A stretch of DNA of 64,000 bases. It comes from Undibacterium sp. YM2 (GTDB lineage: Bacteria; Pseudomonadota; Gammaproteobacteria; Burkholderiales; Burkholderiaceae_D). The stretch lies in contig NZ_AP018441.1 in assembly GCF_009937975.1 (NCBI RefSeq), forward strand, positions 3,224,001 to 3,288,000, given 5' to 3'. How positions within the stretch are numbered: the stretch's first letter is position 1; every line of letters begins with the position of its first letter. The notes below the pieces were generated by a model. It did no database searches and was not told where the DNA came from. It worked only from the letters and a program-made list of their open reading frames with translations. This document shows, piece by piece, positions 1 to 64,000 of this stretch. A program made the translations under genes and the position numbers.

Positions 1-630
1 CATAACTGGCGTCATCCAGAAATTAAGCACATTCATCATCGCAAGACCGATGACGATGAAGAAGCCATATGGTTCAATCTGCGCAAATTTATATGCCAGA
101 TTATGCGGCAGCAAACTAAAAAGTATGCGACCACCATCCAACGGGGGGATGGGGAACAGATTGAAGGCAAACATCATCAGATTAACGATCAAACCTGCAT
201 TGGCCATACTCATAAAAAATTTAGCCATACTCAGGAAAAACTCTTCCTGCACCTGTATCTTTTGTATCAATGCGGCAAGCAACACCCATGCAAATGCCAT
301 GATTAGATTTGCCATAGGCCCGGCCAGAGCAACCCAGGCCATATCACGCTTAGGTTTTTTCAAATTGGAATAATTAACTGGCACCGGCTTGGCGTAACCA
401 AATAACAATCCGGTCCCCGTAGAAATATAAATCACAGTCAGAACAACAGGAATCAGAATGGTGCCAACTGGGTCTATATGCACCATGGGATTCAAGCTTA
501 CCCTGCCCTGGCTATAGGCTGTCAAATCACCAAGGTATTTGGCGACATAGGCATGAGCCGCTTCATGCAAGGTAATCGCAAAAATAACAGGTAGCGCATA
601 AATGCAGATTGTTTGGATTATCAGGTCCAT
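1..630 (-). CDS. Site-2 protease family (M50) membrane metalloprotease, 3'-truncated by window edge
   Basis: An integral-membrane zinc protease of the S2P/M50 family, probably cutting within or near membranes; the substrate is not evident. Translating from the ATG at 630 gives MDLIIQTICIY and then the zinc motif HEAAH at residues 22-26 in the first membrane segment. The second family motif, NLFPIPPLDGG, whose Asp completes the metal site, is encoded at about 125-160. Hydrophobic segments alternate through the frame. The C-terminus lies beyond position 1. The small size and absence of a PDZ domain point to the short S2P subgroup rather than RseP. It lies 50 bp downstream of the YciO-type gene on the same strand and is probably co-transcribed with it, an arrangement common in betaproteobacteria. 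Confidence 0.9.
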   Translation of the reverse strand, partial: MDLIIQTICIYALPVIFAITLHEAAHAYVAKYLGDLTAYSQGRVSLNPMVHIDPVGTILIPVVLTVIYISTGTGLLFGYAKPVPVNYSNLKKPKRDMAWVALAGPMANLIMAFAWVLLAALIQKIQVQEEFFLSMAKFFMSMANAGLIVNLMMFAFNLFPIPPLDGGRILFSLLPHNLAYKFAQIEPYGFFIVIGLAMMNVLNFWMTPVM

Positions 631-680
631 TGAGTATTTCTATTTAAGTCTGTCGTTGAAAAGGAAATTGCCCCCTGCCA

Positions 681-1304
681 TCACAATCCGAACAAAGCAG
701 CATCACCACGCCCCTGTCGCACCAGCTCCGGCATATCACCAGTCATGTCTATCACGGTAGTCGGCACCAGGCTACATGCTCCTCCATCGATAACCAGATC
801 GACCAGTTTCTCCAGCCTGTCTCTGACCTGCTCAGGATCAGTCAAAGGCTCTTCTTCATCAGGCAAGATCAGTGTGGTCCCCAGCAAGGGTTGCTTCAAC
901 TCTTCCAGCAAGGCATGGGTAATAGTATTTTCTGGCACGCGCAAACCTATGGTTTTGCGTGAGGGGTGACTCAGGCGACGCGGCACTTCCTTGGTCGCTT
1001 CAAGAATGAAGGTATAAGGTCCTGGAGTGGCAGCCTTCAACATGCGGTACTGACGGTTATCCACCTTGGCATATTGCGCAATTTCAGACAAATCACGGCA
1101 CAGCAGGGTCAGATGATGTTTTTCATCGACCCCACGTATTTTGCGCAGGCGCATGACGGCATCTTTGTCATCCAGATGGCAAACCAGGGCATAGCAAGAA
1201 TCCGTAGGCAAGGCGACGATACCACCGCCATCGATAATTTGCACTGCCTGCTTGATCAATCTCAGTTGCGGATTGTCGGGATGAATTTGAAAAAATTGGC
1301 TCAT
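681..1304 (-). CDS. YciO/YrdC/Sua5 family protein (L-threonylcarbamoyladenylate synthase-like)
   Basis: A 207-residue single-domain YrdC-fold protein. Family members bind ATP and RNA; TsaC/Sua5 makes threonylcarbamoyl-AMP for tRNA t6A modification, whereas the role of the YciO branch is less certain. The N-terminal GGGIVALPTDSCYAL segment (about residues 27-41) and the KIRGVDEKHHLTLLC segment match the nucleotide-binding face of the fold. The CYALVCHLDD version of the motif favours YciO over true TsaC. There is no C-terminal Sua5 domain. The ATG at 1304 has no Shine-Dalgarno sequence; it sits directly after the U-rich tail of a hairpin that follows htpX. The M50 protease gene follows downstream. 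Confidence 0.85.
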   Translation of the reverse strand: MSQFFQIHPDNPQLRLIKQAVQIIDGGGIVALPTDSCYALVCHLDDKDAVMRLRKIRGVDEKHHLTLLCRDLSEIAQYAKVDNRQYRMLKAATPGPYTFILEATKEVPRRLSHPSRKTIGLRVPENTITHALLEELKQPLLGTTLILPDEEEPLTDPEQVRDRLEKLVDLVIDGGACSLVPTTVIDMTGDMPELVRQGRGDAALFGL

Positions 1305-1337
1305 AAAAAGAATAAAGGCGGTAGCTCAGCTACCGCC
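1305..1337 (-). terminator. Hairpin with U-rich tail between htpX and the yciO-like gene
   Basis: A 9-bp perfect stem (GGCGGTAGC/GCTACCGCC, 1317-1325 and 1329-1337) with a 3-nt loop is followed, on the minus strand, by TTTATTCTTTTT and then immediately by the ATG of the YciO-type gene. It looks like an intrinsic terminator for htpX, 20 bp beyond its stop codon. Its tail occupies the place where a ribosome-binding site would be expected for the next gene. Confidence 0.75.
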
Positions 1338-1356
1338 ACACATTATTTATTGAAAA

Positions 1357-2232
1357 TTAACGCATGTTCTGTAATGCGGCAATACGTTGCTCTAATGGCG
1401 GATGGGAGGAGAATAAAGCGCTCCAGCCAGGTGCATCACTAATGCCCGATGCAGCCATAGACTTTGGTAACTCGCCCGGCTGTAAACCACCAAGTCTTGC
1501 CAGCGCATGCATCATGGGCTGACGGTTACCCAGCAACTGCGCCGAACCGGCATCTGCACGGAATTCACGTTGACGCGAAAACCAGTTAACGATCATGGAT
1601 GCAACGATACCAAATAGTATCTCACATACAAATACCGTGATCATATAACCTATGCCGGGCCTGTCATCATCACTATTGCGAAATACCGCCTTATCCACTG
1701 CGTAGCCCACCACCCGTGCCAGGAATACCACGAAAGTATTCACCACACCCTGTATCAGCGCCATGGTCACCATATCACCATTGGCAATATGCGCCACTTC
1801 ATGACCGAGTACAGCTTCTACCTCTTCCCGTGTCATGCCTTCCAGCAAACCGGTGGAAACAGCAACCAGTGCAGAGTTCTTGAAAGCACCGGTGGCAAAG
1901 GCATTGGCTTCGCCATTATATATCGCCACCTCAGGCATACCGATGCCCGCCTTTTCAGACAGGGCCTTGACAGTATTGACCAGCCAGAGCTCGGTTGATG
2001 TAGATGGAGACTCAATGACCCTGGCACCCGTTGACCATTTCGCCATGGGCTTGCTGATCAACAACGAGAATATGGCTCCGGTAAAACCGACAACCAGGGA
2101 AAATGCCAGCAGGGTCGATAATTGCAGGCCATTTGCCGTCAAAAAACGGTTCACGCCCAACACGGACAGTACGACAGACATGACGGCAATCACCGCCAGA
2201 TTTGTCAGCAAGAACAAGACTATGCGTTTCAT
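1357..2232 (-). CDS. htpX: HtpX family membrane zinc metalloprotease (heat-shock protein)
   Basis: A 291-residue M48 protease of the inner membrane that works alongside FtsH in membrane-protein quality control. The start at 2232 ([12 protein letters not shown]) is preferred over one 30 bp upstream because GGGAGG lies about 5 bp before it. Two N-terminal membrane segments (residues about 5-25 and 35-55) precede the zinc motif HEVAH in the [14 protein letters not shown] segment; two further membrane segments follow around residues 150-210, then [14 protein letters not shown], whose Glu is the third zinc ligand. The length matches the family. It lies between the PHP-domain gene and the YciO-type gene, with a hairpin terminator after it, so it is likely its own transcription unit inside an otherwise common betaproteobacterial gene string. 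Confidence 0.95.
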
Positions 2233-2307
2233 GAACACCTCCCTAAGGAACACACGATTCATGCTCTGTTAAATATGGCTTAAGCGCGCGTTTTCAAGGC
2301 AGCGTCT

Positions 2308-3162
2308 TCAAGCCAGAGACCATTGCTCCCACACAGGCCTGGCCATTTTTGGCAAAGGGAGCAAACGCCCTATATCGACCTCGGCATCCTGGGGAGAATG
2401 AAAATCAGAACCACGTGAGGACAAGAAACCATAATGAGCGGCAATCCTGGTGTACTCATCATACTGATCCAGCGTATGGCTACCGGTCACGGTTTCTATT
2501 GCCAGGCCACCAAGATTCTTGAATTCAGTAAAAAAGGCATCGTAAGCAAGCGGACTAAGATCATAGCGCCCCGGGTGCGCCACCACGGCCACACCACCGG
2601 CACCACGTATCCAGCCCACTGCCTCTGCCAGTGTCGCCCAGCGATGCGGTACAAAACCTGGCTTGCCATCTGCCAGATAATGCCTGAATACATCGGACAC
2701 CGTGGCGCAGGCACCAATCTCCACAAGGTAACGGGCAAAATGCGAACGCGAAATCAGATCAGGGTTGCCGACATATTTGAGCGCACCTTCATAGCTATTG
2801 GCTATACCTGCCTTGCTCAGCAGCTCTGCCGCCATGTCACGTGCACGACGCTCACGGCCTGAGCGTGTTTGCGCCAGGCCATTGACCAGGCCAGGATTGG
2901 TTTCATCGATATTGAGGCCAACAATGTGGATAGTCTTGCCAGCCCAGGTAATCGAGATTTCCACCCCGGGAATATATCCCATACCCAGGTCCAGGGCGGC
3001 AGCACGCGCCTCAGGGATGCCACGCACCTCATCATGATCAGTCAGCGCCCAGACATCCACCCCATTTAACTTGGCGCGCTCCGCCAGTTGCGACGGCGTC
3101 AATACACCATCAGAGACGACGGAGTGACTATGTAAATCGGCATTTAATTCTGGAGATAACAT
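2308..3162 (-). CDS. rnm: PHP-domain 3',5'-nucleoside bisphosphate phosphatase / 5'-3' exoribonuclease (RNase AM, YciV/TrpH type)
   Basis: A 284-residue PHP-superfamily phosphoesterase. Characterised relatives hydrolyse 3',5'-nucleoside bisphosphates such as pAp and trim 5' ends of short RNAs and rRNA precursors, using a three-metal centre. The metal-binding signatures are visible in order: DLHSHSVVSDG (residues 9-19), LTDHDEVRGI (about 40-49), PGVEIS (about 65-70), VVAHPGRYDL near 195 and GSDFHSPQD near 250. The length is typical. It is the first gene of a minus-strand string with htpX, the YciO-type gene and the M50 protease; a PHP-YciO-M50 order is common in Burkholderiales. Assignment to the family is firm, the exact substrate is by family knowledge. 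Confidence 0.88.
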   Translation of the reverse strand: MLSPELNADLHSHSVVSDGVLTPSQLAERAKLNGVDVWALTDHDEVRGIPEARAAALDLGMGYIPGVEISITWAGKTIHIVGLNIDETNPGLVNGLAQTRSGRERRARDMAAELLSKAGIANSYEGALKYVGNPDLISRSHFARYLVEIGACATVSDVFRHYLADGKPGFVPHRWATLAEAVGWIRGAGGVAVVAHPGRYDLSPLAYDAFFTEFKNLGGLAIETVTGSHTLDQYDEYTRIAAHYGFLSSRGSDFHSPQDAEVDIGRLLPLPKMARPVWEQWSLA

Positions 3163-3299
3163 GATGAGTACGGTGGAAAATCAGGCTGGCGGTGTTGATC
3201 TTTTCCAGACTGCCTGTTTTAGCCAGGAATTGCTTGTGCGTGCATCTATACATCGTGCACCTCTACACCGCCCTACTGAAGTATTGTACTCTCCAAGAC

Positions 3300-3325
3300 A
3301 GGATCGTGCTGCACTGCACGATCCT
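3300..3325. other. Perfect 10-bp stem-loop after the TonB-receptor gene
   Basis: AGGATCGTGC (3300-3309) pairs perfectly with GCACGATCCT (3316-3325) around a 6-nt loop. It lies 19 bp past the stop codon of the TonB-dependent receptor gene. There is no U-tract on the minus strand, so it is not a standard intrinsic terminator; an mRNA 3'-end stabiliser or repeat remnant is possible. Confidence 0.5.
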
Positions 3326-3343
3326 TTGCCTTTATAGCATGAC

Positions 3344-5641
3344 TTACAGCTTCATCTCTACACGCAATGTCCAGGTGGTATAGGTCTTGGATGTGTTGTA
3401 GTCAATACGATCTAGCGTGTCCGAGTTCACTATACTGCCACTCTGATAATCATTGGCCCGCAGATTATTGGCGGACAGGCGCACTTGCAAGTTTGGATTG
3501 AATTTCCACAAACCGTACAGGTCTACTTGACGTTTGATACCAGTCTGGTTGATCTGGACGTTGCTGCTTTGTATTTCGTAGGCTGGCGTCCAGTTGATAT
3601 TTCCACCAACAGTCAGCGGAATACCTGCAGGACGATAATCAAGACCAAAATTGGCAGTTTGTGTAGGTTGCTGGTCAAGGCGATTATTAGGCCCTTTGAT
3701 ATCATCTACAGTAGACCAGAAATGGCTATAGTTGCTGCGCACATCAATAGCCGGGCCATCAGGGAAGAATTCCTGCAACTGGAATTTAGCTTCCAATTCT
3801 ATGCCCTTGGTCGTTGCGTGACCGATATTCACAGGTTTGGAAATTTGGCGCGTCTTGTACAAACCATCTACCAAATCCAAAACCTGAACCGGATCTGTGC
3901 TTCTGCGTATCAGATTATTGATATCGCGAACAAAAAAGTTAGCACTGATAATACCTGCGCGCGTCAAATAATGTTCAAAAGCGAGATCAATACCTTTGGA
4001 TAACTCCGGCTTCAAGAATGGATTGCCGGTACGGTCAGGGCGATAAAAGCTGTTTTGATTGGAAATGCTAGTCACAGCGATCAAATCATTCAGTGCTGGA
4101 GCACGGTAGCTTTGAGTCAGGCTGGCTCTGATCTGATCCTTGCCAGCACCAGGAATACGCCAGACACCATGCAAGACCGGGCTCCAGACACTACTGGTAT
4201 TTTCTATCGCATTACCACCCACCGTGCTGCTGGTCCTGATGCCTTCCCAGCGCAAACCTGCGTAAGCAGAGAATTGTGGATTGATATCAAATTCGTCCTG
4301 TGCAAAAACAGCCAGGCGACGAGTATTGGCATCCAGGTTGTCACCGGATTCGGCAAACTGCGGCTTACCATTATCGATAGAAATACGGGTCTGGCTGCGC
4401 TTGCCCATTTCCAGATCCCAACCTGCCGCCAGTGTATGTCCTTCGCCATAAGGCATGGTGAACTTACCGCCAGTATTGATACTGCTGTCTTTGGTATTGT
4501 TGACATCACTGATCACGTCTATCTGCTTGCCATCCTTATCAAACTGGTAGCGCAAGGAATTGCTATCCATCTTGCCCAGGCCACCACCAAATTTGATATT
4601 CAGTTTGGAGTTCCCTTCAAACTTATGCTGCCAGTTACCAAAACCGCGCAAGAATGTTGTTTCTGCATGCGAAGCTGAGGTTGCCAGCGCAAATGGTTCA
4701 GTAGTGATGGAGGGATCCTGAGTGCGCAGAGTCGCATTAACGTCACTTCGATTATTAGAGTCACTACGTGAATTCATCAAAAATGGTTGCACCATCAAGG
4801 TATCGCCATTTTCAAATTTGTAGTTGAAGCGCGGCGTCAAATGTATGCCTGTCGTTTTCCTGTTAGTCTGATCGTATTGATTCTGTATCAAAGTATCATT
4901 ACCAGCGGGATTTTTTTCGTTGGTAAAAGTACTGCCATCATCATGCTGACGATTCTGAAAAACAGAACCACTCAAGGCATACGACAAACTACCCATTTCG
5001 CCGGGCACTGTCAGCGACACATTCGGTGCCAGCCTGCCCTGTTCATAGCCCATGGATAATTTCAAATCGATATCTTTTTGCTTGTACTCTTCCCGCAACA
5101 CAATATTGATGGTGCCAGCAATCGCCTGGGTGCTGTATTCAGCCACGGTACCGCGGATGATTTCTATGCGTTCTACCTGGTCAGGTGTCAGGCTGTCCAT
5201 GGAGAAGCCGCGTGGCGCACGTTCACCATTGAGCAGTATCTGGGTATAACCATTGCCCATGCCACGCATGCGTATGTCACCGCCACGACCTGGCCTGCCA
5301 CCGACGGTGACACCGGGCAGGCGTTTCAACACCTCACCGAGATTGCTGTCGCCATTTCTATCGAGTTCTTCACGGCCAAAGATAATCTTGGCGGCGGTCG
5401 ATTGACGGCGCTCTGCCTGGTCAGTACGACCTCCACTGATGGTGACTTTTTGTATATTGTCCTTGCTGGCTGCTTCAGTTTTTTTGTCACCTGTCCTGGC
5501 CTTGGCCTTCGCATCCTGAGAATTTTCTTCAGTGCTTTTTACGGTTTCTGGTGGAGTAGTTTGCGCATAAGCAAACGTGGTCACTGAGAAAACACTGGCA
5601 ACCGCCAGTGTCAGGGTACGCAATCTAAATTTTGGATACAT
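3344..5641 (-). CDS. TonB-dependent outer-membrane receptor
   Basis: A roughly 765-residue outer-membrane gated transporter for an unknown ligand. The start at 5641 gives MYPKFRLRTLTLAVASVFS and a Sec signal peptide ending near FAYA-Q; an upstream ATG would add 19 residues that break the signal peptide. A charged linker (residues about 27-60) precedes the plug domain, with GREELDRNGDSNLGEVLKRLPGV and the RGMGNGYTQILLNGERAP and VERIEIIRG segments (about 95-165). The remainder is a 22-strand-type beta-barrel. The last residue is Leu rather than the usual aromatic. No siderophore, haem or vitamin gene is adjacent and I see no clear Fur box upstream, so the ligand cannot be named. Confidence 0.92.
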   Translation of the reverse strand: MYPKFRLRTLTLAVASVFSVTTFAYAQTTPPETVKSTEENSQDAKAKARTGDKKTEAASKDNIQKVTISGGRTDQAERRQSTAAKIIFGREELDRNGDSNLGEVLKRLPGVTVGGRPGRGGDIRMRGMGNGYTQILLNGERAPRGFSMDSLTPDQVERIEIIRGTVAEYSTQAIAGTINIVLREEYKQKDIDLKLSMGYEQGRLAPNVSLTVPGEMGSLSYALSGSVFQNRQHDDGSTFTNEKNPAGNDTLIQNQYDQTNRKTTGIHLTPRFNYKFENGDTLMVQPFLMNSRSDSNNRSDVNATLRTQDPSITTEPFALATSASHAETTFLRGFGNWQHKFEGNSKLNIKFGGGLGKMDSNSLRYQFDKDGKQIDVISDVNNTKDSSINTGGKFTMPYGEGHTLAAGWDLEMGKRSQTRISIDNGKPQFAESGDNLDANTRRLAVFAQDEFDINPQFSAYAGLRWEGIRTSSTVGGNAIENTSSVWSPVLHGVWRIPGAGKDQIRASLTQSYRAPALNDLIAVTSISNQNSFYRPDRTGNPFLKPELSKGIDLAFEHYLTRAGIISANFFVRDINNLIRRSTDPVQVLDLVDGLYKTRQISKPVNIGHATTKGIELEAKFQLQEFFPDGPAIDVRSNYSHFWSTVDDIKGPNNRLDQQPTQTANFGLDYRPAGIPLTVGGNINWTPAYEIQSSNVQINQTGIKRQVDLYGLWKFNPNLQVRLSANNLRANDYQSGSIVNSDTLDRIDYNTSKTYTTWTLRVEMKL

Positions 5642-5817
5642 AGGCTTCAAACAAGAAAATACAAAACTGCATGAGCACAGGCAAACCTGTACTCTCATGC
5701 CAAGATTGTATTTTTAAGCAAGCTTGAATACCAGCAAACACCGGTTCATATTTGTATAGAATTGAAACAGTGGGCTGGTGATGGTTACTTTGTGATACCA
5801 GACAAAACCTGAGGCTT

Positions 5818-7171
5818 TCAAGTCTTACGGAAGCGCCATAGGGCAATGGTGCCAAAAACTGCGGCAAAAGCCAGTTGCACGCCGACTGCTGGCAAAGCAG
5901 CATCCAGACCCAGGCCACGCCAGGTCATGGCATCGAGACCATCGACAGCCCAGCGTGTAGGCACGATCAGGGTCAGGCTTTGCAACCATTGCGGAAACAT
6001 GAAAGACGGCATCCAGGCACCGCTGAGCATGACCATGATCAGAGTTGCAAACACCGATATGCCACGCGCCGCCTCAGGGGTTTTGCCAAAAGCAGCAATC
6101 AAAACCAAAGCTGGCTGTCATCAGGGAAAAAGAAATCACCACACCTATAAAGCCGGGCAGACTTCCCGCTATATGCACATTGAATACGAAGACGGCCACC
6201 AGGAAAATAAAACACATAAGGCCACAGGCAATCAAGGCACATGACAAGGCCCTGGCGATCAGCACCGTGTTCAAGCCAACTGGCGCGGCCAGCAAGCGGT
6301 TCCACAAACCCAGCCGCCTCGCCAGCAGTATACCTATGCCCGCATCTATCGCCATGAATAAAATAAACTGCACACTCATGCCTGCAAATGAATGAGCATA
6401 ACCATTATATTTATTGGTGACTGGGTCACCTGCGGTCATAGCCTGATCCTTGGTAACAAAGGGCATGCTCAAGCCAGTATTTGCGGCCTTTGCTGATTTT
6501 GCTGCACCTGTTGATTTTGCAGCAGAAGCGCTAGCTGAATCAGCAGTTGCAGCAGTATCTGCGACTTCAGTTTTTTGCTGGCTAAGCTGGAATTTTTTCA
6601 GACTGCCAAGGAAGTCATGCAGCTCACCTTTATTTTTATTGGCATCATCCATCTTCTCCAGCTCTTGCAGGCTCTGGTCTATGTACTTGGTGCCTGACTT
6701 GCCACCAAACATTTCAGCACTGACACTTTGCATGACTTGCTGCGTCAGCATGCCCTTGACCATGGCCAGCACTGCAGTTTGCGAAGGGTCGTAAAAAATA
6801 AGCAGCTCCGGCTTTTCCCTGCCACCAAACAAGGCCCCGCCAGCCTGGTCACCAAATTTCTCAGGTATCAGGACTGCCATATTGAGCTTGCCTTTCAGTA
6901 CCAGAGCCTTGGCTTCTTCCAGGGGCAATTCTTTAACCGACAGAGTGGTCTCTTCCTTCAAACCCTTCACTATTTTCTGGCTGATCACATGATCATCCTG
7001 ACTGATCACGGCGATCTCTATCTTGGCCGCATCTTTAGCCTCTCTGCCACCAGTGACAAATCCAAAGAATGCGCCCAACAGGATAGGCATCACCAGATTA
7101 AGCAATAGAGCGCGACGGTCCGCCAGGAACAGTATCAGGTCTTTTCGTATCAGTGCGATCAGGGCAGTCAT
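5818..7171 (-). pseudogene. ABC-2 type exporter permease, broken by a +1 frameshift
   Basis: An inner-membrane permease partnering the ATPase encoded just upstream. The first frame (7171 to 6074) covers the N-terminal membrane helix, a large extracytoplasmic region with an Ala/Ser/Lys-rich linker near residues 200-230, and three membrane segments, then reads into a stop after SFGFDCCFWQNP. A second frame (ending 5818) resumes with LIAAFGKTPEAARG and the final two helices. Removing one T from the TTTT run near 6100-6103 fuses them as SFGLIAAFGKTPEAARG, which matches the family, to give 450 residues. No other lesion is visible. SD GAGGAA precedes the ATG at 7171. A sequencing error is at least as likely as a real mutation. 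Confidence 0.85.
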
Positions 7172-7232
7172 TATGGTTCCTCAGTATTTCGCATTCTTAT
7201 TGGAGGGATTTCAGGCGCAAATTCAGAGAAAA

Positions 7233-8180
7233 TCAGTCGCGCAAGCTACGCCCTGTCAGTGTCAGGAATACCGCTTCAAGATTGGTTTTTGCGGTCGCAA
7301 AATGATTGGTTTGATACCCGGCTTTTGCCAGCCAGCCAAGCAGACCTAAAGCGATCTCATGCTCAGTCAAAGTCACATCCAGATGCTTGCCCTGGTCTGA
7401 CATATGCACACTATCTACACCTGGCAAGACACTCATGGCAGCAACATCTGCCTCAGTGATCTGCGTATTCAAATCTAATTGCAACGCTGCCTTGGCAGGC
7501 AAACGACGGTATAAATCTGCCGGGGTTTCATTGGCGATGACTTTGCCATGATCAATAATGACGATATGGTCAGCCAGGCGCTCAACCTCTTCCATGTAAT
7601 GACTGGTATAGATAAGCGTGCGGCCTTGTGCCTTGAGTACATCCAGGCTGTCAAAAATCGCATTGCGGCTTTGCGGGTCGACACCTACAGTCGGCTCATC
7701 CAGTATCAATAATTCTGGATCATGTAAGAGTGCTGCGGCAATATTCAGGCGACGCTTCATACCACCTGAAAACGTCGAGGGTTTATCGCCTGCCCTGTCT
7801 GCCAGATTGACCAGTTCCAGCACAGCATCGCAGCTCTGTTGCAGCTTGCTGCCAGACAGGCCATACAAGGCACCAAACAATTTGAGATTTTCTCTTGCCG
7901 GCAATTCGTCATACAGCGCCAGGTCTTGCGGCACCAGCCCTATCTTGAATTTAACCGCATTATTGCCGCCCCCCATGGTCTGCCCATCCAGCAACACCTT
8001 GCCCTGTTCAGGCTGCAGCAAGCCACAAATCATGCTGACCGTGGTTGACTTGCCCGCTCCGTTTGGCCCTAGCAAACCCAGGGTTTGCCCGCGTTCAATA
8101 GTAAATGAAACATCATCAACGACCTTGCGTGCGCCATATGATTTAGTCAAGTTCTGTACATCCAGCAGCGTGCTAGCCAT
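7233..8180 (-). CDS. ABC-2 type exporter ATP-binding protein
   Basis: The 315-residue cytoplasmic ATPase of an ABC-2 (DrrA-type) exporter; the cargo is unknown. The start at 8180 (MASTLLDVQNLTKSYG) fits the family better than one 24 bp upstream. Walker A is GPNGAGKST (about residues 38-46), the Q-loop is in GLVPQDLALYD, the signature is FSGGMKRRL, Walker B is LLILDEP followed by TVGVDPQSR, and the switch His lies in IYTSHYMEEVE. The C-terminal 90 residues form the accessory domain seen in drug or polysaccharide exporters. The permease gene follows 61 bp downstream; both are minus strand and presumably one operon. Confidence 0.93.
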   Translation of the reverse strand: MASTLLDVQNLTKSYGARKVVDDVSFTIERGQTLGLLGPNGAGKSTTVSMICGLLQPEQGKVLLDGQTMGGGNNAVKFKIGLVPQDLALYDELPARENLKLFGALYGLSGSKLQQSCDAVLELVNLADRAGDKPSTFSGGMKRRLNIAAALLHDPELLILDEPTVGVDPQSRNAIFDSLDVLKAQGRTLIYTSHYMEEVERLADHIVIIDHGKVIANETPADLYRRLPAKAALQLDLNTQITEADVAAMSVLPGVDSVHMSDQGKHLDVTLTEHEIALGLLGWLAKAGYQTNHFATAKTNLEAVFLTLTGRSLRD

Positions 8181-8325
8181 GGGATTTGCCTTAATGGAGA
8201 ACAATTGAACACAATTTAAAGAACCATTGTCAGCAATGGTAATTCAAACAATGCTTTTACAGCAAACAAGAATCCTGACTATGCGCGAGTTTGCAACAGA
8301 TGGGGCAATACCAGGGGTAAAGACA

Positions 8326-8361
8326 TAAAAAAAACCTGCTTATTTGAAGTAAGCAGGTTTT
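8326..8361 (-). terminator. Intrinsic terminator after purF
   Basis: A 12-bp perfect stem (AAAACCTGCTTA at 8331-8342 with TAAGCAGGTTTT at 8350-8361, 7-nt loop) has an A-run at its left end, which is a U-tract for minus-strand transcripts. It lies 44 bp beyond the purF stop and ends the trpF-to-purF gene string. The symmetry could also stop transcripts from the other strand. Confidence 0.88.
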
Positions 8362-8404
8362 CAGGTTCAGCCTGCCGTTTTCAGGCATGCTTTGATCTTC
8401 ATGA

Positions 8405-9925
8405 TCAGTCGGCGCGATCTGCCAGATTCAGGTTCAATTGCGAACGCAGCAAGTCTTCAGTATCTGGGCGCGGGCTATTACGCGCTGTTTCCAGCTTGTC
8501 GAGATAACCAGACGTCACATCACCCGTGATGTAAAAACCATCAAAGCAGGATGCTTCTATGTTTTTCAACAGCGGATTAACATCGGAAATCGAGCGCTTC
8601 ATTGCCGCCACATCCTGATACACCAGCGCATCGGCAGTGATTTCACGACAGACTTCTTCTTCACTACGGCCATAGGCGATCAATTCACTGCGGGTAGGCA
8701 TATCGATACCGTAAACGTTAGGGAATTGCACCGGTGGCGCAGCAGAGGCAAAAATCACACGCCTTGCACCAGATTCGCGTGCCATTTGCACGATTTCACG
8801 GCTGGTCGTGCCACGCACGATGGAATCATCAACCAGCAAGACACTCTTGCCCTTGAATTCAGAACCGATGGCATTCAACTTTTGGCGTACAGACTTACGA
8901 CGCACTGCCTGGCCCGGCATCATGAACGTGCGGCCTATGTAGCGGTTCTTGATAAAGCCTTCGCGATAATCAAGGTTCAATTTTTGCGCCAATTCCATTG
9001 CAGATGGGCGGGAAGAATCAGGGATAGGCATGACAACATCAATTTCACCATCGCGGAATTGATTGCGCACTTTGTCGGCCAGGTATTCACCCATTTTCAG
9101 GCGGGTCAGATACACCGACGCGCCATCGATGATGGAATCAGGACGGGCCAGATACACATATTCAAATGCACATGGGTTCAAGCTAGGATTATCTGCACAT
9201 TGCTGAGTGTGTAACTTGCCATCCATATCAACGAACAAGGCTTCACCCGGTTCTACGTCACGCAGGAACTTGAAGCCCAGGCCTTCGAGCGCAACTGATT
9301 CGCTGGCGATCATGTATTCAGTGCCGTTTTCGGTCTGTGAAACACCGACACACAAAGGACGGATACCAAAAGGGTCACGGAAAGCCAGCAAGCCATAGCC
9401 AGAGATTTGCGCAACGACGGCATACGAACCACGTACACGCCTGTGCAGCATGGCAACTGCGCGGAACAGGCCTTCAGGATCAAGTGAATAGCCGCTGGTG
9501 ACTTCCTGTATCTGATGCGCCAGGATATTGAGCAAGACTTCAGAGTCAGAATCGGTATTCAAATGACGGCGGTCATTCTTGAACAGCTCTATCTTCAGCT
9601 CCACTGCATTGGTCAGGTTGCCGTTATGCGCCAGCACGATACCAAATGGTGCATTGACATAAAACGGTTGCGCTTCTTCTTCACTGGTGGAACCGGCGGT
9701 TGGATAACGTACCTGCCCGATACCTACATTACCAGGCAAAGAACGCATATTGCGTGTACGGAAAACGTCACGCACCAGACCATTCGCTTTATGCATGGCG
9801 AATTTATTGCCATGGTTTGTTGCGATACCAGCTGCGTCCTGACCGCGGTGCTGCAACAATAGCAGCGCGTCATAAATCAGTTGATTGACAGGATTATTTG
9901 AGAATACGCCTACGATGCCACACAT
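8405..9925 (-). CDS. purF: Amidophosphoribosyltransferase
   Basis: Catalyses the first step of purine synthesis, PRPP plus glutamine to 5-phosphoribosylamine, in the cytoplasm. The 506 residues begin MCGIVGVFSNN; Cys2 becomes the N-terminal nucleophile of the glutaminase (Ntn) domain after Met removal. The glutaminase domain spans about 1-230, with the N-terminal nucleotide-hydrolase features YPTAGSTSEEEAQPF and LAHNGNLTNA. The PRPP site is VLLVDDSIVRGTTS near residues 363-376. No propeptide is present, as in other proteobacteria. The SD GGAG precedes the ATG by 6 bp. It is the last gene of the trp-acc-fol-cvpA-purF string, 22 bp after cvpA, and ends in a strong terminator. Confidence 0.97.
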   Translation of the reverse strand: MCGIVGVFSNNPVNQLIYDALLLLQHRGQDAAGIATNHGNKFAMHKANGLVRDVFRTRNMRSLPGNVGIGQVRYPTAGSTSEEEAQPFYVNAPFGIVLAHNGNLTNAVELKIELFKNDRRHLNTDSDSEVLLNILAHQIQEVTSGYSLDPEGLFRAVAMLHRRVRGSYAVVAQISGYGLLAFRDPFGIRPLCVGVSQTENGTEYMIASESVALEGLGFKFLRDVEPGEALFVDMDGKLHTQQCADNPSLNPCAFEYVYLARPDSIIDGASVYLTRLKMGEYLADKVRNQFRDGEIDVVMPIPDSSRPSAMELAQKLNLDYREGFIKNRYIGRTFMMPGQAVRRKSVRQKLNAIGSEFKGKSVLLVDDSIVRGTTSREIVQMARESGARRVIFASAAPPVQFPNVYGIDMPTRSELIAYGRSEEEVCREITADALVYQDVAAMKRSISDVNPLLKNIEASCFDGFYITGDVTSGYLDKLETARNSPRPDTEDLLRSQLNLNLADRAD

Positions 9926-9947
9926 GGTGGACTCCTAAAAAAAACAA

Positions 9948-10436
9948 TTAAAACTTTACATGCTCCGAAACCGAGGCCGGCAGCAACGGAATCACCGTGC
10001 GCGCTGCGGTTTCTGCAAGAGGGCTAAGCCACGCATGGGTCCAGAACGGCTGTTGCGGTATGGATGTCATACCGCACACCAACACGGCTGCCAACACCAG
10101 TATGCAACCACGCGCCAGACCAAACAGACCACCCAGGCCCCGGTCTGCCAATGTCAGGCCGCTGGCCTTGATCATGGCATCCACCGCCATCATGATCAGC
10201 GCCATCAACAGGCGCACACCGATAAACAGGGCAATAAAGGCAACGATCAAGCGCAACATCTGGCCAGGCACCATGGATGGCAACCAGGTCGCCAATACAT
10301 CACTATAGGCATTGGCAACCACAAATGCGACCACCCAGCTAACCAGCGACAAAATTTCTTTAATTAAACCGCGCAGCGTACTGATCACGATGGAACAAAC
10401 CAGGATCAGCAGCACGAGATAATCAAACAATGTCAC
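9948..10436 (-). CDS. cvpA: CvpA family membrane protein
   Basis: A 162-residue inner-membrane protein. CvpA relatives are needed for colicin V export and for envelope stress or bile resistance in enteric bacteria; the molecular activity is not settled. Four hydrophobic segments are visible at residues about 5-25, 28-48, 62-85 and 100-122, with the family segments STLRGLIKEILSLVSWVVAF and ADRGLGGLFGLARG. It sits immediately upstream of purF and downstream of the SPOR protein gene, the order found in many beta- and gammaproteobacteria. Confidence 0.92.
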   Translation of the reverse strand: MTLFDYLVLLILVCSIVISTLRGLIKEILSLVSWVVAFVVANAYSDVLATWLPSMVPGQMLRLIVAFIALFIGVRLLMALIMMAVDAMIKASGLTLADRGLGGLFGLARGCILVLAAVLVCGMTSIPQQPFWTHAWLSPLAETAARTVIPLLPASVSEHVKF

Positions 10437-10455
10437 GCCAGATATTCCTTACTCA

Positions 10456-11535
10456 TTAGTTAGGTGGCAGGCTGGCACTCAGGCCCAGCTTGCTTAATTT
10501 GGCGCGCATTTTATCTGCCTCTTCTTTGGAAGCAAAGGGGCCTACCCTGATCCTTGTCACTTCACCATTCGTGGTGATGATCTTTTGCGTATATGAACGT
10601 ATATTCGCCGCATTCAGCTTGGCTTGCACTTCATCCACTTTGGATTGTGTAGAAAACGCGCCCGCCTGCACCGTGTAAGATGATTTTTCTGCAGGTTTGT
10701 CTGCGGCTTCCGGCTTGCTGACTACCGGCTTGGTAGCTGGCGGAGTTTTACCTTCGAGTATGGCCAGCGCACGGGCGGCTTCATCATCGGCACTACCAGG
10801 TTTGGCAACAACTGGTTTTACATCAGCTTTTTCAGTTTTTTCAGGCTTAGCAGGCTTGGCTTCAGCTTTAGGTTCATTTTTTGCCGCAGCCACATCCTTC
10901 TCCACCGCTTTGGCTGGAGCTGGAACTGGCTTTACCTCAACTTTTGGTTCAGGTTTGCTTTCTGCTTTTACTACAGGTTTGGTTTCTGTCTTAGTTTCAG
11001 GTTTTGCTTCTGTCTTTACCTCAGGCTTGACTGGCTTGGCCGTTGCTGGCGCAGTCTGGGCCAGCGTAGTACCGCCCGCAGTAGTCATGGACTTGACCTG
11101 TCTGTCGGCACCATCAGTGGCAGCGACTTTGTTTTTTGGCGTCGCTGGTACTTCTATGATTTCTTCAGGCGGCTCATCTGGCAGCTGTTTTTTGGATTTT
11201 GGTGCAACAGCGTCGGCAGTGATATCCGGCGTCTTGTCCTTGGAGGGAATGCGGACATTGATGTCATCAGGCAAAGGCTTGGGATCAGAATCCAGGATCA
11301 TGGGCAAGCCTATGATGGCAGCAAGTGCCAGAGCAACGGCGCCTATCAAACGGCGTCTGGCACGTTTTTTCTCCGGCAATATGGGGTCATCGACCTTGGA
11401 GCGCCTTCTGGGCTCGGCCTTTTTTGTCCTGGAACGAGTTTCGATACTCTCTTCTTCAGCGCGGGAACGGAATTCGCCACTATCCTGAGTATCGGAAGTT
11501 TCTTGCTTCTGTGTAAAACGCGAGAGCAAACCCAT
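10456..11535 (-). CDS. SPOR-domain cell-division/peptidoglycan-binding protein (DedD-like)
   Basis: A 359-residue inner-membrane protein likely recruited to the septum through binding of denuded glycan strands. The cytoplasmic N-terminus is basic (about residues 20-60), one membrane helix follows (RRRLIGAVALALAAIIGLPM, about 63-82), then a long periplasmic linker very rich in Lys, Pro, Glu and Ala (about 140-270), and a C-terminal SPOR domain starting at SSYTVQAGAFSTQSKVDEVQ. The start MGLLSRF at 11535 is preferred over an ATG two codons earlier; neither has a good SD. Its position between folC and cvpA is where dedD is found in gammaproteobacteria, which supports the name but not a tested role. 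Confidence 0.88.
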   Translation of the reverse strand: MGLLSRFTQKQETSDTQDSGEFRSRAEEESIETRSRTKKAEPRRRSKVDDPILPEKKRARRRLIGAVALALAAIIGLPMILDSDPKPLPDDINVRIPSKDKTPDITADAVAPKSKKQLPDEPPEEIIEVPATPKNKVAATDGADRQVKSMTTAGGTTLAQTAPATAKPVKPEVKTEAKPETKTETKPVVKAESKPEPKVEVKPVPAPAKAVEKDVAAAKNEPKAEAKPAKPEKTEKADVKPVVAKPGSADDEAARALAILEGKTPPATKPVVSKPEAADKPAEKSSYTVQAGAFSTQSKVDEVQAKLNAANIRSYTQKIITTNGEVTRIRVGPFASKEEADKMRAKLSKLGLSASLPPN

Positions 11536-11606
11536 GTGCAAATTTCTGGTTGGTTAGCCAACTGGTCTATCAACACAATCGTCAACAAACCAGTCCGCAA
11601 AAAACA

Positions 11607-12896
11607 TCAATGGAGAGAAGAACGACGGGCGCGCATCACACCTGCAACCGTCAAAAACGATCCAAAGACCACTATTCTATCATTTTCGCCTGCCTTGCTG
11701 ATGGCCTCTGCATATGCCAGCTCTGGCGACTCGAAACCAGTGACGGTTTTTTCAGTATCTGCCAGCACGCCAGCGGCGACCAATTTGTCTTTCAGTACCT
11801 CAACTGGGGCCGCGCGCGGCAAAGGCAAGGCCGTGACGCACCAGTGATCGACTTTTTCTTTCAATTGAGCAATCACGCCATCAATGTCCTTATCGAGCAT
11901 GGAACCAAATACCGCGTAGGTATAGGCATGAAAACCCATATTGTCGAGATTTTGTGCCAGCGTAGCGGCGGCGTGCGGATTATGCGCTACATCCAGCACC
12001 ACGGTAGGGCGACCTGGCATGACCTGGAAGCGACCCGGCAAATCCACCATCACCAGACCAGTACGCACTTCTTGCGCGCCGACTGGCAGTTCAAGCTTCA
12101 GTGCTTCCAGCGCGGCCAGCACGGCAGACGCATTCAAGAGCTGGTTGGCACCGCGCAAACTGGGATAGCCAAGGGAATTACGGCGCTGGCTGCGGCCCGC
12201 AAAATTCCATTGCTGCTTATCACCGTTATAGTTGAAATCGCGGCCAAACAGCCACAAGTCAGCACCTATGGCATTGGCATGGTCTATCAGGGACTGTGGT
12301 GGCAAAGGGTCACCACAAATCGCTGCCTTGCCCGGGCGGAAGATACCGGCTTTTTCAAAGCCTATCTTTTCGCGGGTATCACCAAGGTAGTCAATATGGT
12401 CGATATCAATGCTGGTAACAACGGAGACATCGGCATCAATGACATTCACCGCATCCAGGCGACCTCCGAGACCAACTTCGAGGATCACCACATCAAGCTT
12501 GGCATCAGCCAGCAATTTGCAAATTGCCAACGTAGTAAATTCAAAGTAGGTCAGCGAAATATCGCCACGAGCCTCTTCAACCGCATTGAAAGTAGAGATA
12601 AAGACATCGTCCTTGACCATCTCGCCATTGATGCGGGCACGCTCATTGAAGTCAAGAAAATGTGGCTTGCTGTAAAGGCCAACACGGTAACCGGCCTGCA
12701 TCAGCACCGCTTCGAGCATGGCACAGGTAGAACCTTTGCCATTGGTGCCAGCGACCATGATGACAGGGCAATCATAGTGGATCGCCAGTTTGTTCTTGAC
12801 CGCAGCAACGCGGTCCAGGCCCATGTCGATTTCTTTGGAATGGCGGGTTTCAAGTACGGCCAGCCAGTCAGCCAGGGTGGCAGGTAAATTTGTCAT
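11607..12896 (-). CDS. folC: Bifunctional dihydrofolate synthase / folylpolyglutamate synthase
   Basis: A 429-residue Mur-ligase-superfamily enzyme that joins dihydropteroate to glutamate and then extends the glutamate chain of folates. The P-loop is MVAGTNGKGSTCAML near residues 44-58; VVILEVGLGGRLDAVN (about 135-150) and TSIDIDHIDYLGDT (about 162-175) are family signatures; VVLDVAHNPHAA near 295-306 marks the C-terminal domain. The ATG at 12896 has no SD and lies 5 bp downstream of the U-tract of the terminator-like hairpin that follows accD, so its expression must come from read-through or from unusual initiation. The gene lies between accD and the SPOR protein gene. Confidence 0.95.
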   Translation of the reverse strand: MTNLPATLADWLAVLETRHSKEIDMGLDRVAAVKNKLAIHYDCPVIMVAGTNGKGSTCAMLEAVLMQAGYRVGLYSKPHFLDFNERARINGEMVKDDVFISTFNAVEEARGDISLTYFEFTTLAICKLLADAKLDVVILEVGLGGRLDAVNVIDADVSVVTSIDIDHIDYLGDTREKIGFEKAGIFRPGKAAICGDPLPPQSLIDHANAIGADLWLFGRDFNYNGDKQQWNFAGRSQRRNSLGYPSLRGANQLLNASAVLAALEALKLELPVGAQEVRTGLVMVDLPGRFQVMPGRPTVVLDVAHNPHAAATLAQNLDNMGFHAYTYAVFGSMLDKDIDGVIAQLKEKVDHWCVTALPLPRAAPVEVLKDKLVAAGVLADTEKTVTGFESPELAYAEAISKAGENDRIVVFGSFLTVAGVMRARRSSLH

Positions 12897-12901
12897 AAGA
12901 T

Positions 12902-12932
12902 AAAAAAAGCCCGAACAAAATGCTTCGGGCTT
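12902..12932 (-). terminator. Terminator-like hairpin between accD and folC
   Basis: AAGCCCGAA (12907-12915) pairs with TTCGGGCTT (12924-12932) across an 8-nt loop, and the minus strand continues into seven T's (12908-12902). It is 20 bp after the accD stop codon and ends only 5 bp before the folC start codon. It probably acts as a partial terminator inside the gene cluster. Confidence 0.8.
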
Positions 12933-12951
12933 ATTAGGTATTCACTATAAA

Positions 12952-13827
12952 TCAGGAAGATACTGCTTCAGCGGGCTGGTTTTGCAACAGCGCCAGCAAC
13001 CGCGCGATTTCTTCACGCATCTTGCGACGGTCAACGATCATGTCGATCGCGCCTTTTTGCAGCAGGAATTCAGAGCGCTGGAAGCCTTCCGGCAATTTCT
13101 CACGCACGGTATTTTCAATCACGCGTGGGCCAGCAAAGCCGATCAAGGCTTTAGGCTCGGCAATCACTACATCGCCAAGGAAGGCGAAAGAAGCGGATAC
13201 GCCGCCCATGGTAGGATCAGTCAGTACAGAGATGAAAGGCAATCTCTTTTCAGACAACTTGGTCAGCATGGACGTGGTTTTTGCCATCTGCATGAGGGAC
13301 AACAAGCCTTCTTGCATACGTGCACCGCCGGTAGCCGTAAAGCAAATGAAAGGTACTTTTTGCTCCAGCGCTGCTTGCGCACCACGCACAAACCGCTCAC
13401 CGACGACAGAACCCATGGAACCACCCATGAATTCAAACTCGAAACAAGCAGCAATCACAGGTACTGCCATGATAGAACCACCCATGACTACCAGAGCATC
13501 GGTTTCACCGGTAGTTTCCAGCGCATCTTTGAGGCGATCAGGGTATTTTTTGCTGTCTTTGAATTTCAGTGTATCGATAGGCAAGACTTCCTGGCCGATT
13601 TCATAACGACCACCTGCATCGAGCAATGCATCCAGACGTTCACGTGCGCCTATGCGCAAATGATGGCTGCATTTTGGGCAAACATGGATATTGGCTTCCA
13701 GATCAGAACGATACAGCACCGCTTCGCAAGAGGGGCACTTGACCCACAAACCTTCAGGAATCGACTTACGATTTGCAGATTCCGAGCGTTGTATACGCGG
13801 CGGCAACAGTTTTTCTAACCAACTCAT
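12952..13827 (-). CDS. accD: Acetyl-CoA carboxylase carboxyltransferase, beta subunit
   Basis: With AccA it moves the carboxyl group from carboxybiotin to acetyl-CoA, giving malonyl-CoA for fatty-acid synthesis. The 291 residues have the bacterial zinc ribbon with Cys31, Cys34, Cys50 and Cys53 ([10 protein letters not shown] and HVCPKCSHH), followed by a crotonase-fold carboxyltransferase domain with [19 protein letters not shown] and the glycine-rich [10 protein letters not shown] segment. SD AAGGAG precedes the ATG at 13827. The gene lies between trpA and folC, its usual place in betaproteobacteria. Confidence 0.97.
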
Positions 13828-13912
13828 GTTTTCTCCTTATGGCCGCCAGGCTGTCTTTTTAACAACCCGGCATCAGGTTCATTCTGGTAAAAGAACCAGT
13901 CAGGCGCGTATT

Positions 13913-14719
13913 TTACTCGTCCAAAGCCTGTCTGACACCAGAAATAAAGCTTTTCACTGCAGCAACTGCGGCAACTATGTCTCCACGCGGGGTATTTTCC
14001 AGTTCCTGAATGATGCGCGAGCCTATCACCACCGCATCCGACACTGTCGAAATAGCTCTCGCCGTCGCCCCGTCACGTATGCCAAAGCCCACACCTACTG
14101 GTACTTTGACATGCCTTTTGATACGCGGGATCATGGCGGCAACCGCATCCAGATCCAGTGCACCAGAACCGGTAACACCTTTCAGTGACACATAATACAC
14201 ATAACCACTGGCAATTTTACCAACTTGCGCAATGCGCTCATCGGTCGATGTCGGTGCCAGCAAGAAAATGGTATCCATCCCCTGTTGCTGCATTTTACTT
14301 GCAAATTCTTCACATTCTTCCGGCGGGTAATCCACTACCAGCACACCATCCACCCCAACTTCAGCAGCCTTGGTGATAAAAGCATCCTGCCCCATGCGCT
14401 CTATGGGATTGGCATAACCCATGAGCACAACTGGTGTCTTTTGATTACTTTGCCGGAATTCGCGGACGAATTGTAATACATCCCGCAAGCCAACTCCAAA
14501 TTGCAGCGCTCTTTCAGAGGCGCGCTGAATGACAGGGCCATCCGCCATGGGATCAGAAAACGGCACGCCCAGCTCGATAATATCGGCCCCGCCCTCGACC
14601 AGAGCATGCATTAAAGGTACAGTTAACTCAGGCGCGGGATCACCTGCGGTGATGAAAGGGATTAAACCTTTTTTATTGCTGGCCGCCAAAGCAGCCATGG
14701 TATTTTGAATTCTTGACAT
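13913..14719 (-). CDS. trpA: Tryptophan synthase alpha chain
   Basis: Cleaves indole-3-glycerol phosphate to indole and glyceraldehyde 3-phosphate; the indole passes to TrpB through a tunnel. The 268-residue TIM barrel starts [18 protein letters not shown] at 14719; in-frame codons farther upstream do not match the family. The catalytic Glu and Asp lie in [17 protein letters not shown] (about residues 47-63), and the phosphate-binding loops are in GVTGSG and [15 protein letters not shown]-type SD lies 9 bp upstream. It follows trpB and precedes accD. Confidence 0.97.
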
Positions 14720-14840
14720 CTTGTTGGTCCTTATTTGATGCGCTAACAACAATGTGATGGCATCAATCTCAATTCTTGATAGGGAAGACATGCAGGCCGC
14801 ATCTCTGCATATGCGCCTGCATGTTTTGCTCAATGGCTGA

Positions 14841-16108
14841 TCAGAACTTCAGTCCCGCCCGTTCGGCTACGGTATGCATGTCCTTGTCACCACGACCAGA
14901 CAGATTTGCCAGGACTATCTTATCCTTAGGCAAAGTCGCTGCCAGCTTGGCGGCATAGGCAAGAGCGTGACTGGATTCCAGCGCAGGGATAATGCCCTCT
15001 ATACGGCAACAGTCATGAAAAGCCTTGAGTGCCTCATCGTCAGTAATGGTCACGTACTGCGCGCGACCACTTTCCTTCAACCATGCATGCTCAGGCCCCA
15101 CACCCGGATAATCAAGACCCGCCGACACAGAATGAGTTTCTATGACCTGGCCATTTTCATCCTGCAGCAAGTAAGTACGGTTACCATGCAGTACGCCAGG
15201 TGAGCCTGCTGTTAGCGAAGCAGAATGCTTGCCGCTGTCCAACCCTCACCTGCCGCCTCGACACCGATGAGCCTGACTTGCTGATGATCAATGTAAGGAT
15301 AAAAAATACCCATGGCATTCGAGCCACCACCTACGCAAGCCACCACATAGTCTGGCTGACGTCCGGTTTGCTCAGGCATCTGCCATAAGCATTCTTCACC
15401 GATAACGGACTGAAAATCCCTGACCATCATCGGATAAGGATGCGGACCGGCCACCGTGCCTATGATGTAAAAAGTATTATCGACGTTCGCGACCCAGTCA
15501 CGCATGGCTTCGTTCAGCGCATCTTTCAGGGTCTTGGAACCGGACTCTACCGGCACCACGGTCGCACCAAGCAACTTCATGCGATACACGTTTTGCGCCT
15601 GGCGCTTGACGTCTTCCGACCCCATATAGACCACGCATTCGAGTCCAAATCGGGCACAGATAGTGGCAGTAGCCACGCCATGCTGACCCGCACCAGTCTC
15701 AGCGATGACACGCGGCTTGCCCATGCGCTTGGCCAGCAAAGCCTGGCCGATCACATTATTGATCTTGTGGGCGCCGGTGTGATTCAAGTCTTCACGCTTG
15801 AAATAGATTTGTGCCCCACCCATCAGATCAGACCAGCGTTTGGCGTGATACACAGGTGATGGGCGACCGACAAAGTACTTCAATTCATTGCGAAACTCCT
15901 CCAGAAATTCAGCATCATGCTGGAATTTGGCATAGGCTTCTTTAAGTTCAGTCAATGCATGAGTCAGCGTCTCGGACACAAAAGTGCCGCCAAACTGACC
16001 AAAATGACCACGTGAATCGGGTAAATGATATTGAGCTGACTGATAAATTGCCTGACCGGCGATAGACTGGCGCTCGAACTGAGCATCCAAAGACTGGAGT
16101 TCTTTCAT
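14841..16108 (-). pseudogene. trpB: Tryptophan synthase beta chain, broken by a -1 frameshift
   Basis: The PLP enzyme that condenses indole with serine to give tryptophan. The first frame (16108 to 15212) carries [20 protein letters not shown] and the PLP lysine in [14 protein letters not shown] (Lys in HKIN), and runs to [12 protein letters not shown]. It then shifts to WTAASILLR and a stop. The second frame resumes with [19 protein letters not shown] and runs to a normal C-terminus. Adding one T in GAGGGTTGGACAGC (about 15236-15240) restores [13 protein letters not shown] and a 422-residue protein of normal length. Everything else looks intact, and both trp neighbours are intact, so an assembly error is the simpler explanation. 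SD AAGGA precedes the ATG. Confidence 0.9.
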
Positions 16109-16168
16109 TTTCTTTCCTTCAAACTGGCTTGAAAGCGATGCGCCAGGGAGATACCCCAGATACCATCA

Positions 16169-16834
16169 CTATTCCTGATTGTCTGCCAGACGCACCGCTG
16201 CGATAAACGCACGTACGCTGACCTCATCCTTGATACCCTTTGCCGCTTCGACACCACTACTGATATCGACCGCAAACGGGCGAACCTGACTAACTGCGCC
16301 AGTCGCGTTCTGTACGCTCAATCCACCACTTAAAACGACCCGAGGCGCGAGCTCTTTTGGAATGAGAGACCAATCAAAAACCTTTCCACTACCGCCATAC
16401 CCATCAACATGGGTATCTAGCAATAAACCACTGAATAAAGGACTAGCCTTACGATAAGACTGTTCACATTCTAGCAAATCCTCAGGCCTTGTGTCAGCTT
16501 TGACGCGATAGGCACGAATAAAAGGACGATTGACACAAGCGGCCAGGCTCGCGCATTGCGCAGGCGTTTCATCGCCGTGGAATTGCAGCAATTGCACAGG
16601 AGCCTTGCTGATGACATCTTGCAAGCCTGCTTCATCGATATTGACGAACAAGCCGACCGACATGACGAAAGGAGGAATGTCGCGCAACAAAGCGCCGGCA
16701 GTATCAGGTGTAACATAACGCGGGCTGGGTGGATAAAACACGAAACCAAGGGCATCAGCCCCAGCCGCGACAACGAATCGCACATCTTCTGACCGGGTTA
16801 AACCGCAAATCTTGATTCTGGTTCTGTGTTGCAT
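16169..16834 (-). CDS. trpF: Phosphoribosylanthranilate isomerase
   Basis: Isomerises N-(5-phosphoribosyl)anthranilate in tryptophan synthesis. The 221-residue TIM barrel starts at the ATG at 16834 (MQHRTRIKICGLTRSEDV), with GGAAG about 7 bp upstream; a longer start 30 bp upstream is less likely. The general base Cys is in KICGLTR (residue 10), and the catalytic Asp is in LLDTHVDGYGGSGKVFDW. It is the first gene of the trpF-trpB-trpA-accD-folC-SPOR-cvpA-purF string. No trp leader peptide or attenuator could be recognised in the 88 bp before it. Confidence 0.96.
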   Translation of the reverse strand: MQHRTRIKICGLTRSEDVRFVVAAGADALGFVFYPPSPRYVTPDTAGALLRDIPPFVMSVGLFVNIDEAGLQDVISKAPVQLLQFHGDETPAQCASLAACVNRPFIRAYRVKADTRPEDLLECEQSYRKASPLFSGLLLDTHVDGYGGSGKVFDWSLIPKELAPRVVLSGGLSVQNATGAVSQVRPFAVDISSGVEAAKGIKDEVSVRAFIAAVRLADNQE

Positions 16835-16922
16835 GGTACTTCCCAATGTAAAAATTTTTTCCATTCAAACTACTGCAAATTTTTGTGGCGCTCCGCAATC
16901 GCCAGTATCAAACAGGGGCAAT

Positions 16923-17186
16923 TTACTTTGCTTCGGTATTACCCTTAAAGAATCGGGGTACCATTAATTTTTGCCTGTACACAAATCCAATAAGAACAAG
17001 CCCTATCAATGCCACCATAAAATATGGCAAACCAAGGCAGACGTTGATAACAGAACCAGCCAGCCAGGCATATAAAACATACGAAGCCGCGTTACTGCCC
17101 TTACGGGAACGATATGCGAGCCACACCGGAGGAAGTAAAACTTCCAATACAATCAGGAAATTTAGCGCATTTATGTCGTCGAACAT
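16923..17186 (-). CDS. Small membrane protein, unknown family
   Basis: An 87-residue protein I do not recognise. It has hydrophobic stretches at about residues 8-24 (LNFLIVLEVLLPPVWLAY) and 35-72 (two close segments separated by a short turn), and a basic C-terminus (VYRQKLMVPRFFKGNTEAK). No clear SD precedes the ATG. It lies 45 bp downstream of a second small membrane-protein gene and upstream of trpF on the same strand, so the pair may form a short operon that could read into trpF. Confidence 0.6.
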   Translation of the reverse strand: MFDDINALNFLIVLEVLLPPVWLAYRSRKGSNAASYVLYAWLAGSVINVCLGLPYFMVALIGLVLIGFVYRQKLMVPRFFKGNTEAK

Positions 17187-17231
17187 AGTCAGACTTTTTT
17201 AGGTTAAAGGGCCAAAAATCATCACTCAGGA

Positions 17232-17501
17232 TTAACTGAAAACCAAGACTAGATACAACACTACGGTAGCGACAAACAGCACGAGCACATGACTAGTCTT
17301 ATTTTTTGGGTTAATCACAACTGCGTACGTAGTAAATCCAAACGCCGCACAGAATATCTTCAGGATTTGCACTGTAACCACAGACAAATGCGTTTCAGCA
17401 GGAGGCTCAGCCAAGAGCCCAATTACAAAACCAACAATTCCCAAACAGATAATTAGCTTTCTTTCCAAACTTAATCGCTGTTTTACCTGCATATTTTCCA
17501 T
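17232..17501 (-). CDS. Small membrane protein, unknown family
   Basis: An 89-residue protein I do not recognise. A charged N-terminus (MENMQVKQRLSLERK) leads into three predicted membrane segments: about residues 16-32 (LIICLGIVGFVIGLLAE), 42-62 and 70-88. AAGGA lies 6 bp before the ATG, which supports translation. Its partner gene (16923-17186) follows in the same direction. The neighbourhood gives no functional hint. Confidence 0.6.
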   Translation of the reverse strand: MENMQVKQRLSLERKLIICLGIVGFVIGLLAEPPAETHLSVVTVQILKIFCAAFGFTTYAVVINPKNKTSHVLVLFVATVVLYLVLVFS

Positions 17502-17728
17502 AAGTATCCTTTAGTGCCATCAACAAGCCAAGCGCAAGCGATTGACACTACAAAGTAGAATGTTACCCATCAATTATCACAATATCAGGATATTCTGGAA
17601 AGTGCTCGTTTATAAAAAACTGGGAAATGATAATTGGCACACGCAATTTTCGAGCGCTTGAGTATATGCGGAGGCAATCAATTGATTGAAGCATGCGATA
17701 ATCGATTACCATTTCATTCATAGACACC

Positions 17729-18520
17729 ATGAATTCACCCGCGACAAAACCGCTCATTACCCGGCTATTCGGACTGGATATTTGCAATATGCGTTTTGCA
17801 GAGGCCAACCAGCATTTGCTGGAAGTTGCCAGCAAGCGTGACCATGCCAGCCGCGTGGTGGTGACGCCAAATGTGGATCACATGACCAAGCTCGAATATG
17901 AGCCTGAATTCAAGACCCTGTACGCGACTTCAGATTATATTTTTGCCGATGGCATGCCGATAATCTGGGCCAGCAAAATGTGCGCCCTACCCTTGCCGGA
18001 ACGTGTGACTGGTGCGGACCTGTTTGTGTCGCTATGCCGGGGCTGTATAGAAAAAGATTTGTCTATTTTTGTTTTAGGCGGCATGCCGGGGCAAGAAAGC
18101 CTGTTGCTGGAATCATTCGCCAGGACTTACCCCGGCCTCAAAGTTGATATTTTTTGCCCATCCATGCAGTTCACTGCCGACGGTGCCGAAAGTGATCTGG
18201 CGATACAGCGCATACAGGCTGCAAAACCAAATATCCTTTTCATTTGCCTGGGCATGCCCAAGCAGGAAAGACTGGCATTTCGATATCGTGCGCAATTCAC
18301 TAAAAACAATGTGCCATTAATATTGTGCGTAGGTGCGGCGATGGAGTTTGCATTGGGGCAGAAAAAACGTGCCCCGCTATGGATGCAAAAGACAGGCATG
18401 GAATGGTTCTGGCGCCTGGCAAGTGAACCGCGCCGTTTATGGCAACGCTACACGACACAAGCCTGGCGCTTTGTCGGGCTATTGCTGCGTGAGAGAAAAA
18501 TACAAAAACAAATGCGCTGA
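17729..18520 (+). CDS. WecG/TagA/CpsF family glycosyltransferase
   Basis: A 263-residue GT26 enzyme that adds a second sugar (for example N-acetylmannosaminuronate or N-acetylmannosamine in characterised members) to an undecaprenyl-linked sugar during polysaccharide assembly, at the inner face of the membrane. Family signatures are VVTPNVDHMTKLEYEP (about residues 47-62), FADGMPIIWASKM (about 72-84), LPERVTGADLF (about 90-100), FVLGGMPGQE and FICLGMPKQE. The C-terminal MEWFWRLASEPRRLWQRY is typical of the family. It is probably part of the exopolysaccharide region that resumes at 20601, although aceA lies between. A strong terminator follows. Confidence 0.92.
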   Translation: MNSPATKPLITRLFGLDICNMRFAEANQHLLEVASKRDHASRVVVTPNVDHMTKLEYEPEFKTLYATSDYIFADGMPIIWASKMCALPLPERVTGADLFVSLCRGCIEKDLSIFVLGGMPGQESLLLESFARTYPGLKVDIFCPSMQFTADGAESDLAIQRIQAAKPNILFICLGMPKQERLAFRYRAQFTKNNVPLILCVGAAMEFALGQKKRAPLWMQKTGMEWFWRLASEPRRLWQRYTTQAWRFVGLLLRERKIQKQMR

Positions 18521-18570
18521 ACTCCAAAAACATTCCAGCAAGTTGCACTCTGAGTTTGGGTAAAACGATA

Positions 18571-18606
18571 AAAAAACCGCACAGATAACAATCTGTGCGG
18601 TTTTTT
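18571..18606. terminator. Bidirectional intrinsic terminator between wecG-like gene and aceA
   Basis: A perfect 16-bp inverted repeat, AAAAAACCGCACAGAT (18571-18586) and ATCTGTGCGGTTTTTT (18591-18606), with a 4-nt loop. Each arm ends in a run that gives a U-tract in the corresponding direction. It separates the convergent wecG-like gene and aceA. Confidence 0.95.
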
Positions 18607-18640
18607 CTTGGGAGCTTATCTACTGCTTATCTTTACAAAC

Positions 18641-19939
18641 TTATGCCACTTTTTTTGCATCGAAGAATTGTTCATCTTCAGTAGAACCATGCAAAGCGGT
18701 CGTAGAAGACTTACCTTGCTGGATAGTTTGTGTCACTGCATCAAAGTAACCAGTACCAACTTCACGTTGATGTTTAACGGCTGTAAAGCCCTTTTCTGCT
18801 GCTGCGAATTCTGCTTCCTGCAATTCAACGAAGGCAGACATCTGGCGGCGTGCGTAGCCATGTGCCAGGTTGAACATGCCGTAGTTCAATGCATGGAAAC
18901 CTGCCAGTGTGATGAACTGGAATTTGTAGCCCATTGCGCCCAGTTCTTTCTGGAATTTAGCGATCGTTGCATCGTCCAGGTTTTTCTTCCAGTTGAAAGA
19001 AGGTGAGCAGTTATAGGACAGCAATTTACCTGGGAACTTGGCGTGGATAGCATCAGCAAATGCCTTCGCAAATTCCAGGTCAGGCTTGCCAGTTTCACAC
19101 CAGATCAAGTCAGCATATTCTGCATAAGCCAGGCCACGGGAAATCGCTTGTTCCAGACCTGGTTTGGTTTTGTAGAAACCTTCAACCGTGCGCTCACCTG
19201 TGCAGAAAGGCTGGTCGTTAGGATCGACGTCAGATGTCAGCAAATCAGCGGCTTCAGCATCAGTACGGGCCAAAATCACGGTGGATGTGCCCATGATGTC
19301 AGCAGCCAGACGTGCTGCGTTCAGTTTTTCAATGGCTTCACGTGTAGGAACCAGAACCTTGCCGCCCATGTGGCCGCATTTTTTAACGGAAGCCAGTTGA
19401 TCTTCAAAGTGAACACCAGATGCGCCTGCTTCGATCATGGCTTTCATGAGTTCAAAGGCATTCAAAACACCACCGAAACCGGCTTCAGCATCAGCCACGA
19501 TAGGGGCGAAGAAGTCGATGTCATCTTTGCCTTCAGACCATTGAATCTGGTCAGCGCGTGTCAGTGTGTTGTTGATGCGTTTGACAACCAGTGGTACAGA
19601 ATTGGCTGGGTACAGGGATTGATCAGGATACATTTCGCCAGCAACGTTGGCGTCGCCCGCAACTTGCCAGCCAGACAGATAGATGGCTTTCAAGCCAGCT
19701 TTAACCTGTTGCATGGCCTGGTTACCAGTCAGCGCGCCCAGGGCATTGATGAAAGGCTCGTTATTCACCAGATCCCACAATTTGATCGCGCCGTTTTTGG
19801 CGATGGTGTGCTCAACCTTCATGGAGCCGCGCAGGCGAACTACGTCTTCTGCCGTGTAATTACGCTTGATACCATTCCAGCGTGGATTGGTATCCCAGTC
19901 TTTTTGCAATTCTGCTACTTGTTGTGCGCGAGTTGTCAT
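18641..19939 (-). CDS. aceA: Isocitrate lyase
   Basis: Splits isocitrate into succinate and glyoxylate in the glyoxylate shunt, allowing growth on acetate or fatty acids. The 432 residues start [16 protein letters not shown] at 19939, with AGGAG 6 bp upstream; a 43-codon in-frame extension lacks similarity and an SD. The active-site signature KKCGHMGGK and the substrate-binding segment [13 protein letters not shown] are intact. Its upstream region is long, AT-rich and carries palindromes that look like operators. No malate synthase gene is in the window. Confidence 0.97.
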
Positions 19940-20019
19940 ATTTCTCTCCTGTGGGCAAATCAAATGAAAAGGTGCATCCGTTGAGAGAAATAATAGAGTA
20001 TTTTTTGCGGAGCAACAAG

Positions 20020-20033
20020 GTCTTATATAAGAC
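20020..20033. promoter_or_regulatory. 14-bp perfect palindrome upstream of aceA (candidate operator)
   Basis: GTCTTATATAAGAC is a perfect 14-bp palindrome centred about 87 bp before the aceA ATG, in the region where the promoter is expected. Its form fits a dimeric repressor, for example of the GntR type, controlling glyoxylate-shunt expression. The regulator is inferred, not seen in this window. Confidence 0.55.
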
Positions 20034-20345
20034 ATATGACAAATATTTAATCGTTTAAAATCAAACACTTAAAATTCATTTTTTGCGATATGAAATTATA
20101 TTTCTTAGAATGAGAAAAATAATTTGTGCGGCGAGACAGAGATTTTTCACAATATGAAAAGTTGATTTCACATCATAAAATTTGGCAATTCAGTTTTTTA
20201 TACAAAGAAAATTAAGTTTCAAATTCCCTCGGGAAACTGGAAGTTTTTAGTGCAGAACACGCGGATGCCACCACTGCACCCACAAGCCTCTCAAGAGACT
20301 CATTAACAATCTCAACAACAAGCTTAAAACATGCTTATTAAAAGG
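20034..20345. other. Gene-free AT-rich stretch upstream of aceA
   Basis: No credible coding sequence is visible. Positions 20034-20222 are very AT-rich and belong to the aceA upstream region. From 20225 the composition becomes more balanced, leading into the inverted-repeat element at 20346-20592. Confidence 0.6.
20143..20160. promoter_or_regulatory. TTTTCA-N5-TGAAAA inverted repeat upstream of aceA
   Basis: TTTTCA (20144-20149) and TGAAAA (20155-20160) form a 6-bp inverted repeat with 5-bp spacing, about 210 bp before the aceA start, in a strongly AT-rich stretch. A partial copy (GATTTCACATCATAAAA) follows at about 20164-20180. It may be a regulator site, but such motifs can arise by chance in AT-rich DNA. 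Confidence 0.3.
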
Positions 20346-20592
20346 AGGACTTAAGCAACACTGCCCCAAAGCTTGCAGTTTACCGTACCCCAATTCGTCA
20401 TGCCCGCGCAGGCGGGTATCCATGCCTGATCGCCGCCCCACCTGCATTACAAGCTCCGAGATTGATCAACGATGGATTCCCGCTAAAAGCACGCGGGAAT
20501 GACGGCTTGAGATGCTCTGTATTGATTGCGCTCATTGTGATCTATGCATGGCCGACGTAAAAACCCGTCAATGCCAATTTTGCTTAAGTCCT
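20346..20592. repeat. Inverted-repeat-bounded segment (13-bp arms) between aceA and the glycoside hydrolase gene
   Basis: AGGACTTAAGCAA (20346-20358) and TTGCTTAAGTCCT (20580-20592) are a perfect 13-bp inverted pair about 220 bp apart. Between them lies a smaller hairpin-rich element (20396-20504). The structure resembles a non-autonomous miniature element with a second element nested inside. No target-site duplication was recognised and there is no transposase. Confidence 0.5.
20396..20504. repeat. REP/MITE-like intergenic element
   Basis: The ends are near-perfect inverted repeats: CGTCATGCCCGCG at the left and CGCGGGAATGACG at the right (12 of 13 pair). Each end folds into its own hairpin: CCCGCGCAGGCGGG on the left and ATTCCCGC with GCGGGAAT on the right, and GGGTATCCATG opposes GATGGATTCCC. 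Elements with these sequences are scattered through many proteobacterial genomes. Only one copy was noticed in this window. Confidence 0.65.
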
Positions 20593-20600
20593 AAAAAGGC

Positions 20601-22994
20601 TTATTCGAGCACAATCTCGTACCATGGCGATGGGAAGTCAAAGTCGAGCTCAAAACCATCCGGCTTTTTCCTGATGGCAGAACTGGCCAGTGCCTTCATG
20701 CGCACACCATTTCCATCCAGCGGATACACCGTCATCTTTTTGCTTTTGCTGGCGTGGAATAACTTGACCGGGATACGCTCCAGCCATACAGGCGCAAGGC
20801 CTTCCAGCGAACCCGAAGGTTTTCTGGCTGTTGCAGGATCAGGCTCCAGCGTCCACCCCCCAGATTGCCCCTCATAATTTATCAATTGTTTAGGACGTTC
20901 AGGTTGGACGCCAGCTTGCGTGGTCGTTGTAGCACCACTCAATACCAGCAACAGGTGGCGACTATGCTTCAAAGGCAAAGCATCGCGGCTGCTCAGCATA
21001 ATGACGCCATATTGCCGCCCTTTTTCTGAGAACACAGGCAGGTATTTATCTGCTTCCATAGTGACAGAGCCCGGTGCTTTGCGCCCCGCGAACAGGCGCG
21101 TATAAGCAGTTTCTGCTGCCAGCCAAGGGCCAGATTCACTGTAACGTAATTGCCCCCCGGCAGGGGCCCAGGTCATATCATCTTCATGCCACAAGCTGGC
21201 AGTGTGCTGTACCGGTCCGACCGGCCTGGCTTGCGTGCCATACATCATGGCTACACGGGTATAAAAAGCATGCCGGTAATCAATACCGTATTGCGCCTGT
21301 AGCCAGGCAGGCATTCCACCGCCACTGACACCATCACGCAAAGCGCCCAGCATGGTGCGCTCTTCAGGTGCCAGGCTGATATTCATCTGTGTTGGCAATG
21401 GCTGCACCTGGTATTGTCTGAACAGGGCCGCCGCCATGCCGCTGACCACGAGTTGACCACTGTGGCCGCTAAGCCCAAAACTATCCGGCACGGGCCGCCA
21501 TACATCACCATCAATGTAATGGAAAAGAAACAGCCCATCCCAATCCTGGGCGCTGGCAAACGCACTCATGACGGGCAGAATTTCTGCCGACTGCCGATTT
21601 GGAAAAGCCTGATTGAATTCACTGACCACAAAGGGCTTGCGCGCATCACGCACATAGGCTCGTTGCAACAGTGATTGCCAACCTTCACGCAAGACAGAGC
21701 TATTGCGTATGCGCCAGTCATTCCTGTCCCACTCCTTATGCGGAAAATCATAGTGATCTACATAGAAGTGCTCATCGACATAATCCATCTGCTGCTGCGC
21801 ATCGGCCAGTGCCACTCCACCGAAATACATTTGTGTACCAGTCACAGGCAATAAGTCCCCAGCTTCCTGCCGTATAGTCTTGCGGATGAGGTTTAAATAT
21901 TGCTGATCAAGATCGGACAAAAACCGTACATAGTCGAGCACCCTGCGGCCATTGCCCTTTTGATGTGGGCGGTATTGCTGCTGCAAGGAGACTGGCGTCT
22001 CCCAACCTAATTTATTGATGGCGCGTCGTGAAAAACGCTGCACGCCCGCAACCCAGCCTTCGCCATACTCAAGTATGCTGGCCTCTGATGACTTGACATT
22101 GATGACGCCTTTGCGCGGCATTGAACAGCTATCCCATAGCTTGCAGGCATTGTCGGCATGTCCATGCTGGCGCAGCACCCATTTTTGCCAGTGCTGCTGC
22201 AAGGCTCTTTCATATTCCCCTGTCAGGCCGTCGAGTTGCTTTCTTTGCCAGGCACCCAGCAAAGAAGATTCATTATTGATTTCAACCATGGCCAGGGCAG
22301 GATCATCCTTGAGTTCCAGCCTGCGCAATAGCTGCTGCACATACTCGCCCTGAAGACTGATCATGCGTGACTCAAACAAATGCAGTGGATGGCTGGCAAA
22401 AGGCATTTGTTCACCCGCCATCAAAGGCGTGACCTGATCAACCGCCGGGCGAAATTGATAGCCCACATGCAGGTTCAGATTGACATACAGGCCCTCGGCC
22501 TTGAGTGCATCAATAAACACACGCAAACGCCGCAAGGCTGTCTCATTAAAACTGGGGTAAGCGGCTGTCGTCAAAATACCACGCGGCTGCTCCAGGCTAT
22601 CACTGAGAACACTGTCCAGATGATGCAGGCGAACTGCATTAAAACCCAACTTGCGCAAACGACGGGCGATTTTTTGTGCGTCTTTCTCTTCAGGGAAGTT
22701 CGCCACACCAGACAAGCTGATGCCAAAGAAGCGCACGCGGGCGTCGTCTTTGGTGCCGCCCCTGCCATCTGGCCCAATTCGGTAAAAATGCCCTTGTTTG
22801 ACAAATACCCTGTCAGCAGCCTCCAGGGCATGATTCATGCCACCAAAATCCACGACTGGTGACAGGGCATCCTCATTGACTTCAAAACGGTACCAGGCGA
22901 GATCACCCGCTGCCGCAAAAGGTGGGCAGAGACAAATCAGGCTCAATAAAGCCAATCTGAAGGTGAACGGGACGTGAAATCGAAAATACTTCAT
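20601..22994 (-). CDS. Secreted clan-A glycoside hydrolase (GH5-like), exopolysaccharide-associated
   Basis: A 797-residue exported enzyme probably acting on the polymer made by this region, or on other polysaccharides. The start at 22994 gives a Sec signal peptide (MKYFRFHVPFTFRLALLSLI, cleavage near FAAA-GD, residue 30). A TIM-barrel domain follows, with RFFGISLSGVANFP, LGFNAVRLHHLD, then VEINNES, whose Asn-Glu pair matches the acid/base of clan A, and PFVVSEFNQAFPN, whose Glu matches the nucleophile. The last 250 residues look like beta-sandwich domains. It is divergent from the Wzy-like gene, 68 bp apart. Family assignment to GH5 is approximate. Confidence 0.75.
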   Translation of the reverse strand: MKYFRFHVPFTFRLALLSLICLCPPFAAAGDLAWYRFEVNEDALSPVVDFGGMNHALEAADRVFVKQGHFYRIGPDGRGGTKDDARVRFFGISLSGVANFPEEKDAQKIARRLRKLGFNAVRLHHLDSVLSDSLEQPRGILTTAAYPSFNETALRRLRVFIDALKAEGLYVNLNLHVGYQFRPAVDQVTPLMAGEQMPFASHPLHLFESRMISLQGEYVQQLLRRLELKDDPALAMVEINNESSLLGAWQRKQLDGLTGEYERALQQHWQKWVLRQHGHADNACKLWDSCSMPRKGVINVKSSEASILEYGEGWVAGVQRFSRRAINKLGWETPVSLQQQYRPHQKGNGRRVLDYVRFLSDLDQQYLNLIRKTIRQEAGDLLPVTGTQMYFGGVALADAQQQMDYVDEHFYVDHYDFPHKEWDRNDWRIRNSSVLREGWQSLLQRAYVRDARKPFVVSEFNQAFPNRQSAEILPVMSAFASAQDWDGLFLFHYIDGDVWRPVPDSFGLSGHSGQLVVSGMAAALFRQYQVQPLPTQMNISLAPEERTMLGALRDGVSGGGMPAWLQAQYGIDYRHAFYTRVAMMYGTQARPVGPVQHTASLWHEDDMTWAPAGGQLRYSESGPWLAAETAYTRLFAGRKAPGSVTMEADKYLPVFSEKGRQYGVIMLSSRDALPLKHSRHLLLVLSGATTTTQAGVQPERPKQLINYEGQSGGWTLEPDPATARKPSGSLEGLAPVWLERIPVKLFHASKSKKMTVYPLDGNGVRMKALASSAIRKKPDGFELDFDFPSPWYEIVLE

Positions 22995-23062
22995 AGTTTG
23001 GGGCGCAACAGACAAGGTAGCCATTAGAATATCGCACAAACACATGACATTAGTATTGAGAA

Positions 23063-24391
23063 ATGCAAAATTTGTCCGTACTGCCCGGCAATACCAGCCT
23101 GAACCTGCTGGAAACCAGAATCGTCAAACTGATGATCGTTCTGTTCGTGGTTTTTTCCCTGTTACCTTATGGCATTTCCTGGGATTACACCGGCTCGTCT
23201 GCATTGACCATGGAAGGTTCGCTAACCACAAAACTGCAGTGGGGTGGCCTGTTTTTGCTGGCAACATTCATCCTGTATCGTCATTTACCCGAAGCCTTGC
23301 AAGATGTGCGGGCGATGAATCCCTTTCTGGCCTTCGTGTTGATATGGTGTCTGGCATCAAGCATCTGGTCGCCCTTGCCAGCGACGACCTTCAAACGTGC
23401 GATACAGCTCTATGGCCTGGTGATGATAGGTTTCAGCATACAGCTCGCTGAACATCCTTTAAAAATAATGGTGACCTATGTCTTGTATACCTTGACGGGT
23501 ATGCTGATACTGTCCTTCTTTATGGCTGTTGCTGTTCCCAGCATAGGCATAGACTATGACCTCGGAGGTGCCTGGCGCGGTGCCTTGTCGCAAAAAAATG
23601 AGCTGGGCCAGGTTGCTGCCCTCAGCATTTTATTATGGCAAATCAAGGCGTGCAGAGAGACCGTGGGTATCCGCAGCCTGGCGCTGGGCATATTGTTTTC
23701 TTTTTTCATGCTGGTCATGAGTAAAAGCTCGACCAGCATGATCATCACCCTGCTGACTTCTGGCGTTTTCCATCTGCTGCGCAAGCGTCATATTTCGTCA
23801 TCCTATTCATTAACACGGGCCAGCCTGGTCATTATTTGCCTGTTGACGATCGCTGTGTATGTCTTTTTTATGCAAGAATCGCGTCTGCCTACCTGGCAAG
23901 AAGCTGCATCACCTATTGCCAGCCTGTTTGGTAAAGGGACGGACCTGACCGGTCGTACCGATGTCTGGCAACTGGTAGAGATGGAAATCAACAAACACTA
24001 TCTGTTTGGTCTGGGCTATGGCGCATTCTGGCTGGGGCCAGACAGTCTCTCGCAATTCGTCATTGATGCCCTGCACTGGATCCCCTTGCAGTCTCACAAT
24101 GGCTATCTGGACATCCTCAATGAGCAAGGGCTGATTGGTTTGATACTGGTGATACTCACCCTGTTAATGCAGGCAAAAATGCTGATTACGCTTTCCCATC
24201 AGGACAGGCAGCAAGCTGCCTTCTGGTCCGCCATGCTGGTCGTCGTCGTGATTACCAATTTCACCGAAAGCAGCCTGTTTCGCGGCTTTGTATTCCAGAA
24301 TGTATTCTTTATCTTCAGCCTGATTGCGGTCAGCTCATCGAGCCGGAGATTCAAACTCGCTAAATCAAACTCAGCAAACTCAGACCATTAA
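23063..24391 (+). CDS. O-antigen ligase/polymerase family protein (Wzy/ExoQ-like)
   Basis: A 442-residue polytopic inner-membrane protein, most likely the polymerase joining exopolysaccharide repeat units in the periplasm. About ten hydrophobic segments are visible. The Wzy_C-type domain is marked by FGKGTDLTGRTDVWQLV (about residues 292-308), which contains the conserved Gly-Arg-Thr-x-x-Trp, and by LQSHNGYLDILNEQGLIG (about 340-357), which contains the conserved SHN. It overlaps the 3' end of the convergent acyltransferase gene by 12 bp and is divergent from the glycoside hydrolase gene. Confidence 0.88.
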   Translation: MQNLSVLPGNTSLNLLETRIVKLMIVLFVVFSLLPYGISWDYTGSSALTMEGSLTTKLQWGGLFLLATFILYRHLPEALQDVRAMNPFLAFVLIWCLASSIWSPLPATTFKRAIQLYGLVMIGFSIQLAEHPLKIMVTYVLYTLTGMLILSFFMAVAVPSIGIDYDLGGAWRGALSQKNELGQVAALSILLWQIKACRETVGIRSLALGILFSFFMLVMSKSSTSMIITLLTSGVFHLLRKRHISSSYSLTRASLVIICLLTIAVYVFFMQESRLPTWQEAASPIASLFGKGTDLTGRTDVWQLVEMEINKHYLFGLGYGAFWLGPDSLSQFVIDALHWIPLQSHNGYLDILNEQGLIGLILVILTLLMQAKMLITLSHQDRQQAAFWSAMLVVVVITNFTESSLFRGFVFQNVFFIFSLIAVSSSSRRFKLAKSNSANSDH

Positions 24392-25429
24392 TTTGCGTCC
24401 AAGGTTCTGAAAAGTCTGTTCTATGTAACGGTATGACAAGTGGGATAACATCAGCGAAAGCACCGTGATAAGTGCGATTCTGGGCAGTGTAGTCAGCTCC
24501 GGCAAAAAATGCGCGACGCTATGTGTTATCAGCCAGTGGTACAGGTACAGGGAATAACTGATACGTCCCAGATAGACGACGGGTGGCAGTTGCAGGAAAT
24601 TGTTCAAGGCATTTTTTTCAAATACCAGCATCGGGAACATATAGAGCAAAGCCACCCCCTGCAAAGAGTAACGCAAGGATTCACGAAACTCTTCGTTACG
24701 GATAGCTAGTGTCATCAACATTAAAAAGGCACCACACAGAAAGGTCTGCTGGCGTGATAGCTTGGCAAAAAAAAGTGGGTAGTACACCTGTATGATAGCC
24801 AAGACCACTCCATACAAAATGGAATCAGCGCGGGTATCGGTCGCTGTATAAATTCTGTAATGCGGCAAATGATCCAGACCGATGGCCAGCACCAGATACA
24901 CACGCCAGGCCAGCATCGCCAACAGGATTACCGCGATCAGACTCAAGAAGCGTTTTGGCAGGCGGATAAAACCGATAAACAAAAAAGGGAAAACAAAATA
25001 AAAATGCTCTTCCACTGCTAACGACCAGGTTATCGCCAGGGGTTGCTTGATCAACTCACCGCTGAAGCTGGAATAAATGCCGTAGTAATTCGCAAAATAA
25101 AAAAATACCGAGGCAACTTCTTTTTGCGGTGGCAACTCTCCGACAACAGCCATCAATGCCAGCGATATCAGCACAAAAAACAACAAGGCCGGTGTCAGCC
25201 TGAACAGCCTGCGCACATAAAAATTACGTATGCTCACACGGCCACTGGTATCCCACTCTGCCAGCATCAGTTTGGTGATGATGAAACCGCTGATGAAAAA
25301 GAATATCGTCACGCCCAGGCCACCAGGGAAGAGATGACCAAATCCTATATGCGACAGGAAAACCAGTGCAATGGATAAGGCACGCAAGCCATCCAGTGCC
25401 TGTAAGCGTTGGGATTGATGGGCCGTCAT
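24380..25429 (-). CDS. Acyltransferase 3 family membrane protein
   Basis: A 349-residue inner-membrane acyltransferase that probably O-acetylates the exopolysaccharide. The N-terminal LQALDGLRALSIALVFLSHIGFGHLFPGGLGVTIF segment is split here as LDGLRALSIALVFLSHIGFG and PGGLGVTIFFFISGFIITK, which match the family, including the conserved His. RNFYVRRLFRLTPALLFFV (about 63-81) and SLAVEEHFYFVFPFL (about 133-147) are further signatures; about ten membrane segments are present. It is the last gene of the minus-strand string epsE-epsF-epsG-glycosyltransferase-acyltransferase, 3 bp after the glycosyltransferase. Confidence 0.92.
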   Translation of the reverse strand: MTAHQSQRLQALDGLRALSIALVFLSHIGFGHLFPGGLGVTIFFFISGFIITKLMLAEWDTSGRVSIRNFYVRRLFRLTPALLFFVLISLALMAVVGELPPQKEVASVFFYFANYYGIYSSFSGELIKQPLAITWSLAVEEHFYFVFPFLFIGFIRLPKRFLSLIAVILLAMLAWRVYLVLAIGLDHLPHYRIYTATDTRADSILYGVVLAIIQVYYPLFFAKLSRQQTFLCGAFLMLMTLAIRNEEFRESLRYSLQGVALLYMFPMLVFEKNALNNFLQLPPVVYLGRISYSLYLYHWLITHSVAHFLPELTTLPRIALITVLSLMLSHLSYRYIEQTFQNLGRKLMV

Positions 25430-25432
25430 GAG

Positions 25433-26386
25433 TTATTTCTTTGCTGGCTGGCTGCCATAGGCATGGCTGGCGCTACCCCAGAAATAACTGAGTTTGCCCA
25501 GTTGAGAAGCCGCTACCCTGAGCCAGGTGAAGCTGCGCAGGAATTTAAAAGGTAACAACAGCAAGGCGAATAACAAGGCCAGCACAAATTGCGCGCAGGC
25601 CCGGGCACTTAGCAACAGCGCGGAACTGATTTTTTTGCCACCTTCAAGCATCGCCAGTTCGGTCCGGATGAATAATTGCCCGGTGCGGTAAGACCTTTGC
25701 AATAGCCATTTTGCGGTAGCCCTGTCGGCCGGAATAAATTCGTCAGCAGGAGCTTCATCGCACCAGACCATGACAGCACCCAGTTTATCCAGGCGGCGAA
25801 ACAACATGGTATCTTCCCCACCCGTCGTACCAAAGGCGGGGTCAAACGGGCCTATGCCATCTTTTTGGGATGCAGCTATATCCTGCAATATTGAACGACG
25901 GACAAGCACGTTGCCACTACGGGCGTCCTTATGATCTATTTTTGTGCCGGTAGGCATGCGGCGGCGGTCAAAATAGCCACCCTCACGTATCCAGGCCGGT
26001 GTACTTTCTGAGTACTCAGGCAGCACCGGTGCAAATACTACGTCCGCATGTTCAACTTTTTGCACTTTCAGCAATTGCTCCAGCCAGTCTGGCACAGGCA
26101 CTTCGTCATCATCAATCATGACTATCCATTGTCCGCTGGCTGCGGCAATAGCTGCATTTCTGGCAAGTGAAATATTTGAATTTGCCAGATTCAGCGCCTT
26201 GAGGCTTCCGGCGAAGACAGTTGCCATTTCAGCCAGCACGGCCGCAGCAGACTTGTTGACGTCATTATCAACAACCACCACTTCAATAGCCACGTCCCGT
26301 AAAGTTTGCGTCAAGATAGCTTGCAACAAGCGCCGTAACAATTCCGGCCTTTTATAAGTGCAAATGCAGATACTCAGTTCAGGCAT
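25433..26386 (-). CDS. Family 2 glycosyltransferase
   Basis: A 317-residue GT-A fold transferase for exopolysaccharide assembly, probably membrane associated. The fold starts ELSICICTYKRPELLRRLLQ; the metal/nucleotide site is MIDDDEVPVPDW (about residues 92-103), and TTGGEDTMLFRRL (about 188-200) fits the acceptor-side ED motif. Two hydrophobic segments near residues 260-285 suggest membrane attachment. It overlaps or abuts epsG on one side and the acyltransferase on the other, within one operon. Confidence 0.92.
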   Translation of the reverse strand: MPELSICICTYKRPELLRRLLQAILTQTLRDVAIEVVVVDNDVNKSAAAVLAEMATVFAGSLKALNLANSNISLARNAAIAAASGQWIVMIDDDEVPVPDWLEQLLKVQKVEHADVVFAPVLPEYSESTPAWIREGGYFDRRRMPTGTKIDHKDARSGNVLVRRSILQDIAASQKDGIGPFDPAFGTTGGEDTMLFRRLDKLGAVMVWCDEAPADEFIPADRATAKWLLQRSYRTGQLFIRTELAMLEGGKKISSALLLSARACAQFVLALLFALLLLPFKFLRSFTWLRVAASQLGKLSYFWGSASHAYGSQPAKK

Positions 26387-26393
26387 TATGAAC

Positions 26394-27332
26394 TCAGCTT
26401 TTCCGCCGGAATAGTCTGGACAGCAAACGCATTACCCAGGTGAATGGCGCAAAACGTACTGTCCCTGCAGGCTCATATTGATTGAAAATCGTTCCCAGCA
26501 CCTCGACACCGGCTGCCTGCATGTCTGCCTTGGCCTGACGAAGCTCATCGACATAGGTATGGTCTTTTCTGGCTACCAGCAAGACGCTGCCGGTCTGATG
26601 CGCAACCATCTGGGCATCCGATGCCAGGGTCGCTGTATGGGTATCAACCACGAAAGCATCGAACTGATCAGAACAGGAATCGAGCAATTCACGCATGCGC
26701 GGTGCACGCAAAATCTCCAGAGGGTTAGGCGGTTGCGGCCCGGCTGGCAAGAAATGTAAATTGGGCATCAGCTGTATCAGGGCATCGGATGCTTTAATAC
26801 GCCCGGCCAGTACAGAAGACAGACCATCCGGCTTGCCGAGTGAGAAATATTCATGCAGCTTACCGCTACGCAGATCAGCATCTATTAACAAAGTACGCTT
26901 ACCAACTTGCGACAAGGCGATAGCCAGGCTGGCTGCCATATAGGATTTGCCATCGCGGCGAGCCGGGCTGACCAGGGTGATCTTGATTTTCTCCTGGCCG
27001 CTGAACTTCAACAGCAACTCACTGCGTAGACGGCGGATTTCTTCTGCCTCCTTACTGAAAGGGAAGTAAAAGAATTTCAAAGACTTGTCGGCACTGCCGT
27101 TAATCAGGTCCTTGGTTGAATACCCGAACTGCTCGCCCAAAGCCTGATCAAGCTGGGTCTGACTCAGGTAACCCAGCGCCAGTGCTGCATCACCAAACCT
27201 GAGTTTTTTTTCTTTTTGCAGTTGGGCGATCTGGTCGATCTGCTCAGGCGTGAGCAAACCTTTTTGCAGGAATAACTCGCCGAGCCGGCCTATTTTAGAG
27301 GCTGGTGGATTCATGGTTTCAGCTGTTTGCAT
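26394..27332 (-). CDS. epsG: EpsG-type chain-length-associated tyrosine kinase, with N-terminal MshEN-like domain
   Basis: A 312-residue BY-kinase-like cytoplasmic ATPase that pairs with the EpsF chain-length protein. The N-terminus (about residues 14-75: GRLGELFLQKGLLTPEQIDQ onward) resembles the GspE/MshE N-terminal domain that can bind c-di-GMP. The kinase follows: Walker A LVSPARRDGKSYMAASLA, Walker A' TLLIDADLR (about 155-163) and Walker B FDAFVVDTH. There is no C-terminal tyrosine cluster, as in other EpsG proteins. The P-loop has Pro where Ala or Gly is usual. The start at 27332 has GAGG upstream and overlaps epsF by 14 bp; an alternative ATG at 27314 avoids the overlap. Confidence 0.85.
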   Translation of the reverse strand: MQTAETMNPPASKIGRLGELFLQKGLLTPEQIDQIAQLQKEKKLRFGDAALALGYLSQTQLDQALGEQFGYSTKDLINGSADKSLKFFYFPFSKEAEEIRRLRSELLLKFSGQEKIKITLVSPARRDGKSYMAASLAIALSQVGKRTLLIDADLRSGKLHEYFSLGKPDGLSSVLAGRIKASDALIQLMPNLHFLPAGPQPPNPLEILRAPRMRELLDSCSDQFDAFVVDTHTATLASDAQMVAHQTGSVLLVARKDHTYVDELRQAKADMQAAGVEVLGTIFNQYEPAGTVRFAPFTWVMRLLSRLFRRKS

Positions 27333-28755
27333 GCAAACCACCCTCACCCTGTCCATTGCCGCTCAGTTTCTCATCAAATCCAATTTTTGCCATCACAGGT
27401 TCATCAAATTCACGTTCCAGATCTTCCAGGCAGCGCACGCGGCGGTTCATCAATTCGAGCAGGAAGGCCAGGCCAAAGCCAAACACGATGCCAGCCAGCA
27501 AGCCAAACACTAGGTTATTGCGCAGCAGTGGCTTGGCATGCTTCTCCGGCAGCTCTGCCCATTGCATGACTGAGGCATTTGAGATGGCCACATTACTGGT
27601 CATCAGCAACTCATCAAATTTTTGTATGGCGGCGTTGTAAATCTTTTGCACGCTATCAAGCTGACGCTGGTAAGAGCTGATGACATCCCTGTGTTTCTTG
27701 TTTTCAAACGTCTTTTTCTGATAGCTGGCGATCTCTGTTTCTATAACTTTTTCCTGCTGGCTCAGGCGCGCTTCAGAGGCACCAAGCATTTCAAATGCAG
27801 TGGCAGACTCTCTTTTGAGTTTGTCCAGCAGCGCCTGCCTCTCGTCATTGATCGCCATGTATTTGGGATGACGCACGCCCAGAGTAATCTTGGCATTGGC
27901 CAACTGTGTATCAAGCGAAATCAGGGCGGCTTTCAGGCCTGAGATATGGCCTATGCCAGCAATCTCAGGGATATCTGACTCTGGATTACCTTCGCGTACG
28001 AGTTTTTCCAGCGACTGGCGCTTCGCCTGGGCTTCCACTTTTTGAAGTTGCACATCAATCAGGCGCACACTCAAGGCATTCATTTGCTTGGATTCGATGT
28101 CAGCCCTCTCATCGACATCAACAATCTGATATTCCTGCTGGTAAGCCGTCAGTTTTTTTTGCAACTCATCAATCTGCCGGCTCATGGACTCTAGCTGGGC
28201 GTTGTATTGATCACGCCTGGCCCTGGCTGGTGCATTCATCATCTCCAGCGACAAATCTATATAGGCCTTGACGACAGCATTGGCAACTTCTTTGGCATGC
28301 TTGGGGTCACTCGATGAATACTGAATTTCTATGACGCGGCTATTCTTGTGCGGCGACACATCGGTATTCCTGACGATGGATTCAGCCAGTGCGCGCAAGC
28401 CGCGCTGCTCGCCATACCTTTGTACAAAGCGCTTGGCCTCTGGCGTGGTCTGCAAGCCCAGTGCCTGTATCACGCGTTCAGCAACCTGTACGCTCTTGAT
28501 AACATCGAACTGGGTCTGCAGATAACTTTCATCCTGCATGGGGTGGAATTGGCGGCCACCAATAGGGTCATTGACGCGGTAATCGATAAAAATATCTGCT
28601 ACCGCCACATAAGTCTTGGGCAAAATCAAACTGGCAACGGCCGCACCAACAACAGCGACTATCATGACAAAGGCGATTAACAGCTGGCGCGCCCGCAACA
28701 TTGCCCCTATCTGGGCGAAGGACAAGACCAATTCACTTGGGGAGGTTTTTATCAT
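27319..28755 (-). CDS. epsF: EpsF-type polysaccharide chain-length determinant (Wzz/PCP family)
   Basis: A 478-residue inner-membrane polysaccharide co-polymerase that sets chain length and links polymerase, kinase and outer-membrane exporter. Two membrane helices flank a periplasmic domain: about residues 28-50 (LLIAFVMIVAVVGAAVASLI) and about 428-448 (LVFGLLAGIVFGFGLAFLLE). The periplasmic part contains long coiled-coil stretches, for example around residues 175-235 and 300-370. The C-terminal NRRVRCLEDLEREFDEPVMAKIG segment is typical. It lies 5 bp after epsE and overlaps epsG. Confidence 0.92.
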   Translation of the reverse strand: MIKTSPSELVLSFAQIGAMLRARQLLIAFVMIVAVVGAAVASLILPKTYVAVADIFIDYRVNDPIGGRQFHPMQDESYLQTQFDVIKSVQVAERVIQALGLQTTPEAKRFVQRYGEQRGLRALAESIVRNTDVSPHKNSRVIEIQYSSSDPKHAKEVANAVVKAYIDLSLEMMNAPARARRDQYNAQLESMSRQIDELQKKLTAYQQEYQIVDVDERADIESKQMNALSVRLIDVQLQKVEAQAKRQSLEKLVREGNPESDIPEIAGIGHISGLKAALISLDTQLANAKITLGVRHPKYMAINDERQALLDKLKRESATAFEMLGASEARLSQQEKVIETEIASYQKKTFENKKHRDVISSYQRQLDSVQKIYNAAIQKFDELLMTSNVAISNASVMQWAELPEKHAKPLLRNNLVFGLLAGIVFGFGLAFLLELMNRRVRCLEDLEREFDEPVMAKIGFDEKLSGNGQGEGGLHANS

Positions 28756-28760
28756 ACGCG

Positions 28761-29744
28761 TCAGAATATTCTTTCGTTGATAAATACCACATCGCCCGGC
28801 AATACCCGGTCGGCAATACCTGCAGAAATTTCGCGCAACTCGCCACTGTCTGTCTTGCGATGGATGATGATGCGCCGCACCGAACCTCGTTCAGTCACCC
28901 CGCCGCCTATGGACAAGACCCGCATGACATTCAAATCATCTTCCATAGGGTACATACCAGGACGGCGTACCTCACCATAGACATAAAAGTTCTTTAATTG
29001 AGGCACGAACAAAACATCATTCGGCTGGATTTTTTGTGCCAGCTCTGGCGCCAGCTTTGTTGCGTCCAGCTCCAGTTTGACGGATGCATATTCTTGCAAT
29101 TCCGATGCAGGTTTGCCGGGTTCACGGCGCAAGATACGCAGGCTTTTCTCGGCTTTCTGTGAAACACCACCGGCCAGGCTCAAGGCTTCCAGAATGCTGA
29201 TTTGTCCTGTCAGGGGATAGCGCCCCGGCCGCAATACTTCGCCGAGGACTGAAAAAGTCCTGCTTAGCTGTTGTATGACCTTGATGGAAACCCTGGGATT
29301 TTTAATGTATTGCCCCTGCTCCAGCTTTTTTGCGAAGGTGGCGGCAATTTCTGTTGCTGTACGGCCTTTGACTTCCACCGTACCCACCAGCGGCAAGGTG
29401 ATGATGCCACTCTCGCCGATGGTGACATCGGCGGTCAGGTCGGGCTGTCCGAATACAGTAATAAGCAACTGATCGCCCTCGCCTATGACATCGGAGGCTG
29501 CATCGCCAGGCATGTCATCTGTGGCATTCTTTGCCGCGTTTGGTACGGGCACAGATGCTGTTGCTGGTGCTTTGTCTGCCTGAGGTATTTGCAACAACTG
29601 ACTTTCCAGTTTCATGCCATTTGCAGGGATAGTCTTGATCTCTTGCGCCTGCACCTGCCCGATAAATGCAAACGCCAGCACTGCAGGCAGTAGTTTGCGG
29701 GCAGTTATCTCAGTAAAAGCAGAAAATTTGGACCAAATTGTCAT
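28761..29744 (-). CDS. epsE: EpsE-type polysaccharide export outer-membrane protein (Wza-like)
   Basis: A 327-residue exported protein forming the outer-membrane exit for exopolysaccharide. It has a signal peptide (ending near QVQA-QE, residue 34) but no lipobox Cys, unlike Wza. The Poly_export domain starts at VIGEGDQLLITVFGQPDLT (about residues 87-105) and includes ESGIITLPLVGTVEVKGRTATEI; two SLBB domains follow (FSVLGEVLRPGRYPL and NFYVYGEVRRPGMYPMEDD). It is the first gene of the minus-strand eps operon; the divergent glycosyltransferase gene starts 206 bp away. Confidence 0.93.
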   Translation of the reverse strand: MTIWSKFSAFTEITARKLLPAVLAFAFIGQVQAQEIKTIPANGMKLESQLLQIPQADKAPATASVPVPNAAKNATDDMPGDAASDVIGEGDQLLITVFGQPDLTADVTIGESGIITLPLVGTVEVKGRTATEIAATFAKKLEQGQYIKNPRVSIKVIQQLSRTFSVLGEVLRPGRYPLTGQISILEALSLAGGVSQKAEKSLRILRREPGKPASELQEYASVKLELDATKLAPELAQKIQPNDVLFVPQLKNFYVYGEVRRPGMYPMEDDLNVMRVLSIGGGVTERGSVRRIIIHRKTDSGELREISAGIADRVLPGDVVFINERIF

Positions 29745-29950
29745 CTGAATCAGGCATTTCTTATAAAGAACTTCATTTTATATTGCAATAGTAAGAATAG
29801 ATGCAAATTTTTGTCAGGACAACAAAACCCTGTCGCAATAAGGCGGCAGCTTGATTGGCATTGCTATTTAATTACAAAAATTAACCTTTATTGAATTGTG
29901 GGCAACTCAAAGCTCAGTTAACATGCAAATAAAAGTAAGAAAGACTAATT
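29745..29950. promoter_or_regulatory. Divergent promoter region of the exopolysaccharide operons
   Basis: A 206-bp AT-rich region between epsE (minus) and a glycosyltransferase gene (plus). It must hold the promoters of both arms of the cluster. No single promoter or operator stood out enough to place exactly. Confidence 0.5.
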
Positions 29951-30868
29951 ATGCAAAGCCCGAGCACACAGCCATCAGCAAGTCCTGCCAGAGTGGTACC
30001 TCTGGTCATCATTGCGCCAGTGCGTGATGAAGCGGACCTGATCAGGCTGACGCTGGACTCCATGGTTGCCCAAACCGTCAAACCGGTAGAGTGGATCATC
30101 GTCGATGATGGTTCACAAGATGGCACCGCTGACATCGTACGCGAATATGCTGCCCAACATCCATTCATCAGGCTGGTACAACGCCCAGACCGGGGTTTTC
30201 GCAAGGTGGGTGGTGGCGTGGTGGCAGCCTTCAAATTTGGCATTACCCAGATTGAGCATCAGGAATATGAATACATCGCCAAACTTGATGGCGACATGTC
30301 ATTTGGACCACGCTACCTGGAATGCATGTTTGAGCAATTTGCCCAGGAACCCAAGCTGGCCGCCGTATCCGGCAAGGTTTATCGCGAAGAAGAAGGCAAG
30401 AAGATAGAAGAAATCATCATTGATGAACATGTCGCAGGTCAGTTCAAGCTCTACCGCAGAACGGCATTTGAAGAAATTGGTGGTTTTGTCGAAGAAGTCT
30501 TGTGGGATGGCATAGATGTCCACACTGCCCGCATGAAGGGCTGGACCACCAAGAGCTTCTTGCATCCTGATGCGATACTCATGCATCACCGCCTCATGGG
30601 TTCGTCCGACAAAAATGTCTATCGTGGCCGCCTGCGTTGGGGGCGTGGCATCTGGTTCATGGGTTATCACCCTCTGTACGCACTGGCCTCAGGTATTTTC
30701 CGCATGCGCGAGAAACCATTTGTCATCGGTGGCTTGTTGATTATTGCTGGTTATCTCGGCGCTGCAATCAAACGTGCGCCCAGATATGACAATCCTGAAT
30801 TCAGAGAGCATTTACATCGCTGGCAGTTGGGACAAATCAAAAAACTCTTTTCAGGGCAAAAAAACTAA
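29951..30868 (+). CDS. Family 2 glycosyltransferase
   Basis: A 305-residue GT-A transferase for exopolysaccharide assembly. The core begins PLVIIAPVRDEADLIRLTLDSM (about residues 18-39), with the nucleotide site WIIVDDGSQDGTAD (about 53-66) and the metal-binding KLDGDMSFGPRY (about 113-124). KVYREEEGKKIEEIIIDEHV and LWDGIDVHTARMKGWTT correspond to the acceptor-side region. A hydrophobic segment at about residues 258-275 suggests membrane association. It lies 74 bp upstream of the initiating sugar transferase gene on the same strand. Confidence 0.92.
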   Translation: MQSPSTQPSASPARVVPLVIIAPVRDEADLIRLTLDSMVAQTVKPVEWIIVDDGSQDGTADIVREYAAQHPFIRLVQRPDRGFRKVGGGVVAAFKFGITQIEHQEYEYIAKLDGDMSFGPRYLECMFEQFAQEPKLAAVSGKVYREEEGKKIEEIIIDEHVAGQFKLYRRTAFEEIGGFVEEVLWDGIDVHTARMKGWTTKSFLHPDAILMHHRLMGSSDKNVYRGRLRWGRGIWFMGYHPLYALASGIFRMREKPFVIGGLLIIAGYLGAAIKRAPRYDNPEFREHLHRWQLGQIKKLFSGQKN

Positions 30869-30942
30869 ACATGCAGGCCAGGTAATTTGTTTTAAAAACC
30901 ACTGCAGCATCCCCAGGAATATCAGCGAAAAACCTTACCACC

Positions 30943-32361
30943 ATGCTCAATGCTTCACCCGCCTCCAACACCTCACAATCAGCGCAAATTCTGGCAGCGT
31001 TTACTGGTGTCGCGTTTGGCATAACGACTTACCTGACGCTACTTGGCATCATCCTGTATTCAGACCATAGCGATATCGAAATTTTTGGCGTGCGCATGCT
31101 GATTGCAGGCCTCTCCAGCATCATCGTTTTCTCCAGCCAGCAACTATTGGGCACACTGCAAGAAAAGCATGTACTGGCCGCCTTCCCCAGCATTACCGCT
31201 CGCTGGTTTGTGGTGTTCATGATCGTGCTGATGAGCGCCTACGTCGATAAGTCTGCTGAAAGACTATCACGCGCCATCATGCTGATCTGGCTGTTTACCA
31301 CGCCATTCACGCTTTTGCTGACGGCACTGATCATGCGCAAGCTGGCAGTGTTCTATTACTCAAATCCTTCAAGACGACGCAAGGCCGTACTGATCTGGTC
31401 TAATTCAGCCTGCGCCGACCTGGTAGAGTCACTGCGCAACACCCCTCTGGCCGCGATAGATTTTGTTGGCTTTTTCGACAACCGCAATGAATCCCGCCCG
31501 CCCAGCAACCTCGAAAGACTGGGTGATCTGAGTGACGCAGCCAATTGGATCGTTGATGCCGAGACTGGTCATGTGAATGTCGATGTAGTTTTCATAGGAC
31601 TGAACACCAAGGAACCACCGGAACTGGCAGAGATCATCGCGATTCTGGAAGACAGCACTGCATCCACGTACTTTGTACCTGAATCGCTGATCTTTGGCAT
31701 GCCAGGCATACAATTGCGTGAACTGGCAGGTCGCCCCGTGCTGGCATCAACAGAGACTCCTTTCATAGGTCTGGCCGCCCTGCCCAAACGCTTACTGGAC
31801 TTGCTAGGTTCTTTCTTTGGTCTGATTGCTCTGTCGCCCATCATGCTACTACTCGCAATAGGCGTTAAACTGAGTTCCCCCGGATCCGTGTTTTTCAAAC
31901 AGGTCAGGTATGGCATTGCCGGGCGGCCTATCAATGTTTATAAATTTCGCAGTATGCGGCAGAGCAAGCCAAATGAGCGGGTGGTTCAGGCTACCGTTGG
32001 TGATCCGCGGGTTACCAAATTTGGCCGCTTCCTGCGTCGTTCTTCACTGGATGAATTGCCACAACTCTTCAATGTCCTCAAGGGTGAAATGAGCCTGGTC
32101 GGCCCCCGCCCTCATGCAGTTGAACATAATGAGTTGTACCGCAAGCTGGTCAGTGGCTATATGTTCCGCCATAAGATCAAACCTGGCATTACCGGCTGGG
32201 CACAGGTCAATGGTTTGCGTGGCGAGACCGAGACCCTGGAGAAAATGGAAGAGCGCATTGAATATGATCTTTACTACATCCAGCACTGGTCAGTCTGGCT
32301 GGACATCGTGATTATCTGGCGCACCATCAAGGTAGTGCTAGGCGATAAAAACGCTTATTAA
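30943..32361 (+). CDS. Undecaprenyl-phosphate sugar phosphotransferase (WcaJ/EpsB-like)
   Basis: A 472-residue inner-membrane enzyme that starts each repeat unit by moving a hexose-1-phosphate, probably glucose, to undecaprenyl phosphate. The N-terminal half has about four membrane segments and a CoA-binding-3-like nucleotide domain (about residues 140-250). A further membrane segment ([19 protein letters not shown], about 285-303) opens the catalytic domain, with [35 protein letters not shown] and [12 protein letters not shown], all signature motifs. [15 protein letters not shown] and the C-terminal [17 protein letters not shown] are typical. It probably primes the polymer made by the whole region. 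Confidence 0.93.
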
Positions 32362-32382
32362 TACAGATTTACTGATACAGGC

Positions 32383-33438
32383 TTACCTGGCAGTCTGGCG
32401 CAATTTACGTAAGTGTTGCCCGAAACTGGAAGCTTTCAATTTTTGCTTAGCGTGATACAACCCAGCCTGTAAGTTGCTCAAAATAGCCGGTGAGCTGACA
32501 GCCCCCTCGCACAATTGATTTGCGCCCGTGGCAAAACGCAGTTTGTATGGCTGGTCGCCCCGGCCCAAATCTATCGTAGTGATACCTGTTTGTGCGGCAT
32601 GTCTGGCACATTGCGCCAGCAAGATCAAACCTGGCGAATGCTCGGCAAAGTCTGTGTGATACCAGGGGAACCAGTAATGCATTACCTTGCCGGAACACAT
32701 ACCAAAATGGGCCGCGATCAACGTATCTCCCGCATACAGCGTTGATAGCATGCCGGCAAAATCAGGCGCATTTGCGGCCCTGATTTCATCCATAACCCGC
32801 CTGACCCAATCCAGCCTGAAAATATCATGTTCAGCCCCGACAGTGCGCTGGAACTGATCGCGCTTGCCAGCGATCAAAGCAGCAAAATCAGTGTCGCTGC
32901 TGCTTTGCAAGTCAAAACGCAATTCACCAAACTTTTTGCTGAGCTTGCGTTCATTGGTAGCGACTTTTTTTAAGAGCGAGGCGTCGCGCATTTCTGTCAG
33001 GCGCTGCGCGTACACATCAAAGCCTCCCGTCAAATCCAGGATATGCGACTGACTATGTGTCCACGCATACTGGCTGAACTTACCTAAACCGGAAGGCATG
33101 TGATTAAAGGAAAAATAGCGGCACTGCATGGCGCTCAAGGCATCAGCGATGTGCAATTCCAGAGATGCATCGCACACCGGCCCCTGATAATCTGCCAGAA
33201 AATCACCTACGGAGACAGCGCGAAAACTACTCAAGGCATGAAAGGGCCAGATACCGACGACAACGCCTGCATCTTCCACTACCAGAATGCGGACATCATC
33301 CCTGGCATTGGCGATAATGGTGGTGAAAGCCGGAGAATAATATGGGCTATCATAGATAATGCTTTGACTGCGCAACTCCGCCCAGCGCGCCACTATAGGC
33401 GCGTCGAGTTCTTTTGCACTGATCAACCGGAATTTCAT
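32383..33438 (-). CDS. FemAB/CelD-like GNAT-fold acyltransferase
   Basis: A 351-residue cytoplasmic protein of the Acetyltransf_6 (CelD/BcsL-like) type. Such proteins often sit in polysaccharide clusters and are thought to acylate sugars or envelope components. Visible family features are the long N-terminal domain ending near DASLLKKVATNERKLSKKFG, the second GNAT half with FAGMLSTLYAGDTLIAAHFG (about residues 240-259) and VMHYWFPWYHTDFAEHSPG, and the LGRGDQPYKLRFATG motif (about 300-314). It ends just past the wcaJ-like gene (convergent) and directly follows the BrkB-family gene, whose stop abuts its start. Confidence 0.8.
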   Translation of the reverse strand: MKFRLISAKELDAPIVARWAELRSQSIIYDSPYYSPAFTTIIANARDDVRILVVEDAGVVVGIWPFHALSSFRAVSVGDFLADYQGPVCDASLELHIADALSAMQCRYFSFNHMPSGLGKFSQYAWTHSQSHILDLTGGFDVYAQRLTEMRDASLLKKVATNERKLSKKFGELRFDLQSSSDTDFAALIAGKRDQFQRTVGAEHDIFRLDWVRRVMDEIRAANAPDFAGMLSTLYAGDTLIAAHFGMCSGKVMHYWFPWYHTDFAEHSPGLILLAQCARHAAQTGITTIDLGRGDQPYKLRFATGANQLCEGAVSSPAILSNLQAGLYHAKQKLKASSFGQHLRKLRQTAR

Positions 33439-34692
33439 TTAGCCTTGCCCCGCCGGATAAAAATAAGTCTGCAGGCTCTGTTGTAAACCATTTTCTATAC
33501 TTTGATCAACCAGACTCGACAATTGGCTCTCGCGGGTTGAATCGAACACAAACAGGCGATAAATATCTGACAGGCGCAAGCTCGCAGGGTTGACCAGCAT
33601 GATCCACAATTCAGCCCCTGCTTCGTTTTTGCGTAACCAAAAGCGGCTGCGTGAAGCGGTGGTTTCAACCTTCACCCTGGCAACCCAGCCAGCTTCTGCC
33701 ATACGTTCCAGCAAACCCTCAATTTCATCTATACCCAGTCTGGTCTCGGTACGTATGGTATTCACGCTCACGGCTGCAGTAGCATCTGCCAGACGGGCAT
33801 CAACCAACACTTGCAAGATACTGACCGCATCTTCAAAAGCACTGCCTGGTGTGGGCACATGCCACCAACGTTCGAATTTGACGACAGGCAAAGCAGCAGC
33901 GATGACCGCGCCAATCAGGATGATCAACCAGGACACATAAATCCAGACCAGAAACAAAGGTACAGCTGCCAGGGCACCATACACGATAGTGTAGGTAGGA
34001 AACTGAATCACAAAGCTGGCGAATATGCGCTTGGCAATTTCAAATGCCAGCGCTGCAAACAGACCTCCCCAGACTGCATCGCGCCACTCAACCGCACGGT
34101 TGGGCACGATCAGATACAGCAAGGTAAATGCACCTGTCGTGAATGCAATTGAAGTCAGAGTATAAAATACCGCACCCAAAAACGGCACAGCCCCCACTAC
34201 CCCACTGGTGGCAGTAAACAGGTAAGACGTGCTGGAGATGGAAACACCCACCAGCAAAGGTCCCAGAGTAACAATCGCCCAATACACCAGCAGCCTTTGC
34301 AAAGCCGGGCGCGGGCGCTTGACCTGCCAGATCTGGTTGAATGACTTGTCTATCATTGCCATGGTGGTAATGGCGGTCACCATCAGGGCCACGCCACTGA
34401 TGGCAGAAACGCGGGTCGCCTTGGTGGCAAACTGCGTCAGATAACCCAAAATCGTATTGGAAATCCCCTTGGGCATCAGACTTTGAATAAAATACGCTTC
34501 CAGCGAAGTGCGGAAGGTATTAAATAGCGGGAAAGCTGTAAAAATGGCAAATGCTACAGTCAGGATAGGTACCAGGGCCAGTACCGTGGTAAAAGTCAGG
34601 CTACCGGCAACCTGTGGCAAACGACCTTCCTGCAAGCGCTGCAGGGCAAATTTGAAGAGATTGAGTATTTGTTTCCACGACAGACCACGCAT
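33439..34692 (-). CDS. YihY/BrkB family membrane protein
   Basis: A 417-residue inner-membrane protein. The family was once annotated as RNase BN, but that activity belongs to another protein; its real role is not known. About six membrane segments lie in residues 30-280. Family motifs are AGSLTFTTVLALVPILTVAF (about 27-46) and WRDAVWGGLFAALAFEIAKR (about 205-224). The C-terminal 140 residues are soluble and look like a winged-helix-type domain (LLERMAEAGWVARVKVE), a feature of the longer betaproteobacterial members. It is divergent from wrbA. Confidence 0.9.
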   Translation of the reverse strand: MRGLSWKQILNLFKFALQRLQEGRLPQVAGSLTFTTVLALVPILTVAFAIFTAFPLFNTFRTSLEAYFIQSLMPKGISNTILGYLTQFATKATRVSAISGVALMVTAITTMAMIDKSFNQIWQVKRPRPALQRLLVYWAIVTLGPLLVGVSISSTSYLFTATSGVVGAVPFLGAVFYTLTSIAFTTGAFTLLYLIVPNRAVEWRDAVWGGLFAALAFEIAKRIFASFVIQFPTYTIVYGALAAVPLFLVWIYVSWLIILIGAVIAAALPVVKFERWWHVPTPGSAFEDAVSILQVLVDARLADATAAVSVNTIRTETRLGIDEIEGLLERMAEAGWVARVKVETTASRSRFWLRKNEAGAELWIMLVNPASLRLSDIYRLFVFDSTRESQLSSLVDQSIENGLQQSLQTYFYPAGQG

Positions 34693-34729
34693 AGTTTTAC
34701 AGCCAGAGAGATGAATGCCTCGATTTTAA

Positions 34730-35780
<1,051 letters not shown>

Positions 35781-35784
<4 letters not shown>

Positions 35785-37229
35785 CCCCGGCAAGCGAAGA
35801 CGATATCATGCACGCTGAATTTCTTGCTGATTGCATCAAGATTCTGGGCCATGATTTCGTCATCACGAATGCGTCAGACCAATACCCGTATTTGATGGAC
35901 TGGCGCCAGCGCTATCTCGGCAAGGCAATGGCAGTGCTGCTACCAAAGTCTGCCGATGAAGTGGCAAGCCTGGTGCGGCTGTGCGCAACACATAAAATCG
36001 CCTGCGTACCACAGGGTGGCAATACCGGTCTGGTATTGGGCAGCATACCTGATCAGACAGGCCTGGCTGTAGTGATCTCCTTGAAACGCATGAATCGCAT
36101 ATTGGCGGTGGATGTCGCCAATAATACGATTACAGTCGAGGCTGGTTGCCTGCTGGCGCAGGTACAGACAGCAGCGAGCGAAGAGCAGAGATTATTTCCC
36201 CTGTCACTGGCCTCGGAAGGCAGTTGCACCATAGGTGGCAATCTCTCGACCAATGCTGGCGGCACCGCAGTTCTACGCTATGGCAATACCAGGGAATTAT
36301 GCCTGGGGCTGGAAGTCGTCACTGCCCAGGGTGACATCTGGGATGGCTTGCGCGGCCTGCGCAAGGATAATACGGGTTACGATTTACGCGACCTGTTTAT
36401 AGGCGCCGAAGGTACGCTGGGCATTATCACAGCCGCCGTGTTGAAATTATTCCCGCAACCCCGCGCCCAGATTACCGCATTCGCAGCACTTGATAGTGCG
36501 GATGCTGCCCTGGACCTGCTCAAGCACTGTCAACACGCACTGGGACCGACCCTGACTGCATTTGAATTGATCTCTGACTTCAGCCTGCAACTGGTACTCA
36601 AGCATTTCCCGCAACTACAGCATCCATTCGGGCGCAGCCATCCTCGCAGTTATCCTTATTATGCATTGCTGGAAATGTCTGACCACGAATCAGAAAGCCA
36701 TGCAATTGCCCTCATCGAGCAAGTGCTGGAGCAAGCGATCAATGATGGCGACGCCGCCGATGCGGTCTGCGCAAGCTCGGTCAACCAATCAAGAACCTTA
36801 TGGAAGTTGCGCGAGCATATTTCTGAAGCTCAGGCCAGGGAGGGGAAGAATATCAAGCACGATATTTCCATCCCGGTGTCGCAAATCCCACGCTTCATAC
36901 ACATCACGGATGCAGAATTAACAGCTGCATTTCCGGGTTGCCAGATCGTCTGCTTTGGTCATATGGGGGACGGCAACCTGCACTACAATGTCTCAGCGCC
37001 TGCTGGCAGCAGCGATGCGACATTCATCCTGCAACAGGCCGACATCAACCGCATAGTCCATGACCAGGTGCATCAGTTCAAAGGATCGATTTCTGCCGAG
37101 CACGGACTGGGGATGTTGAAACGCGATGAGATCAGGCTGTATAAATCCGGCTTGGAATTAAGCATGATGCGCGCCATCAAAATGGCGCTGGACCCACAGA
37201 ATATTATGAATCCAGGCAAGGTCTTGTAA
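35781..37229 (+). CDS. FAD-binding D-2-hydroxyacid dehydrogenase (GlcD / D-2-hydroxyglutarate dehydrogenase type)
   Basis: A 482-residue VAO/PCMH-family flavoprotein oxidising a D-2-hydroxyacid such as D-lactate or D-2-hydroxyglutarate; the exact substrate cannot be told from sequence alone. The FAD pyrophosphate loop is VPQGGNTGLVLGSIPD (about residues 75-90); LASEGSCTIGGNLSTNAGG (about 142-160) and DLFIGAEGTLGIITAAVLKLF (about 205-225) complete the FAD domain. The C-terminal GHMGDGNLHYN and SAEHGLGMLKRDE carry metal and substrate residues, and DPQNIMNPGKVL is the usual end. The GTG start at 35781 overlaps the previous stop; ATG 35808 is an alternative. Confidence 0.9.
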
Positions 37230-37231
37230 AC

Positions 37232-37269
37232 CGCCTCAATGCATTTGCTGTACCAACTGCGTTGAGGCG
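37232..37269. terminator. Stem-loop between convergent dehydrogenase and chemotaxis-receptor genes
   Basis: CGCCTCAA (37232-37239) pairs with TTGAGGCG (37262-37269), with GCA/TGC inside the loop able to extend the stem. It lies in the 50-bp gap between two convergent genes. There is no strong U-tract in either direction. Confidence 0.45.
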
Positions 37270-37279
37270 AGAATAAATT

Positions 37280-38896
37280 TCAATTCGTCAATTGCCTAGG
37301 CGTATAACGGCGTGCCTGTGGGCCAGCCACTTCAGCAGCTTGCATATTGGTTGGCAACTGGAACACGCTGACTGCGCGCGTCAATTCTACGGCCTGCTCT
37401 TCCATACTCTCTGCCGCTGCTGCTGCCTGTTCAACCAAAGCCGCATTCTGCTGCGTCATTTCATCCATTTGCGTAATCGCCAGATTTACCTGTTCTATGC
37501 CTGAACTTTGCTCCTGGCTGGCTGCCGTGATCTCGCTCATGATGTCGGCCACATGCTGGACACTGGTGACAATCTCATCCATGGTCTTGCCTGCTTCATC
37601 GACGAGCTTGCTACCCTGATCAACCTTATCGACCGAGTCACTGATGAGGGATTTGATTTCCTTGGCTGCACTGGCACTGCGCTGTGCGAGATTACGCACT
37701 TCGGCAGCGACCACGGCAAAACCGCGACCTTGTTCACCGGCACGGGCAGCTTCTACCGCAGCGTTCAAGGCCAGGATATTGGTCTGGAAGGCGATGCCAT
37801 CAATGACGCCGATGATATCGACGATCTTGCGTGAACTTTCTTTGATCGAGCCCATGGTATTGACCACTTGGCCTACGACTTCACCACCTTTTACTGCAAC
37901 GCTGGAAGCCGAGACCACGAGCTGGTTGGCCTGGCGGGCATTGTCGGCATTTTGCCTGACGGTGCTGGTCAGCTCTTCCATGGAGCTTGCTGTTTCTTCC
38001 AGTGAACTGGCCTGAGATTCTGTGCGGCTGGACAAGTCGGCATTGCCTGAGGCAATCTCTTGCGAGGCTACGGTAATGGTTTCGGTACCTGTCTTGATCT
38101 TGGAGATCGTAGTCAAGAGATTTTCCTGCATCATTTGCAGGGAGTGCAACAGATCACCTATTTCATCCGTACCGCTCGCCTCTACATGCTGAGTCAAATC
38201 ACCATTGGCAATCTGGTCAGCGATAATGGCAGAGCGTTTGATCGGGCCAGCAATGGTTCTTGCTATGAGCCATGCAGCAACAGAGCCTATGACTATCGTC
38301 AAAATACCAATAACCAGCATCCCCAGCCTGGCATTTTTGTAGTTGGTCAGCGACTCATCATAAGCAGCCTTCATCGCCTTGTGCTGTTGGCTGGCCAGCT
38401 CTGTCAGCGCCTGCATCCATTTTTCGTTTGGCGCATTGAATTCCGTCTGCAATACAGATGCTGCGTCGAAATAATTTCCTTCTGCGACCAGGCTTTTGAT
38501 CTTGTTGGCAATCGCCAGCACCTGACGTTTTTGATCAAGAGAATTTTGCAGGGTATCTTTACCCTCTTTATCGTCTATTAATTTCTTTGCTGAAGTTTCA
38601 GAGGCATCATAGCCTTCCAGTATCTTGGCCAGCCTTTTGGTTTCGCGTTCGGCCTCTGCCATGTCACTGGGGGCCGTCATTTTGCGCAGCACCAGCGCCA
38701 GAGCCCGCCCCTGCTCACGCATATCCGTGGCAGCATCAAGACTGGCGACCTTGGTATTGAAAATATAATCCGTTGAAGCCTGCAACTGGCTCAGTCGAAA
38801 CAAGCCAAGGACAAGCAAACCGCAGGACAGCAAGATGACCAGACCAAAACCCAGAGCCAGGCGACCACTAATCTTCAAACGTGACAATTGATTCAT
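37280..38896 (-). CDS. Methyl-accepting chemotaxis protein
   Basis: A 538-residue transmembrane chemoreceptor. An N-terminal membrane helix (about residues 12-33) is followed by a four-helix-bundle periplasmic domain (about 35-185), a second helix ([20 protein letters not shown], about 190-209), a HAMP domain (about 210-265) and a long cytoplasmic signalling hairpin. The hairpin tip is [35 protein letters not shown], seen here as [20 protein letters not shown]. Glutamine/glutamate pairs suitable for methylation flank it. No C-terminal NWETF-like CheR tether is present. SD AGGAAA precedes the ATG. No other chemotaxis gene is nearby, so the ligand is unknown. Confidence 0.95.
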
Positions 38897-39279
38897 ACAT
38901 TTTCCTGAGTATCCGCAACTAACGAAGGATGAATATCAGATTAACAAGAGAAGAATTGAGAGTACCTCCCAATTTTTCCACGCACTCTGATTTTTATATT
39001 TTCAACACGCAAAACTTCAGAAAAAACCTGCTTCTACATGCACTCGTAATAGCAATTTGAATAGGCCTGCCAGTAAAGAATTAAGATCGAATTCCCTGAG
39101 CAATAAGTGGTACTACTTGCTCAGAGTATAGCCTGAAAAAAAGACCGTACACATGCGTCAATGATGACGAATTGCAACATCGACTCAAAATCACAACGCC
39201 TTTTTGCATACTCATTGCCCACTCAGGTATTTATGCACGCGGCAAAAACAATTCACAGCCTCAGATGAAAATTTATTTT
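38897..39279. other. Gene-free region upstream of the chemoreceptor gene
   Basis: A 383-bp intergenic stretch between the 5' end of the chemoreceptor gene and the 3' end of the phosphoesterase gene. It holds the chemoreceptor promoter, not resolved, and the left copy of a 28-bp direct repeat. Reading frames here do not resemble proteins. Confidence 0.6.
39161..39188 (+). repeat. Left copy of a 28-bp imperfect direct repeat flanking the phosphoesterase/WYL module
   Basis: ATGATGACGAATTGCAACAT followed by CGACTCAA matches 24 of 28 bases of the copy at 41533-41560, in the same orientation. A weaker match (GAAAAAA-G-x-CC) precedes both copies. This copy lies 91 bp beyond the phosphoesterase stop codon. 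Confidence 0.6.
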
Positions 39280-40356
39280 CTATGGACCAGGTGTAGCCAG
39301 CTTGAACGACACCGTCTGCATGACCTGACCATCATCAAAACACAAGGAGCGTTCTGGCCATTGCAATGCAGCCAGCTTGCAATCCGACTCAGGAAAATCT
39401 TTATTTTTTCTCGCAGACCAGCGACCGCCAACAGAAAAGTCAACGCAAAACACATTGCCGGCTACACCATGCCATGCAAGCGGCGATGTATTCTCAAACA
39501 GGTCTTCGCCACCCTTGCCAACATGGACGCGGTCAAACGCATTGAAGCGACGCCAATAATGACCAACCACCACGGGCAGTTGCTCTGTGTATGCATTCCA
39601 CCATTGCTCACGCCCCACAAAACGCCATTTGCCGCCAGAATAGAAAGGCTCATGCCATTTACTTTCTACTCCAGACGTCAGCACCCTCAAAGGATTATGC
39701 ATTTGCATCAGAACATCATATGCTGCATGAGCATGCATGAATGGTGGCAGATGATCCGGGTTTTCCAGGCCGGGACTGTGTGCAGCCAGTTCAGCCTGCA
39801 TTTGCGCAGAAAATTCCTGCGCCAACTGCCGCGTGTCGGCGTCCAGGCGGCGGTCATTTTCCATCACGCTGCCCAGAGCAAGATGACGTATTCCTTCTAT
39901 ATGCTCCGCGATCCATGCTGCGTGTACTACCCGCAGATCTTCGCGCTCAAGCGCAACGGGCAGAGATGCTAAAAAATTTAGGGTATCTGCTTTCTTTGCG
40001 GTATCCAGCCTTTTGAAAGGCGCGTACTTGGGTTCATCCCTGACTGCTCGCTCTTCAAAAAACCAGCCAGCACCATCTTTGGCACTACCGCGCAATAGAT
40101 TCATTTCATGATTGCCCAATACCGCTACTGCCCTGCCCGCCTTGACCAGGCGCTCAAGCAATGCCAGCACAGCCGGGCTATCTGGTCCGCGATCGCAAAA
40201 GTCACCAACAAATACCAAGTTGCGCTCATCCAAGTGTTTGCCATCGGCATCATAACCAAGGTGATGCATCAAGTTGCAAAGGGCTTCATATTCGCCATGA
40301 ATATCGCCAATAATATCCAGCGGGCCAGACGGCAGTTGTTGAATCAGACTCATCAT
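39280..40356 (-). CDS. PPP-superfamily metallophosphoesterase (ApaH/PrpE-like), divergent from a WYL regulator
   Basis: A 358-residue cytoplasmic phosphoesterase with all PPP-family metal motifs: GDIHGEYEAL (about residues 17-26), VFVGDFCDRGPDS (about 49-61), VLGNHEMNLL (about 79-88), VVHAAW near 144 and GHYWRRFNAF near 275. Relatives hydrolyse diadenosine tetraphosphate, protein phosphate or nucleotide phosphates; the substrate here is not clear. It is longer than ApaH or PrpE by about 100 residues, mostly an insertion around residues 170-260 (DADTRQLAQEFSAQMQAELA). Its start at 40356 shares a 199-bp control region with the WYL gene, with a perfect 19-bp inverted repeat, so it is probably repressed by that protein. 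Confidence 0.85.
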   Translation of the reverse strand: MMSLIQQLPSGPLDIIGDIHGEYEALCNLMHHLGYDADGKHLDERNLVFVGDFCDRGPDSPAVLALLERLVKAGRAVAVLGNHEMNLLRGSAKDGAGWFFEERAVRDEPKYAPFKRLDTAKKADTLNFLASLPVALEREDLRVVHAAWIAEHIEGIRHLALGSVMENDRRLDADTRQLAQEFSAQMQAELAAHSPGLENPDHLPPFMHAHAAYDVLMQMHNPLRVLTSGVESKWHEPFYSGGKWRFVGREQWWNAYTEQLPVVVGHYWRRFNAFDRVHVGKGGEDLFENTSPLAWHGVAGNVFCVDFSVGGRWSARKNKDFPESDCKLAALQWPERSLCFDDGQVMQTVSFKLATPGP

Positions 40357-40435
40357 TTTCCTTTTATTCTGTTACCACGCTACAGCTTTCCAGAAGCCAT
40401 CAAAGTGACTGCATATCTTGCGGCAGCACAAAGTT

Positions 40436-40466
40436 GCAGTACCAGCAACTACCAACATCGAATCAA
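40436..40466 (-). promoter_or_regulatory. Candidate promoter of the metallophosphoesterase gene
   Basis: On the minus strand TTGATT (40466-40461) is followed after 19 bp by TACTGC (40441-40436), which has an extended TG before it. The -35 lies within the left arm of the 19-bp inverted repeat. The -10 is weak and the spacing long, so this is tentative. Confidence 0.35.
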
Positions 40467-40519
40467 TTTGATTTCATTTTAAATCCAATTGAATAATAGC
40501 ATCAAATTGATTCGATGTT
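40454..40519. promoter_or_regulatory. Perfect 19-bp inverted repeat: candidate WYL-regulator operator
   Basis: AACATCGAATCAATTTGAT (40454-40472) and ATCAAATTGATTCGATGTT (40501-40519) are exact inverted copies separated by 28 bp. Each arm also contains an 11-bp palindrome, ATCAANTTGAT, and a related CCAATTGAAT lies in the spacer. The pair sits midway between the two divergent start codons. BrxR/CapW-type regulators are known to bind inverted repeats in their own promoter regions, so this is very likely the operator of the adjacent WYL protein. Confidence 0.8.
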
Positions 40520-40536
40520 AAAATATTCGATACAAT
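40507..40536 (+). promoter_or_regulatory. Promoter of the WYL regulator gene
   Basis: TTGATT (40507-40512), 18 bp, TACAAT (40531-40536). The -35 is inside the right arm of the 19-bp inverted repeat, so bound repressor would block polymerase. Transcription would start near 40543, leaving a leader of only about 13 nt before the ATG at 40556 and no SD. Confidence 0.6.
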
Positions 40537-40555
40537 TCACCAACCGATCAGCATC

Positions 40556-41443
40556 ATGCATCTGGAAACTCTGCCCGCAGCCCAGCGCGAACGTCTCGCA
40601 TTTATAGAGTTTCGCTTGTGGTTTCTTGGTAACGTCACACGAAAAGACGTCATGGACCGTTTTGATATAGCCTCAGCGGCTGGCACGCGCGACCTGGTTT
40701 TGTACCGGGAACTGGCACCCGGCAATGTGCTGTATGAAGGAAAAATGTATCACTATCAGGAGAACTTCCAGCCCCTGTTTCAACATCAGGCAGACAGAGT
40801 ATTGTCAGCACTGTGCTCAGGATTTGGAGATGGCGAGCGTGGCACTGGCACATCCTTGTTGGCACACGACATCCCCAACCGCCTGAATCAACCGGCACTG
40901 CAGGACCTGGCCAGAGTAACCCGCGCCATTCGTGGCGAATACCCACTAAGGCTGACCTATCACTCCATGAAAACCGGCCCATCCAAGCGGGAAATTGTCC
41001 CGTTGGCACTGGTGGATTCTGGCCTGCGCTGGCACGTACGGGCCTATGACAGAAGCAAACAAGAATTCCGCGACCTGGTACTGACACGCATGGATGACAT
41101 CACAGATATCAAGCCAGGCGATAGAAGTCACGCGCTGCAAGCACATGAACAACTCGCTGCCGATGATCAATGGCAACGCATAGTCCATATCGAATTACAG
41201 CCCCATCCCTCGCACCAGCATCCAGAGTCCATCATGCGCGACTATGGGATGAAAAATGGCCAGCTCGAAGTCAAATTACGGGCTGCTATCGCTGGCTACG
41301 TCCTGCGTCAGTGGCAAGTCGATTGCTCACCAGATGGCAAACTTGACGGCAGCAACGCCAGATTGAGGCTGGCCGATCTGAGCGTGCTTGATGAGGTAAG
41401 TAATGCAGTACTGGCACCGGGATATCAGAAAATGAATATCTAG
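40556..41443 (+). CDS. BrxR/CapW-like WYL-domain transcriptional regulator
   Basis: A 295-residue DNA-binding regulator. An N-terminal winged helix (about residues 10-75: FIEFRLWFLGNVTRKDVMDR, then FDIASAAGTRDLVLYRE) is followed by a WYL ligand-sensing domain (about 110-195) with the signature in LRWHVRAYDRSKQEFRDLVL, and a C-terminal WCX dimerisation domain (about 205-290). This architecture and the RWHVRAY form are those of BrxR/CapW proteins, which repress BREX, CBASS and related anti-phage loci. No BREX or CBASS gene is present; the only partner is the divergent phosphoesterase. Autoregulation through the 19-bp repeat is inferred. Confidence 0.88.
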   Translation: MHLETLPAAQRERLAFIEFRLWFLGNVTRKDVMDRFDIASAAGTRDLVLYRELAPGNVLYEGKMYHYQENFQPLFQHQADRVLSALCSGFGDGERGTGTSLLAHDIPNRLNQPALQDLARVTRAIRGEYPLRLTYHSMKTGPSKREIVPLALVDSGLRWHVRAYDRSKQEFRDLVLTRMDDITDIKPGDRSHALQAHEQLAADDQWQRIVHIELQPHPSHQHPESIMRDYGMKNGQLEVKLRAAIAGYVLRQWQVDCSPDGKLDGSNARLRLADLSVLDEVSNAVLAPGYQKMNI

Positions 41444-41764
41444 AAGATATGCGATCCCAACTCTTCTGCAATTTCATCACTACCATTCAATTTCAGAAAC
41501 CAGGCAAAAGAAAAAAGCCCCTGAAGCAAGCGATGATGGCGAACTGCAACATTTACTCAAGTTGACATTACGTAAAATGAAGCAAATCAAATGGGAGCAG
41601 GATGCAAAGCCAGCGCCGCCAGCAATGCACTTTACCTTTTACACTTGCTGAAAAAAAGATTTTTGAGTTGATGAGACAAACACTACAGACGCACTACCCG
41701 ACACCAGGAGCAGGCAAAACGAAGTAATTGCGCCACTCCTTTTTAGCAAGGTTCGACAATTAGC
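41444..41764. other. Gene-free region downstream of the WYL regulator gene
   Basis: A 321-bp gap between the convergent WYL and DUF4034 genes. It holds the right copy of the flanking direct repeat. One frame is open across the repeat (reading EASDDGELQHLLKLTLRKM) but lacks a start and SD, so I do not call it a gene. No terminator was recognised. Confidence 0.6.
41533..41560 (+). repeat. Right copy of the 28-bp imperfect direct repeat
   Basis: ATGATGGCGAACTGCAACAT followed by TTACTCAA differs from the copy at 39161-39188 at four positions. It lies 90 bp after the WYL stop codon, mirroring the distance of the left copy from the phosphoesterase stop. Confidence 0.6.
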
Positions 41765-42766
41765 TCAGGGAATAGCAGACCAGCGCCGGCAATGCTCAAA
41801 GGCAAATTGTGAACCCCAGACTCCTGGCAGCACATCCGATTTGATCATGCCTATGAGTTCGGCGGTTTTACCCTTGTCTTTCGCATCACAGGCAAACTTG
41901 GCGAAGTGATTGATATTCCATGCATCGGGATATTTTTTCAATACATCGTCAATCCCTTTTTTCATAGTCGTCCAATCTACCTGTGATTCAGTAAACAGCC
42001 TGTTACGATATTGTGTCTGCGCGGCGTACCAGTAGATCCTCGCATACATACCATACCCTTCAACAGCCTCGGTACGCTCCAGCGCCTTACGAGCAAATTT
42101 CTCTATCGCATCAGCACTACCACCCCATTTGGGTGCGTAATAATCAATGGCATCAAAGTACAGAGGATAGAACTGAGGCATTTTACTGAGGCCCTCATCT
42201 ATCAAGGCCTCCATCTTATTTTCTGGCCAGCTCTGGTACTTGGCGATTCCCTCCATTTGCTGGTACCAGTATGGATCCTTAGAGGCTATCTTTTTATGTG
42301 CTTCAAGATACACTCTCGCTTTTTCTACGTATGTATAGAATGGCTTCCAGTTTTTTTCTTGCACATCACCAGCAAAGCCACTACCTCTGGCGGTCCAGGC
42401 ACGATTGATCAGCATTTCAGCATAAGCTAATTGAGCAGCAGCAGAATTAGGGTACGCTCTTTGCCATTTTTTTATGCGCCCTTCTATTCCAGACCATGCC
42501 TCGTCATCATTAGTGTTATGCCTGAATGATTTTGATAGCCCTACATAAAAGAGTGTTAACTTCCATAATCCACTCGACGTGCGGGCTTGAGGATCACGAA
42601 AAGCTGTTGCCATTTGCTCGAGCTCGGCAAATTTTCCGTTAATGGACAATTCTTTTACTTCATTCTCAATTTTTTCTCTATTCTCAGCTTCGTCGGCATA
42701 AGAAAATTGTGTGATCAATGTCATCAAGGACATGATCAAGCCCAGGCTAAGTTTTTTTAAATGCAT
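41765..42766 (-). CDS. Exported DUF4034-like protein
   Basis: A 333-residue protein with a signal peptide (MHLKKLSLGLIMSLMTLITQ, cleavage near FSYA-DE, residue 25). The remainder is helical and tetratricopeptide-like. AYPNSAAAQLAYAEMLINRA and AWTARGSGFAGDVQEKNWKP (about residues 104-145) resemble the DUF4034 family, whose role is unknown. KWGGSADAIEKFARKALERT (about 215-234) also fits. It is convergent with the WYL gene and has no operon partner; the tRNA-Arg gene lies upstream. Codon use looks like the rest of the window. Confidence 0.75.
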   Translation of the reverse strand: MHLKKLSLGLIMSLMTLITQFSYADEAENREKIENEVKELSINGKFAELEQMATAFRDPQARTSSGLWKLTLFYVGLSKSFRHNTNDDEAWSGIEGRIKKWQRAYPNSAAAQLAYAEMLINRAWTARGSGFAGDVQEKNWKPFYTYVEKARVYLEAHKKIASKDPYWYQQMEGIAKYQSWPENKMEALIDEGLSKMPQFYPLYFDAIDYYAPKWGGSADAIEKFARKALERTEAVEGYGMYARIYWYAAQTQYRNRLFTESQVDWTTMKKGIDDVLKKYPDAWNINHFAKFACDAKDKGKTAELIGMIKSDVLPGVWGSQFAFEHCRRWSAIP

Positions 42767-42848
42767 TATCGGAGAACCTAAGTTTAAGTATATGCAAATA
42801 ATCGCAAATTAATTCATGAATAGCAACTATTTAACAGGCACACACATA

Positions 42849-42879
42849 AAAAAACCCCTGCGGCGTAGGCAAGGGTTTT
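42849..42879 (-). terminator. Intrinsic terminator after tRNA-Arg
   Basis: On the minus strand AAAACCCTTGC pairs with GCAGGGGTTTT (one G-T pair) around a 7-nt loop and runs into a T-tract (positions 42854-42848). It starts 11 bp after the tRNA. Confidence 0.8.
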
Positions 42880-42889
42880 CATTATTTTT

Positions 42890-42966
42890 TGGCCTGCCCA
42901 GTAGGAATCGAACCTACGACCCCGAGCTTAGAAGGCTCGTGCTCTATCCAACTGAGCTATGGACAG
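42890..42966 (-). tRNA. tRNA-Arg (anticodon TCT)
   Basis: A 77-nt cloverleaf with the 3' CCA encoded. The acceptor stem is CTGTCCA with TGGGCAG (one G-U pair); the D-arm is GCTC-AGTTGGATA-GAGC; the anticodon arm is CGAGC-CTTCTAA-GCTCG, giving anticodon TCT, which reads AGA; the T-arm is GTAGG-TTCGATT-CCTAC; the discriminator is G. It is followed by a terminator. Confidence 0.96.
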
Positions 42967-43078
42967 TCTGTTGATGGCTAGCAAAACAGATGTTTGCGAG
43001 CCCAAAAACTGAAGGCTGAATAGTACATGGTATCGCTCTCACTTTCAAGAATGAAACCACTGCTGACAGCTAATTTAC

Positions 43079-44425
43079 TTAGATTGCAGGTGGAATGCAA
43101 TCTGCCAGGCGGCGGGCGCTGGTGGAGGCGAGTTCGGCGTCCACTGCTTCCACCATCACGCGCACCAAAGGCTCGGTGCCGGATGCGCGTATCAATACCC
43201 TGCCCCGGTCTGCGAGTTCGGCTTCAACCTTTTGCTTCTCTGCAACCAGCTTTTCATTTTTTTGCCAGTCGAAACCGGCTGGCACTTTGATGTTCAATAA
43301 GGTTTGCGGGAACAGTTGCAGATCATCGAAGCAGGCATCAAGGCTCTTACCGTTGCGCCTCAGAGCCGACAATACCTGCAGGGCTGAGACGATGCCATCA
43401 CCGGTAGTATGCTTATCCAGGCACAGGAGATGACCAGAACCTTCACCGCCGAGCAGCCAGCCACGTTCCTGCATTTGCTCCAGCACGTAACGGTCACCGA
43501 CTTTGGCGCGGGCGAAGCCCACACCGAGTTTTTTGAACGCCACTTCAACTGCCATGTTCGTCATCAAGGTGCCTACCACGCCCTCAACTTTGCCTATTGC
43601 CATGCGGTCCAGCACCATCAGGTACAGGAGCTGGTCACCGTTATAAATCTTGCCGTGCTTGTCCACCATCAACAAACGGTCAGCATCACCATCGAGGGCT
43701 ATACCCAGATCGGCGTGATTGGCGCGCACCGCCAGTGACAAGGCATCTGGCGAAGTTGCGCCGACCTTGTCATTGATATTCAGGCCATTCGGTTGATTGC
43801 CTATGGCAATCACGTCTGCGCCCAGTTCATGGAAAACATGTGGGGCAATATCGTAAGCAGCACCATGGGCGCAATCAACAACGATCTTCAGGCCGCGCAA
43901 ATCCAGCTCTGCCGGGAAGGTGCTTTTGCAAAATTCTATATAGCGACCATTCGCATCATTCAGACGGCGTGCCTTGCCCAGCTTCTCAGAGCTCACACAT
44001 TGCATGGGACGTTCGAGCTCAGCTTCGATAGCCAGTTCAACCTCATCAGCCAGTTTGTTGCCGTTGGCCGAGAAAAATTTGATGCCATTGTCATCAAACG
44101 GATTATGCGAGGCCGAGATCACAACACCTGCTGACAAACGCAATGCGCGCGTCAGGTAAGCCACTGCGGGCGTCGGTGCCGGGCCAGACAGCATGACATC
44201 GACACCTGCGGCGGCAAAGCCAGCCTCCAGCGAGGCTTCCAGCAAATAACCGGAGATACGGGTGTCTTTGCCGATCAGGACTGTGGGGCGGGCGTCGCCG
44301 GTGACATTGGCTTGCGCCAGCACTTTGCCTGCGGCATAGCCGAGGCGCATGACGAAATCAGGCGTGATCGGTGCGACACCCACTTTGCCACGTATGCCAT
44401 CTGTACCAAAATATTTTCTGCTCAT
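43079..44425 (-). CDS. glmM: Phosphoglucosamine mutase
   Basis: Converts glucosamine-6-phosphate to glucosamine-1-phosphate for UDP-GlcNAc, and so for peptidoglycan and lipopolysaccharide. The 448 residues start [16 protein letters not shown] at 44425 (SD AGGAAG 5 bp upstream; an ATG 18 bp earlier is less likely). The phosphoserine loop is [18 protein letters not shown] (Ser about residue 104), the magnesium site is [13 protein letters not shown] (about 245-257), and the C-terminal phosphate-binding loop is [14 protein letters not shown]. It follows folP on the same strand, in the common rlmE-ftsH-folP-glmM order. Confidence 0.97.
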
Positions 44426-44439
44426 ATTCTTCCTGCTCA

Positions 44440-45279
44440 TCAAGGGGATAATGCATCCCAGATTTTGTATGCATCGACAGTTTCTGCCACGTCATGCACA
44501 CGGATAATGTTTGCGCCCATCTGTTTTGCCAGGAGGGCTGCTGCGATACTGCCTGCCATGCGTTCTGGTGCAGCCCTGCCTGTCAAACCACCGATCATGG
44601 ATTTGCGTGAAACGCCAACCAGCACAGGCAAGCCCAGCTCTTGCTGGAATTGCGGCAAGTGCTTGAACATGGCTGTATTATGTTCCAGGGTTTTGCCAAA
44701 GCCAAAACCAGGATCAAGACAGATGCGATTGGCTTCTATGCCGGCATCTGTCAACGCATTCAGTCTATCGCGCAAAAAAGTTTTCACGTCCTGATTAACG
44801 TCTATATATTCAGGACTGACTTGCATGTCTTCTGGCGTGTTCTGCATATGCATGACACATAAGGCAGCTTCTGCATTTTGCACGGCAGCGATGGATGCAG
44901 GTGAGCGGAAGCCCTTGATATCATTGATCATATCGACGCCTGCAATCAGCGCTTCACGCATGACTTCGGGTTTGTATGTGTCTATGGACAAGGGTTTACC
45001 ACAGTCACGCAAGGCATAGATGACAGGCATGACCCGGCTCAACTCTTCATCCAGCGGTAAAGGAGCAGAGCCAGGGCGGCTTGACTCACCGCCGATGTCG
45101 ATGATATCGACACCATCTTCTATCATCTGTTCAGCACGGGCGATGGCGCTTTCGAGGTTCAGGTATTTGCCGCCATCAGAAAAAGAGTCAGGCGTGATGT
45201 TGAGCACACCCATGACCAGTGTTCTGGACTGGGCTCCACTTAAGGGATAGCGGAAACGGCCACATTGGAAATATTTCAT
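44440..45279 (-). CDS. folP: Dihydropteroate synthase
   Basis: Joins 6-hydroxymethyl-dihydropterin pyrophosphate to p-aminobenzoate, the step blocked by sulfonamides. The 279-residue TIM barrel has the two signatures [19 protein letters not shown] (about residues 23-41) and [19 protein letters not shown] (about 57-75), plus [10 protein letters not shown] and [11 protein letters not shown]. It is typical in length. It precedes glmM by 14 bp and lies downstream of ftsH. Confidence 0.97.
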
Positions 45280-45364
45280 TTTTTAAAAAGACTAAGGGTG
45301 AGGAATGACCCCCACCCTTGTACAAGAAATTCAAGAATTAATTGTGTGTTTTTTGTACGTCAGT

Positions 45365-47254
45365 TCAAGCTGGTGCAGTTGCATTAGGCGACACACCACC
45401 GGAAGAACTACCCGAGGAAGGACGGTTGCTTGACTGGCTCTGCTTTGGCGGACGTGGATCTATACCATTCATGATGTCATTAACCTGGTCAGCATCAATG
45501 GTCTCCCAATCCAGCAAAGCCTTGGTCATGGCCTCTACCTTGTCACGATTTTCTTCCAGAAGTTTACGCGACAAAGCATATTGAGTATCCAGAATACTAC
45601 GAATTTCTGCATCCACTTTTTGCTGGGTTGCCTCGGAAATCGTTTTCGATGGGCCGCCAAAATAACCTTCACTCTGGCTATCTTCATAAACCATCACGCC
45701 CATGCTGTCGGACATACCAAAGCGCGTCACCATGGAACGTGCCAGTTTAGTAGCGCGAGAGAAATCATTGGACGCACCAGTGGACATCTGGCCTACAAAA
45801 ATTTCCTCTGCAATACGACCACCAAACAAAATGGATATTTCTTCCAGCATTTTGTCTTTATAGCCACTCAGATTATCATGCTCAGGCAATTGCCAGGTTA
45901 CACCCAGGGCAAAACCACGCGGCATGATAGTCACTTTATGGACGGGATCAGCCTTTGGCAAAAGCTTGGCAACCACTGCGTGACCAGACTCGTGATACGC
46001 AGTATTCCTGCGTTCTTCTTCACGCATGACCATGGAGCGACGTTCAGGGCCCATGTAGATTTTGTCCTTGGCATCTTCAAAATCCATCATTTCAACCAGA
46101 CGTTTATTGCGTCTCGCTGCAAACAATGCCGCCTCATTGACCAGATTGGCCAAATCAGCACCAGAGAAACCTGGTGTACCGCGCGCCAGCACATCTGCCT
46201 TGACGTCCGCAGAGATAGGCACTTTGCGCATGTGGACATTAAGAATTTGTTCACGACCACGGATATCTGGCAAGCCAACAGAAACCTGACGGTCAAAACG
46301 GCCTGGGCGCAGCAAAGCTTTATCCAGTACGTCAGCACGGTTAGTAGCAGCAATCACGATGACACCGGAATTGGCCTCAAAACCATCCATCTCCACCAGC
46401 ATCTGGTTCAATGTCTGTTCACGTTCATCATTACCACCACCCATGCCAGCACCACGATGGCGGCCAACAGCATCAATCTCATCGATAAAAATGATACAAG
46501 GTGAATGTTTTTTGGCATTCTCAAACATGTCGCGGACACGGGAAGCACCCACACCAACGAACATTTCAACGAAATCAGAACCGGAAATCGTGAAGAAAGG
46601 TACTTTTGCCTCACCAGCAATGGCGCGTGCGAGCAAAGTTTTACCAGTACCTGGAGGGCCGACCATCAACACGCCGCGCGGGATACGGCCACCAAGTTTC
46701 TGGAACTTGGTAGGGTCACGCAGGAAATCAACGATTTCACTTACTTCTTCTTTGGCTTCATCGCAACCGGCGACATCCGCAAAGGTCACATTATTGTTGG
46801 TGTCGTCCAGCATCCTGGCTTTGGACTTGCCAAAAGAGAATGCCCCACCCTTGCCACCGCCCTGCATCTGACGCATGAAAAATACCCAGACACCGATCAG
46901 CAAGAGCATCGGGAACCAGGAAATGAAGACTTGTGACAGGAAAGACTGCTCTTCGGGCTGTTTGACATCAAATTTGACGCCACTATCCACCAGATCACGT
47001 ATCAAGCCCTTGTCCAGCACAGTAATCTGGGACTTGACCTTTTTACCTTCAGAATTGGTCGCCACGATGGTGCGGTTGGCCTCATCAATGGTCGCTTCCT
47101 TGATATGCTTGGACCTGACCTCATCGAGGAACTCGGAATACGCAACGGATGTAACGCCTATACCGCTGCTTTTTCCATCAAACTGCTTAAAAAGTGTAAA
47201 AAGCACCAGGGCAACCACCACCCATATAGCAGCTTTTGAAAACATATTATTCAC
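45365..47254 (-). CDS. ftsH: ATP-dependent zinc metalloprotease FtsH
   Basis: A 629-residue membrane AAA protease that degrades misfolded membrane proteins and regulators such as sigma-32 and LpxC. It has two membrane helices (about residues 7-25 and 100-122) around a periplasmic domain, an AAA module with Walker [15 protein letters not shown] (about 193-206), Walker [13 protein letters not shown], the second region of homology [19 protein letters not shown], and the zinc site [12 protein letters not shown] (HESGH about 418-422). The C-terminal tail is Ser/Gly/Pro-rich. The GTG start at 47254 has AAGGAG at a good distance. It lies 123 bp downstream of rlmE. Confidence 0.97.
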
Positions 47255-47377
47255 GAGAACTCCTTGAACGCAGGATGCGCCATTTGATACTGTAAACGTT
47301 CATTCTACCCCCATTGGGTAGAGCTTGCTAGCCAGCATATGTTGGCAATATTGATGATTATCAAGAGGTAAATTCAA

Positions 47378-48022
47378 TTATTCGGGATTTTTCAAGCCTT
47401 TTCCGAGCAAAAAGATCTCGGAAGACTTGTCTTTACTGGCTTTTGGCTTCTTGTTGAGTACAGTTTTGAACTCATCTTTAAATAATGTCACTATCGTGTT
47501 ATAGCTGGGACCATGGAAGCATTTCACCAACAAAGCACCGCCCGGCTTAAGATGCGCCTTGGAAAAAGACACTGCGAGCTCGATAATATATTCGACACGC
47601 GCCGCATCAACTGTTGAGTTGCCAGACAGATTTGGGGCCATATCGGACAATACCAAGTCCACTTTGCGCCCCAACAATTTGGATTCCAATTGATCCAGCA
47701 CTTCATCTTCACGAAAGTCGCCCTGGATGAATTGCACATCAGCGATAGGCTCCATAGGCAAAAGATCAAGGGCAAAAATCTCACCCAGGATGCCACCACC
47801 TTCTTTACCTGCGAGCTTATTCCTTACATACTGAGACCAGCTGCCTGGGGTTGCCCCGAGATCGACCACAACCTGCCCCGGGCGTATCAATTTTTCTGAT
47901 TCATCTATTTCTTTTAGCTTGTAAACGGCGCGTGCACGATAGCCTTCCTTTTGTGCAAGTTTCACATAAGGATCATTAATATGGTCGTGAACCCAATTTT
48001 GATTGAATTTATTCTTTGCCAT
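47378..48022 (-). CDS. rlmE: 23S rRNA 2'-O-ribose U2552 methyltransferase
   Basis: A 214-residue SAM-dependent methyltransferase that modifies U2552 in the ribosomal A loop late in 50S assembly. [13 protein letters not shown] (about residues 28-40) contains the first catalytic Lys; [15 protein letters not shown] (about 52-66) binds [16 protein letters not shown] (about 126-138) has the catalytic Asp, and LLVKCFHG (about 168-175) the second Lys. It is the first gene of rlmE-ftsH and is divergent from yhbY, with only 32 bp between the start codons, a conserved proteobacterial arrangement. Confidence 0.96.
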
Positions 48023-48054
48023 TCGCGTAAAATACTGCTTTTAAAGGAATTACT

Positions 48055-48531
48055 ATGTTAAAACTTACGCCCGCTGAAAGAAGCGAACTCCGCTCCGAAG
48101 CACATGCACTGAAACCTATCGTATTAATCGGCGAAGCTGGATTGACTCCTGCTGTTATCAAAGAAATTGATGCTGGCCTGAATGCCCATGGCCTGATCAA
48201 GGTACGCGTATTTGGCGATGATAGAGAAGCACGCATAGGTATGTACGATACCATCTGCGCCGAGCTGAATGCAGCCCCAGTACAACATATAGGTAAACTT
48301 TTGGTGGTTTACCGTCCCAAACTGGAAGGCACAAAAGAAACCAAACTGGTTAAAAAAGGTAAAGGCATGCGCGAAGTTACTATCGTCAAGCCCAGCCCAA
48401 GCGGAACCAAAAAACCTACCGTGTCCAAAGTCATGGTCAAAGGCAATGAGCGCGTCACCCAGGGTGGCAATATCAAGCGCGCAAAACCACGCCAAAGCAG
48501 TGCAAAAAAATCATCTCTGGCCAACAGCTAA
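48055..48531 (+). CDS. YhbY-type CRM-domain RNA-binding protein with basic C-terminal tail
   Basis: A 158-residue ribosome-associated protein. Residues 1-95 are a CRM domain typical of YhbY (LTPAERSELRSEAHALKPIV, LIGEAGLTPAVIKEIDAGLN, then RVFGDDREARIGMYDTICAE), a family linked to pre-50S particles. Residues about 96-158 are an added low-complexity tail rich in Lys, Pro and Ser, about 60 residues longer than enteric YhbY. AAGGA lies 6 bp before the ATG. It is divergent from rlmE, another 50S maturation factor. Confidence 0.93.
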   Translation: MLKLTPAERSELRSEAHALKPIVLIGEAGLTPAVIKEIDAGLNAHGLIKVRVFGDDREARIGMYDTICAELNAAPVQHIGKLLVVYRPKLEGTKETKLVKKGKGMREVTIVKPSPSGTKKPTVSKVMVKGNERVTQGGNIKRAKPRQSSAKKSSLANS

Positions 48532-48561
48532 GCTTCAATACTGCTGACATCAATCAGTACA

Positions 48562-48583
48562 ACCCGGCCTGACCTGGCCGGGT
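48562..48583. terminator. GC-rich hairpin after yhbY
   Basis: ACCCGGCC (48562-48569) pairs perfectly with GGCCGGGT (48576-48583) around a 6-nt loop, 30 bp beyond the yhbY stop. The following AATTACC has no proper U-tract, so termination is likely but may be weak. Confidence 0.55.
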
Positions 48584-48631
48584 AATTACCTCTCTGTACG
48601 CTTAAACAGCTGTTGCATCAACCGCTGCAGA

Positions 48632-48660
48632 AATTCATATTCACAGACTGAATATGAATT
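48632..48660 (-). terminator. AT-rich hairpin after greA
   Basis: AATTCATATTCA (48632-48643) and TGAATATGAATT (48649-48660) are a perfect 12-bp inverted repeat with a 5-nt loop, only 2 bp after the greA stop codon. The minus strand continues with TTTCTG. It may stabilise the 3' end or end transcription. Confidence 0.5.
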
Positions 48661-48662
48661 GA

Positions 48663-49139
48663 TTAAACGTACATCACATCCAGCACTTCATACTCGCGCA
48701 CACCAGCAGGTGCCTGTACACCAACAACATCGCCGGCATACTTGCCTATCAAGGCTCGTGCGATAGGAGAAGTGATGGAGACCTTGCTCAATTTCAAGTC
48801 TGCTTCATCTTCACCAACGATCTGATAGCTGACTTTCTGCGAAGTTTCGAGGTCTTCCAGGTGGACTGTGGAGCCAAATACGACGCGCCCTTCAGCATCG
48901 AGTTCGCTAGGATCAATAATCTGCGCAGAACCAAGCTTGCCTTCGAGCTCAGCGATACGGCCCTCAATGAAAGCCTGGCGCTCCTTGGCGGCATCATATT
49001 CGGCATTTTCAGACAAATCGCCTTGTGCGCGTGCCTCAGCAATCGCATTGATCACATCTGGGCGCTCTTTGGTTTTCAGTTTATGCAATTCTTGTTTTAG
49101 CAATTCTGCACCAAACTTGGTGATAGGTACTGTACTCAT
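48663..49139 (-). CDS. greA: Transcription elongation factor GreA
   Basis: Binds in the RNA polymerase secondary channel and stimulates cleavage of backtracked transcripts. The 158 residues have the N-terminal coiled coil (about 1-75) with the acidic tip in EARAQGDLSENAEYDAAKERQ (Asp and Glu of LSENAEYD), then an FKBP-like C-terminal domain (TVHLEDLETSQKVSYQIVGE, SPIARALIGKYAGD). The start at 49139 (MSTVPITKFG) gives the standard length; an ATG 9 bp upstream is possible. It follows carB in the same direction, as in many betaproteobacteria. Confidence 0.96.
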   Translation of the reverse strand: MSTVPITKFGAELLKQELHKLKTKERPDVINAIAEARAQGDLSENAEYDAAKERQAFIEGRIAELEGKLGSAQIIDPSELDAEGRVVFGSTVHLEDLETSQKVSYQIVGEDEADLKLSKVSITSPIARALIGKYAGDVVGVQAPAGVREYEVLDVMYV

Positions 49140-49264
49140 GACATTCACACTTTTAAAAGTAAAAATACAGAGGCCACATCAGACACCAGCATTACCGATG
49201 CCATTTGTGACCTCTGTATCGAAGTTCATGTGTCCCGACCAAGTCAGGGACACTGTTATTTCTA

Positions 49265-52200
49265 TCAGTTTAAGGTTTTATGCAGGCCTTGTAAATCATA
49301 AACATGCAATTCATTGAGATGACGCATGCCTTCGACCGCAGCTTCTGCACCGGCGATGGTCGTGAATGTTGTTGCACGGGCAATCAATGCAGAGGTACGG
49401 ATAGCGCGTGAATCAGTAATGGCATTGCGCTTTTCTTCTACTGTATTGATGACCATGGCAATATCATTGTTCTTGATCATATCAACAACGTGTGGCCTGC
49501 CTTCGACAACCTTGTTCACCACTGACACAGGAATTCCCTCAGCAGCAATCGCGGTTGCCGTACCACGCGTGGCAACGATGGAAAAGCCCATCTCCACCAG
49601 ATCTCGGGCCACTTTGACACCGCGTGGCTTATCACTGTTCTTGATACTCAGGAATACCTTGCCGGACGTTGGCAATTTCACGCCTGCTCCCAATTGCGAT
49701 TTCACGAAAGCTTCGCCAAAGGTTTTACCCACACCCATGACTTCACCCGTCGATTTCATCTCTGGGCCAAGAATGGTATCAACGCCCGGGAACTTCACGA
49801 ACGGGAATACGGCTTCCTTGACGCTGAAGTAAGGCGGCACGACTTCGGCACCGATACCTTGTGAATCAAGCGATTGTCCAACCATGCAACGTGCAGCAAT
49901 TTTTGCCAGTTGCAAACCGGTCGCCTTGGATACATACGGCACGGTACGCGATGCACGTGGATTCACTTCCAGCACAAATACGACGTCCTTGCCATCTTGC
50001 TGCTGAATCGCAAACTGTACGTTCATCAGGCCAACGACATTCAAACCTTTTGCCATCAGCGCAGTCTGGCGCTTGAGTTCAGCAATGGTTTCTTGTGACA
50101 GGGAATATGGCGGCAAGGAACATGCGGAGTCACCAGAGTGAACACCAGCCTGCTCGATATGCTCCATGACACCACCAATGAAGGTACGCTCACCGTCAGA
50201 CAGGCAATCAACGTCCACTTCAATCGCATCATTCAGGAAGCGATCGAGCAAGACTGGAGAATCATGCGACACCTTGACGGCTTCACGCATGTAACGCTCA
50301 AGATCACGTTGCTCATGGACGATTTCCATCGCACGGCCACCAAGTACATAAGATGGACGCACCACCAGCGGATAACCGATTTCTTGCGCCAGTGCCAAAG
50401 CATCAGCCTCCGTACGTGCTGTACGGTTAGGCGGTTGACGCAAGCCCAGGTCTTGCAGCATTTTCTGGAAGCGTTCGCGGTCTTCTGCAGCATCGATCAT
50501 GTCTGGTGAAGTACCGACGATAGGAACGCCATTCGCTTCCAAATCCAGCGCCAGTTTCAAAGGTGTCTGACCACCATATTGCACGATGACGCCAACTGGT
50601 TTTTCTTTATCGACGATTTCCAGTACATCTTCCAGTGTCAGTGGTTCAAAATACAGACGGTCAGATGTATCGTAGTCGGTAGAAACGGTTTCAGGATTGC
50701 AGTTGACCATGATGGTTTCATAACCATCTTCGCGCATTGCAAATGCCGCGTGCACGCAGCAATAATCAAACTCAATACCCTGGCCGATACGGTTAGGACC
50801 ACCGCCCAATACCATGATTTTTTTCTTGTCGGTCGGATTCGATTCGCATTCTTCTTCGTACGTCGAATACATGTAGGCTGTATTCGTGGCAAATTCACCG
50901 GCGCAAGTATCCACGCGTTTGTAGACCGGGCGCACGTTCAAAGCTTTACGCTTTTCACGAATCGCTGTATCTGTCGTTTTCAGCAATTTTGCCAGACGAC
51001 GATCAGAGAAACCTTTTTGCTTCAGTTGCAGCATGAGGGCTTTGTCAACGCTGTCGAGTGACTGTTCATCCAGCCACAATTCGATATCGACGATGTCCTT
51101 GATCTGCACCAGGAACCATGGATCGATATGCGTCAGTTGATGCACTTCTTCCAGAGTAAAGCCTTGAGCGAAAGCGTCACCAACATACCAGATACGGTCC
51201 GGGCCAGGCTCACCCAGTTCTTTTTCCAGGGTCTCACGGTCCTGGGTTTTTTCATTCATGCCATCGACGCCAACTTCCAGGCCACGCAGGGCTTTCTGGA
51301 AAGACTCCTGGAAGGTGCGGCCTATCGCCATCACTTCACCAACAGATTTCATCTGCGTCGTCAGGCGGTTATCTGCCTGTGGAAATTTTTCAAATGCGAA
51401 ACGTGGGATCTTGGTAACGACGTAATCGATGGAAGGCTCGAAAGAAGCTGGCGTAGCACCACCCGTAATTTCATTACGCAATTCATCGAGCGTGAAACCA
51501 ACTGCCAGCTTGGCAGCAATCTTGGCAATAGGGAAACCAGTTGCCTTGGATGCCAGCGCAGATGAACGCGATACACGCGGGTTCATCTCGATGACGATCA
51601 TACGGCCATCGGCAGGGTTGATGGAAAACTGTACGTTGGAACCACCGGTGTCAACACCAATTTCACGCAGCACTGCCAAAGAGGCATTACGCATGATCTG
51701 GTATTCTTTATCGGTTAGTGTCTGCGCTGGTGCAACCGTGATGGAGTCACCGGTATGCACACCCATAGGATCCAGGTTTTCGATGGAGCAGACGATGATG
51801 CAGTTGTCGGCCTTGTCGCGCACGACTTCCATCTCATATTCTTTCCAGCCTATCAACGATTCTTCGATCAGCAATTCATTGGTAGGCGATGCTTCCAGAC
51901 CGCGCTTGCAAATCGTTTCGAATTCTTCCGGGTTGTAGGCAATACCACCACCTGTACCACCCATGGTGAACGATGGACGGATGATGACAGGAAAGCCCAC
52001 ATCCTTTTGCACTACCCATGCTTCATCCATGGAATGGGCAACGCCGGAACGCGCAGAACCCAGACCAATCTTGGTCATGGCGTTCTTGAATTTCAAACGG
52101 TCTTCAGCCTTGTCGATGGCTTCAGGAGAAGCACCGATCAGTTCGCAATTGTACTTGATCAGCACGCCGTTGCGATGCAAGTCCAATGCGCAGTTCAGTG

Positions 52201-52483
52201 CGGTCTGGCCACCCATGGTAGGCAGAATCGCATCCGGCTTTTCCTTGGCGATGATGCGCTCAACAACTTGCCAGGTGATAGGCTCGATGTAAGTCACATC
52301 GGCCATTTCCGGGTCAGTCATGATGGTTGCCGGATTGCTGTTAACCAGAATCACGCGGTAACCTTCTTCACGCAAAGCCTTGCAAGCCTGTGCGCCGGAA
52401 TAATCGAATTCGCAAGCCTGGCCAATGATGATGGGGCCAGCGCCAATAATCAAAATACTTTTTATGTCGTTACGTTTTGGCAT
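49265..52483 (-). CDS. carB: Carbamoyl-phosphate synthase large subunit
   Basis: Makes carbamoyl phosphate from bicarbonate, ammonia (from CarA) and two ATP for arginine and pyrimidines. The 1072 residues show the internal duplication: two ATP-grasp halves (about 1-400 and 550-935), each starting with [19 protein letters not shown] and [19 protein letters not shown] type segments, and each with a NPRxSRxxA-type segment ([32 protein letters not shown]). The C-terminal MGS-like allosteric domain (about 940-1072) includes [17 protein letters not shown]. It follows carA by 4 bp. Confidence 0.98.
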
Positions 52484-52487
52484 TCTC

Positions 52488-53651
52488 TTATTCTCCTGTC
52501 TTTGCCTTGGTCATCATCGCAGTGAAGCGGTCAAACAGGTAGGCAATATCATGCGGACCTGGTGAGGCTTCAGGGTGACCCTGGAAGCAGAAAGCTGGTT
52601 TATCAGTACGGGCAAAGCCTTGCAGCGAGCCATCAAACAAAGACACGTGGGTGACACGGCAATTGGCTGGCAAAGTTGCCGCATCGACTGCAAAACCGTG
52701 GTTTTGGGATGTGATCAATACCTGCTTGGTATCCAGATCCTGCACAGGATGGTTGGCACCGTGGTGACCGAATTTCATCTTGAGGGTTTTGGCACCAGAT
52801 GCCAGCGCCATGATTTGATGACCAAGGCAGATACCGAAGGTAGGAACGCCCTTCTCTATCAATTCCTTCGCAGCAGCAATCGCGTAATCGCAAGGCTCAG
52901 GATCGCCAGGACCATTCGACAAAAACACGCCATCAGGATTCAGTGCCAGCACGTCAGCAGCGCTGGATTGCGCAGGCAATACAGTAACCTTGCAGCCGCG
53001 CTCGGCCAGCATGCGCAGGATATTGCGCTTGACGCCAAAGTCGAAAGCAACAACATGGAATTTAGGGTTTTGCAACTGACCATAACCCTGGCCCAATACC
53101 CATTCAGCTTCTGTCCAGTTGTATGCCTGCTTGACAGACACGACCTTGGCCAGATCCATGCCAGACAGGCCAGGGAAAGACTTGGCCAGTGCGATGGCTT
53201 TTTCAGCATCAGCACCTACCAGGATAGCACCACCCTGGGCACCTTTTTCACGCAAAATACGTGTGAGCTTGCGGGTATCAATACCGGCAATAGCGACAAT
53301 ATTTTGGGATTTGAGATAATCAGAGAGGGATTGTTCAGAGCGGAAATTCGATACCAGCAAAGGCAGGTCTTTAATGATCAAACCGGCTGCATGGATTTTG
53401 TCAGACTCTACGTCTTCGGCATTGACGCCGGTATTACCAATATGCGGATACGTCAGGGTAACGATCTGGGAACTATAACTGGGGTCAGTCAAAATTTCCT
53501 GATAGCCAGTCATTGAGGTATTGAAGACAACTTCACCTATGGTCTGACCGGCAGCGCCAATCGAATATCCAGTGAAAATGCTTCCATCGGCGAGAGCAAG
53601 TATAGCGGTGTCCTGGCCGGAACGAAGAAGGGACTGCGGAATGGGCAGCAA
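52488..53651 (-). CDS. carA: Carbamoyl-phosphate synthase small subunit (glutaminase)
   Basis: The amidotransferase subunit feeding ammonia to CarB. The N-terminal CPSase_sm domain (about residues 15-150) includes [20 protein letters not shown] and [10 protein letters not shown]; the class I glutaminase follows, with the nucleophile Cys in [13 protein letters not shown] (about 268-280) and the His-Glu pair in [19 protein letters not shown]. The start is best placed at the TTG at 53651 ([12 protein letters not shown]), which has AGGAG 6 bp upstream; a TTG two codons earlier abuts that SD. No ATG is available near the start. Length from here is 387 residues. Confidence 0.95.
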
Positions 53652-53802
53652 GGGCAACTCCTGTATTGTTACCGCCGCTGCGACGCCCCAAGCTGTCGTT
53701 TCCCTGGCCGCGCATGAATTGCCGCGCAGCCTGGAAAGATGATGGAGCGATGTGAATTTGGGTAGGCGCTACGGCGAGATTTCGGATTAGTTAAACCCTC
53801 GA

Positions 53803-53831
53803 ATTATAGCGCGAAACGGCCCATCAGGCAA
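53803..53831 (-). promoter_or_regulatory. carAB promoter
   Basis: On the minus strand TTGCCT (53831-53826), 17 bp, TATAAT (53808-53803). The -10 is consensus. Transcription would start near 53796, giving a leader of about 145 nt before the TTG start. The -35 overlaps the loop and left arm of a 15-bp inverted repeat. Confidence 0.75.
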
Positions 53832-53854
53832 ATACGAAATGCCTGATGGGCCGT
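53816..53854. promoter_or_regulatory. 15-bp perfect inverted repeat overlapping the carA promoter
   Basis: ACGGCCCATCAGGCA (53816-53830) and TGCCTGATGGGCCGT (53840-53854) pair perfectly around a 9-nt loop. It lies about 112 bp past the GlcG/HbpS-like gene and could be its terminator (the minus strand then reads TTTCGC). Because it covers the carA -35 region, a role as operator or terminator/promoter fusion is also possible. Confidence 0.6.
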
Positions 53855-53965
53855 GAAATTGCTTGCAAACTCAATAGTGTACGAGCGTGCGTTAATAATT
53901 TTCCAGAAATTATCCCTGACACCATCCCGCAAAACAGAATGTGTTATTCAATGTAAATATTTGAA

Positions 53966-54370
53966 TTACAGACCCAGAGCAGCAATACCGGCTTTGGCGA
54001 TTTGTGCATCTTCCGCCGACTTGACGCCTGAAACACCAACCGCACCAACGCATTGACCATCGACAATAATTGGCACGCCGCCTTCAAGCATGCCTTCCAG
54101 AGGGGCACTCAGGAAAGAATAACGGCCATTATTGATAATATCTTCATAGATTTTTGACTCACGCTTGCCCAGTGCGGCAGTAGCAGCCTTGGCTGGGGCA
54201 ATTTGCGAAGAAATCGGGGCGACGCCGTCCAGACGCTGCAACCACATCAAATGACCACCATCATCTACGATAGCGATCACGACAGGCCAGTTATTGGCCT
54301 TGGCTTCCGCCTCGGCAGCAGCAGCAATCTTCTTGACATCATCCAGTGTCATCACGGGTTTTGTTTGCAT
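53966..54370 (-). CDS. GlcG/HbpS family haem-binding-like protein
   Basis: A 134-residue single-domain protein. The family (DUF336) includes GlcG of the glycolate locus and the haem-degrading HbpS; the function here is open. The start at 54370 (MQTKPVMTLDDVKKIAAAAE) has GGAGAGG 5 bp upstream. WPVVIAIVDDGGHLMWLQRL (about residues 28-47) and the C-terminal EGGVPIIVDGQCVGAVGVSG segment are typical of the family. There is no signal peptide. It stands alone between carA and the NlpC/P60 gene. Confidence 0.9.
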   Translation of the reverse strand: MQTKPVMTLDDVKKIAAAAEAEAKANNWPVVIAIVDDGGHLMWLQRLDGVAPISSQIAPAKAATAALGKRESKIYEDIINNGRYSFLSAPLEGMLEGGVPIIVDGQCVGAVGVSGVKSAEDAQIAKAGIAALGL

Positions 54371-54632
54371 AAATACCTCTCCATTAAATTCTGCGGATTG
54401 TACGCCAAGCAATTGCGCTTAGGTATACAAACAGTTTTTACCAATTTAGCCAGCTTATTGAGTCCTATTCAGCGCCAGGCCAGAAATCAGCCTGATACAA
54501 AACCCCTGACCATATTGTCATTATTTTAAGTAAATAGCGGAAACTTATTGTTACTCAGAAAGGTATCCCAAATAGTTTACATTTTTTCAGAGTTCGCTTA
54601 CAGTTGAGCGGTTTTTCCAACCAGGTGCAAAG

Positions 54633-55171
54633 ATGCTAATAACCGTTTCCAGAATATCAAGGAAAGCCAAATTAGTGCTTATCTCAACTATGCTGCTAGC
54701 AGCAGCGGCTAACCCAGCCTGGAGCGCAGACAATCCCTTCCCCGAGTCCTCGACCGCCTACACCAAACTGCAAGAAATCAAGCAACGCGCATCCGACCTC
54801 ACAGTCAAAGCCATGGATTTGATGGGCATACGTTATAAGCGCGGCGGCAACTCACCTGAAAATGGCCTCGATTGCAGCGGTTTTGTCAGATATGTATTCA
54901 AAGATGTGGTCGGCGCCAATTTGCCACGCACCTCAGCAGAAATCAGTAAAGTAGGCGAACACGTAGAACAAAAGGATTTGCAGCCCGGCGATCTGGTTTT
55001 TATAACACGCTCAAACGCGGCTTTTCTCATGTAGGCATTTATCTGGGTGACAACAAATTCATCCATTCCCCTTCAGCAGGCGGCCAGGTCAGGGTGGAAA
55101 GCATGGACATCGCTTACTGGAAAAAACGCTTCAATGGCGCACGCCGCATCAATGATGATGAAGTCAAATAA
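54633..55171 (+). pseudogene. NlpC/P60 (C40) peptidoglycan endopeptidase, broken by a -1 frameshift
   Basis: An exported cysteine peptidase that trims peptidoglycan stem peptides. There is a signal peptide (residues about 12-31, cleavage near AWSA-DN) and a catalytic Cys81 in GLDCSGFVRYVF. The frame breaks after PGDLVF: as read it becomes ITRSNAAFLM and stops. In the next frame the protein resumes YNTLKRGFSHVGIYLGDNKF, with the catalytic His, and ends INDDEVK at 55171. Adding one T to the five-T run near 54994-55000 restores a 179-residue protein. The rest is intact, so a base-calling error is likely. Confidence 0.85.
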
Positions 55172-55297
55172 TTAGCATAAAAATAAATTATTTAGTACCA
55201 AGCAGTTCTAACTACAGATTTTCCCAACCTCAAAAAATAAAGGCAGAGCAAATCATGCCCTGCCTTATCTTCCCTCCTTTACCTCATCTCCGTCAGA

Positions 55298-56257
55298 TCA
55301 GCGCTCCTGCATCGCCTTAATCTTTTGCTTAATCTCTGGCATCATTGCCATTGCCGCTTTTTCCCCTGCCAGGATAGCCAGATTGCGGCCATTAAAATCG
55401 TTACCCTTCATACCCGGCAATTCCGGGCGTATCACTATCTCGGCCTGCTTCAACTCAAACTGATTAATGCTCTGCCCCATGATGGCTACGGTTTGCAGTA
55501 ACACATCAAGAGTCGCATTGGAAACCAGCGGCTCAGGCGGCGAAGAAATATTGACGGCAATCACCAGGTCAGCCCCCATTTCACGGGCAAAACGTACCGG
55601 CACTGGCGATACCAGACCACCATCAACATACAGGCGATCATTGATTTTCACAGGTTGAAATACGCCAGGCACAGCCGACGAAGCACGCACTGCCGCACCC
55701 GTATTCCCGCGCTGGAAAAGTACTGCATGGCCAGTTGCCAGGTCGGTCGCTACAGCACCAAATGGCTTGCGCAGTTTTTCTATCGGGGCTTGCACCACCA
55801 GACGGTTTACGTAGGCCTGCAGGGCATCACCCTTCAATACACCACTGGACTTGGAAAACAAAGGCAGCGACCAATCCGAGATGGTCACTTCATCCATGTC
55901 CAGGGCCATTTTTTGCAGGGCAAAACCATTATTGCCAGCCGCGTACATGGCCCCGACTACGCTGCCCGCACTGGTACCAACCACAACATCAGGATTGATG
56001 CCTTGCGACTCCAGCGCCTTGATGACACCTATATGGGCAAACCCACGCGCCGCACCGCCGCCAAGCGCCAGGCCTATGCGTATGGGCTTGAGTGTCTTTG
56101 CCGCAGGGATGGCGGGCGTCGCGGCAGGTGTTGCCTGTTGTGGCGAAGTATTGCAGGCAGACAGGCCAAATACCAGCATTACCGGCAAGGCGAGACGGAC
56201 AAAAACAGAGTTTTTACCAGCAGCCAAAGCTGATGGACGGGAAAATAGACGCGACAT
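55298..56257 (-). CDS. Patatin-like phospholipase, lipoprotein
   Basis: A 319-residue membrane-anchored patatin-fold lipase. A signal with lipobox (VMLVFGLSACNTS, Cys about residue 35) leads into the patatin domain: oxyanion loop GLALGGGAARGFAHIG (about 62-77), nucleophile elbow VVGTSAGSVVGAMYAAG (Ser about 98) and DGGLVSPVPVRFAREMGAD with the catalytic Asp (about 205). It resembles the RssA branch, extended by the lipoprotein signal. The ATG at 56257 is preferred over a TTG 18 bp upstream; neither has a good SD. No lipid-pathway gene is adjacent. Confidence 0.9.
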   Translation of the reverse strand: MSRLFSRPSALAAGKNSVFVRLALPVMLVFGLSACNTSPQQATPAATPAIPAAKTLKPIRIGLALGGGAARGFAHIGVIKALESQGINPDVVVGTSAGSVVGAMYAAGNNGFALQKMALDMDEVTISDWSLPLFSKSSGVLKGDALQAYVNRLVVQAPIEKLRKPFGAVATDLATGHAVLFQRGNTGAAVRASSAVPGVFQPVKINDRLYVDGGLVSPVPVRFAREMGADLVIAVNISSPPEPLVSNATLDVLLQTVAIMGQSINQFELKQAEIVIRPELPGMKGNDFNGRNLAILAGEKAAMAMMPEIKQKIKAMQER

Positions 56258-56615
56258 GTGATTTCTAAGTTTCAACAGTAAATGAGGTGCAAGTTCCGGC
56301 GAAAGGGATTTTTTTGCAGGTGCGTGATTATATTTCTAAAATAGCCATAGCACCGGGCATGCTGAAAAAAACTGCTGAACAGACCAAATCACCATAGGCA
56401 GACTACCGATTTGATGAATTCACCTTCAAGCCAAATATCACAAAATCATGATATGCGGCATTCACATATTTATATGTCATGCCATAGAAATAATTAGTAT
56501 TGATAATCCCGCACTTGTCGCGTAATTACCGACCCAATTATCCGGAAAGTCCCGCAACTTGCGGAGACACCATTCGTTAAACATTTGATGTCTGAAGCTA
56601 CTCTTGAAAGATTTT
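56258..56615. other. Divergent gene-free region between patatin and CpdB-like genes
   Basis: A 358-bp region that must hold promoters for both genes. Two palindromes are visible: ACATA-TTTA-TATGT at 56464-56477, and CCGCAA-C-TTGCGG at 56552-56564, the latter about 50 bp before the CpdB-like start. Neither matches a motif I can name. Confidence 0.5.
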
Positions 56616-58739
56616 ATGAAAAAAATTTCCTGGCTACCGCCCCTCACTCCTATCGCGGCACTGGTAGCTCTTGCCCTGGCTGGCTGTGGCAGCAGCAACC
56701 CGACCACAACAACCAATGTAACGCCTGCCGTCGATCCCAACAGCATACCGGAAGGGACCGTCGTCAAACTGGCCCTGCTGGAAACCACGGATATCCATCA
56801 AAACATACTCAGCTACGATTATTACGGCCTGAAAGCCGATACCAGCCTGGGCCTGGAAAGAACCGCCGCCCTGATCAAGGATGCACGCGCAGAAAATCCC
56901 AATAATATCCTGCTCGACGACGGCGATGTCATACAAGGAACTTTGCTTGGCGATTATCAGGCACTGGCAGCACCCGTCACCTGCAGCGGCACACTAGCCA
57001 TCTATAAAGTCATGAATGCCTTGAAATATGATGGTGCAGGCCTGGGGAACCATGAATTCAATTATGGACTGGGCTTTTTGAGTCAGATCACCAATACCGA
57101 CTTTGGCCTGCCAGATGTCAGTAAAGCCGGCACCTGTGGCGCGCCTAACTTCCCACTGGTTTTGTCGAATGTTGTTGGCGCCAGCAGCCAGAAGCCGATC
57201 TTCAATCCTACTTCCATTATCAATAAACAGTTTGTCGCCACCAAGCCTGATGGCAGCAGCATGAATGTCAAGCTCAATGTCGGCATCATGGGCTTTGTGC
57301 CTCCACAAATCATGGACTGGGATCAAAAATCCCTGGCGGGCAAAGTCGTCGTCAATGGCGTGCAAGAATCTGCCAACAAATATGTACCTGAGCTGCGTGC
57401 CAAAGGTGCTGATCTGGTCGTCGCCCTGTCCCACGGCGGCCTGGATGCATCGCCCTACAGCCCAAAAATGGAAAACGGCAGCCTGCACCTGAGCACGACT
57501 GGTATCGATGCATTGATGCTGGGTCACGCCCATTTGATTTTCCCAGCACCTAAAGAAGTTGGTGCACCGGCCATCGATGCTTCGCTGGCTGCCCTGCCTG
57601 CTGCGATTGTCGATACCAAAAAAGGTCTGGTCAATGGCGTGCCAGCAGTCATGGCTCAAAGCTGGGGCCGCCGCCTGGGCATCATACAAATGACACTCAA
57701 ATACCAGAGTGGTAAATGGGTAGTGCAAAAAGACCTGACCAATGTAGAAGCACGTGGCTTCAAGTATAAAGATGGCACCAACATCATTGACGCAGATGCC
57801 TCTATCGCGCCACTGGTTGACACCGAACACAAAGCCACCATCAACTACGCAACACAAGCACTGGGCACAACGACGGACTTTGAAATGTCTGCCTACTTTT
57901 CCCTGGTCGGCGATGTCTCTGCCATACAAATCGTCAATCAGGCGCAAATCGACTATGTGAAAAACTTTATCGCCACTTCAAATGATGCGACGATAGCCAG
58001 CTACAAATCCATCCCCGTCATTTCATGCAGCGCGCCATTCAAGGCAGGCCGCAATGGACCAACAGACTTTACTGACGTTGCACCGGGCGCCAGCCCAGCA
58101 ACACCATTTGGTTTGCAAGTACGCAACCCAGGTGATCTTTACCTGTATGGCAATAACAATCTGCAAGCCGTCAAGATCAAGGGCTCTGACCTGAAGAACT
58201 GGCTGGAAACCGCAGCAAAACAATTCGGCCAGATAGACCCTGCACTGACGACTGAGCAAGACCTGGTGCCGTCTTATTCGACCATCTATAACTATGATGT
58301 GTTCTATGCAGACAATAATGCACTGATCTACCAGATCGATGTTACCCAGCCAGCAGGCAAGCGCATTGTCAACCTGACGTATGCGGGCAAGGCGGTAGGC
58401 GACAATGATGACTTTATCGTTGCGACAAATGATTATCGTGCCGGTGGTGGCGGTAATTTCCCTGGCATTGATGGCAGCAAGACCATTATCAAATCGCCAG
58501 ATGCCAATCAGGCTGTGGTCAGCAATTTCGTCAAAAAACAAGGCAAGATCACCAGCACTGCCAATGGCACAGGCCAGAGCTGGAGTTTTGTTAAAGTAAC
58601 GACCAAGGGACCTGTAATTTTGCGCTCTGCTCCAGGCAAGATTTCGGTTGCACAGGCCCTGGGCCTGAGCCGTGTCAAATCTGAGGGTGCCCTGGATGCC
58701 AGCGGCTTTGCCAAATATGCGATAGATTTAAGCAAGTAA
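56616..58739 (+). CDS. CpdB-like 2',3'-cyclic-nucleotide phosphodiesterase / 3'-nucleotidase lipoprotein
   Basis: A 707-residue metallophosphoesterase of the 5'-nucleotidase/CpdB family that hydrolyses extracytoplasmic nucleotides for phosphate and nucleoside recovery. The start MKKISWLPPLTP at 56616 is preferred over a TTG 12 bp upstream. A lipobox (LALAGCGSS, Cys about residue 24) suggests a lipoprotein rather than the soluble periplasmic enteric CpdB. The calcineurin-like domain has TTDIHQNILSYDYYG, LLDDGDVIQGTLLGDY, GLGNHEFNYGLGFL, ALSHGG and MLGHAHLIFP; the C-terminal 5'-nucleotidase domain has the nucleobase-stacking region in YNYDVFYADN and TNDYRAGGGGNFPG. Confidence 0.9.
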   Translation: MKKISWLPPLTPIAALVALALAGCGSSNPTTTTNVTPAVDPNSIPEGTVVKLALLETTDIHQNILSYDYYGLKADTSLGLERTAALIKDARAENPNNILLDDGDVIQGTLLGDYQALAAPVTCSGTLAIYKVMNALKYDGAGLGNHEFNYGLGFLSQITNTDFGLPDVSKAGTCGAPNFPLVLSNVVGASSQKPIFNPTSIINKQFVATKPDGSSMNVKLNVGIMGFVPPQIMDWDQKSLAGKVVVNGVQESANKYVPELRAKGADLVVALSHGGLDASPYSPKMENGSLHLSTTGIDALMLGHAHLIFPAPKEVGAPAIDASLAALPAAIVDTKKGLVNGVPAVMAQSWGRRLGIIQMTLKYQSGKWVVQKDLTNVEARGFKYKDGTNIIDADASIAPLVDTEHKATINYATQALGTTTDFEMSAYFSLVGDVSAIQIVNQAQIDYVKNFIATSNDATIASYKSIPVISCSAPFKAGRNGPTDFTDVAPGASPATPFGLQVRNPGDLYLYGNNNLQAVKIKGSDLKNWLETAAKQFGQIDPALTTEQDLVPSYSTIYNYDVFYADNNALIYQIDVTQPAGKRIVNLTYAGKAVGDNDDFIVATNDYRAGGGGNFPGIDGSKTIIKSPDANQAVVSNFVKKQGKITSTANGTGQSWSFVKVTTKGPVILRSAPGKISVAQALGLSRVKSEGALDASGFAKYAIDLSK

Positions 58740-58781
58740 ACTCGCTGAAATTTGGCAAGAAAGTTTAGCAAGAAAGAACAA

Positions 58782-58808
58782 GCACGCACTTCAGTTTGAA
58801 GTGCGTGC
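58782..58808. other. Perfect 11-bp stem-loop between the CpdB-like and Sel1 genes
   Basis: GCACGCACTTC (58782-58792) and GAAGTGCGTGC (58798-58808) flank a 5-nt loop, 43 bp past the CpdB-like stop and 18 bp before the Sel1 start. No U-tract follows. It could be a weak terminator or a processing/stability element between the two genes. Confidence 0.55.
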
Positions 58809-58825
58809 CTACCAATAATGACGAT

Positions 58826-59560
58826 ATGCTTAACAACATAAGAATCAGTGCAGGCGTGGTACTACTATGCAGCCTGTGCGCCTGCGCACCGGTACCAACT
58901 ACGGCAGAAATAGAATCTGCCGGCATACAGGCTTTGCACGCCCAACTGCCCTCCGCCATCGCCGCACTGCAAAAATGGGCATCTGCTGGCAATGCAGTAG
59001 CCCAGCGCGAACTGGGTCTGGCGTATGCAATACATCCTGAACAACAAGCCCAGGCTTTGCTGTGGCTGGAGCGTGCCGCAAAAAATCAGCATGGTGACGC
59101 AGAAGCGCAGTTTCAACTGGCAGAGGCCAACTATAAAGGTCGTCTTGGATTGACAAAAAATGAGTCGCAAGCCTGGAAATGGTATGAACTGGCAGCCAAC
59201 AATGCTTATGGTAAAGCCAGTTTCATGCTGGCTCGCATGGCAAAATATGGCCAAGGCGTACCGCAAGATCTCACCTTATCTGTCAAATGGCTGGAAAAAG
59301 CCAGTGAGCAAGGCAATGCACAGGCCATGTTCCTGCTATCGAACGCCTATGCCGCAGGAGAAGGCGTCAAACAGGATCAGGCACTGGCCAGAAAGTGGCT
59401 GGAAGAATCTGCGGAGCTTGAATACCCGGTCGCCATCCAGGCCCTGGCCATGGAATTGGAAAGCGGCAGCAAGCACGTGGAAAAAGATCCGCTAAAAGCC
59501 AGACACCTGATCAAGGAAGCCTCGGATGAACGCCTGATGCGCTGGAACCGCTATCAATAA
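58826..59560 (+). CDS. Sel1-repeat lipoprotein
   Basis: A 244-residue envelope protein of unknown partner. A lipoprotein signal (MLNNIRISAGVVLLCSLCAC, Cys about residue 20) is followed by about five Sel1-like repeats of 36 residues, for example NAVAQRELGLAYAIHPEQQA, ESQAWKWYELAANNAYGKAS and GNAQAMFLLSNAYAAGEGVK. Sel1 repeats act as protein-protein scaffolds. The ATG at 58826 is used; a TTG 30 bp upstream falls in a hairpin and would spoil the signal peptide. It overlaps the convergent Nramp-like gene by 7 bp. Confidence 0.85.
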   Translation: MLNNIRISAGVVLLCSLCACAPVPTTAEIESAGIQALHAQLPSAIAALQKWASAGNAVAQRELGLAYAIHPEQQAQALLWLERAAKNQHGDAEAQFQLAEANYKGRLGLTKNESQAWKWYELAANNAYGKASFMLARMAKYGQGVPQDLTLSVKWLEKASEQGNAQAMFLLSNAYAAGEGVKQDQALARKWLEESAELEYPVAIQALAMELESGSKHVEKDPLKARHLIKEASDERLMRWNRYQ

Positions 59561-60843
59561 AAAAACGTCGCCAGCATGGACATCACTGCAAGTGCCATCA
59601 TACAGGTGGCCAGCCAGCCCAATATTTTCAGCCTGCGGGTAATCACAAATTTACCCATGATGTCGGCCCTTGTCGCCATCAACATCATGACCACCATGAT
59701 GGGAACAGAAATCACGCCATTGATGACTGCACTCCAGTACAGGGCCTTGATGGGGTCAATCGCCGTAAATCCCAGCGCAATGCCTATCACTGTTGAAAGC
59801 GCGATGATGGCGTAGAACTGCCTGGCCTGCATCGGTGTATCTTCGAGACTGTTTTTCCATTTGAATGCGCCGGCCATGGCATACGCAGATGAACCGGCCA
59901 GCACAGGTATTGCCAGCAAACCCGTGCCTATGATACCCGCACTGAACAGCATGAAAGCCAGGTCACCGGCGATGGGCCGCAAGGCCATTGCCGCCTGCGC
60001 AGAAGTCTGGATATCGCTCACACCATGCAAATTCAGCGTAACAGCGGTAGTCAATATGATGAAAAAAGCCACCAGATTGGAAAATGCCATGCCTATGTAG
60101 GTATCAAGCTTGATACGCTTGAGATTGGCTGGCGCCTGCTCAGGCGCCTGTATCAGTGGACGTGCCAGATGGTCAGCGCGCATCTCCTCCACTTCTTGCG
60201 AAGCTTGCCAGAAAAACAGGTAGGGGCTGATGGTCGTACCAAATACGGCCACCACTGTCGTGATGTATTCTTTTTTCCAGGACAGCTGAGGCATGACTGC
60301 CCTCTTAACAACGTCCAGCCAGGGTGTATGGACAACGAACACAGTGGCAACATACGCCAGCAAGGCCAATGTCAGCCATTTCAAAAAACGCACATAGCGC
60401 TGATAAGGAATAAATACCTGCAGCAGCAAAGATAATATGCCAAAACCAATTGCATACAGATGCGCCTTGCCACCCACGAGCAATTTCAAGGCCTCACCCA
60501 TAGCGGAAATATCAGCCGCAATATTGATGGTATTGGCGATCAGCAGAAGTCCTACCACCGCATACAATAACCAGGCGGGATAATGACGGCGTATATTGGT
60601 AGCAAGACCATGACCGCTGACCCTGCCTATGCGGGCACTGACGATTTGTATCCCTACCATCAAGGGATAGGTGAACAATACCGTCCATAACATATTGAAA
60701 CCGAATTGCGCACCTGCTTGCGAATAGGTGGCAATGCCACTGGGGTCATCATCGGCGGCTCCAGTAATCAGACCAGGCCCCAGTTTTTTCAACAGGGACG
60801 GTTCCCTGGTGTCTGCTGATGCATCTGTAGTCGGTATATTCAT
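59554..60843 (-). CDS. Nramp-related divalent cation transporter with non-canonical metal motif
   Basis: A 429-residue inner-membrane LeuT-fold transporter with about eleven hydrophobic segments. The TM1 unwound region reads AADDDPSGIATYSQAGAQFG (about residues 36-55), where classical Nramp proteins have Asp-Pro-Gly-Asn; TM6 reads TTISPYLFFWQASQEVEE (about 203-220), where the classical Met-Pro-His is replaced by SPY. This matches the Nramp-related branch with DPSG, so manganese or iron transport should not be assumed; magnesium or other substrates are possible. No riboswitch or MntR-like site is visible in the short upstream gap. Confidence 0.88.
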   Translation of the reverse strand: MNIPTTDASADTREPSLLKKLGPGLITGAADDDPSGIATYSQAGAQFGFNMLWTVLFTYPLMVGIQIVSARIGRVSGHGLATNIRRHYPAWLLYAVVGLLLIANTINIAADISAMGEALKLLVGGKAHLYAIGFGILSLLLQVFIPYQRYVRFLKWLTLALLAYVATVFVVHTPWLDVVKRAVMPQLSWKKEYITTVVAVFGTTISPYLFFWQASQEVEEMRADHLARPLIQAPEQAPANLKRIKLDTYIGMAFSNLVAFFIILTTAVTLNLHGVSDIQTSAQAAMALRPIAGDLAFMLFSAGIIGTGLLAIPVLAGSSAYAMAGAFKWKNSLEDTPMQARQFYAIIALSTVIGIALGFTAIDPIKALYWSAVINGVISVPIMVVMMLMATRADIMGKFVITRRLKILGWLATCMMALAVMSMLATFFY

Positions 60844-60887
60844 AGCGTGGTTCTTGAATGCGAGTGATCGCTTTTGATCTTATGGTC

Positions 60888-61712
60888 TTATGGACGTCTA
60901 TGAGTGACATCCATACCTACGCCGCGGTATCCGGCAAAGCGGCTGGCCGAATCAAAAAAAGGTTCTCCACTGACTTGCAGGTATTGTATCGTGCCATCCG
61001 GTTTGCAACGCCGGTAAATAAAATCCAGGAATGGCCGGCGATTGGCGATATTGTCATCAAGTTTTTCACGCTCATCAACATCCCAGCCTTCCATGCCACC
61101 CTTTGGCGTTTTACCCAGCATGTCTTCCACACGTATGCCCAGCATTTCAAATACAGGCCCGGATACACTGGTGAAATTGCCGAACTGATCCTGCTCCCAG
61201 TACCAGTCAGAAGAAAGGTGGGTAAAACTTCTAAAGCGCGCTTCGCTGGCACGTAATTCAGCAGTACGCTCCAGCACGGTCTGTTCAAGACGTTTATTGT
61301 AGGTATCAAGCTGTTGATATAGCAAACGCACTTCCAGCATATTGTGTATGCGCGTCTGCACTTCCTGCAGATCAAAAGGTTTACTGACAAAATCCTTGGC
61401 ACCTGCCTGCAAGGCACGTAGTTTGTGCCCCGGCTGAGCAGTGATCACCAGTACCGGCAAATAGGCATCAGCACTAATATTCTTTAATTCCTCCATCACC
61501 TCAAAACCATCCATGCCCGGCATTTGCAGGTCCAGCAATATCAGGTCATAGTTGTGCTCTATATGCAGTGCGCAAACCGTACGCGCATCCATGGTCGTGG
61601 TGATATTGGAATATCCGATGTTACGCAGCATTTGCTCCAGCAACATCACATTGGCTTTTTGATCATCAACGATCAGGATGCTGGCCTTAAGAATTTCGAC
61701 TGTTTCAAGCAT
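60888..61712 (-). CDS. Response regulator with REC and PAS domains, no output domain
   Basis: A 274-residue cytoplasmic protein. The receiver domain (about residues 8-125) has the acidic pocket ILIVDDQKAN, the phospho-Asp in LILLDLQMPGMDG (about residue 60) and the Lys in DFVSKPFDLQEV (about 110). A coiled-coil linker (about 126-160, LDTYNKRLEQTVLERTAELR) leads to a PAS domain (about 163-270) with PAC-like end YLQVSGEPFFDSASRFAGYR. There is no DNA-binding, GGDEF or HD-GYP domain, so it probably signals by protein contacts or relays to another kinase. It lies 50 bp downstream of the hybrid kinase gene. Confidence 0.88.
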   Translation of the reverse strand: MLETVEILKASILIVDDQKANVMLLEQMLRNIGYSNITTTMDARTVCALHIEHNYDLILLDLQMPGMDGFEVMEELKNISADAYLPVLVITAQPGHKLRALQAGAKDFVSKPFDLQEVQTRIHNMLEVRLLYQQLDTYNKRLEQTVLERTAELRASEARFRSFTHLSSDWYWEQDQFGNFTSVSGPVFEMLGIRVEDMLGKTPKGGMEGWDVDEREKLDDNIANRRPFLDFIYRRCKPDGTIQYLQVSGEPFFDSASRFAGYRGVGMDVTHRRP

Positions 61713-61762
61713 TTCATTCTTTCAAAATCGTTACTGCATCAACATTGCACTCCACTACATTT

Positions 61763-64000
61763 TCAGCTCAACTCAACTTCACTTTTTATTTGGCTGCACT
61801 CAATGTCACCTTTTTTACGCGCCAATCCGTGCTCTTTTGCGTGATGCAAAGCCAGATCCAGCGCATCCATAAATTCATTTACCTTGATAGGCTTGGTCAG
61901 GTAGCGGAAAAAACCAGCATCCAGGCCCTTAGCGATATCACGTGGCATGGCATTTGCAGATAAGGCCATCACAGGTATATGCGCAGTCAGCGGGTCATTT
62001 GCCAGAATCTTGAGCGCACCAAAACCACTGAGGCCTGGCAGATTAATGTCCATCAAGATCACATCCGGCTTGCAAATCTGTGCCGTACTGATACCAAGAT
62101 GGGCATCAACGGCCGTCAAAAGTTTCAGATCGCTGCGACGCGCAATCAATTGTTCGACCAGAGCAAGATTGGCAGGATTATCTTCGACATAAAGCAAGCT
62201 ACGCTGTGAAGAAGCATGAACCACTTTTTGCCCTAAGCCCGTTCCAGCCACAAATTCGTCCACACTCTCATCATGCAAAGCAGGAGCTGAAGCCAGGGCC
62301 AGCTCTATCCAGAACACACTACCAATACCAACATTACTTTCTACACCAATCGATCCACCCATAAGCTCAACCAGTTGTTTGGTCACCACCAGGCCGATAC
62401 CTGTTCCCTCTTCATTTCCAGCGTCCTGCCCAAGGCGATTAAAGGGTTGAAACAGCTGTGCCATCTGCTCAGGCGACAAACCCTTTCCGGCATCCCTGAC
62501 ACTGATGCGCATCCGGTTATCACCATGCATGGCATATTCAACTGTGACCGTACCCTCGTGCTGGTTATATTTAATCGCGTTTGACAGCAAATTCACCATG
62601 ACTTGCTTGAGCCTGGTACGGTCTGCAAATACATACAGCGGCACCTCAATAACTGGGAAAATCATGGTGATACCACGTGTTTGTGCTTGCGGCTCTATCA
62701 TGGCCTGACAATCCAGCAACACATCAGCAAGCAAGATAGACTCTTTTGAAATGCTGACCTTGCCTGACTCTATCATCGCCAGATCCAGGATTTCATTAAT
62801 CAGCCTCAACAGATACCAGCCTGCCTGCAATATCTGGTCTATCGATAACTTCTGGTTGTCAGAGGGTGGCGGATTGTCCGATGCCATCAATTGCGCAAAG
62901 CCGAGCACTGCATTCAGCGGGGTGCGCAATTCATGGCTCATGCTGGATAAAAACTCTGATTTGGCCAGATTCGCTTTTTCAGCAACTGCCTTGGCTAATT
63001 CAAGTTCTATATTGCTATTCTGTAGTCTTTGCTCAAATAATTTATATTCGGTGACATCCCTTGCAGACGCAAAAACGCCCTGTAGTCGACGCTCACGGTC
63101 ATAGATGGTACTGGCATTGTAAGATATCCCGGTTTCCTTGCCGTCCTTCGCAACCGCTGTCAATTCGCAATTTGCGACCTTGCCAGTTTGCAGCGCGCGC
63201 TTCATTGCCAGCTCTGCAGCGGCCGGCTCGGTGAAATAATTCTTGAATGGCGCACCAATCAATTCATCGCGCGTACACCCGGTAATCGCTTCCATCTGAT
63301 GATTGACGTCACTGATGACACCATTCAAGTCTGTGGTAATCAGGGCATCAATATTGGCTTCAATTAAAGAGCGCGTATAAAATTGCTGATCACGCAAGCG
63401 CTGATCCAGCAATGCCTGTTCTGCTTCCACTTGCTTGCGGGCGGTGTTGTCCGTACCTATCAACAGACTGCCGATGACCACGCCCTGCGCATCACGTAGT
63501 GCCGTGACAGAAACGATAGCCTGCAGACGGCTGCCATCACGACAGATATAGGTCAGCTCATGAATGTCTTCAAGACTGCGCATGGCCTTGAAGATCAAGG
63601 CATCAAAACCTAAAGCAACCGGTGTATTGAATTCTGCACTGAGCGCGCCGCCCTGGCAGCCAGCTCATCAGCATCAGAAATATCGGCAGGACTGATCAGG
63701 TTGACGACATCCGCAGCGTCATAGCCCAGCATGTGCTCGGCACCGACATTAAAAATCTGGATAAGACCTTGAGCATCCGTCGCAATGATGGAAAAGTTCG
63801 GGCTATTAAAGATGGCGTCCTGCAATGCCCCCATCTTGAGTAACACTTCGCGTACCTTGAGTGAGGTTTGCTCACCTTCCAGACGCCCCAGTGTGGCACG
63901 ACGAATCTGCAAAGCCCAGAGCAATAAAAACACCAGCAAGAAACCAACGCTACCTACCACCAGTTTGATGCGAAATGCGGCTTTTAATTTTCGCTCATCG
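61763..64000 (-). pseudogene. Membrane hybrid sensor histidine kinase (PAS-PAS-HisKA-HATPase-REC), frameshifted and 5'-truncated by the window edge
   Basis: A large inner-membrane sensor kinase. The visible N-terminal part, open to the window edge, has a membrane helix (VGSVGFLLVFLLLWALQI), then PAS 1 (MGALQDAIFNSPNFSIIATD onward). The frame breaks near 63645-63652 after LAARAAR; adding one base in GCGCGCTC restores RLSAEFNTPVALGFDALIFK and joins the rest. PAS 2 follows (ANIDALITTDLNGVISDVNH), then the phospho-His in SMSHELRTPLNAVLGFAQL, the ATPase (NLLSNAIKYN, DAGKGLSPEQ, GTGIGLVV) and a receiver with LLYVEDNPANLAL and the phospho-Asp in ILMDINLPGLSG. Its partner regulator gene follows. Confidence 0.85.

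Follow-up and report, generated by a model that had tools for sequence, protein, structure and literature searches.

A conserved divergent pair of PPP-type metallophosphoesterase and BrxR/CapW-type WYL regulator genes with a predicted operator in Undibacterium and relatives

The window analysed here is a stretch of 64,000 nucleotides of DNA from Undibacterium sp. YM2, and all positions given below are counted from its first letter. In this window, a PPP-type metallophosphoesterase gene and a WYL regulator gene stand head-to-head in divergent orientation, with a gap of 199 nt between them. An earlier note on this DNA had described two intact divergent genes, and both ORFs are indeed intact. The features of the locus are as follows.

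39280..40356, minus strand: PPP-type metallophosphoesterase gene (358 aa, intact ORF)
40454..40472: predicted operator arm 1, core ATCAATTTGAT, downstream of the predicted phosphoesterase -10
40493..40521, minus strand: predicted phosphoesterase promoter (TTAACA, 17 nt, TATTAT, extended -10; consensus match only)
40501..40519: predicted operator arm 2, core ATCAAATTGAT, between and partly over the phosphoesterase -35/-10
40507..40536, plus strand: weaker WYL promoter match (9/12; consensus match only)
40556..41443, plus strand: BrxR/CapW-type winged-helix WYL regulator gene (295 aa, intact ORF)
41765-42766: DUF4034 gene, between the tRNA-Arg and the WYL gene
42890..42966, minus strand: tRNA-Arg (tct), with the pair on its 3' side

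Beyond the WYL gene lie the DUF4034 gene, the tRNA-Arg (tct) gene, and a phosphoglucomutase-type gene and a pterin-binding enzyme gene, which were read as glmM and folP. On the phosphoesterase side, a chemotaxis receptor (MCP) gene is followed by an FAD oxidase gene. Housekeeping genes surround the pair, near the tRNA-Arg. By Pfam, no defence gene was found beside it among the neighbours at 35.8-45.3 kb, in agreement with the earlier note, and neither an ADP-ribosylglycohydrolase gene (in the same range of neighbours) nor an RNA ligase gene adjoins it. In five species, the pair sits at one chromosomal site, between the tRNA-Arg and the chemotaxis receptor gene. A congener lacking the pair (G187) shares this tRNA and receptor gene, its phosphoglucomutase and receptor genes lying 0.9 kb apart, and seven further congeners lacking the phosphoesterase have the tRNA, mostly followed by other genes. 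There was no second tRNA end marking an attachment site. The 3' side of the tRNA-Arg (42890-42966) carries variable genes, and the other four pair-bearing species have no room for the DUF4034 gene between the tRNA and the WYL gene. Elsewhere, the YM2 genome has a second BrxR-type WYL gene, which precedes type I methyltransferase-like genes, and its 175-kb contig carries a more distant one (L156, L172).

Is the regulator a member of the BrxR/CapW group? It matches PF13280 (WYL) with an E value of 1.6e-12 (Pfam), and its residues 3-292 align with 7qfz, the structure of Escherichia fergusonii BrxR (E 6.9e-73, phmmer); the next structure matches are CapW chains and another BrxR. The regulator is thus of the BrxR/CapW kind, as had been proposed, and falls within the BrxR family as delimited in PMC9122601 (E < 1e-5 to E. 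fergusonii BrxR), phmmer being applied here and BLASTP in that paper. The RWHVRAY form that the earlier note had pointed out lies at residues 158-164, together with a helix IASAAGTRDL (38-47) and the motif FRDLVLTRM (171-179). The proposed layout of winged helix, WYL and WCX follows from the full-length match to solved BrxR/CapW chains, although no distinct WCX domain was reported for the regulator by Pfam. By alignment, the CapW pocket residues Tyr, Ser, Arg, Trp-His, and two Arg are present. CapW Phe185 is replaced by Leu in the window protein, in the 11 other WYL proteins linked to the phosphoesterase, and in L060; FRDL is found in all 12 linked proteins and the G107 protein, while the other aligned WYL proteins have Phe. 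This Leu in the pocket counts against the explanation preferred below. At the three DNA-contact positions named for CapW, the alignment shows that Ser/Gln/Ser is not retained in the window regulator.

According to PMC9122588, the CapW of CBASS (7tb6, 9c5g) is likewise divergent from the genes under its control, being coded on the strand opposite its CBASS operon, which it represses; it likewise has a His replacing the WYL Tyr, and it binds palindromes over the -10 element. CapW governs a CBASS operon, whereas the window regulator faces a single phosphoesterase gene. The BrxR of E. fergusonii pEFER (7qfz) likewise has inverted repeats near its own promoter (PMC9122601) and, in the tree described below, belongs to the same family, but it stands ahead of BREX genes in one direction, and the repeat which it bound in EMSA differs in sequence from the window repeat. 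In PMC9122601, 48% of BrxR homologues have defence genes downstream, and thus co-location with defence genes is not required for the family; such co-location was not seen beside the window pair by Pfam but was seen in some relatives.

The gap between the two genes carries a perfect 19-nt inverted repeat (40454-40472 / 40501-40519) with a dyad ATCA-N3-TGAT inside each arm. The 17-nt arm, searched with up to two mismatches, has no other site in the 6.66-Mb genome. Both arms are recognisable in every one of the five Undibacterium gaps aligned; two gaps show one or two changes in the arms. Much of the remaining gap differs among the five species while the arms are kept. The arm spacing is 28 nt in two species and 17 nt in three, which is one helical turn less. 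Conserved in the five species and unique in the genome, the repeat bears out the dedicated control region of the earlier note. The predicted phosphoesterase promoter is the best match in the stretch (10/12, with TG before the -10), and arm 2 overlaps the weaker WYL promoter match too; the promoter scan gave 6 sites versus 3.2 by chance and proves nothing alone. In most of the relatives whose genes face each other directly, the arm is followed by a similar TG-n-TATnnT. This arrangement of repeat and promoter is the geometry reported for CapW in PMC9122588.

I compared the 200 nt upstream of WYL genes. The exact ATCA-N3-TGAT core is found in 12 of 13 phosphoesterase-linked loci and in 24 of 35 other loci, the expectation being about 0.003 per shuffled sequence. 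Two exact copies are present in 7/13 linked versus 0/35 other loci (Fisher 2e-5, the rows not being independent). In the related WYL genes (L138-L171), the core lies mostly 84-120 nt before the aligned start (24/35). ATCA-N3-TGAT is the predicted family operator of these related WYL genes. With the motif as read from Undibacterium, a near-match (at most two mismatches) accompanies 9 of the 12 phosphoesterase copies that have a WYL partner (WYL+) versus 4 of the 53 that have none (WYL-). In a stricter count, in which the five main Undibacterium rows were taken as one and at most one mismatch was allowed, the figures are 4/8 versus 1/53 (p 6e-4). Rows with a query start over 20, identity under 40%, or short or identical upstream DNA were excluded from this survey.

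The phosphoesterase matches PF00149 (E 5.6e-14, Pfam) and has the GDxHG, GDxxDRG, and GNHE motifs and the two later His motifs of PPP phosphoesterases: GDIHG (17-21), GDFCDRG (51-57), GNHE (81-84), and HAAW (145-148), followed by WW (252-253), GHYW (265-268), and CVDFS (304-308). Its nearest relative, from Undibacterium sp. Tian12W, is 94% identical. The fold is nearest to the Pnkp RNA-end phosphatase, with ApaH next. The named families were rejected: the Pnkp model (TIGR04075) gave 83.3 bits against a cut-off of 750 and covered residues 10-89 only, ApaH gave 51.5 of 176 bits (NF001204) and 26.9 of 222.85 bits (TIGR00668), and the PrpE Ap4A hydrolase model gave 58.4 of 340 bits (NF010148). In contrast to the bacterial Pnkp phosphatase domain (4j6o), neither kinase and ligase domains nor a Hen1 partner were seen for the window enzyme, and compared with the ApaH/PrpE Ap4A hydrolases it is longer and has its own WW...GHYW...CVDFS motifs. 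None of the PADLOC-DB 2.0.0 families matches it at E <= 0.1. Judging from the fold, motifs, and gene company, the enzyme would be a free-standing PPP phosphoesterase belonging to the Pnkp-phosphatase/ApaH-PrpE branch.

Is the pair common beyond Undibacterium? A full-length phosphoesterase (at least 50% identity) was found in 10 of 392 genomes of the family. The WYL gene accompanies it in seven of the ten, the only ones among the 392 genomes with WYL relatives of at least 66% identity. Among 399 genomes of the comamonad family, 41 encode the phosphoesterase; a divergent WYL neighbour was found in 3 of the 30 loci retrieved, the check covering these 30 of 48 listed places plus two seen through plasmid records. 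A further comamonad pair lies on a plasmid of Diaphorobacter sp. HDW4B (matched by its coordinates), and a Giesbergeria metagenome contig also carries the pair. Thus, the two genes co-occur beyond close relatives, in two families and on a plasmid, as the earlier note had required. No description of a phosphoesterase-WYL pair was found in searches of the open-licence PMC literature, outside which most subscription papers lie. Small ORFs separate the partners in 3 of 12 pairs (two in G264, one each in G132 and G1029). Four loci encode a small protein of 89-132 aa immediately upstream of the phosphoesterase (L126 10513-10782, L125 9978-10376, L121 2207-2503, and L207 9199-9489), the L126 copy having no Pfam match. 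Two further small protein families accompany comamonad pairs (L009 2460-3238, L205 16168-16626 and 13246-13899, and L208 8399-8659). The rough script gene calls mis-framed some genes in GC-rich loci; the L209 WYL gene was missed by them and found by tblastn, and they gave no WYL gene for L142 and L163.

In the tree of WYL proteins (52 rows, 50 different), a single clade (SH-aLRT 100) unites the 12 phosphoesterase-linked proteins, which come from two families and one plasmid. The WYL protein of G107 is sister to this clade (support 96, long branch), and its gene faces that of a distant phosphoesterase-superfamily member head-to-head. The other rows, pEFER BrxR included, fall outside the linked clade. 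The phosphoesterase tree has 66 rows, of which 12 are WYL+, 3 have a small ORF only, and 51 are WYL-; the WYL+ label needs seven changes on this tree, which has several long branches. Short matches and identical rows were dropped from both trees. Since the linked regulators form a single clade, one pairing followed by several losses is the simplest account, re-pairing by transfer being possible; a defence-linked regulator family would most simply have supplied the partner a single time. One genus has the WYL gene at a given site in two species, whereas a third, G1146, lacks it there, and tblastn detected no WYL remnant at the G1146 site. Some WYL- copies, including those of L127, L128, and L130, adjoin core genes such as those for DHFR and thymidylate synthase or an exonuclease read as Orn. 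WYL- copies are common, mostly lack the operator, and persist in G1146 in the absence of the regulator; thus, an unrestrained enzyme is tolerated, which argues against a cell-killing effector. The earlier note had taken the phosphatase as the regulated effector. This idea gains from the recurrence of the unit with a shared operator, but the enzyme is not a dedicated WYL-controlled effector family-wide, given the 51 WYL- and 3 small-ORF rows against 12 WYL+ rows and the frequent housekeeping surroundings. That the majority of sampled enzyme relatives have no WYL partner also counts against the preferred explanation.

Outside the linked clade, the WYL family often adjoins restriction, BREX-like, and helicase genes. 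Among 31 neighbours of WYL relatives (one hand-picked gene per relative, often the first downstream), at least 8 match type I methyltransferase models and at least 6-7 match DrmD/HmaA/BrxH-type helicase models of PADLOC at E <= 1e-30, counted among the best 25 of 79 families. The regulator thus derives from a stock with frequent links to defence, in line with what PMC9122601 reports for BrxR homologues. Away from the Undibacterium site, ten loci that are WYL+ or have a small ORF only were compared; near genes match PADLOC models below 1e-20 in at least 5 of them, as follows.

L009: type IIG
L122: type I
L124: PLD-helicase with DUF1156 methylase, and a DarG-type gene further out
L207: Zorya C and D
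L205: IetA-like ATPase

A DruE-model match among the near genes is probably the large helicase of L207. In L126, two genes scanned singly gave no PADLOC match. Two of 12 WYL- loci have a match, one to an RtcR-like sigma-54 regulator (probably generic) and one to a Fic protein. The near genes were hand-picked (48 and 40 proteins) and the matches were counted among the best 25 of 97 families, so that these counts are lower limits. The earlier note had suggested looking for an enrichment of defence genes around the pair; some copies do adjoin them, but the difference (at least 5/10 versus 2/12) is not significant (Fisher p 0.17), and the defence company of the pairs is suggestive only.

A distant sister family of the phosphoesterase, with about 30% identity, has GHYW and C-x-D-x-S in common with it. 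At 11 Burkholderiales loci, the sister gene is head-to-head with an NrtR-type Nudix repressor gene in seven (L059, L061, L062, L065, and L113-L115), with a WYL gene in one, and with neither in three. One genome supplies two of the seven NrtR loci, NrtR was confirmed by Pfam in one, and the weak matches L108, L110, L112, and L116, as well as L063, were left out of the count. In 274 genomes of the class, 11 sister-family loci were checked over about 1.5 kb for NrtR and for this type of WYL, and none of the 11 has either. The check would miss other WYL kinds; this absence is counted against the preferred explanation. L059 also carries an ADP-ribosylglycohydrolase gene. In plasmid regions (10 of 15 records covered), a Vibrio casei plasmid has Csm6, ADP-ribosylglycohydrolase, and phosphoesterase genes in one run (L244, 1604-5374), a Paracoccus plasmid has a glycohydrolase-phosphoesterase run, and on a Marinobacter plasmid a WYL gene of a different type is annotated nearby; the other seven of the ten regions showed no glycohydrolase or WYL link. 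A 2022 survey (PMC9503650) predicted conflict systems in which a glycohydrolase is combined with a phosphatase, sometimes calcineurin-like, and a Nudix or WYL repressor. The pairing logic is alike, the sister enzyme being found with NrtR and, in three loci, with a glycohydrolase, but the window pair has no adjoining glycohydrolase gene. By analogy with this company and the survey, an ADP-ribose-like or RNA-end ligand is a fair guess for the window pair.

As far as sequence comparison goes, the pair is a conserved divergent one with its own predicted operator, regulators of one clade, and an intact PPP enzyme. It is well supported that the two genes form one regulatory unit. What may this unit do? 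I would give roughly even chances to an autorepressed, ligand-induced nucleotide or RNA-end phosphoesterase in a stress or phage response; I infer the repression, the ligand release, the nucleotide or RNA-end substrate, and the role in stress or infection as follows. A dimeric WYL repressor of the BrxR/CapW kind would bind the two ATCA-N3-TGAT dyads, which by sequence overlap the predicted divergent promoters, and the bound protein would keep the phosphoesterase and itself off. A stress or infection ligand would enter the WYL pocket and release repression, as CapW and BrxR suggest; the likeliest candidates are nucleotides, ADP-ribose-like molecules, and RNA ends. The induced phosphoesterase would hydrolyse nucleotide phosphates or RNA ends, in view of its fold, motifs, and gene company. 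Since its relatives live without the repressor, the enzyme is not expected to poison the cell; its task would rather be to remove or repair the products of damage. Beyond the points already weighed against it, this explanation faces the core-gene company of several WYL- copies, a defence count short of significance, and the lack of a defence gene (by Pfam), a glycohydrolase gene, and an RNA ligase gene beside the window pair. The observation of the earlier note is confirmed, and its interpretation overall is partly supported.

Alternatively, the enzyme may be a housekeeping ApaH/PrpE-like nucleotide phosphatase for which some lineages gained a local WYL repressor tuning its level, with no phage link. 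I regard this as somewhat unlikely but a serious possibility. The enzyme is more often found without WYL, and in L127, L128, and L130 its neighbours are genes for DHFR, thymidylate synthase, or an exonuclease. In addition, one of three sister species lacks the WYL gene, and the window pair keeps to a single chromosomal site in five species. On the other hand, the presence of the enzyme is patchy (10/392 family genomes and 41/399 comamonad genomes), plasmid copies exist, and some pairs adjoin Zorya, type I, type IIG, or PLD-helicase/DUF1156 genes. It is improbable that the phosphoesterase is a lone anti-phage effector which, derepressed on infection, destroys a nucleotide pool or signal and so blocks phage growth. 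Several pairs are close to defence genes, the regulator is nested among often defence-linked WYL proteins with a common core operator, and CapW is divergent from, and represses, the CBASS operon (PMC9122588); however, repressor-less relatives are common, which makes strong toxicity unlikely, the enzyme has no PADLOC match at E <= 0.1, and Pfam revealed no defence gene beside the window pair. That the genes are mere head-to-head neighbours, with the WYL gene autoregulated and the phosphoesterase outside its control, is very improbable: autoregulation alone would also preserve the operator, and small ORFs separate the partners in 3/12 pairs, but the pair is kept across two families with one regulator clade, an operator arm overlaps the phosphoesterase promoter match, and the operator is mostly absent where WYL is absent.

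A bolder form of the ligand-induced phosphoesterase, which I put forward tentatively and as unlikely, is a minimal two-gene immune or damage-response unit. Here, WYL would sense an ADP-ribose-like molecule or a cleaved-RNA end, and the Pnkp/ApaH-like phosphoesterase would remove the same molecule, ending the signal and repairing the damage. Such a unit might be a reduced relative of the ADP-ribosylglycohydrolase-phosphatase systems, WYL and NrtR being interchangeable as sensors.

The BrxR/CapW regulators have a conserved pocket, and the substrate of the single enzyme facing this regulator would be a direct hint at the ligand. The system is small, with two proteins and one promoter, and could be tested in vitro. 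It also connects a WYL sensor and the ADP-ribose sensor NrtR with a single phosphoesterase superfamily. ATCA-N3-TGAT may serve as the predicted operator core for many related, often defence-linked WYL genes.
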